Source of the DNA: Ignavibacteria bacterium
GTDB lineage: Bacteria > Bacteroidota > Ignavibacteria > Tepidaquicellales > OLB5
Assembly (NCBI GenBank): GCA_030835085.1
Contig: JAUQWQ010000183.1
Coordinates: 1 to 56,427, forward strand
Direction: 5' to 3'
Length of the DNA: 56,427 nt
Below are positions 1 through 56,427 of this stretch, one piece after another. A model generated the notes under the pieces. That model saw only the letters and a program-made list of their open reading frames with translations, was not told the origin of the DNA and ran no database searches. Both the position numbers and the translations under genes were made by a program. Position 1 is the first letter of the stretch; every line of letters starts with the position of its first letter.

Positions 1-160
1 GCGAATAAACCGATGATGACCCGTTTATGCTGAAAGTTTCAGTCCTTGTGCTGCGGTTCTTATCGTTTTCTATCCTGGTATATGAAATATCAAGCACAAG
101 GCTTTGTGATAATATGGTTGAGGTAACAAATAATGCAAGCACTACAATAATTTTTTTCAT
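1..160 (-). CDS. secreted protein, N-terminal part only (cut by window edge)
   Basis: An ATG at 158-160 opens a reading frame that runs off the left edge, giving about 53 residues. It begins MKKIIVVLALFVTS and continues to ILSQ, a clear signal peptide with a lysine-rich N-region, hydrophobic core and likely cleavage near SQ. The start lies 7 bases after the valS stop, so it is probably the last visible gene of the pyrC-valS run. The mature part seen (DISYTRIENDKN...) is too short to identify. A periplasmic or outer-membrane protein is likely, but the function is unknown. Confidence 0.6.
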   Translation of the reverse strand, partial: MKKIIVVLALFVTSTILSQSLVLDISYTRIENDKNRSTRTETFSINGSSSVYS

Positions 161-167
161 TTTAATA

Positions 168-2795
168 TCAGCTGACTATTAGTTTATAATGTTCTTTTAA
201 TTTTTCAAGTTTTTGTTTGCTGTCTTCAAGTTTTTTCCTTTCGTTTTCAACAACTTCGGGGGAAGCGTTGTTAACGAATTTTTCATTGGAGAGCTTTTTG
301 TTTACAGAAGCCATAAATCCTTCGGTACGCTCAATTTCTTTGTTCAGCTTGGCTTTTTCCTGCTCAACATCTATCAATCCTTCAATTTTAAGGTAAACCT
401 GGTAGAAGCCCACTACAGCGGTAACCGATTTATACGCAGGTGCTTCAGCGCCGGTCTTAATTTCAAGAGATTCGATTTTTGCAAGTGACTTAATATAATT
501 AGCAGATGCATTCAGGAAATCGGCATCATCAGTATTTGCGCAATTGATGGTAATATCACATTTTACCGAAGGCGAGAGCCCCATTTCCGCGCGCAGGTTG
601 CGCGCAGCGGCCATAAGCTGCTGAATTGTAGCTATCCTGCTTTCAACATCATTGTTAATAAATGCTTCATTCAAACCCGGCATTTCGCTAATAGTGATAC
701 TTGTGTTCTCTTTTCTTTCTTTGATCCCCTGCCAAAGCTCTTCCGTAATAAACGGCATAACAGGATGAAGCAGTTTTATGGAATCTTCAAAAATATTTAT
801 AGCATTTTCAAATATCGCCTCACCTGAAGCAGGGTTATCATTTGCTTTGATTTTAAGTATTTCAATATACCAGTCGCAGAAATCACCCCATATAAAATCA
901 TACAGCGCAGCGGAAGCTTCATTAATTTTGTATTCATTTAATGCTTTCAGGTACACTTTAATTGTTGAGTGCAGGCGGCTTTCTATCCAAAGATCAAACA
1001 CATCTTTTTCATACGGCTTATCGTTACCGGCTGATTGCTCCTTCTTCATCAAAAGGAATCGCGCTGCATTCCACAGCTTATTGGCAAAGTTCCTGCCAAT
1101 TTCACATTTATCCTTCGCGAAGAAAATGTCTGTTCCCTGCGGAGCTAAATATACAAGTGTGAACCTGAGCGCATCGGTGCCGTATTCATTCATTACGTCT
1201 ATCACATCAGGTGAGTTACCCAGTGACTTTGACATTTTTCTACCGATATCATCGCGAACAATATTATGGAAATATACATCACTAAACGGAATTTTACCCG
1301 TAAACTCAAGTGATGCCATTATCATCCTTGCAACCCAGAAGAAAATTATATCCGCTGCTGTTGAAAGAAAATCAGTCGGGAAATATTTCTTCAGGTCGGG
1401 GGTCTCTTCCGGCCAGCCCATTGTAGAAAACGGCCACAGCCAGCTTGAAAACCATGTATCAAGTACATCGGGGTCCTGTTCCCAGTTCTCTATATCAGCC
1501 GGCGGATTCACTTCACAGTAAATTTCCCCGTTATTTTTATTATACCATACAGGTATCTGGTGGCCCCACCACAATTGCCGTGAAATACACCAGTCACGTA
1601 TATTGGTCATCCAGTTTTCGTAGGTTTTAACCCAGCGCTCCGGGTGAAATTTAATTTCACCTGAACGTACTGCATTTAATGCAGGCTCTGCAAGAGGCTT
1701 CATGCTTACAAACCATTGATCCGACAGATACGGCTCAACCTGCGCGCCGCCGCGCTCACTGAATCCGACATTATGAGTATAATCTTCGATCTTTTCCATC
1801 AGGCCAAGCTCTTCCAGCTTTTCAACTATCTTTTTGCGCGCCTCGAACCTGTCTAACCCTGAATATCTTCCGGCATGTTCATTCATTTTGCCGGTATGGT
1901 CAATCACCTGAACGAATTCGAGGTTATACTTTTTGCCAATTTCAAAATCATTGGGGTCATGTGCAGGAGTTATTTTAAGCGCACCCGTGCCAAAATCCAT
2001 TTCAACGTATTCATCGGCAATAACCTGAATTGCCTTTTCAACTATAGGCAGCAGAACTTTTTTACCGGCAATTTCCGTATATCTTTCATCTTTTGGATTA
2101 ACCGCAATTGCAGTATCACCAAGCATCGTTTCGGGTCTGGTTGTAGCAATTACAACATATTTGTTATTATCATCTAAAAGCGGATATTTAACATAATAAA
2201 GCTTATCATTTTTTTCTTTATATATAACTTCTTCATCACTTAAGGCAGTCTGCTGTTCGGGATCCCAGTTAATAATACGCTTGCCTTTGTATATGAGCCC
2301 CTTTTTGTAAAGATCAACAAATACTTTACGTACGGCAACGGAAAGACCTTCATCCATTGTGAAGCGTTCACGGTCCCAGTCAACCGAAGCCCCCATGCGC
2401 GTAAGCTGCTCTACAATATTACTGTGATATACCTCTTTCCACTCCCATACTTTCTTCACAAACTTTTCCCTGCCAAGATCATACCTTGATATTCCTTCAG
2501 CGCGAAGTTTTCCTTCAACCTTTGTTTGGGTTGAAATTCCCGCATGGTCAGCCCCCGGCAGCCAAAGCGTGTTAAAGCCTGACATTCTTTTCCATCGTGC
2601 GTAAATATCCTGAATAGTATTATTCAGCATATGACCCATATGCAGGTTACCTGTTACATTAGGCGGCGGAATTACAATTGAGTATTTGGGTTTGTCTGAA
2701 TCTTTTGCCGGTGAATAGAATTTGTTCTTATTCCAGAAAGCAATAATATCGTGCTCAATAGTACCGGGTTCGTATGTTTTGGAAAGCTCTTTCAA
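168..2795 (-). CDS. valS: valine--tRNA ligase
   Basis: Class I aminoacyl-tRNA synthetase that charges tRNA-Val with valine in the cytoplasm. At 875 residues it has the normal family length. The HIGH signature appears as HMGH at residues 52-55 after PPPNVTGNL, and KMSKS is at 520-524. The editing (CP1) domain lies between them, with ATTRPETMLGDTA near 217-229, and the segment CISRQLWWGHQIP is typical of ValRS. The C-terminus (about 810-875) is the Lys/Glu-rich coiled-coil arm that binds tRNA. The start is TTG; no ATG or GTG fits the conserved N-terminus. It lies 9 bases downstream of the ParA gene, in the same operon. Confidence 0.97.
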   Translation of the reverse strand: MKELSKTYEPGTIEHDIIAFWNKNKFYSPAKDSDKPKYSIVIPPPNVTGNLHMGHMLNNTIQDIYARWKRMSGFNTLWLPGADHAGISTQTKVEGKLRAEGISRYDLGREKFVKKVWEWKEVYHSNIVEQLTRMGASVDWDRERFTMDEGLSVAVRKVFVDLYKKGLIYKGKRIINWDPEQQTALSDEEVIYKEKNDKLYYVKYPLLDDNNKYVVIATTRPETMLGDTAIAVNPKDERYTEIAGKKVLLPIVEKAIQVIADEYVEMDFGTGALKITPAHDPNDFEIGKKYNLEFVQVIDHTGKMNEHAGRYSGLDRFEARKKIVEKLEELGLMEKIEDYTHNVGFSERGGAQVEPYLSDQWFVSMKPLAEPALNAVRSGEIKFHPERWVKTYENWMTNIRDWCISRQLWWGHQIPVWYNKNNGEIYCEVNPPADIENWEQDPDVLDTWFSSWLWPFSTMGWPEETPDLKKYFPTDFLSTAADIIFFWVARMIMASLEFTGKIPFSDVYFHNIVRDDIGRKMSKSLGNSPDVIDVMNEYGTDALRFTLVYLAPQGTDIFFAKDKCEIGRNFANKLWNAARFLLMKKEQSAGNDKPYEKDVFDLWIESRLHSTIKVYLKALNEYKINEASAALYDFIWGDFCDWYIEILKIKANDNPASGEAIFENAINIFEDSIKLLHPVMPFITEELWQGIKERKENTSITISEMPGLNEAFINNDVESRIATIQQLMAAARNLRAEMGLSPSVKCDITINCANTDDADFLNASANYIKSLAKIESLEIKTGAEAPAYKSVTAVVGFYQVYLKIEGLIDVEQEKAKLNKEIERTEGFMASVNKKLSNEKFVNNASPEVVENERKKLEDSKQKLEKLKEHYKLIVS

Positions 2796-2804
2796 AAAAA
2801 TTAA

Positions 2805-3596
2805 TTATCCTTTCTTAATTTCCTCTTGCGGTGCGTATTTATTAATAAGCTCATAAGCCAGCTCAAGATATGCCATGGAAACATTTGCATTTACATTATA
2901 TAGAATAGCGGGCTTACCGTAAAAAGTTGACTCAGTTATCATATGGTTCCTTGGGATGTATGTTTTGAAAAGGTATTTATTATACCTTAACTTCAATTCA
3001 CGCTCTGATATTTCAGTCACCTTTGTATTTGATTCATACATTGTCATAACAATACCTTCAACGTACAGCAAGGGATTTGCAATTTCTTTAATATACTCTA
3101 TATACTTAAAAAGTTTTGAAATAGCCTCAAGCGAAAAGTGGCCGCTCCTTACCGGCATCAGAACTGAAGTTGAAGCAGTAAGAGCGTTTGCAACTATACC
3201 GCGCATTATCGGCGGACAGTCAATAATTATATACTCATAATGCTCAGCTGCGCCTTTTAAGGCATTTTTAAGAACAACACGGTTTTCCGCAATTTTATTA
3301 AAGCGCTCATCCCGCTGAATGGTATTTACATTAGACGGCACAAAATCCAGGTACTCAAGCTCGGTTTTATGTGTGGCATGCTCAAGTGAATGAGTAAAGC
3401 TAAAAACTTCTGCGATTCCGGACTTTACTTTTTCAGGGGTAAAGCCAAGCGACATTGCCGATGCCCCGAACGGGTCACCGTCAATGAGCAGGGTCTTTTT
3501 TTCAGCCACGGCAAGTGAAGCTGCCAGATTAACAGCAGTAGCTGTTTTACCTACTCCTCCTTTTGGGAGGCAAATTGAAATTATTTTAGCGCTCAA
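2805..3596 (-). CDS. ParA/MinD-type ATPase (orphan)
   Basis: A 263-residue P-loop ATPase of the ParA/Soj family. The deviant Walker A KGGVGKT is at residues 12-18, a Walker A' aspartate pair lies in LLIDGDP near 37-43, and the Walker B-like strand YIIIDCPP is near 120. ParA proteins use ATP-dependent dimerisation on DNA or membrane to position cargo. No parB gene or obvious parS site is visible nearby, so a role in chromosome segregation cannot be assumed; an orphan positioning ATPase is equally possible. The start is TTG. It sits between the DUF2723 gene (10 bases) and valS (9 bases), clearly co-transcribed. Confidence 0.88.
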   Translation of the reverse strand: MSAKIISICLPKGGVGKTATAVNLAASLAVAEKKTLLIDGDPFGASAMSLGFTPEKVKSGIAEVFSFTHSLEHATHKTELEYLDFVPSNVNTIQRDERFNKIAENRVVLKNALKGAAEHYEYIIIDCPPIMRGIVANALTASTSVLMPVRSGHFSLEAISKLFKYIEYIKEIANPLLYVEGIVMTMYESNTKVTEISERELKLRYNKYLFKTYIPRNHMITESTFYGKPAILYNVNANVSMAYLELAYELINKYAPQEEIKKG

Positions 3597-3606
3597 TTAT
3601 ATTCAG

Positions 3607-5571
3607 CTATTTATTTACTTCAGATATCTTCCTTTTCAGGTTCAGTGCATCCCTGAAATCACGGTCAATTTCAAGTGCCTTATCTAAAAATTTTAAAGAT
3701 ACTTCAAAATTCTTATTATTATAATGATAATATGCGGTTTCAAAATACATCCCCGGAATAATTTTTTGGAGCTGGTTCTTCTGGGCAGTATTAGGTTCTA
3801 TTTTTCTGTATTTAAGATCGAGAGCATTGATACCTGCATTCGGGTCGTATAGGTTACCTTTTGATTCAACTTTATACAGCAATCCTACAGGCTTCATAGC
3901 ATATTTATCGACAAACTGCTTGGTTTCCTTTGCAAGCACAAAGTCTACAGTAATATATAAAGGGTATGCTGTAAAACATTTTTCAATGAAAGCACTTACA
4001 AGCGCAGCAAGCTTTGGTGCTTTTACTTTATCGCTTTGCCCGTAAACTTTCAGGTATTCCTCAGCCTGCGGCCTGATTCCCTCATACAGTTCAGGATAAA
4101 ATTTGCTGATGGTCTTAAGATACCACTCAACAGCCAAAAATTTTATATTAAAGATCTTAACATCAGGCCTTAATTTTTCTGCAAGCTGGTAATACAGAGA
4201 GCCTGAATACAGGTATGCCCAGTCATATGATATAATGACGGCATTATTTTCAACTGAGTTTACAGCGTTAACGGTAAAATCTGCGTTGGCATAATTTCCG
4301 CTGTTATCACATTCTTTAAAATTATACGCAGCAGAAAAAACCACGAGTATCAGAGATACCGCTAAAACTTTCGGAAGTGATCTTTTAGGTTCATCAGTTC
4401 CTGTAAGCATTCCCGCTGGATTTCCGAAGGAAAGAACGTGAATTATTCCAGCAGGCAGAATAACACCAAGCAGGAAAAATACAAGGAGGTAATAAGTATT
4501 GATATCAACTATATTATAATTGAATGCATACAGCAGGTTGAAAACAACAGTTATCAGTATGAAGATAACAAAATTCCTGAATGTTTTCCACAAAAGCAAA
4601 AATGCCGCAGCAGAAAATACAAGCGGAATTATAGCAAGCTCGCCCGGCAGATTACTGAAGAAGTCTCCTGCATTTTTGCCGAACTTTGAAGTGGATGAGA
4701 ACATAAGCTGACTGTAATCAGCTCCGCGCAGGTGCCCGAAGAGGTTAGAAACATTCTGGAGATCGGACCAGTTGAGATACGGACCTGCACCCGAGGCTAT
4801 TACAAGCACTGCATATAAAAGCAGGCCAGGAATAACCAGCAAAATAAGAGGGATCACCTTCTTTGCAAAAACCTTACCTGCCTTATACTGCAGATAAAAT
4901 ACATATAGTAAACCAGGCAGAAGAAACATTGTTGTGAGATGATTTGAAAAACTTAGCCCGAGAAGAACAAATAATATTGCCCAGTTCTTTTTATCCGGTT
5001 CATTCAAACTCACAAGGATCTTAAGCAAGTAAAGAACTATAAGACTGATAAAAACTGAATGCAAAGCATAAACTTCCACCTGGACAGCATCAAGCCAGAA
5101 CGTTCTGGCAAGACCCGTACAAATTGCCGCCGCCGAGGCAAGTATATATGCCGGTGTATTATATTCTTCTGTATCCCTTCTCGTTTTTGCGGCAACTTCT
5201 TCCTGAGGGGTTTTCCTGTCTTTTTTTACAGCCTGTTTCTTTTGCGGTGCGTTCAGCAACTTATGGATAACATACTTTGTAATTATCAGGGCTGAATAAT
5301 AAGTAATAACAACTGCAGCTGCTGCTTCTATTGCACTCAGCAAATTCAGCCTGTAGATAACACTTCCCGGCAAAGGCAGATGTGTTACAATAAATCCTGT
5401 GAGAAGAAATAGCGGGTAACCGGTTGGGTGCGGAACCCCGAAGGTATAAGCAGCAGCAGCAAGCTCACCGCTATCCATAAATCCAACCGAAGGATAAAGG
5501 GTAATTATATAAATAACCATGCATATAAGACCTGCAGCAAAACCAAAGATATGTTTTAAGTATCTTTCCAT
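3607..5571 (-). CDS. DUF2723 multi-pass membrane protein (GT-C-like) with a TPR-like tail
   Basis: A 654-residue inner-membrane protein. The N-terminus carries the DUF2723 signature: MDSGE at 32-36 and HPTGYPLF at 48-55, after a first membrane helix. About ten further hydrophobic segments follow, to roughly residue 410. A charged loop rich in Lys/Glu (about 108-138) interrupts the first set of helices. The large hydrophilic C-terminal part ends in a TPR-like helix pair (YYHYNNKNFEVSLKFLDKAL region, about 610-650). The family resembles GT-C glycosyltransferases that use lipid-linked sugars, with the acidic DSGE motif in the position of the catalytic acid; substrate unknown. Its ATG overlaps the stop of the FAH gene by one base (TAATG), implying translational coupling. 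Confidence 0.88.
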   Translation of the reverse strand: MERYLKHIFGFAAGLICMVIYIITLYPSVGFMDSGELAAAAYTFGVPHPTGYPLFLLTGFIVTHLPLPGSVIYRLNLLSAIEAAAAVVITYYSALIITKYVIHKLLNAPQKKQAVKKDRKTPQEEVAAKTRRDTEEYNTPAYILASAAAICTGLARTFWLDAVQVEVYALHSVFISLIVLYLLKILVSLNEPDKKNWAILFVLLGLSFSNHLTTMFLLPGLLYVFYLQYKAGKVFAKKVIPLILLVIPGLLLYAVLVIASGAGPYLNWSDLQNVSNLFGHLRGADYSQLMFSSTSKFGKNAGDFFSNLPGELAIIPLVFSAAAFLLLWKTFRNFVIFILITVVFNLLYAFNYNIVDINTYYLLVFFLLGVILPAGIIHVLSFGNPAGMLTGTDEPKRSLPKVLAVSLILVVFSAAYNFKECDNSGNYANADFTVNAVNSVENNAVIISYDWAYLYSGSLYYQLAEKLRPDVKIFNIKFLAVEWYLKTISKFYPELYEGIRPQAEEYLKVYGQSDKVKAPKLAALVSAFIEKCFTAYPLYITVDFVLAKETKQFVDKYAMKPVGLLYKVESKGNLYDPNAGINALDLKYRKIEPNTAQKNQLQKIIPGMYFETAYYHYNNKNFEVSLKFLDKALEIDRDFRDALNLKRKISEVNK

Positions 5572-6257
5572 TACCCTATCTTAACTTCCAGTCTGCCAAT
5601 ATCCTGAATTTCTGCGGAAACTTTATCACCTTTTACCAGTCTGCAAACGCCGGCAGGTGTACCTGTAAAGATCAGATCACCCCTTCTGATACCAAATACT
5701 GATGAAAGGTAATGAATAATATATTTTAAACTGAATATCATTTGTGAAGTATTGCCGGATTGCTTTAATTCACCATTTACAGCAAGCTTAATATCCAGTG
5801 ACTGCGGATTTTTAATATTCCCGTCACTTACTATTTCTGATACAGGCGAGGAGGTTTTGAAACCTTTGGCAACAGCCCAGGGCTTGCCCTGTTTTTTCAT
5901 CTCGGTTTGTATATCGCGAAGAGTGAAATCAATTCCAGTTGCATAACCGTAAATATGTTCCATAGCATTTTCTTCGGGAATATTATCACCATCTTTGCCA
6001 ACCACAATAACCAGCTCAACTTCATTCTGCAGGTCATTGGAAATCGCTTCGCCGTTCACCAGAGGAATGGATACAGTGTTGTTAAAGGTTTCGATCGCAG
6101 TGGATGGCTTAAGAAATATAACAGGTGTTTTGGGTATGGAATTATCAAGCCCGGGAATATTCATTTCCTTGATATGATCCGGGTAATTCTTCCCGATGCA
6201 GTATACATTCTTCACTTCAATTGTTTCATCGGTGCCTTTAACTTTAAGCTTTGCCAT
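5571..6257 (-). CDS. fumarylacetoacetate hydrolase (FAH) family protein
   Basis: A 228-residue single-domain FAH fold enzyme, the short form seen in acylpyruvases and 2-hydroxyhepta-2,4-diene-1,7-dioate isomerases. Visible family features are FLKPSTA near 48-54, the metal-binding acidic set around NEVELVIVVG and GYATGIDFTLRD, GKPWAVAKGFKTSSPVS, and the C-terminal IFTGTPAGV. These enzymes use a divalent metal to hydrolyse or isomerise beta-diketo acids. The exact substrate cannot be read from sequence; acylpyruvase or oxaloacetate tautomerase/decarboxylase activity is plausible. It lies 5 bases downstream of pyrC and overlaps the DUF2723 gene by one base. Confidence 0.9.
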   Translation of the reverse strand: MAKLKVKGTDETIEVKNVYCIGKNYPDHIKEMNIPGLDNSIPKTPVIFLKPSTAIETFNNTVSIPLVNGEAISNDLQNEVELVIVVGKDGDNIPEENAMEHIYGYATGIDFTLRDIQTEMKKQGKPWAVAKGFKTSSPVSEIVSDGNIKNPQSLDIKLAVNGELKQSGNTSQMIFSLKYIIHYLSSVFGIRRGDLIFTGTPAGVCRLVKGDKVSAEIQDIGRLEVKIG

Positions 6258-6262
6258 CAGTT

Positions 6263-7540
6263 CTATATATTAATTAAATGCTGCTGATTATTCACAACCC
6301 CGATTGGTTTGCACTTTAATTCCCATCCGTCAAAAGGTGTATTTTTACTTTTTGAATGAAACTCAGATGCGTTTACTTTCCACTGTTTATTTACATCAAG
6401 TATAGTCAGGTTTGCCTGCGAGCCTTCTGAAATGCTGATATCATTTAAACCAAGCAGCCTGCGCGGGTTGACCGACATTTTATTTATCATTTCTTCAAGT
6501 GTGATTATTCCTTTATCAACAAGGTATGTGTAGGTCAATCCTATAGCTGTTTCAAGACCAACAATACCAAACGGGGCTTTATCAAGAGGCATGGCTTTTT
6601 CATGCGCAGCATGCGGCGCATGGTCAGTGCATATTACTTCAATTGTGCCGTCCCTTAGACCCTCTATTACTGCATCCACATCCTGCCGGGTTCTCAAAGG
6701 CGGATTCATTTTGGCATTTGTACCATACTTCAATAATGCTTCATCATTTAATATAAAATGATGCGGGCATGCTTCTGCGGTTACATTGGCTTTATCTGCC
6801 TTTGCTTTGCGGACCATTTCAACCGCTTCGCGTGTACTTATGTGCTGTATATGGTAATGCGAGCCTACTGTTTCTTTTGTAAGCTTAATATCACGGGCAA
6901 TTATTTCATACTCTGATGCATTTTTAATTCCCTTTACACCAAGCTGTTTTGATACTTCGCCTTCATTCATTATACCGCCGTCAGTTATGCTCATAATTTC
7001 GCAATGCTGAACAACCGGTTTGCCAAAAGGTGCAGTTCTGCGGAGAACCTCCCTCATTATTTCATCATCAGCAATCGGGCTGCCGTCATCAGTAATTGCC
7101 AAAGCACCGGCATTAATAAGGGATTCAATATCTGCCAGTTTCTCACCTTTTCTGCCGGCAGTGGCGCAGGCAGATTGGTATACGTCAACAATGTTCCTTG
7201 CTGCCCGTATTGCATTGGCTTCAATTACATCACGGTCATCAACAGGCGGATTGGTATTGGGCATTGTCATTACGCCTGTAAATCCGCCATGAGCGGCTGC
7301 AAGCGAGCCGGTATGAATATCTTCCTTATATTCCTGACCGGGTTCACGGAAATGAACATGCATATCAAAAAATCCGGGTACAATAATTTTTCCGGCAAGG
7401 TCATATTGTATAACCTCTCTAACGTGCTGCCAAACAACACCCATACGGTTTATTACACCGTTAACAATCAGAATATCGAACCTGCCGTTAATGTTTTCAG
7501 CAGGTGAAATTACGTGGCAATTCCTGAGTAGTAAATGCAA
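6263..7540 (-). CDS. pyrC: dihydroorotase, class I
   Basis: Catalyses the reversible cyclisation of carbamoyl-aspartate to dihydroorotate in pyrimidine synthesis. The 425-residue length and the motifs fit class I dihydroorotase: DMHVHFREPG with the metal-binding HVH at 61-63, GGFTGVMTMPNTNPP, metal or substrate histidines in VQHCE and YHIQHIS, and the catalytic aspartate in CTDHAPHA. It starts with TTG (LHLLLRN), since no ATG precedes the conserved beta-strand. A TAAATTTG promoter-like box lies 20 bases upstream. It heads the run with FAH, DUF2723, parA-like and valS; no other pyr gene is nearby. Confidence 0.95.
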   Translation of the reverse strand: MHLLLRNCHVISPAENINGRFDILIVNGVINRMGVVWQHVREVIQYDLAGKIIVPGFFDMHVHFREPGQEYKEDIHTGSLAAAHGGFTGVMTMPNTNPPVDDRDVIEANAIRAARNIVDVYQSACATAGRKGEKLADIESLINAGALAITDDGSPIADDEIMREVLRRTAPFGKPVVQHCEIMSITDGGIMNEGEVSKQLGVKGIKNASEYEIIARDIKLTKETVGSHYHIQHISTREAVEMVRKAKADKANVTAEACPHHFILNDEALLKYGTNAKMNPPLRTRQDVDAVIEGLRDGTIEVICTDHAPHAAHEKAMPLDKAPFGIVGLETAIGLTYTYLVDKGIITLEEMINKMSVNPRRLLGLNDISISEGSQANLTILDVNKQWKVNASEFHSKSKNTPFDGWELKCKPIGVVNNQQHLINI

Positions 7541-7560
7541 TTTTTATTGTGATTTATTTA

Positions 7561-7568
7561 CAAATTTA
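7561..7568 (-). promoter_or_regulatory. TAnnTTTG promoter element upstream of pyrC
   Basis: The minus strand reads TAAATTTG, matching the Bacteroidota -7 consensus TAnnTTTG, 20 bases before the TTG of pyrC. Transcription would begin about 7 bases downstream, giving a very short leader. No convincing TTTG -33 element is visible upstream. Confidence 0.45.
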
Positions 7569-7616
7569 GTGATTTATAAGGATTATTAAAATTGAAAAGG
7601 GAATCTGTTACAAAGC

Positions 7617-8462
7617 TTACATTGTACTTTTAAGGTACAGGAAAATATACAATGCGGGTACTGCAAAAAGGATGCTGTCAAACCTGTCTAAAGCACCGCC
7701 GTGACCGGGAATAAGATTTGATGAATCCTTTACCTTAACGCTTCGTTTCAGGTTTGATTCAAACAGGTCGCCTATTTGCGCAAAAAAACCGATTATCAAT
7801 GTTACCCATAACCAGTGCCACACGCTGAATTCAGGATAGATGAACATCCATATCACGATACCTGAGAGCAATGTGAAAGTAAACCCGATAATTGAGCCTT
7901 CCCATGTTTTTTTGGGGCTGATGCGTTCGGCAAGCTTATGTTTACCGAAGAGTTTTCCGCCAAAAAAAGCGAATGTATCGCTGACCCAAACAAGAACAAG
8001 GCAGATTATAGCATAGTTTGCTCCGTTGAATGCAAGCATTCTGGAACTATCCATCAGGCTAAGCAGCCCAAAAGGAGTAGAAATATACACAACAGAAAGC
8101 AGCCATGTACCAACGGCTTCAAAGTGCTTTTCTTCCTTGAACACTTCTGAAACTATCAGGAAAATGAACATGAGGAAATACAGTATTAAAGCATAGTTGA
8201 AATGCTCGTAATAGAAGCATACTACAACAAGCGAACTTATCAGCAGAAAAACAGTCTTATGAACTGATATTCCCCCGAACCATTTTGTGAGCTCGCCCGG
8301 TGGATGATGCGGTTTTTCGAAAAGGTTGTAAAATTCATTCATACAGAAAAATGCCATTATCACACAAAACGCGAGGAATATTTCATTGCCAAGCATTGCG
8401 GAAATAATTATCAGCGGTATTCCTATAACGCCAACTATGACCCTTACAACTGTGTTATTCAT
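7617..8462 (-). CDS. cdsA: phosphatidate cytidylyltransferase
   Basis: Integral membrane enzyme that makes CDP-diacylglycerol from phosphatidic acid and CTP, the entry point of phospholipid synthesis. The 281 residues contain about eight hydrophobic helices. The C-terminal signature is present: SPKKTWEGSIIG, then GDLFESNLKR and the metal-binding stretch KDSSNLIPGHGGALDRFDS. The ATG overlaps the end of the CPBP protease gene by 8 bases, so the two are coupled. Its product also feeds the CDP-alcohol phosphatidyltransferase at 43119-43691 in this window. Confidence 0.96.
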   Translation of the reverse strand: MNNTVVRVIVGVIGIPLIIISAMLGNEIFLAFCVIMAFFCMNEFYNLFEKPHHPPGELTKWFGGISVHKTVFLLISSLVVVCFYYEHFNYALILYFLMFIFLIVSEVFKEEKHFEAVGTWLLSVVYISTPFGLLSLMDSSRMLAFNGANYAIICLVLVWVSDTFAFFGGKLFGKHKLAERISPKKTWEGSIIGFTFTLLSGIVIWMFIYPEFSVWHWLWVTLIIGFFAQIGDLFESNLKRSVKVKDSSNLIPGHGGALDRFDSILFAVPALYIFLYLKSTM

Positions 8463-9411
8463 TCACTTCACTGCTTTCTGTTATAACGGCAGCCGGAACA
8501 GGTTTAACACGCAGCCGGTAAAAAAGGATCATTATGCTTGAAAAAATGAGCACTGAAAGGATGAGCGCAATAATAGTATCTGTAAGCTCATCTCCGGCAA
8601 GCTTAGGCGTTTCGAAATCTGTTTTGCCGTATACAAACATATAATAAGAAGCAAAAAAATTGTTCAGGAAGTGTGCAAGGATCCCGATATAAAGTGAGTT
8701 GGAAAAATAAACTATAAACCCCAGGTAGAATCCGAGTATCAGCAAAGGTACAATGTTAAATGGCTGAAAATGATATGCAGCAAACAGGAATCCGGTGGTT
8801 AGAATTGTAAGAAATGGTTTATATACTTTCCTGAGATTGCTCATTGCAAATCCGCGGAAAAGCGCTTCTTCACAAATAGCCGGTGTAATACAAATTACAA
8901 ATACTACAACAGAAAACTCAAACCAGCTGTGTGCCTGAACAATTTTCATAGTGCTTTGTTCAAATGTATTAAAAAGGTCACGCAGCGGTTTTAACCCGTC
9001 ATTTAAAAAAGGGATTGAATTGATAAGCTGATCCTGGAAATACATATACCCCTGAAGAAAAGGCTGTATCATCACAATTCCCAAAACAGCAAGGATAAGA
9101 AGAACCGGTTTGGGTTTATTCAGCCTGAATATTTCCTTCAGGTCAGATGTTTGCAGCCTGGCGAAGAAAATTGCAGGTGCAAGAATGAACATGAACTGCC
9201 CGAATGCGAGAATTATCCGGGTAATTTTAACATTGGGATTATCAAGGCTCATATCACCGGCCGCTAAGGCAAGTGCTCCGCCAATGAACTGGTACAGGAA
9301 AAATATAATTGCTAATACGACAATTACATATGCAAATGGATTCAGCCCTTTTAGAAAGCTTCCTGCCGGTCTTTGATTTTCGTTGTGTTCTTCCGGATTA
9401 AATTCCTGCAA
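8455..9411 (-). CDS. CPBP family intramembrane glutamic protease
   Basis: A 318-residue multi-pass membrane protein of the CPBP (Rce1/CAAX protease, Abi) family. The diagnostic motifs are EEALFRG (about 181-187) with the catalytic glutamates, a following His in AAYHFQP, and the terminal motif HFLNNFFASY. About eight membrane helices are evident. Prokaryotic members cleave membrane-embedded substrates or act in peptide maturation or immunity; the substrate here is unknown. Translation begins at TTG, and a TATATTTG element lies 31 bases upstream. It is coupled with cdsA. Confidence 0.9.
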   Translation of the reverse strand: MQEFNPEEHNENQRPAGSFLKGLNPFAYVIVVLAIIFFLYQFIGGALALAAGDMSLDNPNVKITRIILAFGQFMFILAPAIFFARLQTSDLKEIFRLNKPKPVLLILAVLGIVMIQPFLQGYMYFQDQLINSIPFLNDGLKPLRDLFNTFEQSTMKIVQAHSWFEFSVVVFVICITPAICEEALFRGFAMSNLRKVYKPFLTILTTGFLFAAYHFQPFNIVPLLILGFYLGFIVYFSNSLYIGILAHFLNNFFASYYMFVYGKTDFETPKLAGDELTDTIIALILSVLIFSSIMILFYRLRVKPVPAAVITESSEVNE

Positions 9412-9441
9412 AATATGTAGTTTTTCTCAAATTTAATTCAG

Positions 9442-9449
9442 CAAATATA
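9442..9449 (-). promoter_or_regulatory. TAnnTTTG promoter element upstream of the CPBP-cdsA pair
   Basis: The minus strand reads TATATTTG, matching the Bacteroidota -7 element, about 31 bases before the TTG start of the CPBP gene. The rest of the 188-base intergenic region is AT-rich; it must also hold the divergent promoter for the gene at 9600, for which I see no clear box. Confidence 0.45.
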
Positions 9450-9599
9450 AAAATTTGAAAATTCAGTTATTATTCATAAATTTTTGCAGATTTATTCATT
9501 TTAAGCTTAAATTTCCCTCACTATTTTAGGTTATATTAAAAAATTGAATATTTCTACATATTTCATTATGTTAACATATTGAAAACTAAAAAATAACCA

Positions 9600-11075
9600 T
9601 TGAAGATAAAGTCCTTCTCAGTAATTTTATTTTTAACAATCTCAGCAGTTATAACGTTTTCCGGCGATAGGTCCGGAGGAAGATCAACATCAATGGGTTT
9701 TTCTAACCTGGTTTCATCAGTTGGAAATGACGCTTTCGGAATTAATCCTGCGAATTTTGATTATTCCCTTCCTCTCACAAAGAACAAAAATGTGATGAAG
9801 AAGAAAAAAAAGATATTTGACCCGCATTGGGAATTTACTGTCTTTTCCGGAGGAGGGGGATACGGCAGTGACTCATCAATAGAATTTTATAATAATTATC
9901 TTTCTTATCTATCAATTGACAGGAACAGGTTTGCAAACCTTTTCACAAATATCGAAGAAGTATTCAGATTCCGAAATACAATATTACCTGCTGATAAAAC
10001 CGATGTTAATTATGATTTTGAGCTGAACTGGCTTTCGGTAAATTACAAAAATAAATTCGGAGCGGTAAACTTCACAATTACTGACAGGGTTGGACTTAAT
10101 ACAGAAGTAAACAGCAGGGATGAATACCTGCCATTGACATTTGGGTTTAACTTCAATACGAACGGAAGCTACAATATAACCGATGTAAAAATGAAACAAT
10201 CAGAAGCCATTGCATGGTGGATAAGAAAATATAATATCGGCTACGCAAAGCAATGGAATTTTAAAAAAGGTACTATCAGAAGTTTTTCTGTCGGGGTTTC
10301 AGGCGGCCTGGTACACGGATTTGGTAATGTAACTACTTATGAATCAAAGCTTGATATAAGCACATGGGGCATTCAAAATATAAACGGTGCGAACCATGTA
10401 GACAGCATTAAAGGCAAACAGGATTTCCACACACAATCAGCTTTAACAGACTATTTTACAGATTACAACTCAGGTGCAGAAACACACTTTAACTTATTCC
10501 CGAAACCCGCCGGAACCGGTTACAGTGTAGATTTCGGGGTATCAATGCAGCTTGGCAATGACTGGAAAATAGCGGCAAGTGTAACTGACCTAGGGAAAAT
10601 TACATGGAACTATAACACCATCACAAATAACGATACCAATGCGTTTGCATACTACAATTTTTTTGTGAATTCATCTGACCCCACCTACAACAGGATGGTG
10701 GATGACCTGGGCGGTTATCAGACGCAGGATACCGTTTCAACTTTTTCATCAGATATGCCCACAAAATACCGCGCGGGAATAATGTTTAAGCCGAATGATA
10801 AATTCATGATAGAGTTCAACTGGGTAAAAGGTACCAATGACCTGCCCGGTAATACTTCTGACGTGATATACTGTTTCGGAGCGGAATACTTCCCTCTTCC
10901 CTACCTGCCGGTTAGAACGGGATTTTCCGCCGGCGGCCCCGGTGCGTATTATATTTCTCTTGGTGCGGGACTTAAACTGAAAAATTTTACGTTTGATGTT
11001 GGTACTTACGGCATCAATCAGCTGATAGAAGATAAAAGGTTTTCTGTAGCGCTAACAACAAAAATTATTTTATAA
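9600..11075 (+). CDS. probable outer-membrane beta-barrel protein (DUF5723/PorV-like)
   Basis: A 491-residue secreted protein. The signal peptide ends near VITFSGD. It is followed by the opening GGRSTSMGFSNL and GNDAFGINPANFD, which resembles FadL/PorV-like barrels of Bacteroidota in which the first residues mention a sample of N/P-rich turns. The rest alternates short amphipathic strands rich in Tyr, Phe, Asn and Gly, ending RFSVALTTKIIL with an aromatic/hydrophobic last strand pattern. I infer an outer-membrane barrel; assignment to DUF5723 is from memory of the pattern and not tested. The start is TTG. A lipoprotein gene follows after 26 bases. Confidence 0.65.
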   Translation: MKIKSFSVILFLTISAVITFSGDRSGGRSTSMGFSNLVSSVGNDAFGINPANFDYSLPLTKNKNVMKKKKKIFDPHWEFTVFSGGGGYGSDSSIEFYNNYLSYLSIDRNRFANLFTNIEEVFRFRNTILPADKTDVNYDFELNWLSVNYKNKFGAVNFTITDRVGLNTEVNSRDEYLPLTFGFNFNTNGSYNITDVKMKQSEAIAWWIRKYNIGYAKQWNFKKGTIRSFSVGVSGGLVHGFGNVTTYESKLDISTWGIQNINGANHVDSIKGKQDFHTQSALTDYFTDYNSGAETHFNLFPKPAGTGYSVDFGVSMQLGNDWKIAASVTDLGKITWNYNTITNNDTNAFAYYNFFVNSSDPTYNRMVDDLGGYQTQDTVSTFSSDMPTKYRAGIMFKPNDKFMIEFNWVKGTNDLPGNTSDVIYCFGAEYFPLPYLPVRTGFSAGGPGAYYISLGAGLKLKNFTFDVGTYGINQLIEDKRFSVALTTKIIL

Positions 11076-11101
11076 AATCATTATCAATTAATTATAACAA
11101 T

Positions 11102-11854
11102 ATGAATAAACTAAAATTTTTCTCAATTATTCTGTTAACTGCAGCTATGGTTTATGTTTGGGGCTGCGGCGATGATACAACAACCGGCAACAATAACGGC
11201 GGCGGAACGGTACCGACACTGAACATGCAGGTTGGTGCTATTTATGCTTTTAATGTAGATAGTTTACCTACTTCCGGCGGTTTTACCCAAACCAGATTAA
11301 AAAGTTATAATACTTATTTATCGCAGGGTACTTATTTTGGGCAATCAAATGCTTTTCAGATTCTGACCGAGACTAGAGATACAGTTGCAAATAGTTCACT
11401 GGGAACCGATACATTTTACGTAAGATATGATGGAGGAAAATTCTATCAATATGGAATGCTGCAATTAATTTCACCAACAATTCCAGCTTCATGGGATTTA
11501 GTAGCAGATTTTAACGTTTCTCAAGGCACAGCATTTACAATTGCAAGTGATGTTGATATTGTAATAGGCTCTATAACTGCCAAAGCAAATATCACAGGGA
11601 AAATTGCTGCGGATACGACTTTTAATACTGCAGGCTGGGGAAATGTTGGTATTAACTGTTACAGATCAGAAATTGCTGCAGTAATTTCAATTTCCGGACT
11701 GCCAATCGGTACAGTTTACGTAGATTACTATATTGGAGATGCCGATCCAACTACCAATCCAAGTGGAATGGTAAGGGTTAAATTACGTCCTGTAAATTTG
11801 ACTGTCTATACTTCTGCAGGTGTTGATCAGTCATTTTTAAGAAGACTTAACTAG
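11102..11854 (+). CDS. lipoprotein of unknown function
   Basis: A 250-residue protein whose N-terminus has a lysine-containing N-region, hydrophobic core and a lipobox ending VWGC, with the lipidated cysteine at residue 22. A linker rich in Gly, Asn and Thr (about 24-38) follows, as in surface or periplasmic lipoproteins. The mature part is Thr/Ser-rich and looks beta-structured; I recognise no domain. It lies 26 bases after the beta-barrel gene and ends just before a strong terminator, so the two form a short operon and may work together in the outer membrane. Confidence 0.7.
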   Translation: MNKLKFFSIILLTAAMVYVWGCGDDTTTGNNNGGGTVPTLNMQVGAIYAFNVDSLPTSGGFTQTRLKSYNTYLSQGTYFGQSNAFQILTETRDTVANSSLGTDTFYVRYDGGKFYQYGMLQLISPTIPASWDLVADFNVSQGTAFTIASDVDIVIGSITAKANITGKIAADTTFNTAGWGNVGINCYRSEIAAVISISGLPIGTVYVDYYIGDADPTTNPSGMVRVKLRPVNLTVYTSAGVDQSFLRRLN

Positions 11855-11872
11855 AAAACCATAAATTTTTTC

Positions 11873-11899
11873 AAAAGCCCGGCATGCCGGGCTTTTTTT
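11873..11899 (+). terminator. intrinsic terminator after the lipoprotein gene
   Basis: AGCCCGGC and GCCGGGCT pair almost without a loop, forming a GC-rich self-complementary hairpin preceded by AAA and followed by seven T residues. It lies 19 bases after the TAG of the lipoprotein gene and closes the 9600-11854 operon. Confidence 0.9.
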
Positions 11900-11900
11900 A

Positions 11901-11960
11901 TGACCTCACCCACTCCGAAGGAGTCCTTTGGACCTGCCCTTCTCCTAAAAAGGAGATGTG
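11901..11960 (+). repeat. compound palindromic intergenic element
   Basis: Three small hairpins lie end to end: ACTCC-GAA-GGAGT (11912-11924), TCC-TTT-GGA (11924-11932) and TCTCCT-AAAA-AGGAGA (11941-11956). The element is GC-richer than its surroundings and contains no gene. The CTCC...GGAG style resembles the hairpin at 37000-37018 and the stretch at 38510-38545, suggesting a family of dispersed intergenic repeats. The rest of the gap to mazG holds no gene I can support. Confidence 0.5.
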
Positions 11961-12112
11961 GCATGAACAGAAGTTTGCGGTACGTTTCTTTATTTCAATT
12001 ATTATTGGGTTTTCTCAAATACTTGTGTTTTCCAACTTAATCCCAAATACAAAAATGGTTATACCCGGTCATTTAACCCGCAAATAGACTTTTATTAAGC
12101 ATCATAAATGGC

Positions 12113-12120
12113 TATTTTTG
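12113..12120 (+). promoter_or_regulatory. TAnnTTTG promoter element upstream of mazG
   Basis: TATTTTTG lies 27 bases before the TTG start of mazG and matches the Bacteroidota -7 consensus TAnnTTTG. A transcript from here could cover mazG, dacB and uvrB. No clear -33 element is seen. Confidence 0.45.
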
Positions 12121-12147
12121 CGTTTATAACATTAAGAAATAAGTAAA

Positions 12148-12966
12148 TTGCACAAGCTTAAACCCGAAAATCCCGTAAAAGAATTTGATGAATTTGTAAC
12201 AATAATGAAACGGCTCCGCAATGAGTGTCCATGGGATAAAGAACAGACCCATGATTCCATTCGCCACCTGCTGTTAGAAGAAACCTACGAAACATTAGAG
12301 GCAATTGACGAAAGAAACTATGATGAGCTGAAAAAGGAGCTGGGTGACCTGCTTCTTCATGTAGCTTTCAATGCCATTATAGCCGAAGGCGACGGGCATT
12401 TTGACCTGAAGGATGTAATAAACGCCATCAACCACAAAATGATAACACGCCACCCGCATGTTTTTGGCGATACCGAAGTAAGCGGCACAAAGGAAGTACT
12501 GAAGAACTGGGAACATATAAAGCTGAACGAAGCCGGAAGGAAATCAGTTCTTGAAGGTGTGCCAAAAAATCTGCCTTCATTAACCAGAGCATACAGAATC
12601 CAGGAGAAATCTGCAAAAGTAGGATTTGACTGGGATAACAGCGTTGACGCTTTCAAGAAGATAGACGAAGAACTGCAGGAGTTCAAACAGGAAGCCGAAG
12701 CGAAGAAGAACACCGAAGGGAAACTTAATGATGATGACAGAGTTAAACTTGAAAAGGAACTGGGTGATATTCTCTTTGCGATAGTTAACTATGCAAGGTT
12801 TTTTGAAATAAACCCAGAAAACGCGCTCAGGCTGACAATTGAAAAATTCATAAAGCGCTTTAACTATATTGAAGCGGAGCTTGATACACGGGGTAAGAAA
12901 GTAACAGAATCAGACCTGGCTGAAATGGATGCAATATGGAATGAAGCGAAAAAAACAATTAAATAA
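12148..12966 (+). CDS. mazG: nucleoside triphosphate pyrophosphohydrolase MazG
   Basis: Hydrolyses (d)NTPs to the monophosphate and pyrophosphate, a house-cleaning enzyme that also affects (p)ppGpp-related stress in other bacteria. The 272 residues show the two-domain MazG layout. The N-terminal domain has NECPWDKEQTHDSIR followed by the metal site LEETYETLEAID and KKELGDLLLHV; the C-terminal copy has IDEELQEFKQE and KELGDILFAIVN. It starts with TTG, which gives a length and N-terminus like those of known MazG; the next ATG would cut into the conserved start. dacB follows 23 bases later. Confidence 0.95.
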   Translation: MHKLKPENPVKEFDEFVTIMKRLRNECPWDKEQTHDSIRHLLLEETYETLEAIDERNYDELKKELGDLLLHVAFNAIIAEGDGHFDLKDVINAINHKMITRHPHVFGDTEVSGTKEVLKNWEHIKLNEAGRKSVLEGVPKNLPSLTRAYRIQEKSAKVGFDWDNSVDAFKKIDEELQEFKQEAEAKKNTEGKLNDDDRVKLEKELGDILFAIVNYARFFEINPENALRLTIEKFIKRFNYIEAELDTRGKKVTESDLAEMDAIWNEAKKTIK

Positions 12967-12989
12967 ATCAGTAAATTTTTAAGTTGAAT

Positions 12990-14228
12990 ATGACGAATAA
13001 AAATACATCACTTTTAAAAGCAGCTTTAATATTTGCTGTACTTTTTATATTTCAGTTTACATATTCACAAAAGATACCGCAGGAAAAAATTGATGAGCTT
13101 CAAGGCAGGCTAGATTCAATTTGCCTGCCTCTTAAAAATGCGGGAATAAAAGTCTCGTGCAAGGTTGTACATGCAGATTTTAACAAGTTAATGTATGAAC
13201 TTGACCCTGAAATAGGAATGATACCTGCATCTATTACCAAAATTGTTGTAGGCGTAACGGCTTATGCAAAACTTGGGGCAAATTACCAGATACCCACAAT
13301 TATTTATACAGATGATAATAACATAAAGGACGGCTCGATTGACGGGAATCTGTACATTAAAGGTTACGGGGACCCTGATCTGAATTCAGGCGATATACAA
13401 ACACTGGCGGATGAGATAAATAAAGCCGGAATAAAACAGATAACAGGCAACATAGTAGCCGATGATTCATATTTTGATAATGTATATAAAACCCTCTCAG
13501 GTGTGTATAAAGGTGATACCGGACCCAGCTACTGGCCGTATGTTTCAGGGCTATGCCTTGATAAGACCTACGGGGCTATGAGTACAGGTAACCTGCTTTC
13601 AAGCGATCTTACATCACTTGGAATAAGCGTACAGGGTACAGTCATTGCAGGCACAACCCCCGGCGGTGCAAAGGAAATAGTTCAGATAAGCCATTCAATT
13701 TACGATGTATTATCGTATATGCTGAAGGAAAGTGATAATCACTCCGCAATTACTATTTTCAAGCTTTTAGGGGCAAAATATAAAAAACAGCCTGCTTCGC
13801 TTGAAGATGCCCAGGAAGTTATAAATTCATTTTTAACCGAGCTTGGTGTAGACAGGTATTCATATGAAATTCTGGAAGGCTCAGGGTTAACCCGTTTTAA
13901 TAAAGTTAACGCAGAAATGTATATTAAGATGCTTAAGTACATGTATGATGACAGGTTCCTGTTCGATTATTTTATGAATTCACTTTCAATTGCGGGTAAA
14001 GATGGCACGCTTAGGAACAGGATGATTGGTACTGAAGCAGAAGGCAATGTCTATGCGAAAACGGGAACAATTAACAGCGTAAGTGCGCTTTCGGGTTACG
14101 TAATAGATAAAGACAGTGAAGTGCTGATGTTTTATATAGTGATGAACGGTTTTGGCGGAAATGCATCAGAAATGCGCGCGGCCCAGGATGATATATGCAT
14201 TACACTGGCCGGATTTTCGAGGAAGTAA
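12990..14228 (+). CDS. dacB: D-alanyl-D-alanine carboxypeptidase/endopeptidase (PBP4 type)
   Basis: Periplasmic penicillin-binding protein of the S13/PBP4 class, acting on peptidoglycan stem peptides and cross-bridges. A signal peptide ends near TYSQK. All three serine-acylase motifs are present: SxxK as SITK (about residue 81), SxN as SDN, and KTG in AKTGTINS. About 412 residues is slightly shorter than E. coli DacB. I chose the ATG at 12990; a TTG two codons earlier is also possible. It lies between mazG and uvrB in the same direction. Confidence 0.94.
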   Translation: MTNKNTSLLKAALIFAVLFIFQFTYSQKIPQEKIDELQGRLDSICLPLKNAGIKVSCKVVHADFNKLMYELDPEIGMIPASITKIVVGVTAYAKLGANYQIPTIIYTDDNNIKDGSIDGNLYIKGYGDPDLNSGDIQTLADEINKAGIKQITGNIVADDSYFDNVYKTLSGVYKGDTGPSYWPYVSGLCLDKTYGAMSTGNLLSSDLTSLGISVQGTVIAGTTPGGAKEIVQISHSIYDVLSYMLKESDNHSAITIFKLLGAKYKKQPASLEDAQEVINSFLTELGVDRYSYEILEGSGLTRFNKVNAEMYIKMLKYMYDDRFLFDYFMNSLSIAGKDGTLRNRMIGTEAEGNVYAKTGTINSVSALSGYVIDKDSEVLMFYIVMNGFGGNASEMRAAQDDICITLAGFSRK

Positions 14229-14263
14229 ATTTTAAATAACCCTTCTTAACTGAAAGATACAAA

Positions 14264-16294
14264 TTGGCAAAATTTCATTTAGAATCAGAATACAAACCAT
14301 CAGGTGACCAGCCAAAAGCAATTAATGAGCTTACCGAAGGCGTAACCAGGGGTGATAAGTACCAGACACTGCTTGGGGTCACAGGTTCAGGTAAAACATA
14401 TACAATTTCCAATGTTATAAAGAACATCGGGAAACCTACGCTCATAATGTCACATAATAAAACCCTTGCGGCTCAGCTTTACGGTGAATTCAAAAAGTTC
14501 TTCCCAAAAAATAAGGTTGAGTTTTTCATCAGTTATTATGATTATTATCAGCCGGAATCATACATTCCTTCATCAGATACATACATAGCAAAGGATCTTG
14601 CCATCAATGATGAAATTGACAGGCTCAGACTGCGCGCAACCACTGCCCTGCTTGAAGGCAGAGAAGACGTGATCATCATTGCATCGGTTTCATGTATTTA
14701 CGGAATTGGCGCACCTCAGGAGTACGCTGACCAGGTGCTAGTGTTAAACCGCGGAGAAAAAATAGCACGCAAGGAACTGCTGAATAAGCTTATTGATATA
14801 CATTACGTAAGGAATGATTTTGAATTCAAGCGCGGGGCATTTCGTGTGCGCGGCGATGTTATTGATATCATACCGGCATATGAAGATGATACTGCAATTA
14901 GAATTGAGCTGTTTGATGATGAAATTGAAGGCATAATGTATTTTGATAAGACTTCAGGGGAAATTATCGGCACAGATGAAAAAGCTGCAATATACCCCGC
15001 AAAGTATTTTGTCACATCACCTGAAAGACAGGAAAAGGCAATACTTGATATCCGCAGGGAACTGAATTCCAGAATAGCTGAACTTCAGAACGAAGGCAAG
15101 CTTGTTGAAGCTCAAAGGCTTGAGCAAAGAACGAACTTTGACCTTGAAATGATACAGGAAGTTGGTTACTGCACGGGTATTGAAAATTATTCCCGTTACA
15201 TGGCTCAAAGAGAACCTGGCTCCAGACCTTCATGCCTGTTTGATTATTTTCCCAAAGATTATCTTCTGATAGTAGATGAATCACATGTTACAGTTCCCCA
15301 GGTAAACGGAATGTACCAGGGTGACAGAGTAAGAAAACAAACACTGATAGATTACGGTTTCAGGCTGCCTTCGGCACTGGATAACCGCCCGATGAAGTTT
15401 GCTGAATGGGAATCAATGCAGAACCAGGTAATATATGTTAGCGCAACACCTTCTGAATACGAGCTTAAAAAGAGCGGCGGCGTTTATGTTGAGCAGATAA
15501 TCCGCCCTACCGGGCTTCTTGACCCGGCAATAGAAGTAAGGCCTACAAAAACTCAGATAGATGACCTGATACACGAGATCCGTGAGCGCGCAAAGAAGAA
15601 TGAGAGAGTGCTTGTCACAACCCTGACAAAACGCATGAGCGAAGATCTAACTGATTATTTGATAGGAATAGGCATTAAGGTGAGGTATATGCATTCGGAA
15701 ATTGACGCACTTGACAGGGTTGATATACTTCGCGACCTCAGGTTAGGCAATTTTGATGTGCTTGTTGGAGTTAACCTGCTGCGCGAGGGACTTGACCTGC
15801 CTGAAGTATCGCTGGTAGCGATAATTGATGCCGATAAGGAAGGGTTCCTGCGAAGCGAGAAATCGTTAATGCAAACAGCAGGCAGAACAGCAAGAAATGT
15901 GAACGGACTGGTAATATTATATGCTGATAAGGTTACCAATTCAATGGATAAGGTTATCAAAGAGACTGCCAGAAGAAGAAAGATACAGGAAGATTATAAT
16001 AAAAAACATAATATCAATCCAAAGACTGTATTAAAAACCCTTGAAGAAATTATGAGCTCAACTGTAATTGCTGATTCAAAGGGCAGGAATGAACAGCGAA
16101 AGAATAAAGCTAAGAAGGACCAGCATAAAACGAGTCTTTCGATACTTACAGATCCTGCACTGGAGCGCAATAACCCCGCTGAACGCCGCGACCTTATAAA
16201 CCAGCTTCGCAAGCAGATGGTAGAAGCTGCCAAGGATCTTGAGTTTGAACGCGCTGCTGAATTAAGGGATGAAATAAACAGGCTTGATAGCTAG
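14264..16294 (+). CDS. uvrB: excinuclease ABC subunit UvrB
   Basis: DNA-damage verification helicase of nucleotide excision repair, working with UvrA and UvrC. The 676 residues are full length. Visible features are the Walker A GVTGSGKT near 39-46, the damage-probing beta-hairpin with [21 protein letters not shown], the helicase motif [10 protein letters not shown], and the C-terminal UVR domain (LINQLRKQM to EINRLDS) that binds UvrC. The TTG start aligns exactly with the usual N-terminus before [14 protein letters not shown]. The last 11 bases overlap the start of the downstream glycosyltransferase. Confidence 0.98.
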
Positions 16295-17507
16295 GTCATC
16301 TGAAAATATTTTCGTTTTAACTACAGCCCTGGCAGCACTGATAATAAGAATATCAGCGATTTTCTTATTTGTTGATCTAAATAACCCCCAAATGTGGGAG
16401 TTTGGGATGATCGCAAGAAACCTGCTTAATGGTGAAGGGTTCACATTCCTTGCATTAACTCACAATGTGCCATCAGCCTTTATGCCACCGGGTTTACCGT
16501 TTATATATTACTTTATATTCAGTATTTTCGGCGATAATTCCGCAGGTTACGTTGTTATACTTTTTATCAATGCAGTATTAAGCGCAATTACTGCAGTAAT
16601 TTCTTATTATTATGCCAAAAGACTATTCAATAAGAGCACCGCGGTTTTTACAATAATTTATATTACATTTTCTCCTATACTCATATACTCTTCAATAAGT
16701 TTTAATTCAATAATTATATACCAGTTCCTGCTGTTGTTGGTATTTCTGCTGCTTGATAAAATTATATATACAGGATCCGGAAGCAAGATCATAAAAAATG
16801 ATGTTTTTAAATATGTGATATATATATCTTTTGTGCTCGGGTTATTTTTATATTTCAGGGCTGAATCAGTTTTTTTTATATTAGCCATTTCGGCATTGTT
16901 TATGTTCAAAAAGAAGTTCTCGTATGCATTTCTTGTAGTGCTTTTTTCCGTATTAATTATATCTCCCTGGACTATAAGAAATTTTAATACGTTCGGTAAA
17001 TTCATACCGGTAACTTCAAGTTTTGGCTATAATTTCTATTTCGGACATGGAGATGATGCTTCAACACTGGTTTATAAAGAAAAATTAGCAATGATAAATG
17101 AGGATGTTAATTTCGAGATCAATCAATCACAAATGGCTCTTGATCTTGCAGTTAAGTATATTACTTCACATCCAATAGCTGAAGTACGGGAATCCGTTAA
17201 GAAAGTATATTCCTTATGGATCATAGATGCTTACCGGGATAGTGCTAAAGAGCCTGTTTATCTATTTGTATGGATACCGACTTTGTTGTTTTTTTTAACC
17301 GGTACATATTTTATATTCAGGCAAAAATCCAAATTGAAACAGTTAAGCCCGGTATATTTTTATTTAATATTCTCAACATTATTGACAGTAGTATTCTTTA
17401 ACATACCCAGATATCAGATCCAAATGTCAATTATTATGCTGCCAATAGCCATGTACGGCTTAACAGAATTAATCAGTAAATATAAATCCAAAACTATCAG
17501 AAAATGA
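16284..17507 (+). CDS. membrane glycosyltransferase, GT39/ArnT-like
   Basis: A 407-residue protein with about ten membrane helices. The N-terminal pattern resembles GT-C enzymes of the GT39/ArnT/PMT type: a first helix, then an exposed loop with acidic residues ([16 protein letters not shown]), then [14 protein letters not shown], the usual first loop and second helix. Such enzymes move sugars from polyprenyl phosphate to lipid A, protein or cell-surface polymers at the periplasmic face. Acceptor unknown. The TTG start overlaps uvrB, and the 3' end overlaps the DUF192 gene by four bases (ATGA). The gene is visibly more AT-rich than uvrB. Confidence 0.8.
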
Positions 17508-18004
17508 AACTCAAAATATTCTTAATTTTAATTGCTGCAGTGATTATAAACTCCTGCCAAAAACAGCCCGATGATATTAAAGTAGATACAGTTAATAACA
17601 AAGATGCTTCAAAGATACAATTCAAGAAACAGGGCGAAGTATACTTTCAGGACTCAGCTAAAAAACTGCTTAAGAAAATTGACGTAGAAATTGCCGAAAC
17701 TGAAGAGACCCGTCATTTAGGACTGATGTTCAGGGAAAACATGCAGGAAGATCAGGGAATGCTGTTTTTATTCCCTAATGAAGAATACCAGAGTTTCTAT
17801 ATGAAAAATACTTTAATTCCACTGGATATAATGTTCATAAATTCAAAAAAGCAAATTGTTAAAATACACCGCAACGCTGTTCCGTATTCGGAAAAAAGCC
17901 TTCCTTCGATGAATCCTTCAATATATGTAGTAGAAGTTAACGGAGGGTTTTCAGATAGGAATAATATTAAAGAAGGTATGTTTGTAGACTGGCGCAGGAA
18001 TTAA
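17504..18004 (+). CDS. DUF192 family lipoprotein
   Basis: A 166-residue protein with a lipobox ending INSC (cysteine at residue 18) and a DUF192 domain from about residue 45 to the end. The family signature is clear: GLMFRENMQEDQGMLF, FYMKNTLIPLDIMF, and the terminal VVEVNGGFSDRN. DUF192 proteins are small envelope proteins of unknown biochemical role, often lone or near membrane transport genes. The ATG overlaps the preceding glycosyltransferase by four bases, so the two are coupled. It converges on the nitrilase gene with only 12 bases between. Confidence 0.9.
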   Translation: MKLKIFLILIAAVIINSCQKQPDDIKVDTVNNKDASKIQFKKQGEVYFQDSAKKLLKKIDVEIAETEETRHLGLMFRENMQEDQGMLFLFPNEEYQSFYMKNTLIPLDIMFINSKKQIVKIHRNAVPYSEKSLPSMNPSIYVVEVNGGFSDRNNIKEGMFVDWRRN

Positions 18005-18016
18005 CAGTTCTGCGGA

Positions 18017-18823
18017 TTACCTGTAAAACTCAGTTCTTCTGTCTTCAAAAATGTTGTTTTTAGATGTTACATTTTTATCCAATGCATCTTCCGGATCGAT
18101 CTCAGCGGTCAAAATGCACTCATTATCTTCTCCTGCGGTACAAAGGTAGTTACCTTTGGTATCCACTATAACACTTTTACCCGTAAAATAAAGCTCTTTA
18201 TCTCCATTAATTTCGGTTCCTGTTCTGTTAGCGGTAACTGTGAAAACGCGGTTTTCAACCGCACGTGTAAACATCGCCTGCTGGCAATAACTGAGCACCA
18301 GGTTTGAAGGATGTGCTATAATCTGTGCGCCTTTTAATGCCAGCGTTCTTGCTGATTCAGGAAATATCCAGTCGAAGCATATCATCATACCGACCTTTAC
18401 TTTCCCGAAATTTCCTGAAATTTCAAAAACATTAAGCCCTGTATCACCTGCTGTGAACCAAATTTTTTCATCGAAGAAAAGATGGGTTTTACGGTATGTT
18501 TCAGTTTCCCCGTTTGGAGAAACCATGACAGCGGAATTATAAAGTCTATCCCCAGCTTTTTCGCAAATACCTGATATTATATAAGAATTTTTTTCTTTTG
18601 AAATTTCAGAAAGGGCACGGCAAAACTTTCCGCCGGGTATTATTTCTGAAGCTGAAATAGCTTCATCACGGGAGGAAAATAAATAGCCCGAGTTTGCAAG
18701 CTCGGGCAATACTAAAAGATCGTGATCTGTTTTACAGTTTAAGATAATTTCCCTGATCTTATCAATATTTTCATCAGGTTTACAAAGTACAGGCTTAAAC
18801 TGTAAAAAACCTATTTTCATCAT
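18017..18823 (-). CDS. carbon-nitrogen hydrolase (nitrilase superfamily)
   Basis: A cytoplasmic amidase-type enzyme of about 268 residues with the catalytic triad of the superfamily: Glu in LPELANSGYLF, Lys in YRKTHLF, and Cys in MMICFDWIFPES. The spacing and the FDWIFPE context fit omega-amidase/N-carbamoyl-type branches, but the substrate cannot be assigned. A TTG seven codons upstream would lengthen the frame and overlap the previous gene; the ATG at 18823 (MMKIGFLQF) starts exactly at the conserved first strand and leaves one base after the DUF1573 stop. It is the last gene of the DUF1573-rhodanese-MauE run. Confidence 0.9.
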   Translation of the reverse strand: MMKIGFLQFKPVLCKPDENIDKIREIILNCKTDHDLLVLPELANSGYLFSSRDEAISASEIIPGGKFCRALSEISKEKNSYIISGICEKAGDRLYNSAVMVSPNGETETYRKTHLFFDEKIWFTAGDTGLNVFEISGNFGKVKVGMMICFDWIFPESARTLALKGAQIIAHPSNLVLSYCQQAMFTRAVENRVFTVTANRTGTEINGDKELYFTGKSVIVDTKGNYLCTAGEDNECILTAEIDPEDALDKNVTSKNNIFEDRRTEFYR

Positions 18824-18824
18824 A

Positions 18825-19265
18825 TTATTTTGCCGGCGGCACAATAATATTTGCGCTGAAAGATACTACTTTTGTAGGCTGAACCGGGTGGTTAGTTTCT
18901 ATTGTGATCGTTTTTTCGTTCACACCGCTTCTGCCTTCAGTATTAAATGTAAATTTGATCTTTCCTGTTTCACCCGGCTGATATTCTTTCTTTTCATCCG
19001 CTACAACTCCGGTGCAGCCGCATGCCGGCTGGATCTTTTTGATCACAAGTACACTTTGCCCGGTATTGGTAAATTCAAACTCACCATTAACCTGCGGACC
19101 CTGAGGAACATCACCAAAGTTAATTTTTTCTTCTTTAAAAGATATTACCGGCGGATGTGTTTTGGGGTCATGCAAATTCTTGTTTACAAGAAATGCTGAA
19201 AACGCACCTACAAGCAATACTCCAAAGACCAAAAATAAGATCTTCCCTGTTTTTCCTGTGTTCAT
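18825..19265 (-). CDS. DUF1573 protein, membrane-anchored
   Basis: A 146-residue protein with one N-terminal membrane helix (about 8-26) and a single DUF1573 immunoglobulin-like domain (about 40-140). Family hallmarks are INFGDVPQGPQVNGEFEFTN, the cysteine motif PACGCTG (Cys82, Cys84), and GETGKIKFTFNTEGRSG. DUF1573 domains occur widely in Bacteroidota envelopes and their role is not settled. It is the second DUF1573 protein of this operon, 3 bases after the MauE-like gene, and its CGC motif is echoed in that neighbour. Confidence 0.92.
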   Translation of the reverse strand: MNTGKTGKILFLVFGVLLVGAFSAFLVNKNLHDPKTHPPVISFKEEKINFGDVPQGPQVNGEFEFTNTGQSVLVIKKIQPACGCTGVVADEKKEYQPGETGKIKFTFNTEGRSGVNEKTITIETNHPVQPTKVVSFSANIIVPPAK

Positions 19266-19268
19266 AGT

Positions 19269-19754
19269 TTAATTTGTTTGATTTATAAAATATTTATTTT
19301 CAATTTCTTTTTCGTTTGATACATTTATTTCATCTTTTGAATATTTATATAACATAAAGCTGAAAAACAACAGTATGATATCTTCAATTATTCTCAGCCA
19401 AACCTCTGAAGTAGTTGAAGGATTAACACTGAAGCATCCGCATGATATATCAAGTCCGCGAATAAGCGCTTGAGAGAGCGCAATAATAAAAACAACAAGC
19501 AATACATTATAAATAAGCAGCGAAGCTTTCACCCATTTGCCTGTGATTAAAAAGAGTCCTGTGATAAATTCCAGCCACGGCAGAAAAATTGCAAGTGCGT
19601 TTACAAGCTGGTACGGAAGCAAATGGTAATTATCAACAATATTGGCAAATGCTTCTGGGTTAGCCATCTTATCAAAACTTGCATACATAAACACAGCACC
19701 AAGTACAGTCCTTGCAGCAATTACGATATATTTATTTTCGAATAATTTTTTCAT
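19269..19754 (-). CDS. MauE/DoxX family redox-associated membrane protein
   Basis: A 161-residue membrane protein with four helices typical of the DoxX/MauE fold: VLGAVFMYASFDKMANP at the start, then helices near 45-70, 77-97 and 118-138. A conserved-looking pair of cysteines sits in SCGCFS (Cys105, Cys107) just after the third helix, presumably at the periplasmic face. MauE-type proteins are linked to disulfide formation and quinone-coupled redox chemistry. Here it lies between a rhodanese gene (6 bases) and a DUF1573 gene (3 bases), which supports a thiol-related role. Confidence 0.88.
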   Translation of the reverse strand: MKKLFENKYIVIAARTVLGAVFMYASFDKMANPEAFANIVDNYHLLPYQLVNALAIFLPWLEFITGLFLITGKWVKASLLIYNVLLVVFIIALSQALIRGLDISCGCFSVNPSTTSEVWLRIIEDIILLFFSFMLYKYSKDEINVSNEKEIENKYFINQTN

Positions 19755-19760
19755 GATCTC

Positions 19761-20456
19761 TTAATTTGCCGGAAACCCTGCTGCTTTCCATTCATCCCAT
19801 CCGCCATGGAAAACATATACTTTTTTGAATCCAAGTTTTGCCATGTAATATGCCAGATCAATACTGACATCACAGGCGGAAGAGCAGTATGTTACATAAA
19901 CCTGGTCTTTGGGCAGATCATTTAATCTATCTTTATATTTTTCAATTTCATGGAACGGTATATTCATTGCGCCCTGAATGTGACCTGCTCCGAAATCTGA
20001 AAGATCCCTTGCATCAATGAACCGGTATTTTTTATCGAACAATGCTTTTGCAAAATCGATCTTTATATCAATGGGTTTTACAAAATCCTGTACCTGGTTC
20101 TGAGCATTTTTAATTGAATCTTCTTTTTTCTGATTTATAGTTTTTAATGAATCGTGTATCCGTTTTAAAGAATCTGTTTTATTTGCAGCTAAAATTGAGT
20201 CCTGGATATGTTTATCCATTGCAAGCTTTAAAGAATCTTCACGTTTATTGGAAGAATTCATAAGTGAATCTGCTGCCTTTAATATTGAATCCTGTATCCT
20301 GAGTGCATTAAGCAGGCTATCGCTTTGAGAAAAATTCACAATTTTCTCATTTGCAATAAACTGTATTCTGTTGGGATTGGATAAATTAAAAAAAATACCC
20401 GTCAGTAATGTAATAACTAAAATTCCCGTAATCTGCAATAAGGCTTTTTTGTTCAA
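19761..20456 (-). CDS. membrane-anchored rhodanese-domain protein
   Basis: A 231-residue protein with an N-terminal membrane anchor (about 7-25), a long helical stalk (about 40-125) and a C-terminal rhodanese domain (about 130-231). The active-site loop contains Cys191 in YCSSACD, with a second cysteine at 195. FHGGWDEWKAAGFP is the standard rhodanese ending. The stalk has DSL/DSI repeated about every 7-11 residues (near 46, 56, 63, 74, 86, 95, 102, 113), suggesting a charged coiled coil that spaces the domain from the membrane. TTG start. Probably a periplasmic sulfur-transfer or thiol-handling protein working with its neighbours. Confidence 0.9.
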   Translation of the reverse strand: MNKKALLQITGILVITLLTGIFFNLSNPNRIQFIANEKIVNFSQSDSLLNALRIQDSILKAADSLMNSSNKREDSLKLAMDKHIQDSILAANKTDSLKRIHDSLKTINQKKEDSIKNAQNQVQDFVKPIDIKIDFAKALFDKKYRFIDARDLSDFGAGHIQGAMNIPFHEIEKYKDRLNDLPKDQVYVTYCSSACDVSIDLAYYMAKLGFKKVYVFHGGWDEWKAAGFPAN

Positions 20457-20479
20457 TATATAAAAATCAGTTTAAATTA

Positions 20480-21154
20480 TTAATTATTTTTTACATCAAC
20501 CAACACGGGGATCTGGAATTCACCTTCAGTGGTCTTGATTATAATTGCGGCGTTAATTGCGGACTCTTCATAAATTTTTATTGATATTTCCAGGTTAGCT
20601 GAGTCACCTCCCATTAATATCATTTTATCGGAAGTAATTTTTATTACCGGCGTATTCGAAGTAATTTCGGTAATATCAATTTCTTTATCCATTGTATTAA
20701 GAATAGAAGCCTTTTGGGTAAGTTCATCACCCACTTTTCCTTCTGTAATTATAGATCCGGGATTTAAAGTAACAGGATCAACCATATTCATAGTCATCTG
20801 AACATTTTTGGTTGAGCTTCCGTTTTCGTTAGAACTTATCATTACAACTTTAGTTACAGAACCCATTCCCTGACCGTTAAAGGTAAATTTAATAGTACCG
20901 GTTTCGCCCGGTTTTACAGCATCACTTCCGGCTAGTGCACTGGAGCATCCGCATGAAGTCTGCACTCCTGTTATTACAAGGTCCTGGTCTCCAACGTTTT
21001 TAAAAGTAATATCATAGGTAAGCTCCTGCCCTCTTTTGTGATTACCTGTATTAATATTATCACCGCCAACAATTTCAATTTTAGGACCGGATTGAGCCAA
21101 CAGAATTGCAGGGAAAAATAATAAAGCTATAAATAATTTTTTCATTTTTAGCAT
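20480..21154 (-). CDS. DUF1573 protein, secreted
   Basis: A 224-residue protein with a signal peptide ending at LLAQSG. A first DUF1573 domain (about 25-125) has GDQDLVITGVQ, the cysteine motif SCGCSSA (Cys68, Cys70) and PGETGTIKFTFNGQG. A second beta-rich half (about 128-224) lacks cysteines and may be a degenerate copy. It is the first gene of the operon and reads away from bshB1 across a 173-base AT-rich gap. The role is unknown; the neighbours point to periplasmic redox or sulfur handling. Confidence 0.9.
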   Translation of the reverse strand: MLKMKKLFIALLFFPAILLAQSGPKIEIVGGDNINTGNHKRGQELTYDITFKNVGDQDLVITGVQTSCGCSSALAGSDAVKPGETGTIKFTFNGQGMGSVTKVVMISSNENGSSTKNVQMTMNMVDPVTLNPGSIITEGKVGDELTQKASILNTMDKEIDITEITSNTPVIKITSDKMILMGGDSANLEISIKIYEESAINAAIIIKTTEGEFQIPVLVDVKNN

Positions 21155-21327
21155 TTTTTTAATTGATTTAGCAATTTAATATTACTTTTAGATAAAAACA
21201 ATTTATCTATTTTACTACATGTTAACCAAAAATACCTCTAAAACGTTTCAAATTAAAGCACTATTTTTATTATATATTAACCTTTTAGATAATATTTATA
21301 TTTATTAAATTAGTACGGGGGTTTATA

Positions 21328-22062
21328 TTGAAGTTCAAAAAAGAACTGGATGTAATAGTTTTTGCCGCACATCCGGATGATGCTGAATTATGCTGCGGCG
21401 GAACTATAGCTGCATTGGTAAATGCAGGTAAAAAAACCGGAATTATTGATCTGACCCGGGGTGAGCTTGGTACCCGGGGGTCAGTAAAACAAAGGAATCT
21501 TGAAGCCCGTAACGCTTCGGTAATACTTGGTATTGATACGAGGGAAAATCTCGGAATTCGTGACGGTAATATCGTAAACAACCCTGCTAACAGGCTCAAA
21601 ATTATCAAGGTTATTCGGAAATACAGGCCAAAGGTCATATTTTACCCGCATTATTACGATAGACACCCAGACCATTATAATACTCATTATTTAATTAAAG
21701 AAGCTGCGTTTTATTCAGGACTGGAAAAAATTAAAACTCCCGGTCTGAAGGCATACCGTGCTAAACGGAATATTTATTATATGCAGACGTATTCATTTGA
21801 GCCTAATATTATTTTTGATATTTCTGATACATTTAAAACAAAAATGGAAGCAGTAAAATGCTTTTCTACACAGTTCTTTTCCGGGAGCCCCGGATCAAAA
21901 AAAGGAACAGAAACATTTATAAGCTCAAAAGCATTCATGGATTACATTGAAGCAAGATCAAAATTTTATGGTTTCCGGATAGGTGCTGCATATGGCGAAG
22001 CATACTATGCTGAAGAAAATATAAAAATTAACAGTGACACTTTATTTAAGATAACCGGCTAA
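21328..22062 (+). CDS. bshB1: bacillithiol biosynthesis deacetylase BshB1
   Basis: Zinc-dependent deacetylase of the PIG-L/LmbE family that converts GlcNAc-malate to GlcN-malate, the second step of bacillithiol synthesis. The 244 residues show the zinc motif AHPDDAE (His15, Asp17, Asp18), RGELGTRG, RENLGIRDG and HPDHYNTH (113-120) carrying the third ligand. FSTQFFSGSPGSK and YGEAYYAEE near the end are typical of BshB1. bshA and bshC are not in the window. TTG start. Its stop is directly followed by the ATG of the CHASE3-PAS gene, and it diverges from the thiol-handling cluster, a sensible pairing. Confidence 0.92.
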   Translation: MKFKKELDVIVFAAHPDDAELCCGGTIAALVNAGKKTGIIDLTRGELGTRGSVKQRNLEARNASVILGIDTRENLGIRDGNIVNNPANRLKIIKVIRKYRPKVIFYPHYYDRHPDHYNTHYLIKEAAFYSGLEKIKTPGLKAYRAKRNIYYMQTYSFEPNIIFDISDTFKTKMEAVKCFSTQFFSGSPGSKKGTETFISSKAFMDYIEARSKFYGFRIGAAYGEAYYAEENIKINSDTLFKITG

Positions 22063-23205
22063 ATGAACAAATCAATTTTAAATAAACAGTCTTTAACCCT
22101 TTTATTCATTTTAGGTACCGTAGTATTGATATCAGTATCTTTCTTAACATATCTGAATATTCAGGATCAAAACAATGATCATGATTTTATTACAGAAACT
22201 TTTCAGCGGACTGCGTTTATGGATAATATATATTCCGTTGTAAATGAATCTGAAACAGCCCGCCGCGGTTACTTCCTTACAAATGATAAGCAATTTATGA
22301 CAGATATCGGGAATAATAAGATCTTAGCGGATTCACTGCTTAAACAGCTTCGCTCAAATTCACTTGATAATGCAAACCAGCTGGCAAACGCCGAAGCGCT
22401 GAAGCCTCTTGTTAACGAAAGGTTCCAGTTGTTTTTTGACGGGATGGAAGTACAGGATCAAAAAGGTACAAACATGAAATTCCATAAAAATATCTTCGAT
22501 AAAGGAAAGATCATAAATATAGATATTAAGAATCTTCTTGGCAGAATGAAGAAAGAAGAGTATAAAAACCTTGACAGGAAAAAGGAGCTTACAGAAAGCA
22601 GTTCACAGTTTACTTATTATACATTTCTAGCGGGAATTGGCGCAAGCCTGATTATCTTTGTAATAGCATTTGTTTCTCTGTTAAAAAAAGCTTCACATAC
22701 TTTTGCCCTGGAAAACCAGGAAATTACCCGGGAAGAACTCGAACAGATAGTGAAAGAACGTACTGCTGAGATATCCCAGATAAACCAGAAGCTCTATTCA
22801 AAAGTAAACGAGCTTGAGAAAATGGAAGGAAATCTAAAAAGCGCAGCGGAACAATACCGCAGGCTTTTTGAACAGGCTCATGATGCAATTGTTATTTTTT
22901 CACCCGAAGATGAAAAAGTCATTGAAGTGAACAGAAGAGCCTGCGATCTCTACGGCTTCAGCCGTGAGGAGTTCATTGGCTTATCACTCAGAAGTATTTG
23001 GAAGAATATTCCGCAGGATGAAGATAATATCAAACATACTGTTGAAAAAGGTTATTATCATAACTTCCAAAGCGTACACAACAGGAAAGATATGAATGAA
23101 ATGCTGATGGAGATAAATGCATCGGTTTTTAACTACCGCGGCAGAAATGTTATTTTATCCATCAACCGTGATATTACTGACAGGATTTTAAAAGTTCCTG
23201 TTTAG
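22063..23205 (+). CDS. CHASE3-PAS membrane sensor protein lacking an output domain
   Basis: A 380-residue protein with membrane helices at about 11-31 and 184-207. Between them is a periplasmic CHASE3-type helical bundle with the recognisable NESETARRGYFLT. A long coiled coil (about 215-262) leads to one PAS domain (about 264-375: RRLFEQAHDAIVIFSP to INRDITDR). The protein ends five residues after the PAS domain; no histidine kinase, GGDEF, EAL or response domain follows in any frame, and the next gene starts 120 bases on. It may pass signals by protein contact or be a truncated kinase. Confidence 0.88.
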   Translation: MNKSILNKQSLTLLFILGTVVLISVSFLTYLNIQDQNNDHDFITETFQRTAFMDNIYSVVNESETARRGYFLTNDKQFMTDIGNNKILADSLLKQLRSNSLDNANQLANAEALKPLVNERFQLFFDGMEVQDQKGTNMKFHKNIFDKGKIINIDIKNLLGRMKKEEYKNLDRKKELTESSSQFTYYTFLAGIGASLIIFVIAFVSLLKKASHTFALENQEITREELEQIVKERTAEISQINQKLYSKVNELEKMEGNLKSAAEQYRRLFEQAHDAIVIFSPEDEKVIEVNRRACDLYGFSREEFIGLSLRSIWKNIPQDEDNIKHTVEKGYYHNFQSVHNRKDMNEMLMEINASVFNYRGRNVILSINRDITDRILKVPV

Positions 23206-23282
23206 TTATGGGCATACAACTGTATTCAGAAGAATACTGATTCAACAAAATTACTTACATTTTTACTTACCCTTTAGATACT

Positions 23283-23290
23283 TATATTTG
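23283..23290 (+). promoter_or_regulatory. TAnnTTTG promoter element upstream of the YbaB gene
   Basis: TATATTTG lies 38 bases before the ATG of the YbaB/EbfC gene, in the 123-base gap after the CHASE3-PAS gene. It matches the Bacteroidota -7 element. A Shine-Dalgarno-like CGGAG (about 23316-23320) lies between it and the ATG. Confidence 0.5.
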
Positions 23291-23328
23291 CCAATATATA
23301 GTGTAAAATTAAACACGGAGTAAATTCA

Positions 23329-23664
23329 ATGAAGCTTAACCCAATGTCGGGAATGCTTAAGCAGGTCCAGAAGATGCAGGAAAAGATGCAGGAGGTTCAA
23401 AATGAGCTTGAAAACAAATTTGTAACCGAAGAATCCGGCGGAGGAATGGTTAAAGTTACAGCAAACGGAAAACTGCAGGTAACAAAAATACAGATAGAAA
23501 AAGAAGTTATCTCACCGGATGACCCTGAAATGCTTGAGGACCTTATTGTTGCAGCGGTAAATAAAACAATAGATTCTGCCCAGAAAATGGCTCAGGAAGA
23601 GATGCAGAAGGCTACATCAGGGTTAATTCCCAACATCCCCGGCTTAAACCTGCCCGGAATGTAA
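23329..23664 (+). CDS. YbaB/EbfC family nucleoid-associated protein
   Basis: A 111-residue DNA-binding protein of the YbaB/EbfC family, usually encoded just before recR as here (29 bases). The N-terminal helix [16 protein letters not shown], the [12 protein letters not shown] strand and the [16 protein letters not shown] helix are typical. The C-terminal tail is Pro/Gly/Met-rich. It forms dimers that bind DNA and may link to recombinational repair. dnaX, its common upstream partner, is absent here. Confidence 0.95.
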
Positions 23665-23693
23665 TATATAAAATATAACCTGAACCATAATTA

Positions 23694-24287
23694 ATGCAGA
23701 CATCTGAAACACTTGAAAAGGTAGCTGAAGAACTGGCTAAACTGCCCAGTATCGGCAGGAAAACAGCAAACAGGATAGCAATGTATCTCGCAAAATCACC
23801 CGCAGAAGAAGTAGTGAACCTTTCTGACGCACTTCTGCAGCTTAAAGATAAAATACGGCTTTGCAGTGTTTGCTGTAATATTACCGAATCCGAAATATGT
23901 TCAATTTGTGACTCAGCAAAAAGATCATCGGCTTCAATATGCATAGTAGAAGAACCCGGCGATGTATTTGCTATAGAAAAGACCAATGAATTTAAAGGTA
24001 AATACCACGTGCTTCATGGTATTATTTCTCCGCTTGACGGCATTGGACCTGAAGATATTAAAGTAAAGGAACTGTTGATGAGATTAAGCGGTGATGTGGA
24101 AGAAGTGATCCTGGCACTTAATCCCAGTGTAGAAGGTGAGTATACTATAACTTATTTAAGCAAGCTGATAAAACCGCTGAATATAAAAATTTCAAGGATA
24201 GCAAGGGGTATTCCCGTTGGAACTGACCTTGAATATGCTGATGAGATAACGATAGCCAAAGCTATTGAAGGAAGAATCACACTTTAA
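23694..24287 (+). CDS. recR: recombination mediator protein RecR
   Basis: Works with RecF and RecO to load RecA at gapped DNA. The 197 residues show, in order, the helix-hairpin-helix LPSIGRKTANRIAMYL, the zinc finger with CSVCC...CSIC (about 62-76), the Toprim domain starting ICIVEEPGDVFAIE, and the Walker B-like C-terminal part (ISRIARGIPVGTDLEYAD). Full length. It follows the YbaB gene and precedes a methyltransferase by 4 bases. Confidence 0.97.
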   Translation: MQTSETLEKVAEELAKLPSIGRKTANRIAMYLAKSPAEEVVNLSDALLQLKDKIRLCSVCCNITESEICSICDSAKRSSASICIVEEPGDVFAIEKTNEFKGKYHVLHGIISPLDGIGPEDIKVKELLMRLSGDVEEVILALNPSVEGEYTITYLSKLIKPLNIKISRIARGIPVGTDLEYADEITIAKAIEGRITL

Positions 24288-24291
24288 AGTA

Positions 24292-25071
24292 ATGGCAGAA
24301 AAAAATAAAGACTGGTACAAAAAATGGTTTGGGACCCAAGAATATCTTGAGCTGTATAAACACAGGAACAGTAAAGATGCCTCGAAAATATCAGGACTTA
24401 TAACGCGAACCCTGAAACTGCCTAAAGGCGCGAAAGTGCTGGATGTTGCCTGCGGTAACGGAAGACACAGCCTTATTTTAGCATCAAAAGGATATGATGT
24501 GCTTGGAATAGATCTATCCGCTTACCTGATAAACGAAGCAAATAAAAAGCTGCGGACTGAATACAAAAAACAGAAAGATCACCTGCGGTTTGAAATAAGG
24601 GATATGCGTGATTTAGACCATAAAAATGAATTTGATCTGGCTGTAAATTTATTCAGCAGCTTTGGTTATTTTGAAAAAGACAGTGAGAATTTTAAGGTTT
24701 TTAAAAGCATAAGCAGCGCATTAAAACCCGGGGGTTTCTTTTTCTTCGATTTTCTTAATGAATCACTCCTTAGAAAAAATATCGTTCCTTTCGATATATC
24801 GGAACGAAACCATAATGCAGTTGTACAGGTTAGGAAGATAAAGAATAATGCAGTATACAAAACCATTTATATTATCCGTAATAACCCAACAGGGGCAGCT
24901 CCATCGGTTAACGAGTATAATGAAATGGTAAAACTTTATTCACTGGAAGATTTCAGGAAAAGCTTCAGGAAAAACGGACTGAAGGTAATAAAAACATTTG
25001 GAGATTATTCAGGAAATAATTTTAACAGGCATTCATCTGAAAGACTGATAATTTTGGCACAAAAAAAATAA
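24292..25071 (+). CDS. class I SAM-dependent methyltransferase
   Basis: About 259 residues with the Rossmann-like methyltransferase fold. Motif I is VLDVACGNGRHSL, followed by GIDLS (acidic end of beta2) and FDLAVNLFSSFGYF. FFFDFLNE lies in motif III position. The pattern resembles small-molecule methyltransferases of the Methyltransf_25/11 type; the substrate is unknown. An upstream TTG at 24265 would overlap recR, so I prefer the ATG at 24292. The stop is directly followed by the ATG of a lipoprotein gene. Confidence 0.88.
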   Translation: MAEKNKDWYKKWFGTQEYLELYKHRNSKDASKISGLITRTLKLPKGAKVLDVACGNGRHSLILASKGYDVLGIDLSAYLINEANKKLRTEYKKQKDHLRFEIRDMRDLDHKNEFDLAVNLFSSFGYFEKDSENFKVFKSISSALKPGGFFFFDFLNESLLRKNIVPFDISERNHNAVVQVRKIKNNAVYKTIYIIRNNPTGAAPSVNEYNEMVKLYSLEDFRKSFRKNGLKVIKTFGDYSGNNFNRHSSERLIILAQKK

Positions 25072-25680
25072 ATGCTTAAAACCCGTCCGGTTAATGACCG
25101 AAAATTAAGATATTCTTTTTCATTTATTATTCTGTTAATTTTTTACCAGGGATGCGGAATATTTGATACCCGTGACCCGCAGGACCCCGAGACAATAAGA
25201 TCAACTTACTTCCCTCCTACTTCAGCTGATCTTGTAATTGATAATCTGAGTTACTCCATACAGGAAAAAAATTCAAATAATTACAACAGGTGTATTTCTT
25301 CGGAAAATTATCAATATATACCTGACTCACGCTCACAACAGCAGTATGTTGAAATATTTAACAGCTGGAATATACAGTCTGAAAAGCATTACCTTGATAA
25401 CCTGATCTCAAGGCAGGAAGGCGGCAATTCTTCAGCTGTACTTTTTCTTGATAATGAAAGGCTGACACAGCTTTCAAGTGACTCAGCACGTTACCAGGCC
25501 GATTATATTTTTGTGTTCCAGCATAACCAGGCAAACGTACCTAAATCGTCAAAAGGCAGGATAAGCCTGATACTTGCCACCGATAGTGATGAATTATTCT
25601 ATATAAGGAAATGGGAAGACTTCAGGCAGAATGATACTGATTTCACATGGAGTGAATTTAAAGCTAACTTCAGTAATTAA
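25072..25680 (+). CDS. lipoprotein of unknown function (NTF2-like pattern)
   Basis: A 202-residue protein with a hydrophobic leader and lipobox FYQGC (cysteine 28). The mature part opens with TRDPQDPETI and a Pro-rich linker, then shows an NTF2/SnoaL-like order: helix pair (VIDNLSYSIQEKNSNNYNRC), F/Y-containing strands, and a final strand with YIRKWEDFR. The next gene encodes a lipoprotein with the same ending style (WKIRSWKDM), suggesting an old duplication. Function unknown. It abuts the methyltransferase gene and is 9 bases from its presumed paralogue. Confidence 0.65.
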   Translation: MLKTRPVNDRKLRYSFSFIILLIFYQGCGIFDTRDPQDPETIRSTYFPPTSADLVIDNLSYSIQEKNSNNYNRCISSENYQYIPDSRSQQQYVEIFNSWNIQSEKHYLDNLISRQEGGNSSAVLFLDNERLTQLSSDSARYQADYIFVFQHNQANVPKSSKGRISLILATDSDELFYIRKWEDFRQNDTDFTWSEFKANFSN

Positions 25681-25689
25681 TTTATAATT

Positions 25690-26211
25690 TTGAATAGACC
25701 GGTAAAAATACTGAATATTTTTTTAATGATACTGGCAGCAGTAGTTTTGATAAGCTGTTTTAATCCATTTTCACCCGGTATAGATAACAGCACATCAACA
25801 GAAAATATCATTGCTGACCAGAAAACCATTGAAGGTGTTTTCCAGAATTTTAAATACGCTTATACCTTTAAAGATACAAGTATTTACGGGCAAACCCTGG
25901 CTCCTGATTTCGTTTTTTCTTATTTCGATTATGACCTGGGTGTTGATGTTTCATGGGATAGAGCTACTGATATGAGGACAACTGAAGGATTATTTATCAA
26001 TACACAGGACCTGCGACTGATATGGAATAATATTGTATTTCAGGAAGGTGATTCATTACTTGTAGATGTAAAACGCGGTTTCAACCTGACAATCACTTTT
26101 AACCCGAATGATGTAATAAATTTTTACGGCTTTGTTGATATGAAGCTCGCAAGAGCATCTGTTGAAGAAAAATGGAAGATTAGGTCATGGAAAGATATGA
26201 CCAATCCCTGA
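25690..26211 (+). CDS. lipoprotein of unknown function, presumed paralogue of the preceding gene
   Basis: A 173-residue protein with a lipobox ending LISC (cysteine 23) followed by FNPFSPG. The mature part shows IEGVFQNFKYAYTFKDTSIYGQ, then APDFVFSYFDYD, and a closing WKIRSWKDMT, consistent with a small alpha+beta NTF2-like fold. The same helix-then-W(K/E)D pattern appears in the gene before it. TTG start. Converges on the minus-strand ORF at 26229 with 17 bases between. Function unknown. Confidence 0.65.
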   Translation: MNRPVKILNIFLMILAAVVLISCFNPFSPGIDNSTSTENIIADQKTIEGVFQNFKYAYTFKDTSIYGQTLAPDFVFSYFDYDLGVDVSWDRATDMRTTEGLFINTQDLRLIWNNIVFQEGDSLLVDVKRGFNLTITFNPNDVINFYGFVDMKLARASVEEKWKIRSWKDMTNP

Positions 26212-26228
26212 ACTGCTATTTTTAATAT

Positions 26229-26540
26229 TTATAATTCTATTTTAACCTGTCCTGAGGCAATCGTTTCTTCCGCGGTTTTTTCACCGGATCTTCCATTCCC
26301 GTTCAATTCAGAAAACAGCACTTTATAATAATACTTTCCCGGCGGAAGAGCTTCGGCATCAAGTGAAACTTCGTAATTACCCGGTTTTTCATGTTCATTT
26401 AATATGACTCTTACCGGGGTTCCGATAATATCCACTACCTTTATCACAACGTTTCCTGAAAGCAGTATGTTATATTTAATTTTATTATTATTCATCAGTT
26501 CAGTAAAATGAGTCCCCGTGGTTTTAATACAGGGACCCAT
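26229..26540 (-). CDS. orphan sorting-domain-like ORF, in frame after the stop of the preceding T9SS gene
   Basis: The 103-residue frame has the FlgD-like/T9SS C-terminal domain pattern: SGNVVIKVVDIIGTPVRVI, NEHEKPGNYEVSLDAEAL, PPGKYYYKVLF. It has no signal peptide of its own. The same frame is open upstream to the TAG at 26616-26618, which is the stop of the preceding gene, so the domain lies exactly in phase 25 codons beyond that stop. It could be a remnant of a longer protein cut by a nonsense mutation, a decayed duplicate, or a small separate gene starting at ATG 26538-26540. It lacks the usual YPNPFNP lead-in and the final K-x-V-L-V-K. Confidence 0.4.
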   Translation of the reverse strand: MGPCIKTTGTHFTELMNNNKIKYNILLSGNVVIKVVDIIGTPVRVILNEHEKPGNYEVSLDAEALPPGKYYYKVLFSELNGNGRSGEKTAEETIASGQVKIEL

Positions 26541-26615
26541 ATTTTCCCACAGGTTATTCTGTGGAAACCCCCAATAAGAAAGTAATTCTGTTGATACTTT
26601 AAAACTCTGATGAAT

Positions 26616-27554
26616 CTATTTAACCAATATCATTTTATTTGTTGCAGTAAAGCCGTTAGCATCCAGCCTGTAGAAGTAAACACCGCTTGAAAGTGATGAT
26701 GCGTTAAATTCAACGTTATATACACCTGCGTTTTGGTTAGCATTTACAAGCTCTCTTACCTGCTGACCTGCAGAATTGAATATCTTAAGTGTAACATTAC
26801 CTTCGGTTGCAATTGAATAACTAATTACTGTATTCGGATTGAATGGATTAGGATAATTCTGCGATAAAACGAATTCATACGGATTCGCATTGGCAATATT
26901 GCCTGTTTTTGCTGCAAGTGAGAAGTTTACGCTTCTGTTATTATTTTCATTGATGCTTATGACTCTTTGTGATGATTCAGATCCAACTTTGTGAGCAATA
27001 AGTATATAGTCACCTTCAGGAATATTGTTTATTTTATATTCACCTTTTGAATTTGTTACACCGAATCCAATATATTCTTCACCCTGTTTTACATAAATAA
27101 CAGCGTCACTAACCGGAACATTATTGCTTAATACAACACCGTTTATGTTTGAAGTTACTCCCGGTCTCATATTTACAGAGCTTCTCTGTACATATATATC
27201 AAGTCCGGAAATATTATCCTGTATATCAATATGTGTGAACATTGCCGGATCAGTTTTATCAGGATATCCTGTAGGTACATAATCCTCTTCCGGTTCGATA
27301 TTCGGGAAACCAATAAGATCGTTGCCTAAGAGGCCTTTTACTGCAACAATTATCCAGTCTCCCTGCTGATTAATCGGAACGGTTGCTATTACGGTTCCGG
27401 TTGAATTAAATAATTTGACCACACCTGATGTAACGATTTCATTATTATCAGAGTATCTTACTTTACCGCTTAATGTACAAGTCTGTGCTTCGGTTACTCT
27501 TACCGCTGCTAAGATAAAAAATACTGCTACAAATAGTTTTAATGCTGTTTTCAT
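26616..27554 (-). CDS. T9SS type A sorting domain protein with carboxypeptidase-regulatory-like domain
   Basis: A 312-residue secreted protein. The signal peptide ends near VTEAQTC. A first beta domain (about 24-115) is followed by a carboxypeptidase-regulatory-like (transthyretin-type) domain at about 133-205, with GVVLSNNVPVSDAVIYVKQ and NIPEGDYILIAHK. The C-terminal sorting domain starts SQNYPNPFNPNT (about 229) and ends NKMILVK. This signal sends proteins through the type IX system to the cell surface. A purine-rich AGGGGGATAA lies just before the ATG. The TAG stop is followed in frame by another domain-like ORF. Confidence 0.88.
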   Translation of the reverse strand: MKTALKLFVAVFFILAAVRVTEAQTCTLSGKVRYSDNNEIVTSGVVKLFNSTGTVIATVPINQQGDWIIVAVKGLLGNDLIGFPNIEPEEDYVPTGYPDKTDPAMFTHIDIQDNISGLDIYVQRSSVNMRPGVTSNINGVVLSNNVPVSDAVIYVKQGEEYIGFGVTNSKGEYKINNIPEGDYILIAHKVGSESSQRVISINENNNRSVNFSLAAKTGNIANANPYEFVLSQNYPNPFNPNTVISYSIATEGNVTLKIFNSAGQQVRELVNANQNAGVYNVEFNASSLSSGVYFYRLDANGFTATNKMILVK

Positions 27555-27609
27555 GATTTTATCCCCCTAATAGATAAATGTTATGAATGTTTGTTATTAT
27601 TTATAAATA

Positions 27610-28455
27610 TTATTCTAATTCTTTTTTTAATGCTTCAAGTGTATCTGCCCTATCCCAGTAAATATTGAATAATCCTGTGATGAAGGCAGCAAATCTTTTA
27701 TTTTTAATTACAACATCAGATGAATCCCTTGGAAGTATTTTTTCATCATATAAACTTATATAGACAATCTTTTCATCAAATACTGCAAGTATTTGGGGTA
27801 TTTCATTCAGGAAACGAATATCTTCACCGTGTTTCACAAATTCTTCGCACATATGTATAAGATCTTCTTTGGTTACATTTTGCCACTTATCATCAATTTT
27901 AAGCTTAAATTCAGTGGAGTTCTCGTAAATAGACCTAATATAACCTCCGCGTTTATGGAGACCGCGGCTTTCTTTATCAAGTTTACCTGAAATATTCCCG
28001 ATAAACCGGTTCATTACAAGGATCCCTTTGGTTGATGACTTAACCAGTTCAAGGAATTTCTGCTCCCTGTGAAGGTTATATCCTTTTATTAGTTCAACGT
28101 CGGACCTGTATTCATCCGGCTGTCTCGTTTTATACAACGGTTTAATTTCATTGAAACAATCCTTAAGGGATGTAAGCTTATTACTGTAATCAGTTTTGAA
28201 TTCAATTTCAAGTTTATCCTGTATCACCTTTGAATCAATTATTTCAAATAATTGCTTCTTGGGTGTTGTTACTTCATTGCAAAAACCTTTGATAGCAAAA
28301 CTTCTTAATATCTGGTAAACCGATGGTCTGGGTATCCTGGCTTCTTTGGCAATATCAGCAGCGCTCATGATAGAGCCTTTGTATAACGCAAGGAATACTT
28401 TGGCTTCATAATTGCTAAAGCCTAACTGCTCGAGTTTTTCGATTTCTTTCCCCAT
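27610..28455 (-). CDS. TrmB family transcriptional regulator
   Basis: A 281-residue regulator. The N-terminal winged helix (about 1-75) has the TrmB signature LEQLGFSNYEAKVFLALYKG and IPRPSVYQILRSF. The rest is a long coiled-coil linker (about 80-115) and a ligand- or effector-sensing C-terminal domain. TrmB proteins often sense sugars; the ligand here is unknown. A perfect 9-base palindrome lies 8 bases before the ATG, a probable autoregulatory operator. The nearest possible target is the co-directional T9SS gene downstream. Confidence 0.88.
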   Translation of the reverse strand: MGKEIEKLEQLGFSNYEAKVFLALYKGSIMSAADIAKEARIPRPSVYQILRSFAIKGFCNEVTTPKKQLFEIIDSKVIQDKLEIEFKTDYSNKLTSLKDCFNEIKPLYKTRQPDEYRSDVELIKGYNLHREQKFLELVKSSTKGILVMNRFIGNISGKLDKESRGLHKRGGYIRSIYENSTEFKLKIDDKWQNVTKEDLIHMCEEFVKHGEDIRFLNEIPQILAVFDEKIVYISLYDEKILPRDSSDVVIKNKRFAAFITGLFNIYWDRADTLEALKKELE

Positions 28456-29010
28456 AATGTGATTGTTGTAGCTTTAACTACAACAAAACTATATGAAAAA
28501 AAAATTTTATGCAATACCCTAATCGTAATTGACTTAAAGTATAACTTCATTTAGAGGTTGTTAACCCATATAATACGTATAGGTTACAATACTTAAAAGT
28601 ATTTGAAAATATTTTAAAATAATTTGGGATTAAAGACTGTAGTTTGTCATAAGAACTACAAGAATTATGACGTAAGCAAGTTAATATCATGAGAACTTGT
28701 ATAAAAAAATCCACTTAGTAAGATTTATGGATAATTTATCGGTTTAAGGTAGTTTCGTTATTCACATTTTATAAGATTTTATATTCACTGTAAGTTTAAG
28801 AGCCGGTAAATAATGATTAACGTTTTTTAAACTTTGACATTCAAATATATAATTACAGAATGCACTTGTCAAATACACATCTTCTAAAAAGTCGCCCGAA
28901 AATTTACGGCAAAAACTATTATAATTTTAATTATTGCATTTTTTAAATAATTTTAATTAATTAATTAGTTGTGCATATATGTACGATAGTAAACTTTTTT
29001 AAATAAATTA
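28456..29010. other. 555-base AT-rich non-coding region with inverted repeats
   Basis: No reading frame here looks like a gene. Besides the palindrome at 28463-28486 I see inverted repeats TGTAGTT/AACTACA (28638-28660) and CAAGTT/AACTTG (28677-28699), and a run ending in ATTAATTAATTAG before the gene at 29011. The region separates the divergent TrmB-type gene and the unknown gene at 29011 and must hold promoters for both. Confidence 0.5.
28463..28486 (-). promoter_or_regulatory. palindromic operator candidate at the TrmB-regulator start
   Basis: TTGTTGTAG and CTACAACAA form perfect 9-base arms around CTTTAA. The site begins 8 bases upstream of the ATG at 28453-28455, where a bound dimer would block transcription or initiation. 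The dyad symmetry and place suggest autoregulation by the winged-helix protein. A weaker related inverted repeat (TGTAGTT...AACTACA) lies at 28638-28660. Confidence 0.5.
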
Positions 29011-30435
29011 ATGAACAATACTCAATTCATAAAGATCATAAGAACATTCAGTGCGGATGAGATAAAAAAATTCCGGAAATTTTTACTATCTCCGTATTTC
29101 AATACTAATAAAACATTGGTTAAATTATTAGATCATCTAACTAATAAATACAAGGGTTATACTAATATTAATGAAATAAAAGTATTTCAATTTTTATATC
29201 CCGGTAAACAATATAATAAAAAGAGGATCCGTGACTTAAGCTCAGAAATGCTGGGATTATGTGAAAGATTTTTGGCAGAAATTCAGTTTGGCGCAGATAA
29301 TTATCTTCTCAATCTGAATTATTTGAAAAGTATAAATTCAAGGAATATCAGGCAGAATTTCCTGAATAAGTACCGGCAGATAGAAGAGAAATTACTGAAA
29401 AAAAATCTGGATTATGAATACTTCAATAATTTGCAATTCATATATAAAGAATATCTGAAATTCTGTAATTCATATGAGATCTCTTCTGTTTTCGATTCTG
29501 TCTCCAAGATTAGAGAAAACACATTAAATTCTGCTTTATTTGAAATATTACGATTCAACCTGGGTGTTTCATTTATGAAATATGAATTCAATCGAAAAAT
29601 AGAAATAATCCAAGTCGAAGATATCCTTAGATTATCAGAACGCGGCAAAATAAATTTACATCCAATATTAAAAATTTACTATGAATTATACAGGGCAAAT
29701 TTAAAATTTGATATCAAATCTTACTATAACATAAAGAAGGATTTTTTCGGGAATCAAGAATTTATGGATACAACAGTGGTAAAAGAAATCATGATAAATA
29801 CTCTTAATATTCTTATTGAAAATATTAACCTGATCCCTGAATCAATTTACAGTAAAGAAATAATTGAACTGCTGTCAATTATGCATGAAGAGGGGCTTTT
29901 TTATGATAATAACGGATATATGATTTTTGGATACTTCTTTTCGTACGCAGATATGTTAATAAATAATTCAGAGTTTGAAAAGGCAAATAAATTTATAACA
30001 GAAAATCAATCCAAGATTGTTCAGGACCGTTTGAATATTGATATGGTAAACACTATGTATGGTAAGATGTATTTCAAAATGGATAAATATACTAAGGCAA
30101 TAGAAAGGCTGGAAAAAGTAACAAATTCAGATGTTATTCTGTATTTACAGAAAAAACGATATCTTTTGATGTCGAATTTTGAGTTGGGGAACTATATCAT
30201 TTGTGAACAAATGGTATCAAGCATTAATAAACTATATACAAGAAGTAAAAGATACACCAATGACCCTACACGATTTGTGATATTCGTGAAATATCTCAAC
30301 AAGTTACTGCTTTCAATTTACGAAAAAGATTCGTTAAAAAAGCTCTTATTTACACTGCAAAATGAAACCAAATTTTCGGGGCAGAAATGGCTGATTGCCA
30401 AAATAAATGAATTTATTAAAGCAAAAAAATATTAA
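29011..30435 (+). CDS. unknown helix-rich protein
   Basis: A 474-residue protein I do not recognise by name. The N-terminus has FSADEIKKFRKFLLSPYFN, a style I associate with uncharacterised Bacteroidota proteins that begin with a short helical domain. No signal peptide or membrane helix is seen. The rest is almost all amphipathic helices, with TPR-like pairs in the last third (about 310-470, e.g. NSEFEKANKFI, MDKYTKAIERLEKV). It is rich in Lys, Asn, Ile and Tyr, and the DNA is visibly more AT-rich than neighbouring genes, which could reflect transfer or weak selection. It converges on the S8 protease with a 3-base gap. Confidence 0.6.
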   Translation: MNNTQFIKIIRTFSADEIKKFRKFLLSPYFNTNKTLVKLLDHLTNKYKGYTNINEIKVFQFLYPGKQYNKKRIRDLSSEMLGLCERFLAEIQFGADNYLLNLNYLKSINSRNIRQNFLNKYRQIEEKLLKKNLDYEYFNNLQFIYKEYLKFCNSYEISSVFDSVSKIRENTLNSALFEILRFNLGVSFMKYEFNRKIEIIQVEDILRLSERGKINLHPILKIYYELYRANLKFDIKSYYNIKKDFFGNQEFMDTTVVKEIMINTLNILIENINLIPESIYSKEIIELLSIMHEEGLFYDNNGYMIFGYFFSYADMLINNSEFEKANKFITENQSKIVQDRLNIDMVNTMYGKMYFKMDKYTKAIERLEKVTNSDVILYLQKKRYLLMSNFELGNYIICEQMVSSINKLYTRSKRYTNDPTRFVIFVKYLNKLLLSIYEKDSLKKLLFTLQNETKFSGQKWLIAKINEFIKAKKY

Positions 30436-30438
30436 TAT

Positions 30439-33249
30439 TTACTTTACCAGCACCATCTTCCTGCTTTCAATATATTCACCGTCTGCCTGCATCGTATAAA
30501 AATAAACACCCGTTGCAAGGTTTGAAGCATCGAAATCAATATAATCCTCAAGCGCAGCAGTACGCTGTTCATTCAGTATAGTTTTCACTTCTCTGCCCGC
30601 AATATCATAAATTGTAATTTTAACATTTGCGGTCCTGGGTACATTAAATATTATCCTTGTTCTTGGATTGAACGGGTTCGGAAAATTTTTAACCAGGCTG
30701 AAACTTCCGGGTAAATTAACATTATTACCTTCAGTAGAATATTTAAACTGTACACTCCAGCCCAGGAGGGAACCTCCATCCTGGAAGCCGTTATCCGTCA
30801 CTCTTAGTTTCCACTCGCCAAATGAATTTTCGCCGTCAAACAGCCAAAGCTTTTCTATTGACCTGAAGACTCCCGTAAATGGCGGCAGAGCCGCAGAGCT
30901 ATCAATTGCAACCGGAGCTTCATCGTCAAAATATGTATCAGTAAAATCATTGCCGTCAAGCCCTACTCCCCCTGCAAGAATGATCTCTGTACCGGATGGC
31001 GAGATCAGGCTGAAAGACAGATCAGCATCAAAAGAATGCTGAACATTCAGAAGAACATTTACATCGAGTATAGTTTTATTAACGGGATTGTTCATAATTG
31101 AAACAAATGAAGTTTCTCTGTCCGCGGTGATCCGAATAGGAACATTACTGCTTGCAAATGATGAGTCATATTTATTTGTATTCCTGACAAACATGAATTT
31201 TTGAGGGGCTATATTACCCGGAGGATTTACACCTGCTCCGCCAAGCGGATATGTTACAAAATTCGGTACAGGTACTATATCCTGCGCTGCAATATAATAG
31301 AAAAGTCCTTCGCTGTAGGCAATTACCGGGAAAGTGAACCTGTAACGGTTATCACCTGCACTACTGCCGTAAATAACCTGTATCTGGTTTGATTGTAAAG
31401 TCCTGTAATACAACCGGGGTCCGTATGAGTTAATATTCAAACCAACATTATCTGTAATAACAGCATCAACAGTTATAGGAGAAGTGAACACATTCGATTC
31501 AGGCGGATAGATCCTGATCATTGGCGGAACCTGGTCGTAAATAACAGTGGGTCCGGCAGGAGTGTTATCAAGACAAATTTTTGCATCTATCATTCCATAA
31601 CCCATTTCATTATTCCACAAACCATTTTCCTTCTGTACATTGTAATTATAATTTCCTACCTTACGCGCAAATCTCTCCATTATGATCTTTACCGAATCAC
31701 CTGAAAGATTGATATTCTTGCTCAGCATTAAAGCGGCAACACCCGCTGCCATTGGCGATGAATCAGAAGTACCGTTACCGCATACACACCATCCGCCGCC
31801 AAGCTCTGTAGTACCAATAAACGTACAGGGAGCAACAAGCTCCATTCCTTCGCCGTAACAGGCACCCCAGCCCTGGAAACCGCCGTTATTATCACAGCTT
31901 GTTAAGCTCTTGCGTTCATAACACGGACTCAATCCGCCCACACCAATAACCTCTGGCATTGATGCAGGGTAAATTACCACATTAGTATCCGCATTGCCTG
32001 CACCGCCAAAAACTACTGTGCCTTTTCCATTCCTTCCGTAATTCACAGCATTTTGAATTGCGAATGTTACCAACGAACCCGGGATACCCCCGCCCCAGCT
32101 GCAATTTATAACGCAGGCACCATGCTGCCATGACCAATTAAGCCCTTTGGCAAGAATAAGATCCGTTGTGAATCCTGCCGGCGCGGGACCGAAAACCCTG
32201 ACGGGCATTACCTGGCTTGAAAAAGCTATTCCTGCGTTACCTGCAATATTATTGCCTGCTGCGCTTGGAATCCCGCTTACTCCAGTTCCGTGATAATATT
32301 CATCATATGGCTTCTGGTCATTATCATAAGCATCATACCAGAAATTTCTGTCGCAAAGATTCGGCCTCAGGTCAGTATGGTTGGTATCTATCCCCGTATC
32401 AACAATTGCTATCGTAACATTCGGATTACCTGTTGTAATATCCCATGCATTGAACATATTCATATCACAACCCGGTGTACCAACAACATTCTGTGGAATA
32501 TTATTACCGGTATTTTTGAGATTCCACATTCTTGGATTCAGAGTGTCATTTGGTATCAATGCATCGCTGCTGCCTGAGTGTTGATGCATATCACTACCGG
32601 GATTATTTTTCACTTCAAGCAGCATTCCCGTTCTCAAAAAATTCGGATGTGCAAATTCAACAAACTGCGTAATTGCATATTTATTTGATGCGTCAAAAAC
32701 ATCATCAGTGCTGTTAGGGTCGATTGCTATTAAATATGTATTCTCAAATCCTGTTACCTGTTCAATTATAGCTGAATTATACAGCCTGTTCAGGTTATCT
32801 ATATCAAACCGCGAAACATTTTTTTTGAATTTTACAATTATTTCACCAAGCGAAAGGTGCAGGACCTTATCATTAAATTTATATGCTGAACCTACATACT
32901 GTATGTTACTGTAAGCTTTCAGGGACTGGCGAATATTATCCATTGCAAACGGACTTTCCAGCGCTTTATCCTTTAGCTCAATCACAGAAACAGAATAAAA
33001 ACTATTCATTTTCGAGGAGGCTGAAAAATCATTCCTGCTTTTTACCAGCGGTGAAATTGTATTGTTGACCCTGTTCATTTCTGAACCGGGAGTATTATCC
33101 TTAAACTTAACAGCAATAAAGTTATCAACTTTATTCATATATAGTTTATTGCCTTGGTAATAAATGAAATGATCTTTGGAAAGTAATTGTAAAGGATTGG
33201 AGATTATTAATAAAAGTACAATTGCAATAAAGCCTGTGACATTTTTCAT
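30439..33249 (-). CDS. S8 subtilase-family serine protease with P-domain and T9SS sorting domain
   Basis: A 936-residue secreted protease. Order: signal peptide (about 1-24), propeptide-like region (to about 230), catalytic domain (about 240-560), linker domain, proprotein-convertase P-domain (about 705-845, ending GWSVQF), and a T9SS type A sorting domain from NFPNPFNPRT. The triad is Asp284 in IVDTGID, His320 in YHGTGVSG and Ser495 in GTSDSSPMAAG, with Asn419 as the oxyanion residue. The usual HGTHVAG reads HGTGVSG, so the residue after the catalytic His motif is changed, but the triad is intact. Substrate unknown; cell-surface or released proteolysis is likely. Confidence 0.93.
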   Translation of the reverse strand: MKNVTGFIAIVLLLIISNPLQLLSKDHFIYYQGNKLYMNKVDNFIAVKFKDNTPGSEMNRVNNTISPLVKSRNDFSASSKMNSFYSVSVIELKDKALESPFAMDNIRQSLKAYSNIQYVGSAYKFNDKVLHLSLGEIIVKFKKNVSRFDIDNLNRLYNSAIIEQVTGFENTYLIAIDPNSTDDVFDASNKYAITQFVEFAHPNFLRTGMLLEVKNNPGSDMHQHSGSSDALIPNDTLNPRMWNLKNTGNNIPQNVVGTPGCDMNMFNAWDITTGNPNVTIAIVDTGIDTNHTDLRPNLCDRNFWYDAYDNDQKPYDEYYHGTGVSGIPSAAGNNIAGNAGIAFSSQVMPVRVFGPAPAGFTTDLILAKGLNWSWQHGACVINCSWGGGIPGSLVTFAIQNAVNYGRNGKGTVVFGGAGNADTNVVIYPASMPEVIGVGGLSPCYERKSLTSCDNNGGFQGWGACYGEGMELVAPCTFIGTTELGGGWCVCGNGTSDSSPMAAGVAALMLSKNINLSGDSVKIIMERFARKVGNYNYNVQKENGLWNNEMGYGMIDAKICLDNTPAGPTVIYDQVPPMIRIYPPESNVFTSPITVDAVITDNVGLNINSYGPRLYYRTLQSNQIQVIYGSSAGDNRYRFTFPVIAYSEGLFYYIAAQDIVPVPNFVTYPLGGAGVNPPGNIAPQKFMFVRNTNKYDSSFASSNVPIRITADRETSFVSIMNNPVNKTILDVNVLLNVQHSFDADLSFSLISPSGTEIILAGGVGLDGNDFTDTYFDDEAPVAIDSSAALPPFTGVFRSIEKLWLFDGENSFGEWKLRVTDNGFQDGGSLLGWSVQFKYSTEGNNVNLPGSFSLVKNFPNPFNPRTRIIFNVPRTANVKITIYDIAGREVKTILNEQRTAALEDYIDFDASNLATGVYFYTMQADGEYIESRKMVLVK

Positions 33250-33351
33250 AGTTTTAGCAGTAACTTATTATTGTAATTAAGCTAAATTAATGAAAAAATT
33301 CGTTTAAAAGTATATCTGATTACATGGAAAAATTAATTATTTCAGCTAGTT

Positions 33352-33774
33352 TTAATCGACTTCAAAGTCTTTAATTCTGCGCTCTTTCTTTTTTTGACTG
33401 TGTTTGCGTTTTTCTTCAAGGACCTGCTGTTTACTGGTATAACTTTTTACGGTTTTGATGCGGAATTTCTCTTTTATCAGCGCATTATCAAGCAGTTTAA
33501 TGAACTTTTCAATTGTCTTTTTTTTGTTGCCAAGCTGAGTTCGCTCAGTCTGTGAAGTTACCCTGACATTTGATTCAGAATCAAGCTTGTTATACAGTTT
33601 TTTAATCAAAATCTGCTTAACTTCATCATCAATTGTCATTGAGTTGTTGATATTGAAGACCAGCTCAACCTTGGTTTCAACTTTGTTGACATTCTGCCCG
33701 CCTTTACCGCCGCTGCGTGAAGTATTATACTTCACTTCCTTCAGTATTTTATTCAGGTCTATATTCTGTTTCAT
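33352..33774 (-). CDS. arfB: alternative ribosome-rescue factor / peptidyl-tRNA hydrolase ArfB (YaeJ type)
   Basis: A codon-independent release-factor-like protein that frees stalled ribosomes by hydrolysing peptidyl-tRNA. The catalytic GGQ (about residues 25-29) lies in SRSGGKGGQNVNKV, and the C-terminal tail is strongly basic (EEKRKHSQKKKERRIK), as needed to enter the empty mRNA channel. About 140 residues, the expected length. I chose the ATG at 33774; a TTG two codons upstream is possible. It follows thiD by 16 bases and is the last gene of the thiamine operon, a linkage with no obvious functional reason. Confidence 0.93.
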   Translation of the reverse strand: MKQNIDLNKILKEVKYNTSRSGGKGGQNVNKVETKVELVFNINNSMTIDDEVKQILIKKLYNKLDSESNVRVTSQTERTQLGNKKKTIEKFIKLLDNALIKEKFRIKTVKSYTSKQQVLEEKRKHSQKKKERRIKDFEVD

Positions 33775-33790
33775 ATTCAATAGAATTTAA

Positions 33791-34588
33791 TTACTGCTCT
33801 ACAGGATTAAACCCTTTTCCTATCTTTTGGGTTCTCTTTAAAGATCTGACTACATATGCCTTAGCTTTATCAATCGAGGTAATCAGATTGTACCCTAAAG
33901 CAAGATTGGCTGTAATTGCAGCAGAAAGTGTGCATCCTATTCCGTGAGTATTGCCTGTTGAAATATAGTTTGTGTTGAAAAGATAAAACTTCTTTCCGTC
34001 AAACAGTACATCTGTACCTAAAGGCAAACCTATTGAGTGTTTTAAGTGTCCCCCTTTTACAAGTACATTTTTTGCGCCAAGCTCAAACAGCATTAATGCA
34101 GATGTTTCAAGGTCATCAAGTGAATCGATGCTCATGCCGGTAAGTATTTCGGCTTCAGGGATATTTGGAGTAAGTAAAAAGGTTTGCTTAAGGAGCAATT
34201 TTTTCAGTGAAGCTATCCCCTGTTTGTTGAGCATGGTAAACGAATTTTTTGAATAAATAACGGGGTCTACAACCAGCTTAATGTTTTTTCTTTTTTTTAT
34301 GTATCTGGCAATCAGTTCAATTGCACCGGCACCTGCCAGCATACCGGTTTTTGCTGCTTTGATATCAAAATCATCAAACACGCTCTTTAGCTGGGCATCG
34401 ATTATTTTTGCCGGCATACTGAGTGATGACTGCACTCCCCTGGTATTCTGCGCTGTAACTGCAGTGACTACCGATAAACCGTAGACACCATGATTCCTGA
34501 ATGTTTTGATATCCGATTGTATTCCTGCTCCGGCCCCTGAATCAGATCCTGCAATGGTTAAAACACATTTTTTATTTTTTCCGGTCAT
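33791..34588 (-). CDS. thiD: hydroxymethylpyrimidine/phosphomethylpyrimidine kinase
   Basis: Phosphorylates HMP and HMP-P to HMP-PP for thiamine synthesis. The 265-residue ribokinase-fold protein shows TIAGSDSGAGAGIQSDIKTF at the start, KTGML, VDPV, and the ATP-binding end GNTHGIGCTLSAAI with the catalytic Asp/Cys region. It overlaps the end of thiE by 17 bases and is followed by arfB, all on the minus strand and under the TPP riboswitch. Confidence 0.96.
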   Translation of the reverse strand: MTGKNKKCVLTIAGSDSGAGAGIQSDIKTFRNHGVYGLSVVTAVTAQNTRGVQSSLSMPAKIIDAQLKSVFDDFDIKAAKTGMLAGAGAIELIARYIKKRKNIKLVVDPVIYSKNSFTMLNKQGIASLKKLLLKQTFLLTPNIPEAEILTGMSIDSLDDLETSALMLFELGAKNVLVKGGHLKHSIGLPLGTDVLFDGKKFYLFNTNYISTGNTHGIGCTLSAAITANLALGYNLITSIDKAKAYVVRSLKRTQKIGKGFNPVEQ

Positions 34589-35204
34589 ATATATTCTTTC
34601 TTAACAGCTTTAATGTACTTAGTGGATTTGAACTCTTTAAAACTGAGCCGACTACTGCCGCCCCGTGCACCCCGGTTGCCATTACTTCTTTAATGTTCAG
34701 CGGAGAAATTCCACCGATCGCAATAACGGGAATACCAGTCTTACTTACTATTAACTTTAATTGTTCCGTTCCTTTGGGCTTTTCAGGTTTATATTTTGTT
34801 TTGGTCGGGTAGATATGCCCGTAACCGATATAATCAGCGCCCTCATGTTCGCATTTCTTTGCTTCAGCAAGTGAATGAGCAGTACCGCCGATGATCTTAT
34901 TTTTGCCAAGCAGTTTACGGGCTTCCTTAATTGGAATATCTTCTTTCCCTAAATGCACTCCATCAGCATTTGCTACAAGTGCAACATCAACCCTGTCATT
35001 AACCAAAAATGTAACATTGTGCTTCCTGCACAATGCGGCAATTTTAATTGCCGTTTGTATGAGTTCAGAAGTTGAAAGAGTCTTATCCCTAAGCTGAATT
35101 ACGTCCGCTCCGCCTTTGACAGCAAATTGAGCAATCTGGTAATGCGAATATTTTTTCTGTATAGCTGTATCTGTTATCAGGTACAGCCTGCCTATCTTTT
35201 TCAT
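34572..35204 (-). CDS. thiE: thiamine phosphate synthase
   Basis: Joins HMP-PP and the thiazole phosphate to give thiamine phosphate. The 210-residue TIM barrel has IQLRDKT, the metal/diphosphate motif VNDRVDVALV followed by GVHLGKEDIP, GTAHS, YIGYGHIYPTKTK, and AIGGISP. These residues fit an active enzyme. It lies one base after a second ThiE-like gene and overlaps thiD. Confidence 0.95.
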   Translation of the reverse strand: MKKIGRLYLITDTAIQKKYSHYQIAQFAVKGGADVIQLRDKTLSTSELIQTAIKIAALCRKHNVTFLVNDRVDVALVANADGVHLGKEDIPIKEARKLLGKNKIIGGTAHSLAEAKKCEHEGADYIGYGHIYPTKTKYKPEKPKGTEQLKLIVSKTGIPVIAIGGISPLNIKEVMATGVHGAAVVGSVLKSSNPLSTLKLLRKNIYDRKK

Positions 35205-35879
35205 TTACAATGAACCTAATTCTTTCCTGAACCCTTTAACTGCCTTCTTAATATTCTTAGTATCTGCAAATTCTCTTATTACTGCAACTCCGTATGCTCC
35301 CGCATTGATACATTTTTTTATTCTTTGCGGATTAATCCCTCCGACGGCAAAAACCGGTATCTTAACTGAACTGCATACTTCGCCAAGTTTCTTTAATCCC
35401 TGCGGCTTGCCGTATTTTACTTTTGCAGGTGTTTTGTAAACCGGACCGAAAAGGACATAATCATAACCGTCTTTTTCTGCCTTAACAGCTTCGTTAACGG
35501 AATGCACACTTTTACCTGAAAGCATTCGGGGTGCAAATTTCCGGATGTACCGGTTTTCGATGCCGTTTGATGTTGAGTGAACTCCTGCGGCTCTTGAGAG
35601 AATTGCAATATCAAGTCTTTCGTTTACGATCAATTTGGTATCACTATTTCCAATCTTGCTTATAGCAGTTTTGGTAATTAACAGCAAATCACCTGCCTGT
35701 AATTTTTTTTCGCGAAGCTGAATAGCTTTTACGCCTGCTGCTGAAAGTGCAGTAATGTGTTTTACAAGTTCGTTACCTCTTAGCTTGCCGGAGGTAATGA
35801 CCATTAAACGAAAATCTACTTGATTTTTTGGGTGAGATCGTGCGATTTGCTCAGTATATTTTTTTGATGTATGATTCAT
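35205..35879 (-). CDS. second ThiE-like protein (TenI-like thiazole tautomerase candidate)
   Basis: A 224-residue TIM-barrel paralogue of ThiE. It keeps IQLREKK, VNERLDIAI, SVHS, YVLFGPVYKTPAK and AVGGI. Where ThiE has HLGKED it has HSTSNG, and the GTAHS loop reads GKSVHS, changes typical of non-synthase TenI-type proteins that aromatise the thiazole product. I infer a TenI-like role, not certain. The start is unclear: the ATG at 35879 gives about 25 extra residues and overlaps the preceding gene by 29 bases; a later ATG at 35804 begins at the conserved LMVITSG. Confidence 0.8.
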   Translation of the reverse strand: MNHTSKKYTEQIARSHPKNQVDFRLMVITSGKLRGNELVKHITALSAAGVKAIQLREKKLQAGDLLLITKTAISKIGNSDTKLIVNERLDIAILSRAAGVHSTSNGIENRYIRKFAPRMLSGKSVHSVNEAVKAEKDGYDYVLFGPVYKTPAKVKYGKPQGLKKLGEVCSSVKIPVFAVGGINPQRIKKCINAGAYGVAVIREFADTKNIKKAVKGFRKELGSL

Positions 35880-36174
35880 TGCCTGTTCTGTAATCGGTAT
35901 AAATGCCTGATGAATAATCAGGCTTTAAAACCAATGTACCTGATTGCTTTGCATTTATCCATTCAACCCAAATCTGTTCATTAGCAGGAGTATTTTCTTC
36001 ATATTGCAGTACTCTTTTAATCCCATCACCTGAATAGGTAACATAGTAGTGTTCTTCATCGTGTGAAATTGTTACTTTCTGCTCACCAATATAATAATCG
36101 CCATCAAGTGTATTGGAATACACAGTTCCGCAAAAGAGCACAAAGAGCGCTACGATAAATAATGTTTTTTTCAT
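35851..36174 (-). CDS. small secreted protein of unknown function within the thiamine operon
   Basis: A 107-residue protein with a signal peptide ending near TVYSN. The mature part (about 85 residues) is beta-rich: DGDYYIGEQKVTISHDEEHYY, then YSGDGIKRVLQYEE, ending YIKKIY. No domain is recognised. It lies 24 bases after thiG and overlaps the TenI-like gene, so it is transcribed with the thiamine genes, yet nothing links it to thiamine chemistry. A periplasmic binding or lipocalin-like role is possible but unsupported. Confidence 0.6.
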   Translation of the reverse strand: MKKTLFIVALFVLFCGTVYSNTLDGDYYIGEQKVTISHDEEHYYVTYSGDGIKRVLQYEENTPANEQIWVEWINAKQSGTLVLKPDYSSGIYTDYRTGNESYIKKIY

Positions 36175-36198
36175 TTCTGTGGCAGCTTAATTATGGAT

Positions 36199-36975
36199 TT
36201 AAGAATTTATCATACCTTCAACCGGACTTGATGCTTTCGCATACAATCTTTTGGGAATTCTGCCGGCTTCAAACGCAAGCCTGCCCGCTTCGATAGCAAG
36301 CTTCATAGCTGTAGCCATTTTCACAGGGTGCTCAGCGCCGGCAATTGCTGTATTCATAAGTATTCCATCCACGCCCAGCTCCATTGCCAAAGCGGCATCG
36401 CTGGCAGTTCCAACACCTGCATCAACAATTACGGGTATATCGATCAAGTCACGTATAATTTGGATATTATACGGATTCCGGATACCCATTCCGCTGCCAA
36501 TAGGAGCGCCAAGCGGCATGACAGCCGCGCAGCCCATATCAGCCAGCTTTCGGCATGTAATGGGGTCATCGTTGCAGTATGGCAGCACAATAAAGCCATC
36601 GGCAAGAAGCTGCTCAGCAGCTTTAAGAAGCTCTGTTACATCGGGGAACAGGGTTTCATCATCGCCTATTACTTCAAGCTTCACCCAGTTGGTTTCCAAT
36701 GCTTCGCGCGCAAGCTGTGCTGTAAGCACGGCTTCCTTTGCCGTAAAGCATCCTGCAGTGTTGGGCAGTATGGAATACTTCTTCCTGTCAATCATATTCA
36801 TGATGCTTTCCTGCCCGTCAGCGCTTTTTAAGTTCAGCCTGCGGATAGATACCGTGATAAAATCAGTTCCGCTTGCTTCAAGCGCCTGCATCATTGTATG
36901 CGGGTCGGGATAGCGTGATGTACCGACTATCAATCTCGATCTGAATTCTTTTCCTGCTATTATTAAGTTGCTCAT
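36199..36975 (-). CDS. thiG: thiazole synthase
   Basis: Forms the thiazole phosphate from DXP, dehydroglycine and ThiS-thiocarboxylate. The 258-residue TIM barrel has [14 protein letters not shown], the Schiff-base lysine in [44 protein letters not shown], and [12 protein letters not shown] with [10 protein letters not shown]. Full length. It lies 165 bases downstream of thiS, separated by a palindromic repeat, and works with ThiS and ThiO encoded just upstream. Confidence 0.97.
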
Positions 36976-36980
36976 AATTT

Positions 36981-37020
36981 TTATAAGACCCCACCCTAAC
37001 CCTCCCCAAAGGGGAGGGAA
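36981..37020 (+). repeat. GC-rich palindromic intergenic element between thiS and thiG
   Basis: CCCTCCCC (37000-37007) and GGGGAGGG (37011-37018) pair around AAA, preceded by the CCCCACCCTAA stretch. It is much more GC-rich than its surroundings and lies inside an operon gap of 165 bases. No T-tract follows on the minus strand, so it is more likely a dispersed repeat than a terminator. Confidence 0.55.
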
Positions 37021-37140
37021 TAGAGAATTAGAAATTATTTTTTATTATAAGAATATTTTCAAAATGTTACTTTTGGCAATATGTTAATGGCTATTTGTAA
37101 ATTGACATTTGGATTTTGACATTTGACCTTTCGCTTCTGG

Positions 37141-37347
37141 TCACCCGCCCTGCACTGCATGTACTATCTCAACGTTATCATTTTCATTTAACGCTGTTTC
37201 ATTCCATTTACTCTTAGGGATTATCATATCATTCAGTGCCACGGCAATACCGCGCGGTTCTTTACCGCTCAGTCTCAATTCAACAAATTCGCTGAGCTTC
37301 ATTTGTTCGTTTACTGCTATTACTTCACCGTTAATTGTTATATTCAT
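37141..37347 (-). CDS. thiS: sulfur carrier protein ThiS
   Basis: A 68-residue ubiquitin-like sulfur carrier. Its C-terminus HAVQGG provides the terminal Gly-Gly that is thiocarboxylated and gives sulfur to ThiG. NITINGEVIAV at the start and PRGIAVALNDMIIPKS in the middle are typical. I chose the ATG at 37347, four bases after the thiO stop; the longer frame (from 37386) would overlap thiO and add a non-conserved extension. No thiF adenylyltransferase is seen in the window. Confidence 0.93.
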   Translation of the reverse strand: MNITINGEVIAVNEQMKLSEFVELRLSGKEPRGIAVALNDMIIPKSKWNETALNENDNVEIVHAVQGG

Positions 37348-37351
37348 TGTG

Positions 37352-38473
37352 TCAGACTGTTTCTTTATAGAATCGTGATATATCAAATCCTTTTAAAGCT
37401 TCTGATGGATCGCCGGTTGCTATCCAATTACTAAGCTCAAATGCAGTTATCGGAGTAAGAAGTATTCCGTTCCTGTAGTGACCCGTAGCAAAGAATAATC
37501 CATCAACTTCTGAGCTTCCTATAATCGGCATATGGTCACGGCTTCCGGGTCTTAAACCCACATCAATCGATTCAATCGGCAGATCATAAATTGATGGCAC
37601 GGCTTCCCATCCTCTTTCAAGAAGGCGGAATATTTCTCCTGCAGTCGGATTGACATCAAATCCCATTTCCTCAACGCTTGCGCCAAGTATCAGCCGCCCG
37701 TCACTCTTAGGCAGCAGATAAACATCAGGTGCCCTGACAACCTTGGTTACACGGCATGAATCGTTTAATCTGAGATTAATTATCTGCCCTTTTACGGGTC
37801 TGACAGGCGGCAATAGATTTTCGGGAATCCCGGGTATCTGCTTTGACCATGCGCCGCCTGCAATAATAATATTATCAGCAGTGATATGTTTTTCGTGAAC
37901 CGTCAATCCTGTTACCTTACCGCCAGAAATATTAATTTTTTCAACTTCATGATCTTCATACAATTTGCCGCCGCATTTTACAAATGCTTTCTTCAAAGCA
38001 TCAAGCATCAGCCTGTTATTTATCTGTGCGTCATCATCAATCCATATAGCCCCTGTACAGCGGGGTGAAAGGAACGGCTCAATTTCGCGGGCCTCACTTC
38101 CGGTCAGCCACACCACGGGCATGCCTATCTTTTCGCGGAAATCGTATAGCCTGCGGAGCCTTTCGGCATCATCCCTGTCAAATCCGGGAAGAATGCATCC
38201 GGTTATTTCAAGTTCAACTTTTATGCCGCTATCGTTATATAATTCTTCAACAAAACGCGGGTACATATCCAGACTCTTACGGCAGAGATAGAAGAGTTCA
38301 ATATCTTCAAAGCCCATTTCAGCCTGCGGAGCAAGCATACCGGCAGCAGCCCAGCTTGCGCTTCTGCCTGCGGTATTGCGCTCGAGTATTTCTACATTTA
38401 TTCCTTTTTTGGCCAGCTGCCATCCTGTTGCCAGTCCGATTATGCCGCCGCCAATGATAATAGTATTGTTCAT
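37352..38473 (-). CDS. thiO: glycine oxidase ThiO
   Basis: FAD-dependent enzyme that oxidises glycine to dehydroglycine for the aerobic route of thiazole synthesis. About 373 residues with the N-terminal dinucleotide motif IIIGGGIIGLATGWQLAKKG and the ERN end of beta2, ASWAAAGMLAPQ, and the C-terminal GLRPGSRDHMPIIG with ATGHYRNGI. The ATG at 38473 is chosen over a TTG three codons upstream. thiS follows after 4 bases. The presence of ThiO rather than ThiH suggests oxygen-dependent synthesis. Confidence 0.94.
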   Translation of the reverse strand: MNNTIIIGGGIIGLATGWQLAKKGINVEILERNTAGRSASWAAAGMLAPQAEMGFEDIELFYLCRKSLDMYPRFVEELYNDSGIKVELEITGCILPGFDRDDAERLRRLYDFREKIGMPVVWLTGSEAREIEPFLSPRCTGAIWIDDDAQINNRLMLDALKKAFVKCGGKLYEDHEVEKINISGGKVTGLTVHEKHITADNIIIAGGAWSKQIPGIPENLLPPVRPVKGQIINLRLNDSCRVTKVVRAPDVYLLPKSDGRLILGASVEEMGFDVNPTAGEIFRLLERGWEAVPSIYDLPIESIDVGLRPGSRDHMPIIGSSEVDGLFFATGHYRNGILLTPITAFELSNWIATGDPSEALKGFDISRFYKETV

Positions 38474-38490
38474 TGCTCTCAAAAAGTTTT

Positions 38491-38601
38491 TTTTTACCGC
38501 TAAGACCTTCCTCCACTCCGTGGATTAAGGCGTAGCGCTTGGACGCAAATAACTAATAATTATTAACAGATCATACCATCTCTACGACTCTGCGGTAAAA
38601 A
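38491..38601. repeat. MITE-like inverted-repeat element between cupin and thiO
   Basis: The ends TTTTTACCGCTAAGAC (38491-38506) and GACTCTGCGGTAAAAA (38586-38601) are inverted copies matching at 13 of 16 positions. The 111-base interior has no gene; it holds ACTCCGTGGA and GGCGTAGCGCTTGGACG, similar in style to the element at 11901. The ACCGCTAAGAC core recurs inverted at 39159-39169. This is the type of short dispersed repeat, ACCGC(T/A)(A/G)AGNC, often found between bacterial genes. Confidence 0.5.
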
Positions 38602-38603
38602 TG

Positions 38604-39062
38604 TTATTTCTTTTCTTCTGTATACACAAGTCCCCAGGGACCCAAACCGGTAACCTGGAATATAACTCCCTCTTCACCCGTAAAAACATAATGTGCTTCA
38701 TTCACCGGATTTAAGTAATACGAACCAACCGTAAACTTTTGTGAATTTGCTGTATCTATATTATTTCCAAAGCCTACATAAACTGCACCTTCAAGCACAG
38801 TCACTCGTTCATCTTTGGGGTGAGTATGAGCTGGCAGTTTGTAATACGGCGGGAATTTTACCCGCATTGTGAAAATCCCCTCCTGCTGCGGATTGCCTTC
38901 AAGGATAAAGACCTTCGCTCCTGCCGGAAGCGAGGGCGGAGCATCACCCCAGTTTATGCTTTCAGGGAAAATCCTGATCGCTCCTTTTGGCAATTCCTGT
39001 GAATTGACAGTAGGAACAATTGCAGCAATCAGAATAATGAGTATTAAATAGAATTTATTCAC
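38604..39062 (-). CDS. secreted cupin-domain protein
   Basis: A 152-residue protein with a signal peptide ending near VNSQEL and a single cupin domain (about 60-145). Metal-binding motif 1 is PAHTHPKDERVTVLEGAVYVGFG, giving two His and a Glu-type set, and motif 2 is NPVNEAHYVFT. It resembles the small secreted cupins of unknown activity (dioxygenase, isomerase or binding). It lies inside the thiamine operon between thiC and thiO but has long gaps on both sides (118 and 130 bases) that carry inverted repeats, so it may have been inserted. Confidence 0.85.
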   Translation of the reverse strand: MNKFYLILIILIAAIVPTVNSQELPKGAIRIFPESINWGDAPPSLPAGAKVFILEGNPQQEGIFTMRVKFPPYYKLPAHTHPKDERVTVLEGAVYVGFGNNIDTANSQKFTVGSYYLNPVNEAHYVFTGEEGVIFQVTGLGPWGLVYTEEKK

Positions 39063-39100
39063 TTAACATAGTTTTAAAAATTCTAATACTGTTCTTTAAA

Positions 39101-39121
39101 GATTCCTGCTTTCGCAGGAAT
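39101..39121. repeat. short palindromic repeat (CTGCTTTCGCAG type)
   Basis: ATTCCTGC (39102-39109) and GCAGGAAT (39114-39121) form perfect 8-base arms around TTTC, just upstream of the cupin gene on the minus strand. This GATTCCTGCTTTCGCAGGAATGAC type of hairpin is common as a dispersed intergenic repeat in many bacteria. No T-tract follows on the minus strand. Confidence 0.5.
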
Positions 39122-39147
39122 GACAAAGATTTACCTGGATTCAACTT

Positions 39148-39170
39148 TGCGTCTCTGCGTCTTAGCGGTT
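39148..39170. repeat. inverted copy of the ACCGCTAAGAC repeat next to the thiC stop
   Basis: The stretch reads TGCGTCTCTGCGTCTTAGCG; its core GTCTTAGCGGT (39159-39169) is the exact inverse of ACCGCTAAGAC at 38496-38506. It lies 10 bases beyond the thiC stop. Together the two copies bracket the cupin gene. Confidence 0.5.
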
Positions 39171-39180
39171 CAAAAAAATA

Positions 39181-41276
<2,096 letters not shown>

Positions 41277-41283
41277 ATTCTGT

Positions 41284-41380
41284 TTTCCTACGCCGGCATT
41301 ACCCGGATCAGGTTTCAGTCACGCTTGTTTATAGCGTGACAAGGGTTTGATCTCAGCCGCTCTATTGAGCAGCACCCCTG
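41284..41380 (-). promoter_or_regulatory. TPP riboswitch (THI element)
   Basis: The minus strand carries all the conserved parts of the thiamine-pyrophosphate aptamer in order: AGGGGTGC, GGCTGAGAT, AACCCTT, a variable stem (GTCACGCT with AGCGTGAC), then ACCTGATCCGGGTAATGCC and GGCGTAGGAA. It sits before thiC with a terminator after it and a TATATTTG promoter element nine bases before its first base. It should control the whole thiC-to-arfB operon. Confidence 0.97.
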
Positions 41381-41388
41381 TTACGTTT

Positions 41389-41396
41389 CAAATATA
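41389..41396 (-). promoter_or_regulatory. TAnnTTTG promoter element for the thiamine operon
   Basis: TATATTTG on the minus strand ends nine bases before the riboswitch AGGGGTGC, so the aptamer would begin right at the transcript start. This is the best-placed of the TAnnTTTG boxes in the window because the RNA start is fixed by the aptamer. A TTG lies about 25 bases farther upstream, a spacing larger than the usual Bacteroidota -33/-7 distance. Confidence 0.65.
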
Positions 41397-41444
41397 GTTA
41401 AATAGTTTAATTAAAAAAAAGCAATTTCAGAAATTACTTTTATC

Positions 41445-42116
41445 TTAATTCAGTGTATAAAAATCTTCTTTTTCGTGGTTATGCAGACGTATAATATCGG
41501 CTCTAACCAGATTTACCAATATGCGGCTTGCCCGCCTATTTGATAGATTAAGGAATTCACGGAATTCTTTTAGTGTTACCTTCTCGTGGCTCTGCAGATA
41601 ATCAATGAGCGCTTTTTCTTTATCGCCCAGATTTATTATCTGCGGCGGTGCATCCTGCCTGAGCTTTTTTAATACTTTAATTGTTTCCTTCGATGCCTGT
41701 ACGGATCTATCCTTAACCCTGATGTAGACCTTCGTTTCATCATCATCTGACTTCCCGTTTTCTATAAGACGGTGGGGCTTTTGGAAACTCTCCGGGATAT
41801 TTACTATAATAACATCCTTCCTGTAGATATGCATTATATCCACAGTATAATTTATCTCAGGCTCACAAAAAAATCTTGCTGCAAGATCGATGTATTCGAT
41901 CTCACCTTTTTCGCTTTCAACTCCAACCACGCTTTTATCATCATCTATGCCGAAGAGTATGCGGCCGCCGTGAGTGTTTGCAAACGCAAGCATTTCTTTG
42001 GCTATCTTTTCGGGTTCGGTGAACTTTCGTTTGAATTCTACATTCTGATTCTCGCCGCCTTCAATCAGCTCATTGAGCTCAAATAAAGATAACCTTGTAT
42101 GTTTTACAGTATTCAT
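41445..42116 (-). CDS. AlbA_2/Schlafen-domain protein with C-terminal winged helix
   Basis: A 223-residue protein. The N-terminal domain (about 5-140) is the divergent AlbA_2 (Schlafen-type) domain: LNELIEGGENQNVEFKRKF, EMLAFANTHGGRILFGIDDD, and VYIRVKDRSVQAS. The C-terminus (about 165-223) is a winged helix with VTLKEFREFLNLSNRRASRIL. Such proteins are often regulators or nucleic-acid-binding factors; the target here is unknown. It lies 24 bases after ruvX and before the thiamine riboswitch, but the riboswitch has its own promoter. Confidence 0.85.
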   Translation of the reverse strand: MNTVKHTRLSLFELNELIEGGENQNVEFKRKFTEPEKIAKEMLAFANTHGGRILFGIDDDKSVVGVESEKGEIEYIDLAARFFCEPEINYTVDIMHIYRKDVIIVNIPESFQKPHRLIENGKSDDDETKVYIRVKDRSVQASKETIKVLKKLRQDAPPQIINLGDKEKALIDYLQSHEKVTLKEFREFLNLSNRRASRILVNLVRADIIRLHNHEKEDFYTLN

Positions 42117-42140
42117 TAATTCAGATCAGGGGTGTTGAAA

Positions 42141-42596
42141 TTATTCAGAAATATCAGGTAAGTTCTTCTTCCTGCTGTCAAGATAGCTCTGCAGCATCAA
42201 AGACGCGGAAATAATATCGATATTCCCCTTCTGCTGTCTTTTCTTTTTTTTCATGCCTGATTCAAGCATTGAATCACCTGCCATTTTTGAAGTGAAACGT
42301 TCATCCCAGCGGATTATAGTGATTTTATTAAAAGGGGACTCTGAAAGTGCATTCTTTAAGTCTGTTTCAAATTTCTCAACTGCAAGGGTCTGCTCAGATC
42401 TTTCGCCTTTAAGGGTAAGCGGGTAGCCTATTACAATTTGGTTAATGTGTTCATCGGAAATGAATTTTTTGATCTTAACAAAAATATCTTTGTTATTAAG
42501 AAAGATCTCCCGGCCAAAGGCAATCGAAGAAGATTCATCAGATACGGCAATTCCAATTCTAACAGCCCCGTGATCTATTCCTAATATTTTTGCCAT
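42141..42596 (-). CDS. ruvX: Holliday junction resolvase-like RuvX/YqgF
   Basis: RNase-H-fold nuclease linked to pre-16S rRNA processing and possibly Holliday junctions. The 151 residues contain the DxGxxRIG start as GIDHGAVRIGIAVSD, VIGYPLTLKGERSEQT with the second acidic cluster, and RWDERFTSKMA. The usual Asp in the C-terminal part lies in KGNIDIISASLMLQ. Full length. It reads with the AlbA-like gene and lies downstream of HU across a 160-base gap with a long hairpin. Confidence 0.93.
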   Translation of the reverse strand: MAKILGIDHGAVRIGIAVSDESSSIAFGREIFLNNKDIFVKIKKFISDEHINQIVIGYPLTLKGERSEQTLAVEKFETDLKNALSESPFNKITIIRWDERFTSKMAGDSMLESGMKKKKRQQKGNIDIISASLMLQSYLDSRKKNLPDISE

Positions 42597-42685
42597 ATCA
42601 AACTTGAAATCTCTTTATTAAGAGAACAAATATTATAACTAATGTAATTGAAAAATTTTAAAGTATACGTTACTCAATAAAACAG

Positions 42686-42729
42686 TTCAAACTACAAAAG
42701 TTTTTATGTAAAAACTCTTGTAGTTTGAA
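42686..42729. terminator. long near-perfect hairpin between HU and ruvX
   Basis: Arms of 21 bases (TTCAAACTACAAAAGTTTTTA and its inverse) pair with a single mismatch around a two-base loop. On the minus strand it lies 28 bases after the HU stop. It lacks a GC-rich stem and a clean T-tract, so it could be a weak terminator, an RNA-processing hairpin or a decayed repeat. The ACTACAA arms echo the TrmB palindrome, probably by chance. Confidence 0.5.
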
Positions 42730-42756
42730 AACTTACCCGTCAATAAAAAACAGTAA

Positions 42757-43092
42757 TCAGGTTAAAGGCTTTTTAAGGAATTCCTTAAGTAATTTGCCCG
42801 GTTTGAAATGCATTTTTTTCCTTGCGGGAACGTATACAAATTCACCGGTTTTAAGATTGCGTGCTTTTGGTTTTGGCTTTGTTGTTTTCACTTCAAACAC
42901 GCCAAAATCGCGGATCTCGATCCTGAGATCAGGACTTGCTGTCATAAGCAGTTCTCTTATGCTGTCGAACAAAGCATCAACGGCAGCCTTTTCAGAAATT
43001 TTTCTGCCCTCAAACTTTTTAGCCAGCTTAATTTCGATATCCTTCTTAGTAAGTGTTCTTACACGAATCTTCTTTTCCGTTGTTGTTTCCAT
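42757..43092 (-). CDS. HU/IHF family DNA-binding protein
   Basis: Nucleoid protein that bends DNA. About 111 residues: the helical dimer part LTKKDIEIKLAKKFEGRKISEKAAVDALFDSI is followed by the DNA-binding arms, FGVFEVKTTKPKPKARNLKTG and VYVPARKKMHFKPGKLL. A short N-terminal extension and a longer C-terminal tail make it slightly larger than HU of about 90 residues. I chose the ATG at 43092 because the purine run GGAGAGGG lies just before it, one of the few clear Shine-Dalgarno sequences in the window; a TTG four codons upstream is the alternative. Confidence 0.92.
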   Translation of the reverse strand: METTTEKKIRVRTLTKKDIEIKLAKKFEGRKISEKAAVDALFDSIRELLMTASPDLRIEIRDFGVFEVKTTKPKPKARNLKTGEFVYVPARKKMHFKPGKLLKEFLKKPLT

Positions 43093-43118
43093 ATCCCTCT
43101 CCAATTTATGTTTAAAAA

Positions 43119-43691
43119 TTATTTGATTTGTTTAAATCTTTGTAAATATGATAATAATGATAATATAGCCAGCACTAATGACATAAATAGCAAAACAGTA
43201 TATAAAAGTTCCGTAATTTCATTATGATACGTAAGGAAATTTCCAAATTGCCCTATTTTGGCACCATTTGCAAAAATTGCGAAAAATATGGTTCCTCCAA
43301 TTGTGAATACTGTTATCTTTCCCAGCCAATTTGACTGTAATACAGTGTTCTTTTTGTAGTTTAAATATAGCCCGCCACCCAGTATCAGCGCATCACGCAA
43401 AACGGTGATTATTACATACCAGTCAGGAATAATTCCTTTCAAAAGTAATATAACTACTAAACTTATGACCGTAACTTTATCTGCCAGCGGGTCTATTATC
43501 TTTCCGAGCTCACTTATTTCATTTCTGCTTCTTGCGAAGTATCCATCAAGAAGGTCACTTAACCATATCACAATGATCATTATGCACGTCATCAGGTAAT
43601 TATCTCCAAGCAAAAAATAAACACACACTGCCAGCAATAAGAACCGGGACATACTCAGCAGGTTCGAAATGTAAAAGTACTCTTTCTTCAA
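43119..43691 (-). CDS. pgsA: CDP-alcohol phosphatidyltransferase (PgsA-like)
   Basis: A 190-residue membrane enzyme of phospholipid synthesis, most likely CDP-diacylglycerol--glycerol-3-phosphate 3-phosphatidyltransferase. The family motif D(G)x2ARx8Gx3Dx3D is seen as DGYFARSRNEISELGKIIDP followed by LADK. Five or six membrane helices follow. The exact alcohol is inferred. TTG start. It reads toward HU with 26 bases between and uses the CDP-diacylglycerol made by CdsA at 7617-8462. Confidence 0.9.
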   Translation of the reverse strand: MKKEYFYISNLLSMSRFLLLAVCVYFLLGDNYLMTCIMIIVIWLSDLLDGYFARSRNEISELGKIIDPLADKVTVISLVVILLLKGIIPDWYVIITVLRDALILGGGLYLNYKKNTVLQSNWLGKITVFTIGGTIFFAIFANGAKIGQFGNFLTYHNEITELLYTVLLFMSLVLAILSLLSYLQRFKQIK

Positions 43692-43927
43692 TTCAACAGC
43701 ATCTTAAATTAACAGCGTGTTCTGAAAAAATCAGGCAGCACGATCCGGGAATTATAATTTGAGAAATAACATTAATGTTCATTGTGGAAGGTTGTATTAC
43801 TGTATAATATTTATGCATTTACAGTACAAATATACAAATTAATTTATTCATAAATTATTCATTTTTTAGCTTTTTTATTACATTACTCATAGTTATTTTA
43901 CTTAATTACCCAAAAATTATTCAAAAA

Positions 43928-45256
43928 ATGTTAAAATTCTTAACAATTATAACTTATATAATGTTAATATCAACAGCGGAGCTTAGCACACAAACGGCCA
44001 AAATTGAATTTGAAGAATTTGACCTTCCAAACGGATTACATGTAATACTTCATAAAGATAATACCAATCCTATAGTTAGTGTAGATATCTGGTATCACGT
44101 TGGCGCAAAAGATGAGGACCCGGGCAGAACAGGGTTCGCACATTTATTCGAGCACATGATGTTCCAGGGCTCGGGGAATGTTAAGAAGACCGAACACTTT
44201 AATTACATTCAAAATGCCGGCGGCACTCTGAACGGCACTACAAATCAGGACAGAACAAATTATTTTGAAACCGCTCCAAGCAATCAGCTGGAATTATTAT
44301 TGTGGCTTGAATCAGACCGCATGTCAACCCTTCAGGTTACACAGGAAAATTTTGATAACCAGCGTGAAGTTGTTAAAGAAGAAAAGCGCCAGCGATACGA
44401 TAACGTTCCATACGGCTCCAGGTGGGGTGAGATGATGAAACGTTTATTCAAAGGGCAGACATATGAATGGATACCGATAGGCTCGATGGAAGATCTCAAC
44501 AGCGCCGATCTGAATTATGCGCAGGAGTTTTACAGGAAATACTACTCCCCTGATAACGCAGTACTTGTAATTTCAGGTGATATTGATTACTCTGAAGCAC
44601 GCACGCTTGCAGAAAAATATTTCGGGGGCCTGAAACCTGCATCAACAGTAAAGAAAAAATACCCGGAAATAATTTTCAACCAGGGTGAAGCTAAGGATGT
44701 AATTTACGATAACGTTCAGCTGCCCGCAGTATACATTGGATACAAGATTCCCGGAACAACAAGCAAAGAGATACAGGAGCTTGAAATGCTTTCAATGATA
44801 ATGGGTGACGGCAAAAGCTCGAGGCTGTACAGGGATATTGTTTACGATAAGAAGACAGCTAAATCCGCAGGTTCATTTATCTGGGATAATGAAATTGGCG
44901 GTATGTTCATAGTAACTGCAACAGCTTTTAAAAATACTAATGCTGATTCGTTGTTAGAGGATATTACCAGAATAGTAGATAGCTTTGGAAAAGAACCTGT
45001 ATCCGATAAAGAGCTTGAAAAAGTTAAGAACTCTGTTGAAAATGATTATATAAGCAATATGCAGACCATTATGGGTAAAGCTGATGCTCTGGCTTCATAC
45101 TGGACATTCCACAAAAATACAGGTTTGATAAACACAATGGTCGATGAATATCTTGCTGTTACAAAAGAAGATATAATGAATGCAGCAAAAAAATATCTCA
45201 CAAACGATAACAGGGTAGTTTTAACTTATCTGCCCAAAAACGGAAAAGTAAATTAA
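43928..45256 (+). CDS. M16 family zinc peptidase, secreted
   Basis: A 442-residue M16 (pitrilysin/MPP-beta-like) protein with a signal peptide (about 1-20). The inverted zinc motif HxxEH is at 72-76 in GFAHLFEHMMFQG, and the distal Glu is in VVKEEKRQR. The N-terminal domain is catalytic; the C-terminal half has the M16 fold but lacks the Arg/Tyr pair (it reads LYRDIVYDKKTA). Such B-type subunits usually need a partner carrying that pair, which the third gene of this operon encodes. The 236-base upstream gap shows no recognisable motif beyond AT richness. Confidence 0.92.
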   Translation: MLKFLTIITYIMLISTAELSTQTAKIEFEEFDLPNGLHVILHKDNTNPIVSVDIWYHVGAKDEDPGRTGFAHLFEHMMFQGSGNVKKTEHFNYIQNAGGTLNGTTNQDRTNYFETAPSNQLELLLWLESDRMSTLQVTQENFDNQREVVKEEKRQRYDNVPYGSRWGEMMKRLFKGQTYEWIPIGSMEDLNSADLNYAQEFYRKYYSPDNAVLVISGDIDYSEARTLAEKYFGGLKPASTVKKKYPEIIFNQGEAKDVIYDNVQLPAVYIGYKIPGTTSKEIQELEMLSMIMGDGKSSRLYRDIVYDKKTAKSAGSFIWDNEIGGMFIVTATAFKNTNADSLLEDITRIVDSFGKEPVSDKELEKVKNSVENDYISNMQTIMGKADALASYWTFHKNTGLINTMVDEYLAVTKEDIMNAAKKYLTNDNRVVLTYLPKNGKVN

Positions 45257-45324
45257 CCGGCATCAGAAGTACAGCAAGACAGCAGAGTATTGCATTAAAT
45301 GATAAGGGCAGGCACAAACAGAAT

Positions 45325-46632
45325 TTGCAGACAGAAACCATAACAAACAGGGTTGAATTTACAGAACATGTTCTTCCCAACGGATTGAAAGTTGTTTTAA
45401 CTCCGGACAGCACTATACCTTCAGTAGCAATTAACCTTTGTTACCATGTCGGTTCAAAGAATGAAGACAGGAACAAACGCGGCTACGCGCATTTGTTCGA
45501 GCATCTTATGTTCGAAGGCTCAAAGAACATTGCGGCCGGCGATTATGACAGACTCTCACTGCAGAAGGGCTGCGAGAACAATGCATACACTACAGAAGAT
45601 AAAACAAATTATTACCTTCTTGCTCCGGCAAATGAGCTTGAGTTCGGGCTCTGGCTTGAATCAGACAGGATGATAGAGTTTTCCGTCACCGAAGAAAGCC
45701 TGAGGATACAAAAAGGCGTTGTGATAGAAGAGAAAAAACAGGTTTTTGATAACAGGCCATACGGCAGCGTAAGCTTAAAACTAGCTCCCCTGCTTTACAA
45801 AAACAACGGCTACAGCTGGGATACTATCGGAGATGTGAAAGACCTGAAGAAAGCAACACTCAGCGATATCAGGGAATTCTACGAAAGATTTTACGTTCCC
45901 AATAATGCAGTACTTACTATCGCAGGAGATTTTGATCCGGATGAAGCGCTTAAGCTCACAGAAAAATACTTCGGCTGTATTCCCAAAGGCAGGTACAGCA
46001 ACACTGAGCTTCGCTTAGCAGCTGAATTCAAAGATGAACCGTTAAAGAACGAAGTTGTAAAGATCATACACGATGACGTACAGCTGCCAGGTATTTTCGG
46101 GGCATATAAGCTGCCAAAGGAAAATTCAGATGAATACTTTGCATTTGATATTCTGACTGATATACTTTCAACCGGTGAGAGCTCAAGGCTTTACAATGAG
46201 TTGGTATACAAAAAGCAGCTCGTTTCTGATATTGGCTGCTGGGTCGAAGGAAGAGAATATTCAAGCCTGCTGCAGTTTTACGCCATACTCATGCCGGATG
46301 TGACAATTGATGAAGTGCAGCATGAAATTGACAGGATTTTTGGTGAAGCCGCCGGCGGAGCTGTTACAGCCAGAGAGCTTGAAAAAATAAAGAACCGCAT
46401 TGAAACAAGGCATGCATACAGGGTACAGACGAATCTTGCAAAGGCAGACATGCTTTCTCATTACGCAACATTCTATGATGAACCGGGTATGATAAACACC
46501 AATATTGAAAAATACATTTCGATAACGCTTGATGATATCCATAGTGCGGCAGAAAAATATTTAAAGAACTCGGGAAGGGTCATACTGAATTACTTACCAA
46601 AACCCGGTTACATTGAAACGGAAGCTGATTAG
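45325..46632 (+). CDS. M16 family zinc peptidase, no signal peptide
   Basis: A 435-residue M16 protein closely related to the gene before it. HxxEH is at 56-60 in GYAHLFEHLMFEG; the distal Glu is in VVIEEKKQVFDN. The C-terminal half reads LYNELVYKKQLV and also lacks the Arg/Tyr pair. The frame starts at TTG 45325; upstream it is open to a stop at 45208 but contains no ATG, GTG or TTG, so no signal peptide can be added. It may be cytoplasmic, or a start such as ATT may be used, which I cannot settle. Confidence 0.9.
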   Translation: MQTETITNRVEFTEHVLPNGLKVVLTPDSTIPSVAINLCYHVGSKNEDRNKRGYAHLFEHLMFEGSKNIAAGDYDRLSLQKGCENNAYTTEDKTNYYLLAPANELEFGLWLESDRMIEFSVTEESLRIQKGVVIEEKKQVFDNRPYGSVSLKLAPLLYKNNGYSWDTIGDVKDLKKATLSDIREFYERFYVPNNAVLTIAGDFDPDEALKLTEKYFGCIPKGRYSNTELRLAAEFKDEPLKNEVVKIIHDDVQLPGIFGAYKLPKENSDEYFAFDILTDILSTGESSRLYNELVYKKQLVSDIGCWVEGREYSSLLQFYAILMPDVTIDEVQHEIDRIFGEAAGGAVTARELEKIKNRIETRHAYRVQTNLAKADMLSHYATFYDEPGMINTNIEKYISITLDDIHSAAEKYLKNSGRVILNYLPKPGYIETEAD

Positions 46633-46647
46633 TACAAAACACAATAC

Positions 46648-48090
46648 ATGACACATAAATTTAAAATAACTTTCTTTTTACTTTTAATAATATTTATGGC
46701 AAACAATATAAACGCACAGGATGACGTGTTAGACAGAACCAGGCCCCCGAAACCCGGACCTCCCAAAGACGTACAGTTCCCTGACTACTTTGATACAACC
46801 CTGCCCAACGGAATAAATGTACTGGTAATAGAAAATAACAAGATTCCTGCAGTATCTGTAAGAATGGTATTTAAAGATGCCGGTTCATTTTACGACGGCG
46901 AAAAATACGGGCTTGCTTCGCTCACTGCAGAAATGCTTACCAAAGGAACCTCGAAACGCTCAGCCACTGAAATCGCCGAAGAAATTGATTTCGTGGGCGG
47001 CAGCATAAATGCCGGCAGCGATTGGGACGGAAGTTATATATCACTTTCTGTACTAAAAAAGCATCTGAATACGGGAATTGATATTTTAAGTGATGTCGCA
47101 CAGGATCCCGTTTTTGCCGATGATGAGCTGGCAAGGGTTAAGGAGCAAAGGCTTTCATCAATTTTGCAGGGTAAAGATGATGCAGGTCATTTGAGCGATA
47201 AGAAATTCAACAAGGTTGTTTATGGCGAGCTTCCCTATTCTAATCCCGCCGAAGGCACTGAAACTACGGTCAAAGATATCAGAAGAGAGGACCTCGTTGA
47301 TTTTTACAAAATGAATTATTATTCAGGTAACCTGATAATAGCGTTTGTGGGTAATATCACAAAAGAAGAAGCGTTAAAGATCACTGAGGAAAAATTCAGT
47401 AATTTACCAAAAGACGGAATAAACAGGGTAAATTCATTTAAGTATAGTGAAACAGGCGGAATAAAGAATGTATATGTTATTAACAAACCCGGAGCGGTTC
47501 AATCCAATTTGAGGGTTGGGCATCTTGGGATTCCGAGGAACAATCCGGACTATATTGCAGTAACAATAATGAACACGATACTGGGCGGTTATTTTGGCTC
47601 AAGAATTAACTATAATCTCCGTGAAAAGCATGGTTTTACATACGGGGCAAGGAGTTACTTCAATCCGCACCTGTATTCAGGTGATTTTTCGGTCGATACT
47701 GATGTAAGGAACGAAGTAACAGATACATCAATTACACTGATACTTGGTGAGCTGAACCGCATGATTAGTGAAGAAGTGACCGATGAAGAGCTTGAAACGG
47801 TGAAGAACTATATGACGGGTGTATTTCCATTGCAGCTTGAAACAGCGAATGCAGTAGCATCAAGGGTAATTAACCTGAAACTATATAATCTGCCGAAGGA
47901 TTATTACAGTAAATACATCAGCGCAATAAACGCATTGACGAAACAGGATATACTTGATGCAGCTAAAAAGTACATCCACCCCGAAAACATCACAATAGTA
48001 GTATCAGGTGATGCGGGCGCGGTGAAAGATAAGCTTGCCAGGTTTGGCGAAGTGCTTGTTTTTGATCCTGACGGAAATCAAATTAAATAA
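46648..48090 (+). CDS. M16 family non-catalytic subunit with Arg/Tyr pair, secreted
   Basis: A 480-residue M16 protein with a signal peptide ending near NINAQDD and a Pro-rich linker. The place of the zinc motif reads YGLASLTAEML, so HxxEH is missing. The C-terminal half keeps the LREKHGFTYGARSYF segment with Arg325 and Tyr332, the pair that completes the active site in heterodimeric M16B peptidases. It therefore likely partners with the zinc-bearing subunit(s) encoded just upstream (15 bases). Confidence 0.92.
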   Translation: MTHKFKITFFLLLIIFMANNINAQDDVLDRTRPPKPGPPKDVQFPDYFDTTLPNGINVLVIENNKIPAVSVRMVFKDAGSFYDGEKYGLASLTAEMLTKGTSKRSATEIAEEIDFVGGSINAGSDWDGSYISLSVLKKHLNTGIDILSDVAQDPVFADDELARVKEQRLSSILQGKDDAGHLSDKKFNKVVYGELPYSNPAEGTETTVKDIRREDLVDFYKMNYYSGNLIIAFVGNITKEEALKITEEKFSNLPKDGINRVNSFKYSETGGIKNVYVINKPGAVQSNLRVGHLGIPRNNPDYIAVTIMNTILGGYFGSRINYNLREKHGFTYGARSYFNPHLYSGDFSVDTDVRNEVTDTSITLILGELNRMISEEVTDEELETVKNYMTGVFPLQLETANAVASRVINLKLYNLPKDYYSKYISAINALTKQDILDAAKKYIHPENITIVVSGDAGAVKDKLARFGEVLVFDPDGNQIK

Positions 48091-48099
48091 TATATCAGT

Positions 48100-48107
48100 T
48101 ATTTTTG
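48100..48107 (+). promoter_or_regulatory. TAnnTTTG promoter element upstream of the MoxR gene
   Basis: TATTTTTG lies 17 bases before the ATG of the MoxR gene, in the 34-base gap after the third M16 gene. It fits the Bacteroidota -7 consensus and would allow separate transcription of moxR with a short leader. No -33 element is clear. Confidence 0.4.
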
Positions 48108-48124
48108 CAGACAAATAATTATTA

Positions 48125-49159
48125 ATGGAAGAAAATAAAACTGTTACAAAAAAGCCTAATGTAAGCACAAACGGTAATTCAGCAATGAATGATGTTGAGA
48201 TGGTGAAATATCTTAATGCAAAATTTGCTGAACTTAAAAAAGAAGTAGCGAAGGTCATTGTTGGCCAGGATGCCGTTATTGACCAGATAATAATTGCAAT
48301 CTTAAGCCGCGGGCATTGCCTGCTTGTAGGCGTACCCGGACTTGCAAAAACCCTTTTGGTTAAAACACTTGCAGATGTACTTGAGCTGAAATTCTCAAGA
48401 GTGCAGTTCACCCCTGACCTTATGCCAAGTGATATTGTCGGCACAGAGATCCTTGAAGATGACCGTTCAACCGGCACGAAACGATTCAAGTTCATACACG
48501 GACCGGTTTTTGCGAACATGGTACTTGCAGATGAGATAAACCGTACACCGCCAAAAACACAATCAGCCCTGCTGGAAGCGATGCAGGAGCACAAAGTAAC
48601 AGCAGCAGGTAACACATATACACTTGATGAGCCTTTCTTTGTACTTGCTACGCAGAATCCAATTGAGCATGAAGGAACCTATCCCCTTCCTGAAGCGCAG
48701 CTTGACAGGTTTATGTTCAATATATGGCTTGACTATCCCACCGTAAGCGAAGAAATGGATATTATCAAATATACCACAAGTATGTACGCGCCAAAGCTTA
48801 ATATTGTACTTAAAAAAGATGAGATAATTATGCTGCAGGACCTGGTTAAACGGGTACCTGTTGCTGATAATGTAATTGAATACACGGTGAATCTTGTAAA
48901 CAGAACAAGACCCGCCGGCGCGAATACGCAGAAGTATATTAAGGACTGGCTTGAATGGGGCGCGGGACCAAGAGCCTCGCAATACCTGATATTAGGCGCG
49001 AAAACAAATGCAATTCTCAGCGGCAGATTTTCACCTGAAATTGATGATGTGAAGAAGGTCGCAAAGCCGGTATTAAGGCACAGGCTTATAACAAACTTCA
49101 ACGCCGAAGCGGATGGCATTAAGACAACGGACATTATTGAGAAGCTAATAAATGAGTAG
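48125..49159 (+). CDS. MoxR family AAA ATPase
   Basis: A 344-residue AAA+ chaperone-like ATPase. The Walker A is GVPGLAKT at 69-76, and the Walker B with sensor context is VLADEINRTPPKTQSALLEAM. TLDEPFFVLATQNPIEHEGTYPLPEAQLDRF is the family signature spread over sensor 1. The C-terminus has the ARASQYL-like helix (GPRASQYLILGAK). MoxR proteins usually sit before DUF58 and VWA genes and help mature protein complexes; here no such partner follows. A heptad repeat and hairpin come next. Confidence 0.95.
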   Translation: MEENKTVTKKPNVSTNGNSAMNDVEMVKYLNAKFAELKKEVAKVIVGQDAVIDQIIIAILSRGHCLLVGVPGLAKTLLVKTLADVLELKFSRVQFTPDLMPSDIVGTEILEDDRSTGTKRFKFIHGPVFANMVLADEINRTPPKTQSALLEAMQEHKVTAAGNTYTLDEPFFVLATQNPIEHEGTYPLPEAQLDRFMFNIWLDYPTVSEEMDIIKYTTSMYAPKLNIVLKKDEIIMLQDLVKRVPVADNVIEYTVNLVNRTRPAGANTQKYIKDWLEWGAGPRASQYLILGAKTNAILSGRFSPEIDDVKKVAKPVLRHRLITNFNAEADGIKTTDIIEKLINE

Positions 49160-49200
49160 TTGACAGTTTATAATTGATAGTTTATAGTTTATAGTTGACA
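49159..49200 (+). repeat. six-unit heptanucleotide tandem repeat
   Basis: The 42 bases divide exactly into seven-base units GTTGACA, GTTTATA, ATTGATA, GTTTATA, GTTTATA, GTTGACA. The unit starts on the last base of the MoxR stop. The array is non-coding and may vary in copy number. Confidence 0.7.
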
Positions 49201-49209
49201 ATATTTTAT

Positions 49210-49246
49210 AAACCTGCCAGGTCTTAATGACTTGGCAGGTTTTAGA
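49210..49246 (+). terminator. hairpin terminator / palindromic repeat after moxR
   Basis: AAACCTGCCAGGTC (49210-49223) pairs with GACTTGGCAGGTTT (49229-49242) around a five-base loop, with one mismatch, followed by TT. The CCTGCCAGG...TGGCAGG arms are also the form of a common dispersed palindrome in Bacteroidota. It likely ends the M16-moxR transcripts. Confidence 0.6.
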
Positions 49247-49266
49247 ATTTAAATGAAGATGCATAA

Positions 49267-49620
49267 ATGAAAACATTAATATATTTTTCACTTTTTATTT
49301 CTGCCTTTTGCCTTATCGCATGCTCTGGTACTAAAATTACAAAAAACACAAAAGACCTGAAAACATCAAAGTACTTTCGTGTGCTTGCTGATGCTGATGA
49401 TGACCCTATATTTGTGAAGCTGCAGGATGACCTTGGGATTGAGCCCAAAATGGAACGCTACACTGTAATTGTTGATGTTAGGGATAACAATACTGCAATG
49501 CAGTATGTATTGTTTGGCGATGAATACAATCCGACCCGCTTTAGCTGGACGCAGTTAAGCGAGCAGGTCCGCACCGGATTACTGAACTGGACAGGTAGTA
49601 ATAAAGAAAGATTGGATTAG
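49267..49620 (+). CDS. small lipoprotein of unknown function
   Basis: A 117-residue protein with signal peptide and lipobox CLIAC (cysteine 19). The mature part has SKYFRVLADADDDPIFVK and ends in a helix with SWTQLSEQVRTGLLNW. No domain is recognised; the size and beta-alpha pattern suggest a small periplasmic or outer-membrane lipoprotein. It lies 24 bases after the hairpin and converges on the T9SS gene at 49685. Confidence 0.65.
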   Translation: MKTLIYFSLFISAFCLIACSGTKITKNTKDLKTSKYFRVLADADDDPIFVKLQDDLGIEPKMERYTVIVDVRDNNTAMQYVLFGDEYNPTRFSWTQLSEQVRTGLLNWTGSNKERLD

Positions 49621-49684
49621 TGAATTATACTGTTGTTTGTGAACTGCAGGGCAGTCGTGGCACCAACAACGGGGTTTAAATTGT

Positions 49685-51166
49685 TTATTTCAATAACACC
49701 ATCTTCTTCGTATCACTAAATCTATCTGTCTCTAACTTATAAAAATACATTCCGCTAGCAAAATTAGAACCATCAAAATGAACCTCGTAACTGCCGGCTT
49801 TTTTGTATTCGTTAATGCTGAATACTTCCCTGCCAAGAATATCATATATTTTGATGCTTACATTTACATCTTTGGGAATTTCGAATTTTATGTTTGTTAC
49901 CGGATTAAATGGGTTTGGATAAGCCGCGTATAGCCTATAATCTTTTGGTAATTCATTCTCATAACTAGATATACCAATTGGCGGTACATATAACATACTG
50001 TCAGTTCTGGCAACAAAAACGTCTTCACTGGTAGCGTTTGTATCAATATAACTGTTACCGGCAAAAATTAAGTCACCATTACTTGTTTTCATCCCGGAAA
50101 CTAAGTGTATGTCTCCTTCATTTTGTGGAGGTACAAAATGTTTTTCATAAATGATATTACCGGATAAATCTGTAACGATTACTCTTGTTGTACTTATATA
50201 AAAAGATGAATCACTGGTAAGAATGAAAAGCAATCTGTTTTCATTTAGAATAAGCAAATCCTGTAATATTTCACTCTTAGTTGCCTGGAGTACTTTTGTA
50301 CTTATTTCATTGCCATTAGTATCAATTGTCATAAAATATCCTCTTGCCTCAGGCAGAATTGAATCCGTTGTTGTGCCTGCAATGAATATTTTATCATTCA
50401 ATCTTTCAATTTTTTGGCCATTTCCATCCCTGCCGAAAATAGTATATCTTTTTTCCCATTGGACATCACCAAAAAAATCAATTTTTGTTAACAATACCTG
50501 TTGCGTATCAATAGGAGCATCCGTTATTGCACCTGCAAGGTAGAAACTATTGTTAAATTCCAGTACATCATTAAAATTTTTATATTCAGTTGACAAATAC
50601 AAATTCTGCCATAACAAATTTCCGGATGTATCAACACTAAGAACATATCCGTGATCGTCTGTACCTTGTTTTCTGCCGCAAATTAAATAACCATCGCTGT
50701 TTTTCTTAATTATCTTGTTACACATTGTAGCTATCATATAATAATTTTTGTACCATACAATATTCCCATACTTGTCAAGCTTCATAGTAAAACTAGTATC
50801 ATTATCACCGGTAACAACAACGCCACCAGAACCATCAGAAATTGAACTTAGACTGAAAGCCCCAAAACCGGGATTTAGCTGGATACTTCTGGTCCAAAGT
50901 GTATCACCAAATTCATTTAGCTTCAAAATATAATGATAATATCCGCTAACAATTGTTCTTCCCACCACATAAAAATTATTTCCATCTGCCGGTGTTAACG
51001 AATATGCTCTGTCGTTATAATGTGCTGGTCCATCATAAGTTCTTTGCCACGTTATACTTTGTCCAAAACAATTATTTGTTAACAATACAAATAATGTAAT
51101 TGCAAAAACTGCAACTCTCATTGAAGTTTTGGCATACTTCGTTAAGTATTTTACATTTTTTAACAC
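49685..51166 (-). CDS. T9SS type A sorting domain protein with beta-propeller-like repeats
   Basis: A 493-residue secreted protein. The frame opens at GTG; the ATG at 51121 (MRVAVFAITLF to NNCFGQS) would give a more compact signal peptide. The body (about 35-400) has repeated short units of the type LNEFGDTLW, LDKYGNIVW, VDTSGNLLW, IDFFGDVQW, typical of beta-propeller-like surface proteins. The C-terminal sorting domain begins YPNPFNPVTN (about 419) and ends TKKMVLLK. Function unknown; surface exposed by the type IX system. Confidence 0.85.
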   Translation of the reverse strand: MLKNVKYLTKYAKTSMRVAVFAITLFVLLTNNCFGQSITWQRTYDGPAHYNDRAYSLTPADGNNFYVVGRTIVSGYYHYILKLNEFGDTLWTRSIQLNPGFGAFSLSSISDGSGGVVVTGDNDTSFTMKLDKYGNIVWYKNYYMIATMCNKIIKKNSDGYLICGRKQGTDDHGYVLSVDTSGNLLWQNLYLSTEYKNFNDVLEFNNSFYLAGAITDAPIDTQQVLLTKIDFFGDVQWEKRYTIFGRDGNGQKIERLNDKIFIAGTTTDSILPEARGYFMTIDTNGNEISTKVLQATKSEILQDLLILNENRLLFILTSDSSFYISTTRVIVTDLSGNIIYEKHFVPPQNEGDIHLVSGMKTSNGDLIFAGNSYIDTNATSEDVFVARTDSMLYVPPIGISSYENELPKDYRLYAAYPNPFNPVTNIKFEIPKDVNVSIKIYDILGREVFSINEYKKAGSYEVHFDGSNFASGMYFYKLETDRFSDTKKMVLLK

Positions 51167-51258
51167 AAAGATAACTTGAATTTACTTTTTTGCCGCAAGT
51201 ACTCCACATTAAATGAATATATCTAAATCTGGTTCCGCTATTTCAATATTTCACTATT

Positions 51259-53067
51259 TCACTCTTTCACTTCCAGCCACTTCTCATAAATCTTCTTCTG
51301 CAAAGCGGTCGGTGATTGGGTGAGTTCAACTTTATAATTCGAGAGCTTAATCTCTTCCATGCTCAATTTCGCTTCAGTCAGCCTGTTGTTCCTGAAAACA
51401 GTTAATGTAATTTTATCACCTATTTTCAATTCCTTAATGCGCTTTTCGGCTTCTTCGTAGCTCAGCCGGCTGCCATCTACTGCAATTATTTCATCACCGC
51501 TTTGCAGGCCTGCTTTTTCAGCGGATGAACCCGCGATAACTTCCTCAACTATGATCTTATTTTCATTCTTTGAGCACTTTAAACCTACTATTGGTGTGAT
51601 AACTGAATCGCTGTGCGTAAGTACGAGACCCGCATACCCAAGATACTTTTCCCATTCAATTGGTTTTACGCCATAAACGTAATCATCAAAAAACTGTTTC
51701 AGCGATTTCCCTGCGAATTTTTCGCAGGCTTTGCGGAAATCATCATTGGTATAGCCCTTTACATCCAGCGGGAATTTTTTGAACATATAAGGGAAAACAT
51801 CGTCCAGTGAGTATTCATTTTTAGAGGAGTTGCGGATCTCCATATCAAGCGCAATACACACGTGTGAGCCTTTGGAGTAGTAGTCAGATTCAGAATTATA
51901 TGAATTCGCAGAGCGTTTCCAGAATTTAACCCATGCCTCAAAGCTTGAGTGTGCCACGGGCTGGATCTTATTGCCGGGTCTGCGGCGTTCATCGTTAACA
52001 CCGTTTGCTATTTCTTTGTAAAAATTCTCCACACTCATATGCCCGGTTCGCACAAGCATAAGTCCGTCATAATAACTTGTGCCGCCCTCGGCTATCCAAA
52101 GCTCAGATGTATAATTTTCCTTTGTCCAGTCATACGGCGTTAAGCCGGCAGGCTTAAGCTGTTTAACATTCCACGTATGGAAAAATTCATGCGATATGAG
52201 CCGTAAAAATGATTCGTATCCTGCTTCTGAATCAAATGCCTGCGGTTTTACTCCAACCACTGTTGAATTAATATGCTCGGTCCCCCCGCCGCTTTGCGGC
52301 GTGCAGTGCACAATAAATGTGTAATGTTTATACGGCACACTTCCCCAGAAATCAAAGTTCTTTTCAATGATAGTTGTAAAATCCTTGATCAGCCTTTCTT
52401 TATCGTAATTCGCCTCTCCCTGGAAACTTATGGTATGTTTGATTCCTCTTACATCAAAGCTGAAATCAGTTTGCGTACCAATTTCAAGCGGGCAATCTGC
52501 GAAATAATCATAATTTGGCGCATAGAAAGTATTGGGCTCATTATTGTAGTTATCCATTCCCGTAGTCAAATGCCAGTTTTCATAAGGTATTACTTTTAAT
52601 GTTAAGGGTTTATTATAATACTTTGGAGCAAACATAAAGACTGCCAAATTGTTTATGAATGCATGATCGGCATCAAGTCCCCTTGTGCGTGAAAGGAAAT
52701 CGTTGGCGAACACTTTGTAATTTACAATTACGGAATTCCCGCTTCTTTGTATCAGCCAGGTGGATTTATCTGTCATTTCCCATTTGAGAGATTTTCCTTT
52801 TTCATTAACGGCTGTGAATTCCTGCACGCCTCCCGAGAAATCGAAAATGAAATATCTCCCTGAGCGCCATGCCGGCATTTTAAGCTCAATATTCTTTTGT
52901 GATACCGAAATATTCTTGATTTCAATTTTTACATGAAAGAAATGAGATGAGGGTTCAGGCATTGAAACTGTGTATTCAACCGGAATATTCCTGCCTGTTG
53001 AATTGATCTTAGCTTTTGTCATTTGTGTAATTGATCCTAGTATTAGAATTATAAGAAATATTTTCAT
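51259..53067 (-). CDS. M61 family metallopeptidase with PDZ domain, secreted
   Basis: About 602 residues with a signal peptide (MKIFLIILILGS start). The N-terminal beta domain (about 25-200) precedes the gluzincin catalytic domain with HEFFH at about 293-297 (SHEFFHTWNVKQLKP) and the third zinc ligand in ELWIAEGGTSYY. A PDZ domain lies at about 485-570 (EVIAGSSAEKAGLQSGDEIIAVDG). This is the layout of M61 glycyl/acidic aminopeptidases. The ATG at 53067 is chosen over a TTG three codons upstream. The 173-base gap to the next gene contains AGGGGGATAA (53114-53123). Confidence 0.92.
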   Translation of the reverse strand: MKIFLIILILGSITQMTKAKINSTGRNIPVEYTVSMPEPSSHFFHVKIEIKNISVSQKNIELKMPAWRSGRYFIFDFSGGVQEFTAVNEKGKSLKWEMTDKSTWLIQRSGNSVIVNYKVFANDFLSRTRGLDADHAFINNLAVFMFAPKYYNKPLTLKVIPYENWHLTTGMDNYNNEPNTFYAPNYDYFADCPLEIGTQTDFSFDVRGIKHTISFQGEANYDKERLIKDFTTIIEKNFDFWGSVPYKHYTFIVHCTPQSGGGTEHINSTVVGVKPQAFDSEAGYESFLRLISHEFFHTWNVKQLKPAGLTPYDWTKENYTSELWIAEGGTSYYDGLMLVRTGHMSVENFYKEIANGVNDERRRPGNKIQPVAHSSFEAWVKFWKRSANSYNSESDYYSKGSHVCIALDMEIRNSSKNEYSLDDVFPYMFKKFPLDVKGYTNDDFRKACEKFAGKSLKQFFDDYVYGVKPIEWEKYLGYAGLVLTHSDSVITPIVGLKCSKNENKIIVEEVIAGSSAEKAGLQSGDEIIAVDGSRLSYEEAEKRIKELKIGDKITLTVFRNNRLTEAKLSMEEIKLSNYKVELTQSPTALQKKIYEKWLEVKE

Positions 53068-53249
53068 TGATGACAAAAATCGTTATAAAATAATTTAAAT
53101 TTAATTTAAAAAATTATCCCCCTGCAATTAAACTCATATGAAGACTTAGAGTCAACGGATGAGTAGTTAAACGGTACCTAATCTATACAAATATTTCCAT
53201 ATTAAATATTGTCAAAATTTGTCATATTAGATTAAATAAAAAAATAAAC

Positions 53250-53525
53250 ATGAGTGATAGAATTGTAAAGTGCATAAAATTAGGAGTCGAGCTCCCGGGG
53301 CTTGCGGCACCGCCGCTGCCAAATGAACTTGGCCAGCGAATTTTTGAAAACGTTTCAAAGCAGGCATGGCAGGAATTCCTGGAACATTTCAAGATGGTGA
53401 TAAATGAATACAGGCTAGACCTGACTAGTCCCATGGCTGACCAGGTATTTGAACAGAAAGCTGACGAGTACTTTTTTTCGGATAATTATAAGATGCCTGA
53501 GGGTTATGTGCCCGAAAAACCCTAG
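53250..53525 (+). CDS. YggX-like Fe(II) trafficking / oxidative damage protection protein
   Basis: A 91-residue protein with the YggX pattern: a Cys near the N-terminus (IVKCIKLG), LPNELGQRIFENVSKQAWQEFLEHFKM, VINEYRLDL, and a C-terminal end MPEGYVPEKP that matches the EGYxPE of YggX. YggX protects iron-sulfur enzymes under oxidative stress in gammaproteobacteria. The family is uncommon outside Proteobacteria as far as I know, so its presence here is unusual. It diverges from the M61 gene; a weak hairpin with a T-run follows the stop. Confidence 0.85.
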   Translation: MSDRIVKCIKLGVELPGLAAPPLPNELGQRIFENVSKQAWQEFLEHFKMVINEYRLDLTSPMADQVFEQKADEYFFSDNYKMPEGYVPEKP

Positions 53526-53629
53526 AAAATCACGTATTATCGTTAGATTTTTTGGAAATTTATGCTTGATTTTTGAACATTTATAATTATATTAGGAACA
53601 AGTAGGGGATAAATTTAAACAATAACGGC

Positions 53630-54571
53630 ATGAAAAAGAAATTACTGTTTTTCTTTACAGTTCTGCTTGCAATTACTGCAAGTGCAGCAGCCCAGCCATC
53701 ATCACCAATTTTGGTTGAACCACCGAAAGATGTTGATGTTGTTATCACTCCGGTAGTTCTTGAGTGGAATAATGTAGCAGGCGCTGATTGTTACAGGGTT
53801 GAAGTTTACACTGATACAACAAGTCCAGATAAATTTGAAGGCACCTGTAATGCACCTACTTCACATTTTGAAATTCCATTAGAAGATATCGAATTAAATA
53901 CAGTTTATTACTGGAGAGTTTTTGCCTGCTCCAACGAAGGCTGGAGCCAGCCATCAGCTTACTTCAATTTTAAAACACAGGCACCTGACGCAATAGGTTC
54001 AATCGGTAATTTAACATTCGGGGTAATTGATCTTATTGCTGATGAAAAGATATCTTCCGTGCAGGGTAACCAGTTAATTCACCGTCTGGATAAAGCTACT
54101 ACAAGACTGAACGATAATAACGATTTTCTTGCTTTAATAGAAATGGTTTTATTTAAAGTAAGAGTTACTATACTTCGTTTTTCAAATCAGATTTCATCAT
54201 TAACTGCGGCAGAGTTGAATTATGAAGCTGACGGAGTAATTGACCTGATAGTAGACGAAGAATCCAGACCGGTTAACACTCCCAAGGTTGATGATTACCT
54301 GGTACCGAAGAATTTTGAACTGACTCAGAATTACCCGAATCCGTTCAACCCAAGCACAACTATAGAGTACTCAATACCAAAAGATGCTGCAGTATCGCTG
54401 AAGATATACGATGTACTTGGCAAAGAAGTTGCAACACTGGTAAATGACCAGAAAGCTGCCGGTACATACATACTTAACTGGAATGCTTCCAATTACAGCA
54501 GCGGTTTGTACTTCTACAGGCTTACAGCCGGAGAGTTTACTGAAACAAAGAAAATGTTCCTTGTGAAGTAA
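53630..54571 (+). CDS. T9SS type A sorting domain protein with fibronectin-type-III-like domain
   Basis: A 313-residue secreted protein with signal peptide ending SAAAQPS. A fibronectin-III-like domain (about 25-115) has SPILVEPPKDV, VLEWNNVAGADCYRVEV and YYWRVFACSNEGWSQPS. A helical middle (about 125-215) follows, then the sorting domain from LTQNYPNPFNPSTT (about 231) to TKKMFLVK. Function unknown; surface exposed by the type IX system. AGGGGATAAA lies 16 bases upstream of the ATG. A strong terminator follows. Confidence 0.88.
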   Translation: MKKKLLFFFTVLLAITASAAAQPSSPILVEPPKDVDVVITPVVLEWNNVAGADCYRVEVYTDTTSPDKFEGTCNAPTSHFEIPLEDIELNTVYYWRVFACSNEGWSQPSAYFNFKTQAPDAIGSIGNLTFGVIDLIADEKISSVQGNQLIHRLDKATTRLNDNNDFLALIEMVLFKVRVTILRFSNQISSLTAAELNYEADGVIDLIVDEESRPVNTPKVDDYLVPKNFELTQNYPNPFNPSTTIEYSIPKDAAVSLKIYDVLGKEVATLVNDQKAAGTYILNWNASNYSSGLYFYRLTAGEFTETKKMFLVK

Positions 54572-54597
54572 AATCACCGAAAACCCAGTTTACTTTA

Positions 54598-54640
54598 ACA
54601 AAGAAGAGTGTTATTTTATATAGCACTCTTCTTTTTTTTA
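54598..54640 (+). terminator. intrinsic terminator after the T9SS/FN3 gene
   Basis: AAGAAGAGTG (54601-54610) pairs perfectly with CACTCTTCTT (54624-54633), and the right arm runs into T residues to 54639. It ends 27 to 70 bases after the TAA of the T9SS gene, a clear rho-independent terminator. Confidence 0.9.
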
Positions 54641-54691
54641 GGGGATATTGCAGAATTATAAAAGGCGCATTTAAATAATTAATAACAATAC

Positions 54692-56427
54692 TTGGATTTT
54701 AATAATTTAAATACTCCATTCAGCAGCATAACGGCAGAACACGGGTCATTTGACCTTCCTTCGGATTATCACTCCGTACTGCTTGAGCTTAAAAAGATGG
54801 ATAAAACTGACCTTCACGTATTTTTAAAAAAAGTACTTGATGTAGTAGCCAATTCCCTTGAAATAGAAAGAGTTTCTATCTGGTTCTTCAACGAGGGCCG
54901 AACTTCCATTTACTGCGACTATCTTTACTTAAAAAAATTCGGAGAATTTGCCGGCGAAACAACACTTTCGGTAACCGATTATCCGAAATATTTTAATGCT
55001 ATTGAATCGAGGCTATATATTGCAGCTGATAATGCCCAGACAGATCCGTTAACACTGGAATTAGCAGAAAATTATTTAAAACCGCGCGGAATATATTCAA
55101 TGATGGATATACCAATTTATCTTAGCGGTGAAATTATAGGTATAATATGCCATGAAGAGCAGGATAAGATAAGGAAATGGAAACGGGATGAAATAGATTT
55201 TACTACCGCGATATCTACCCTTGTATCAACATCAATTGAAATAGATTTCAGCAAGAAAAAAGAGCGTGATTTTCATGAAAGCCAGCGTTTCCTTTCGACC
55301 TTGATCAGCAACCTTCCCGGTTATGTATACAGGGTCAATAAAGAAGGTGATCAATGGTCAATACAGTATATCAGTGAGGGTGTTTATGACCTTACTGGTC
55401 ATAAACCGGATGAGCTAATCAAGAACAAGGTTCTTTATTATGCAATGATGGTAAACGAATCTGATAAAGCCCGGGGTAGAGAGATAATTTCAAAAGCGCT
55501 TGCAGGCAAAAAACCATACCAGATAAACTACAGGATTAGTACTGCTGAAGGAAAAATCAAATGGGTGTGGGAGCAGGGCCGCGGAGTTTATAATGATAAT
55601 GATGAACTTGAAGCCACCGAAGGTTTTGTTACTGATATAACAGAGAAAAAACTTTTTGAAGAGGAAATTTTAAAAAAGAATAATGAACTTTCCGCAATTT
55701 ATCATTTCGGTAAAACCCTCAGCAGGCTGGCTGAACCCGCTGTATTACTGAACGATATCGGGAATATGCTTCTCAAACTTTTTGCAAAAGAAAACATTTA
55801 TGTGGCTCTTTATAATGAAAATGATAACACAATTACATACCCGTTCTACTATTCAGTTAATGACCGGAAAGAAATCGAAAGCCGTCCTTACGGAAAGGAT
55901 TTTACAGAGTTCATTATAAGATCAAAAAAAGGGATAATACTGAATGAAAACCTTCTGCACACCCTTAAATTAATGGGTATATCTCATGAAGAGAATGAAG
56001 CAAAATCTTTAATTGCAGTTCCAATGATAGCCGGTGAGAAAGTGCTTGGCGTTATTACAATCCAGGATTACACCAGTGAAAATTCATTTACTCAAAGCCA
56101 GCTTGAGCTGTTAACAACTATCGGTTCCCAGGCGGCAATAGCTCTGGAAAACTCCTATTTATATTCCGAAGTAACCAAATCACTGCAGGAAAAAGAAATG
56201 CTGCTTCAGGAAGTACATCACAGGGTAAAAAATAACCTGCAGGTTATGTCAAGCCTGATAAAACTGCAATCACGGTATATTAAAGATGAAAAAATGCTTG
56301 AAATACTGAAAGAAACCGGCGGCAGGATACAATCAATGGCTATTGTGCATACCAAAATATATAATTCAAAAGATTATGAATTTATCCATTTCGGTGAATA
56401 TACCCGTAACCTGATAGAGAATTTCCA
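54692..56427 (+). CDS. sensor histidine kinase, GAF-PAS-GAF-HisKA_2 (cut by window edge)
   Basis: A frame of about 578 residues open to the end of the window, with no membrane helix. Order: a GAF domain (about 25-185, VFLKKVLDVVANSLEIERVSI), a PAS domain (about 205-325, FLSTLISNLPGYVYRV to EGFVTDITEKK), a second GAF domain (about 340-490, ending IGSQAAIALENSYLY), then the HisKA_2 phosphoacceptor EVHHRVKNNLQVMSSLIKLQ with the His pair at 509-510. The ATPase part lies beyond the edge. HisKA_2 kinases are soluble or light/redox-type sensors. The start is TTG 54692; an in-frame ATG at 54797 is the alternative. Confidence 0.88.
   Translation, partial: MDFNNLNTPFSSITAEHGSFDLPSDYHSVLLELKKMDKTDLHVFLKKVLDVVANSLEIERVSIWFFNEGRTSIYCDYLYLKKFGEFAGETTLSVTDYPKYFNAIESRLYIAADNAQTDPLTLELAENYLKPRGIYSMMDIPIYLSGEIIGIICHEEQDKIRKWKRDEIDFTTAISTLVSTSIEIDFSKKKERDFHESQRFLSTLISNLPGYVYRVNKEGDQWSIQYISEGVYDLTGHKPDELIKNKVLYYAMMVNESDKARGREIISKALAGKKPYQINYRISTAEGKIKWVWEQGRGVYNDNDELEATEGFVTDITEKKLFEEEILKKNNELSAIYHFGKTLSRLAEPAVLLNDIGNMLLKLFAKENIYVALYNENDNTITYPFYYSVNDRKEIESRPYGKDFTEFIIRSKKGIILNENLLHTLKLMGISHEENEAKSLIAVPMIAGEKVLGVITIQDYTSENSFTQSQLELLTTIGSQAAIALENSYLYSEVTKSLQEKEMLLQEVHHRVKNNLQVMSSLIKLQSRYIKDEKMLEILKETGGRIQSMAIVHTKIYNSKDYEFIHFGEYTRNLIENF

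Follow-up and report, generated by a model that had tools for sequence, protein, structure and literature searches.

A rhodanese–MauE gene cassette with paired cysteines, a candidate envelope thiol-disulfide relay in an Ignavibacteria bacterium

Four adjacent genes in the window, the 56,427-nucleotide stretch of Ignavibacteria DNA analyzed here, encode proteins that each contain exactly two cysteines arranged as one close pair, leaving none of the eight cysteines unpaired. We propose, at about an even chance, that their products form a dithiol-disulfide relay in the periplasm, which probably runs in the oxidative direction and has the MauE protein as its membrane oxidoreductase. Such a relay, if true, would point to a function for DUF1573, a family without a name and with selenoproteins among its members, and would account for a second cysteine in one kind of rhodanese. 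In the open-access literature searched, we found no published description of the cassette and none joining DUF1573 with MauE.

The cassette lies on the minus strand from position 21154 to 18825. It consists of DUF1573-A, an anchored rhodanese, a MauE/DoxX membrane protein and DUF1573-B, with intergenic gaps of 23, 6 and 3 bases in that order. DUF1573-A (20480–21154, minus strand, 224 residues) has a signal peptide-like start followed by an Ig-like DUF1573 domain (PF07610, 81.0 bits, cut-off 26.1). The rhodanese (19761–20456, minus strand, 231 residues) contains a transmembrane segment at about residues 5–23, an Asp-Ser-rich linker and a C-terminal rhodanese domain (PF00581, 65.5 bits, cut-off 22.2). 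The 161-residue membrane protein (19269–19754, minus strand) matches MauE (PF07291, 98.9 bits, cut-off 27) and DoxX (PF07681, 32 bits). Its hydropathy profile indicates four TM-like helices; the structure model is weak (mean pLDDT 68, best PDB match E = 0.21), and only its helix layout was used. DUF1573-B (18825–19265, minus strand, 146 residues) has one N-terminal TM segment and then the DUF1573 domain (PF07610, 88.2 bits, cut-off 26.1), modeled with a pLDDT of 83.7 as a helix at residues 3–31 and an Ig-like fold. A PDB relative of DUF1573, 2qsv, lacks CGC at the aligned place, in an alignment that is itself weak (E = 0.062).

Three of the cysteine pairs are CGC motifs: C68 and C70 of DUF1573-A (TSCGCSS), C105 and C107 of MauE at the end of TM3 (SCGCFS), and C82 and C84 of DUF1573-B (PACGCTG). 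In the rhodanese the pair is C191 and C195 (CSSAC in YCSSACDVS); the domain matches the rhodanese profile and has its catalytic cysteine, C191, after the central strand. In each of the four proteins, both cysteines are invariant in 10/10 aligned close sequences. About 0.08 CGC motifs would be expected in the roughly 54 open reading frames of the window, and three are present, all of them in the cassette, so the motif exceeds chance. The genome's other two DUF1573 matches, one of them below the cut-off, have no CGC within the matched stretch. These results bear out the sequence features of the original prediction, which had pointed to CGC in both DUF1573 proteins (PACGCTG and SCGCSSA) and in MauE/DoxX (SCGCFS), with an anchored rhodanese carrying C195 among them at gaps of 3–23 bases. 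Nor are the genes scattered in relatives, where their order is kept. The disulfide of a CGC motif has an E0' of −167 mV and mimics PDI (Woycechowsky and Raines, 2003, as cited in PMC4316792).

In the MauE loci surveyed, the most regular companion of MauE is a rhodanese. A rhodanese gene lies upstream of MauE in 36 of the 78 surveyed MauE loci of the host's class, where about 0.25 would be expected, and in 26 of 30 Thermodesulfobacteriota loci chosen by score; in both sets the position of the linked rhodanese is upstream in every case. DUF1573 adjoins MauE in only 16/78 class loci; it is part of the cassette in the host's order, a second family and Thermodesulfobacteriota. Judged from these neighborhoods, the core of the cassette is a rhodanese followed by MauE, and DUF1573 is an optional partner. 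The periplasmic sulfur or disulfide system first predicted is therefore to be centered on the rhodanese–MauE pair. Its reading as an envelope thiol-disulfide system stands, on the conserved gene order, the cysteine pairs and the apparent selenocysteine variants that cassettes of this kind show in other lineages.

The two-cysteine state is found in 35/36 MauE-linked rhodaneses of the class and in 23/26 of those in Thermodesulfobacteriota, where three (L091, L099 and L105) have lost the catalytic cysteine. The second cysteine is present in 11/11 MauE-linked rhodanese domains compared and in 0/27 distinct unlinked ones, 20 of which contain some cysteine. Thus C195, described originally as an extra cysteine, is by this comparison not merely extra; the second cysteine is a mark of MauE-linked rhodaneses. 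By eye, a shared motif seemed to follow the rhodanese anchor, but a pattern written for it matched only 17/62. The constancy of the rhodanese as MauE's partner also fits a sulfane-sulfur system, in which sulfur from periplasmic sulfide or polysulfide would be loaded onto C191 and released by the second cysteine as it forms a disulfide, with MauE and DUF1573 regenerating the enzyme or receiving the sulfur. The C-x3-5-C pair would suit persulfide release, and a Mycobacterium tuberculosis DoxX protein is described as working with the rhodanese SseA (PMC6930017, PMC7907618). A weak argument against it is that the active loop, with its second cysteine, departs from the C-x-x-G-x-R-S type seen in most of the remaining cysteine-bearing rhodaneses of these genomes. 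We regard this explanation as unlikely. The selenocysteine rhodaneses of the LYCAU family (rhodanese_LYCAU, NF041203) were rejected as the same system, with MauE in the flanks (up to 1.5 kb) of 0/30 LYCAU loci. The window rhodanese scores 52 bits against this family, below the cut-off of 115, and its motif is C-x3-C, not CxU or CxC. No selenocysteine was found in the 26 MauE-linked Thermodesulfobacteriota rhodaneses, nor by eye in about a dozen rhodaneses adjoining a MauE.

In three rhodanese–MauE operons of Thermodesulfobacteriota (L083, L098 and L101), an in-frame TGA replaces the codon for the first cysteine of CGC in the DUF1573 protein, apparently encoding selenocysteine. All three proteins score above the cut-off of 100 for the DUF1573 selenoprotein family OS_HP2 (NF041425), with 136.4 bits for L083 and 125.3 bits for L098. 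Rfam recognized no SECIS element, as none of four selenocysteine-type loci yielded a match, so recoding is supported only by a hairpin folded downstream of the TGA, homology that carries on past this codon and the family as published. DUF1573 selenoproteins with UGC are listed in two reviews (PMC9312934, PMC13188914). The cassette proteins resemble OS_HP2 in domain and in motif position, selenocysteine taking the place of the first cysteine of CGC, and three members of that family sit in a rhodanese–MauE operon. In contrast, the DUF1573 proteins of the window are cysteine forms that score 65.9 and 52.9 bits, below the family cut-off, and of the 25 loci read that carry a selenocysteine-type DUF1573, 22 lack MauE within 1.5 kb on either side. 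For MauE itself, no TGA was found inside the matches listed (247 genomes, 108 with a match); one match contained TAG.

Some MauE proteins are fused to a further domain, a cation-efflux domain in L082, L084 and L094 and an HMA domain in L050. A pair of cysteines with a single residue between them is able to bind Cu(I). These points would fit metal handling, with the envelope CGC pairs capturing a soft metal (Cu, Zn or Hg) that MauE would help to transport or reduce. The same two reviews include a putative mercuric transport protein among those with a selenoprotein form (PMC9312934, PMC13188914). At the window locus, however, 0/7 genes scanned is a metal gene, the alignments of DUF1573-A and DUF1573-B show no His or Met cluster adjoining the CGC pairs, and a two-cysteine rhodanese would be an odd metallochaperone. 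We consider metal handling quite unlikely.

We asked which disulfide enzymes accompany the cassette. Profile searches in 100 sampled genomes of the host's class found DsbB (PF02600) in none, VKOR (PF07884) in 19, and DsbD/CcdA in 96, the host genome included. Thus, the oxidizing membrane step is the one without a known enzyme in most class genomes. In the host genome neither the DsbB profile nor the VKOR profile finds a match, MauE included. Envelope disulfide formation in most of the sampled genomes is left unexplained by DsbB and VKOR, and the cassette, as a concrete and testable candidate, may be a route to extracytoplasmic protein disulfides in some bacteria without the usual enzyme. VKOR occurs in 4/36 cassette genomes and 15/64 others, and an inverse distribution of the two was rejected as non-significant (Fisher p = 0.19). 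For CGC-type MauE, VKOR is present in 9/71 genomes with it and 10/29 without it (p = 0.022, by a test that ignores kinship). In one family of 11 genomes (f39), no VKOR was found and no full-length MauE of the CGC type, so this family must use a different route or have no need of one. The same anatomy could serve a reducing relay, in which MauE sends electrons outwards through the rhodanese and DUF1573 to keep envelope thiols reduced. Many Thermodesulfobacteriota are anaerobes, in keeping with such a direction. Yet 96 of the 100 class genomes already have the standard reducing route, DsbD/CcdA, and DsbB was found in none of them; we consider a reducing relay very unlikely.

In the oxidative relay that we favor, MauE would be a membrane thiol oxidoreductase whose CGC pair faces outward, a functional counterpart of DsbB or VKOR, with quinone as the presumable electron acceptor. 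The anchored rhodanese would be its dedicated partner, the catalytic and second cysteines alternating between dithiol and disulfide, possibly via a persulfide. Both DUF1573 proteins would swap disulfides first with the rhodanese or MauE and afterwards with client proteins, serving as oxidases or isomerases. The analysis establishes gene order, domains, the conserved cysteine pairs, the TGA codons of relatives and the DsbB count; topology, oxidizing direction, acceptor, reaction partners and clients are inferred. Several findings count against the relay: cassette genomes show no significant depletion of VKOR, family f39 yielded neither VKOR nor such a MauE, three linked rhodaneses have lost the catalytic cysteine, DUF1573 is often absent beside MauE, as is MauE beside selenocysteine-type DUF1573, Rfam recognized no SECIS element, and the MauE–metal-domain fusions would also fit a metal role. 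The proposed task is that of DsbA–DsbB and VKOR, likewise with a four-helix membrane oxidoreductase and a periplasmic two-cysteine carrier; the difference is that the carrier is a rhodanese without the thioredoxin fold, in a host without a DsbB or VKOR match. Tentatively, and with rather less than even probability, disulfide formation without a thioredoxin fold (MauE as oxidase, the rhodanese as a DsbA-like carrier and Ig-like DUF1573 CGC proteins, in some bacteria apparently with selenocysteine, as oxidases or isomerases) could replace DsbA/DsbB or VKOR in many members of the host's class and in Thermodesulfobacteriota. MauE has been speculated to form disulfides (van der Palen, 1997, as cited in PMC7794033). 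In the methylamine dehydrogenase cluster, as described there, MauE with its proposed disulfide role is also paired with another maturation protein, MauD, whereas at the cassette locus a rhodanese and DUF1573 stand in place of a MauD-like gene; none of the seven genes scanned is MauD or a methylamine dehydrogenase gene.

A second parallel is the DoxX-SseA-SodA complex, a membrane-associated oxidoreductase complex of M. tuberculosis (Nambi et al., 2015, as cited in PMC7907618 and PMC6930017), which likewise joins a DoxX/MauE-type membrane protein to a rhodanese in thiol redox homeostasis. The cassette differs in having no superoxide dismutase gene at the locus, in its single-domain, anchored, two-cysteine rhodanese, in the CGC of its MauE and in the addition of DUF1573. 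The M. tuberculosis complex reportedly keeps mycothiol in balance (PMC7907618), and a bacillithiol-linked counterpart acting in oxidative stress would fit the neighboring bshB1 (21328–22062, plus strand; TIGR04001, 262.1 bits, above the equivalog cut-off of 182.5). As originally noted, this gene starts 173 bases from DUF1573-A on the opposite strand, and it is the divergent neighbor in 8/8 close-family loci with that flank. However, it was not found beside sister-family or other cassettes, in flanks of up to 4 kb, some ended by contig ends, and the scan of seven genes here revealed no SOD gene. A bacillithiol-linked complex is therefore highly improbable, and the suggested bacillithiol link is weak.

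A bacillithiol operon as the main reading, and the flanking nitrilase-family and DUF192 genes as components, were rejected because, within those flanks, none of these genes turned up next to a cassette in any group but the close family. The DUF192 gene (17504–18004, plus strand; PF02643, 111.4 bits) is a convergent neighbor outside the cassette; bshB1 and the nitrilase gene are probably neighbors as well, not components. Rfam gave no match between positions 14000 and 26000 of the window. The nitrilase-family carbon-nitrogen hydrolase (18017–18844, minus strand; PF00795, 155.7 bits) is the last gene of the run and falls inside the span of the original prediction, which did not name it. Its open reading frame overlaps DUF1573-B by 20 bases. 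Since the alignment begins only at residue 8–9 in five of nine relatives, the true start probably lies just past the overlap, at 18820–18823.

On the minus strand of the window, between 21154 and 18825, matches to domain profiles and to NCBI families define four consecutive genes: DUF1573-A (20480–21154), a membrane-anchored rhodanese (19761–20456), a MauE/DoxX protein (19269–19754) and DUF1573-B (18825–19265), separated in this order by 23, 6 and 3 bases. A nitrilase-family gene follows DUF1573-B in the same run, and bshB1, which scores above its equivalog cut-off, lies on the opposite strand 173 bases from DUF1573-A. The source assembly comprises 4.05 Mb in 234 contigs, and the nearest named relatives carry the labels Ignavibacteria or Chlorobi/Chlorobiota. 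The four cassette proteins contain eight cysteines, all in close pairs: C68/C70 in DUF1573-A, C191/C195 in the rhodanese, C105/C107 in MauE and C82/C84 in DUF1573-B. Three Cys-Gly-Cys (CGC) tripeptides are observed, every one within the cassette; the expectation for all ORFs of the window is approximately 0.08. The matched stretch of the genome's two other DUF1573 hits contains no CGC.

A search with DUF1573-A gave ten loci, nine of them from close relatives; the tenth, at 25% identity, retains a DUF1573 match only. The order bshB1, DUF1573-A, rhodanese, MauE, DUF1573-B, nitrilase, DUF192 is kept in all eight close loci with both flanks, and the ninth, whose sequence begins inside DUF1573-A, retains the remaining genes. 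When the window sequence is aligned with these nine, each of the four proteins keeps both of its paired cysteines in 10/10 rows. The original prediction of a compact cluster sharing a CGC motif is borne out among close relatives. One close relative has a MauE that bears a CACLG motif and is joined to an HMA heavy-metal domain (L050:1498–2343).

MauE matches occur in 88 of 100 genomes sampled from the class containing Ignavibacteria. The best locus per genome was taken from 78; the rest are the window genome itself, 12 that gave no match and nine with weak matches. CGC is present in 70 of the 78 MauE proteins. A same-strand rhodanese lies within 1.6 kb in 36, upstream in every one, and 35 of these carry both a catalytic and a second cysteine (two-Cys), the exception (L179) being distant and Cys-less. 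DUF1573 occurs at 16 loci, 15 of which also have the rhodanese. A rough density estimate that assumes 3.5 Mb genomes puts the number expected by chance over the survey at about 0.25 for rhodaneses and 0.26 for DUF1573. The layout differs by family. The window's family has DUF1573-rhodanese-MauE-DUF1573; five of six sister-family genomes have rhodanese-MauE-DUF1573, with the DUF1573 of the sixth (G435) lying ~4 kb off; and a third family has a two-domain DUF1573 ahead of rhodanese and MauE. Adjacency to bshB1 holds in the close family; beside cassettes elsewhere, neither bshB1 nor the nitrilase was seen in the flanking sequence, which extended to at most 4 kb. We conclude that the cassette is real, conserved, modular and built from known families; no description of the combination was found in the open-access literature searched. 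Some MauE proteins at loci without rhodanese carry an extra C-terminal domain (L193:3470–4423, L207:3518–4417); in the latter this domain, unnamed by Pfam, contains a CEHC stretch that recalls thioredoxin folds.

The second rhodanese cysteine tracks the linkage. Among 30 loci from 20 class genomes rich in rhodanese matches, C-x2-5-C is present in 11/11 distinct MauE-linked domains versus 0/27 distinct unlinked ones, 20 of which have any cysteine at all. In 62 linked rhodaneses from both surveys, the spacing is four in 49, three in six and five in three, and the pair is absent in four. A tree of 108 MauE sequences, built from 131 alignment columns and having some long branches and a bootstrap that had not fully converged, is split with support 99/98 into 79 rows including all 62 rhodanese-linked proteins and 29 with none. 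DUF1573 labels change at least four times (downstream) and at least three times (upstream) on well-supported branches, gain and loss being indistinguishable.

DUF1573-A begins with a signal-peptide-like stretch, and the rhodanese and DUF1573-B each have a single N-terminal membrane helix. The DUF1573-B model (mean pLDDT 83.7) shows a helix and a domain of Ig-like fold, similar to HYDIN/ASH and PapD. MauE has four membrane helices and carries CGC after the third; its model is weak (pLDDT 68) and serves for the helix layout only. Because the N-terminal, second-loop and C-terminal segments carry more positive charges (3, 2 and 4, versus 1 and 1 elsewhere), CGC is predicted to face outside. The ~80-residue rhodanese linker between anchor and domain is repetitive and Asp-Ser-Leu/Ile-rich, perhaps a long helix.

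One Cys pair in each of the four envelope proteins, one of which is a four-helix membrane protein, fits serial dithiol-disulfide exchange. The disulfide potential of CGC, −167 mV, is near that of PDI (PMC4316792), and disulfide formation by MauE has been speculated (PMC7794033). The closest systems in logic are the mycobacterial DoxX-rhodanese complex and MauE/MauD. Sulfane-sulfur transfer is a possible alternative role.

DsbD/CcdA is found in 96/100 class genomes, including the window genome; a DsbB profile search matched 0/100, and 6/14 controls. With a reducing route present and DsbB absent, gene content makes the oxidising direction likelier for the proposed relay. VKOR occurs in 19/100 class genomes, of which four are among the 36 cassette genomes (window genome counted), and its lower frequency with the cassette is not significant (p 0.19); against CGC-type MauE, p is 0.022, uncorrected for relatedness. 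The VKOR-rich families f37 (6/6) and f41 (4/5) mostly lack full-length CGC-type MauE. This inverse distribution is only suggestive, as neither was found in family f39 (11 genomes).

In Thermodesulfobacteriota, 108/247 genomes have a MauE match. In 30 loci selected by score, CGC is present in all, and an upstream rhodanese in 26 (23 two-Cys). At L091, L099 and L105 the linked rhodanese has lost its catalytic cysteine and MauE retains CGC. A downstream DUF1573 occurs in three (L083, L098, L101; the last two share identical MauE domains), and in each TGA is the codon for the first cysteine of CGC. Read through TGA, all three exceed the cut-off of the selenoprotein family NF041425 (on re-test, L083 136 bits and L098 125 bits; cut-off 100), and DUF1573 selenoproteins with a UGC motif are listed in two reviews (PMC9312934, PMC13188914). 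A hairpin is able to form after the TGA; an Rfam search of L083 and L098 recognised no hairpin element there. Of 30 DUF1573 loci read in this phylum, 25 carry TGA, and only three of these have MauE in the flanks; positions compared by eye among the matches listed show co-location only in the same three genomes. If the residue at the first position is selenocysteine, it would suggest a reactive nucleophile at that site, though selenocysteine can also serve in metal sites. Metal handling is a possible role, somewhat favoured by the occurrence of MauE fused to cation-efflux or HMA domains. The cation-efflux fusions are Thermodesulfobacteriota proteins of the zinc transporter type with MauE at the C-terminus (L082:1441–2946, L084:316–1947, L094:1471–2970), and at L084 a two-Cys rhodanese lies upstream of the fusion gene. 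By eye, selenocysteine-type DUF1573 adjoins a HAD-type phosphatase gene at four Thermodesulfobacteriota loci (L111, L113, L119, L131), with a PriA-like gene also beside it at L113 and L119.
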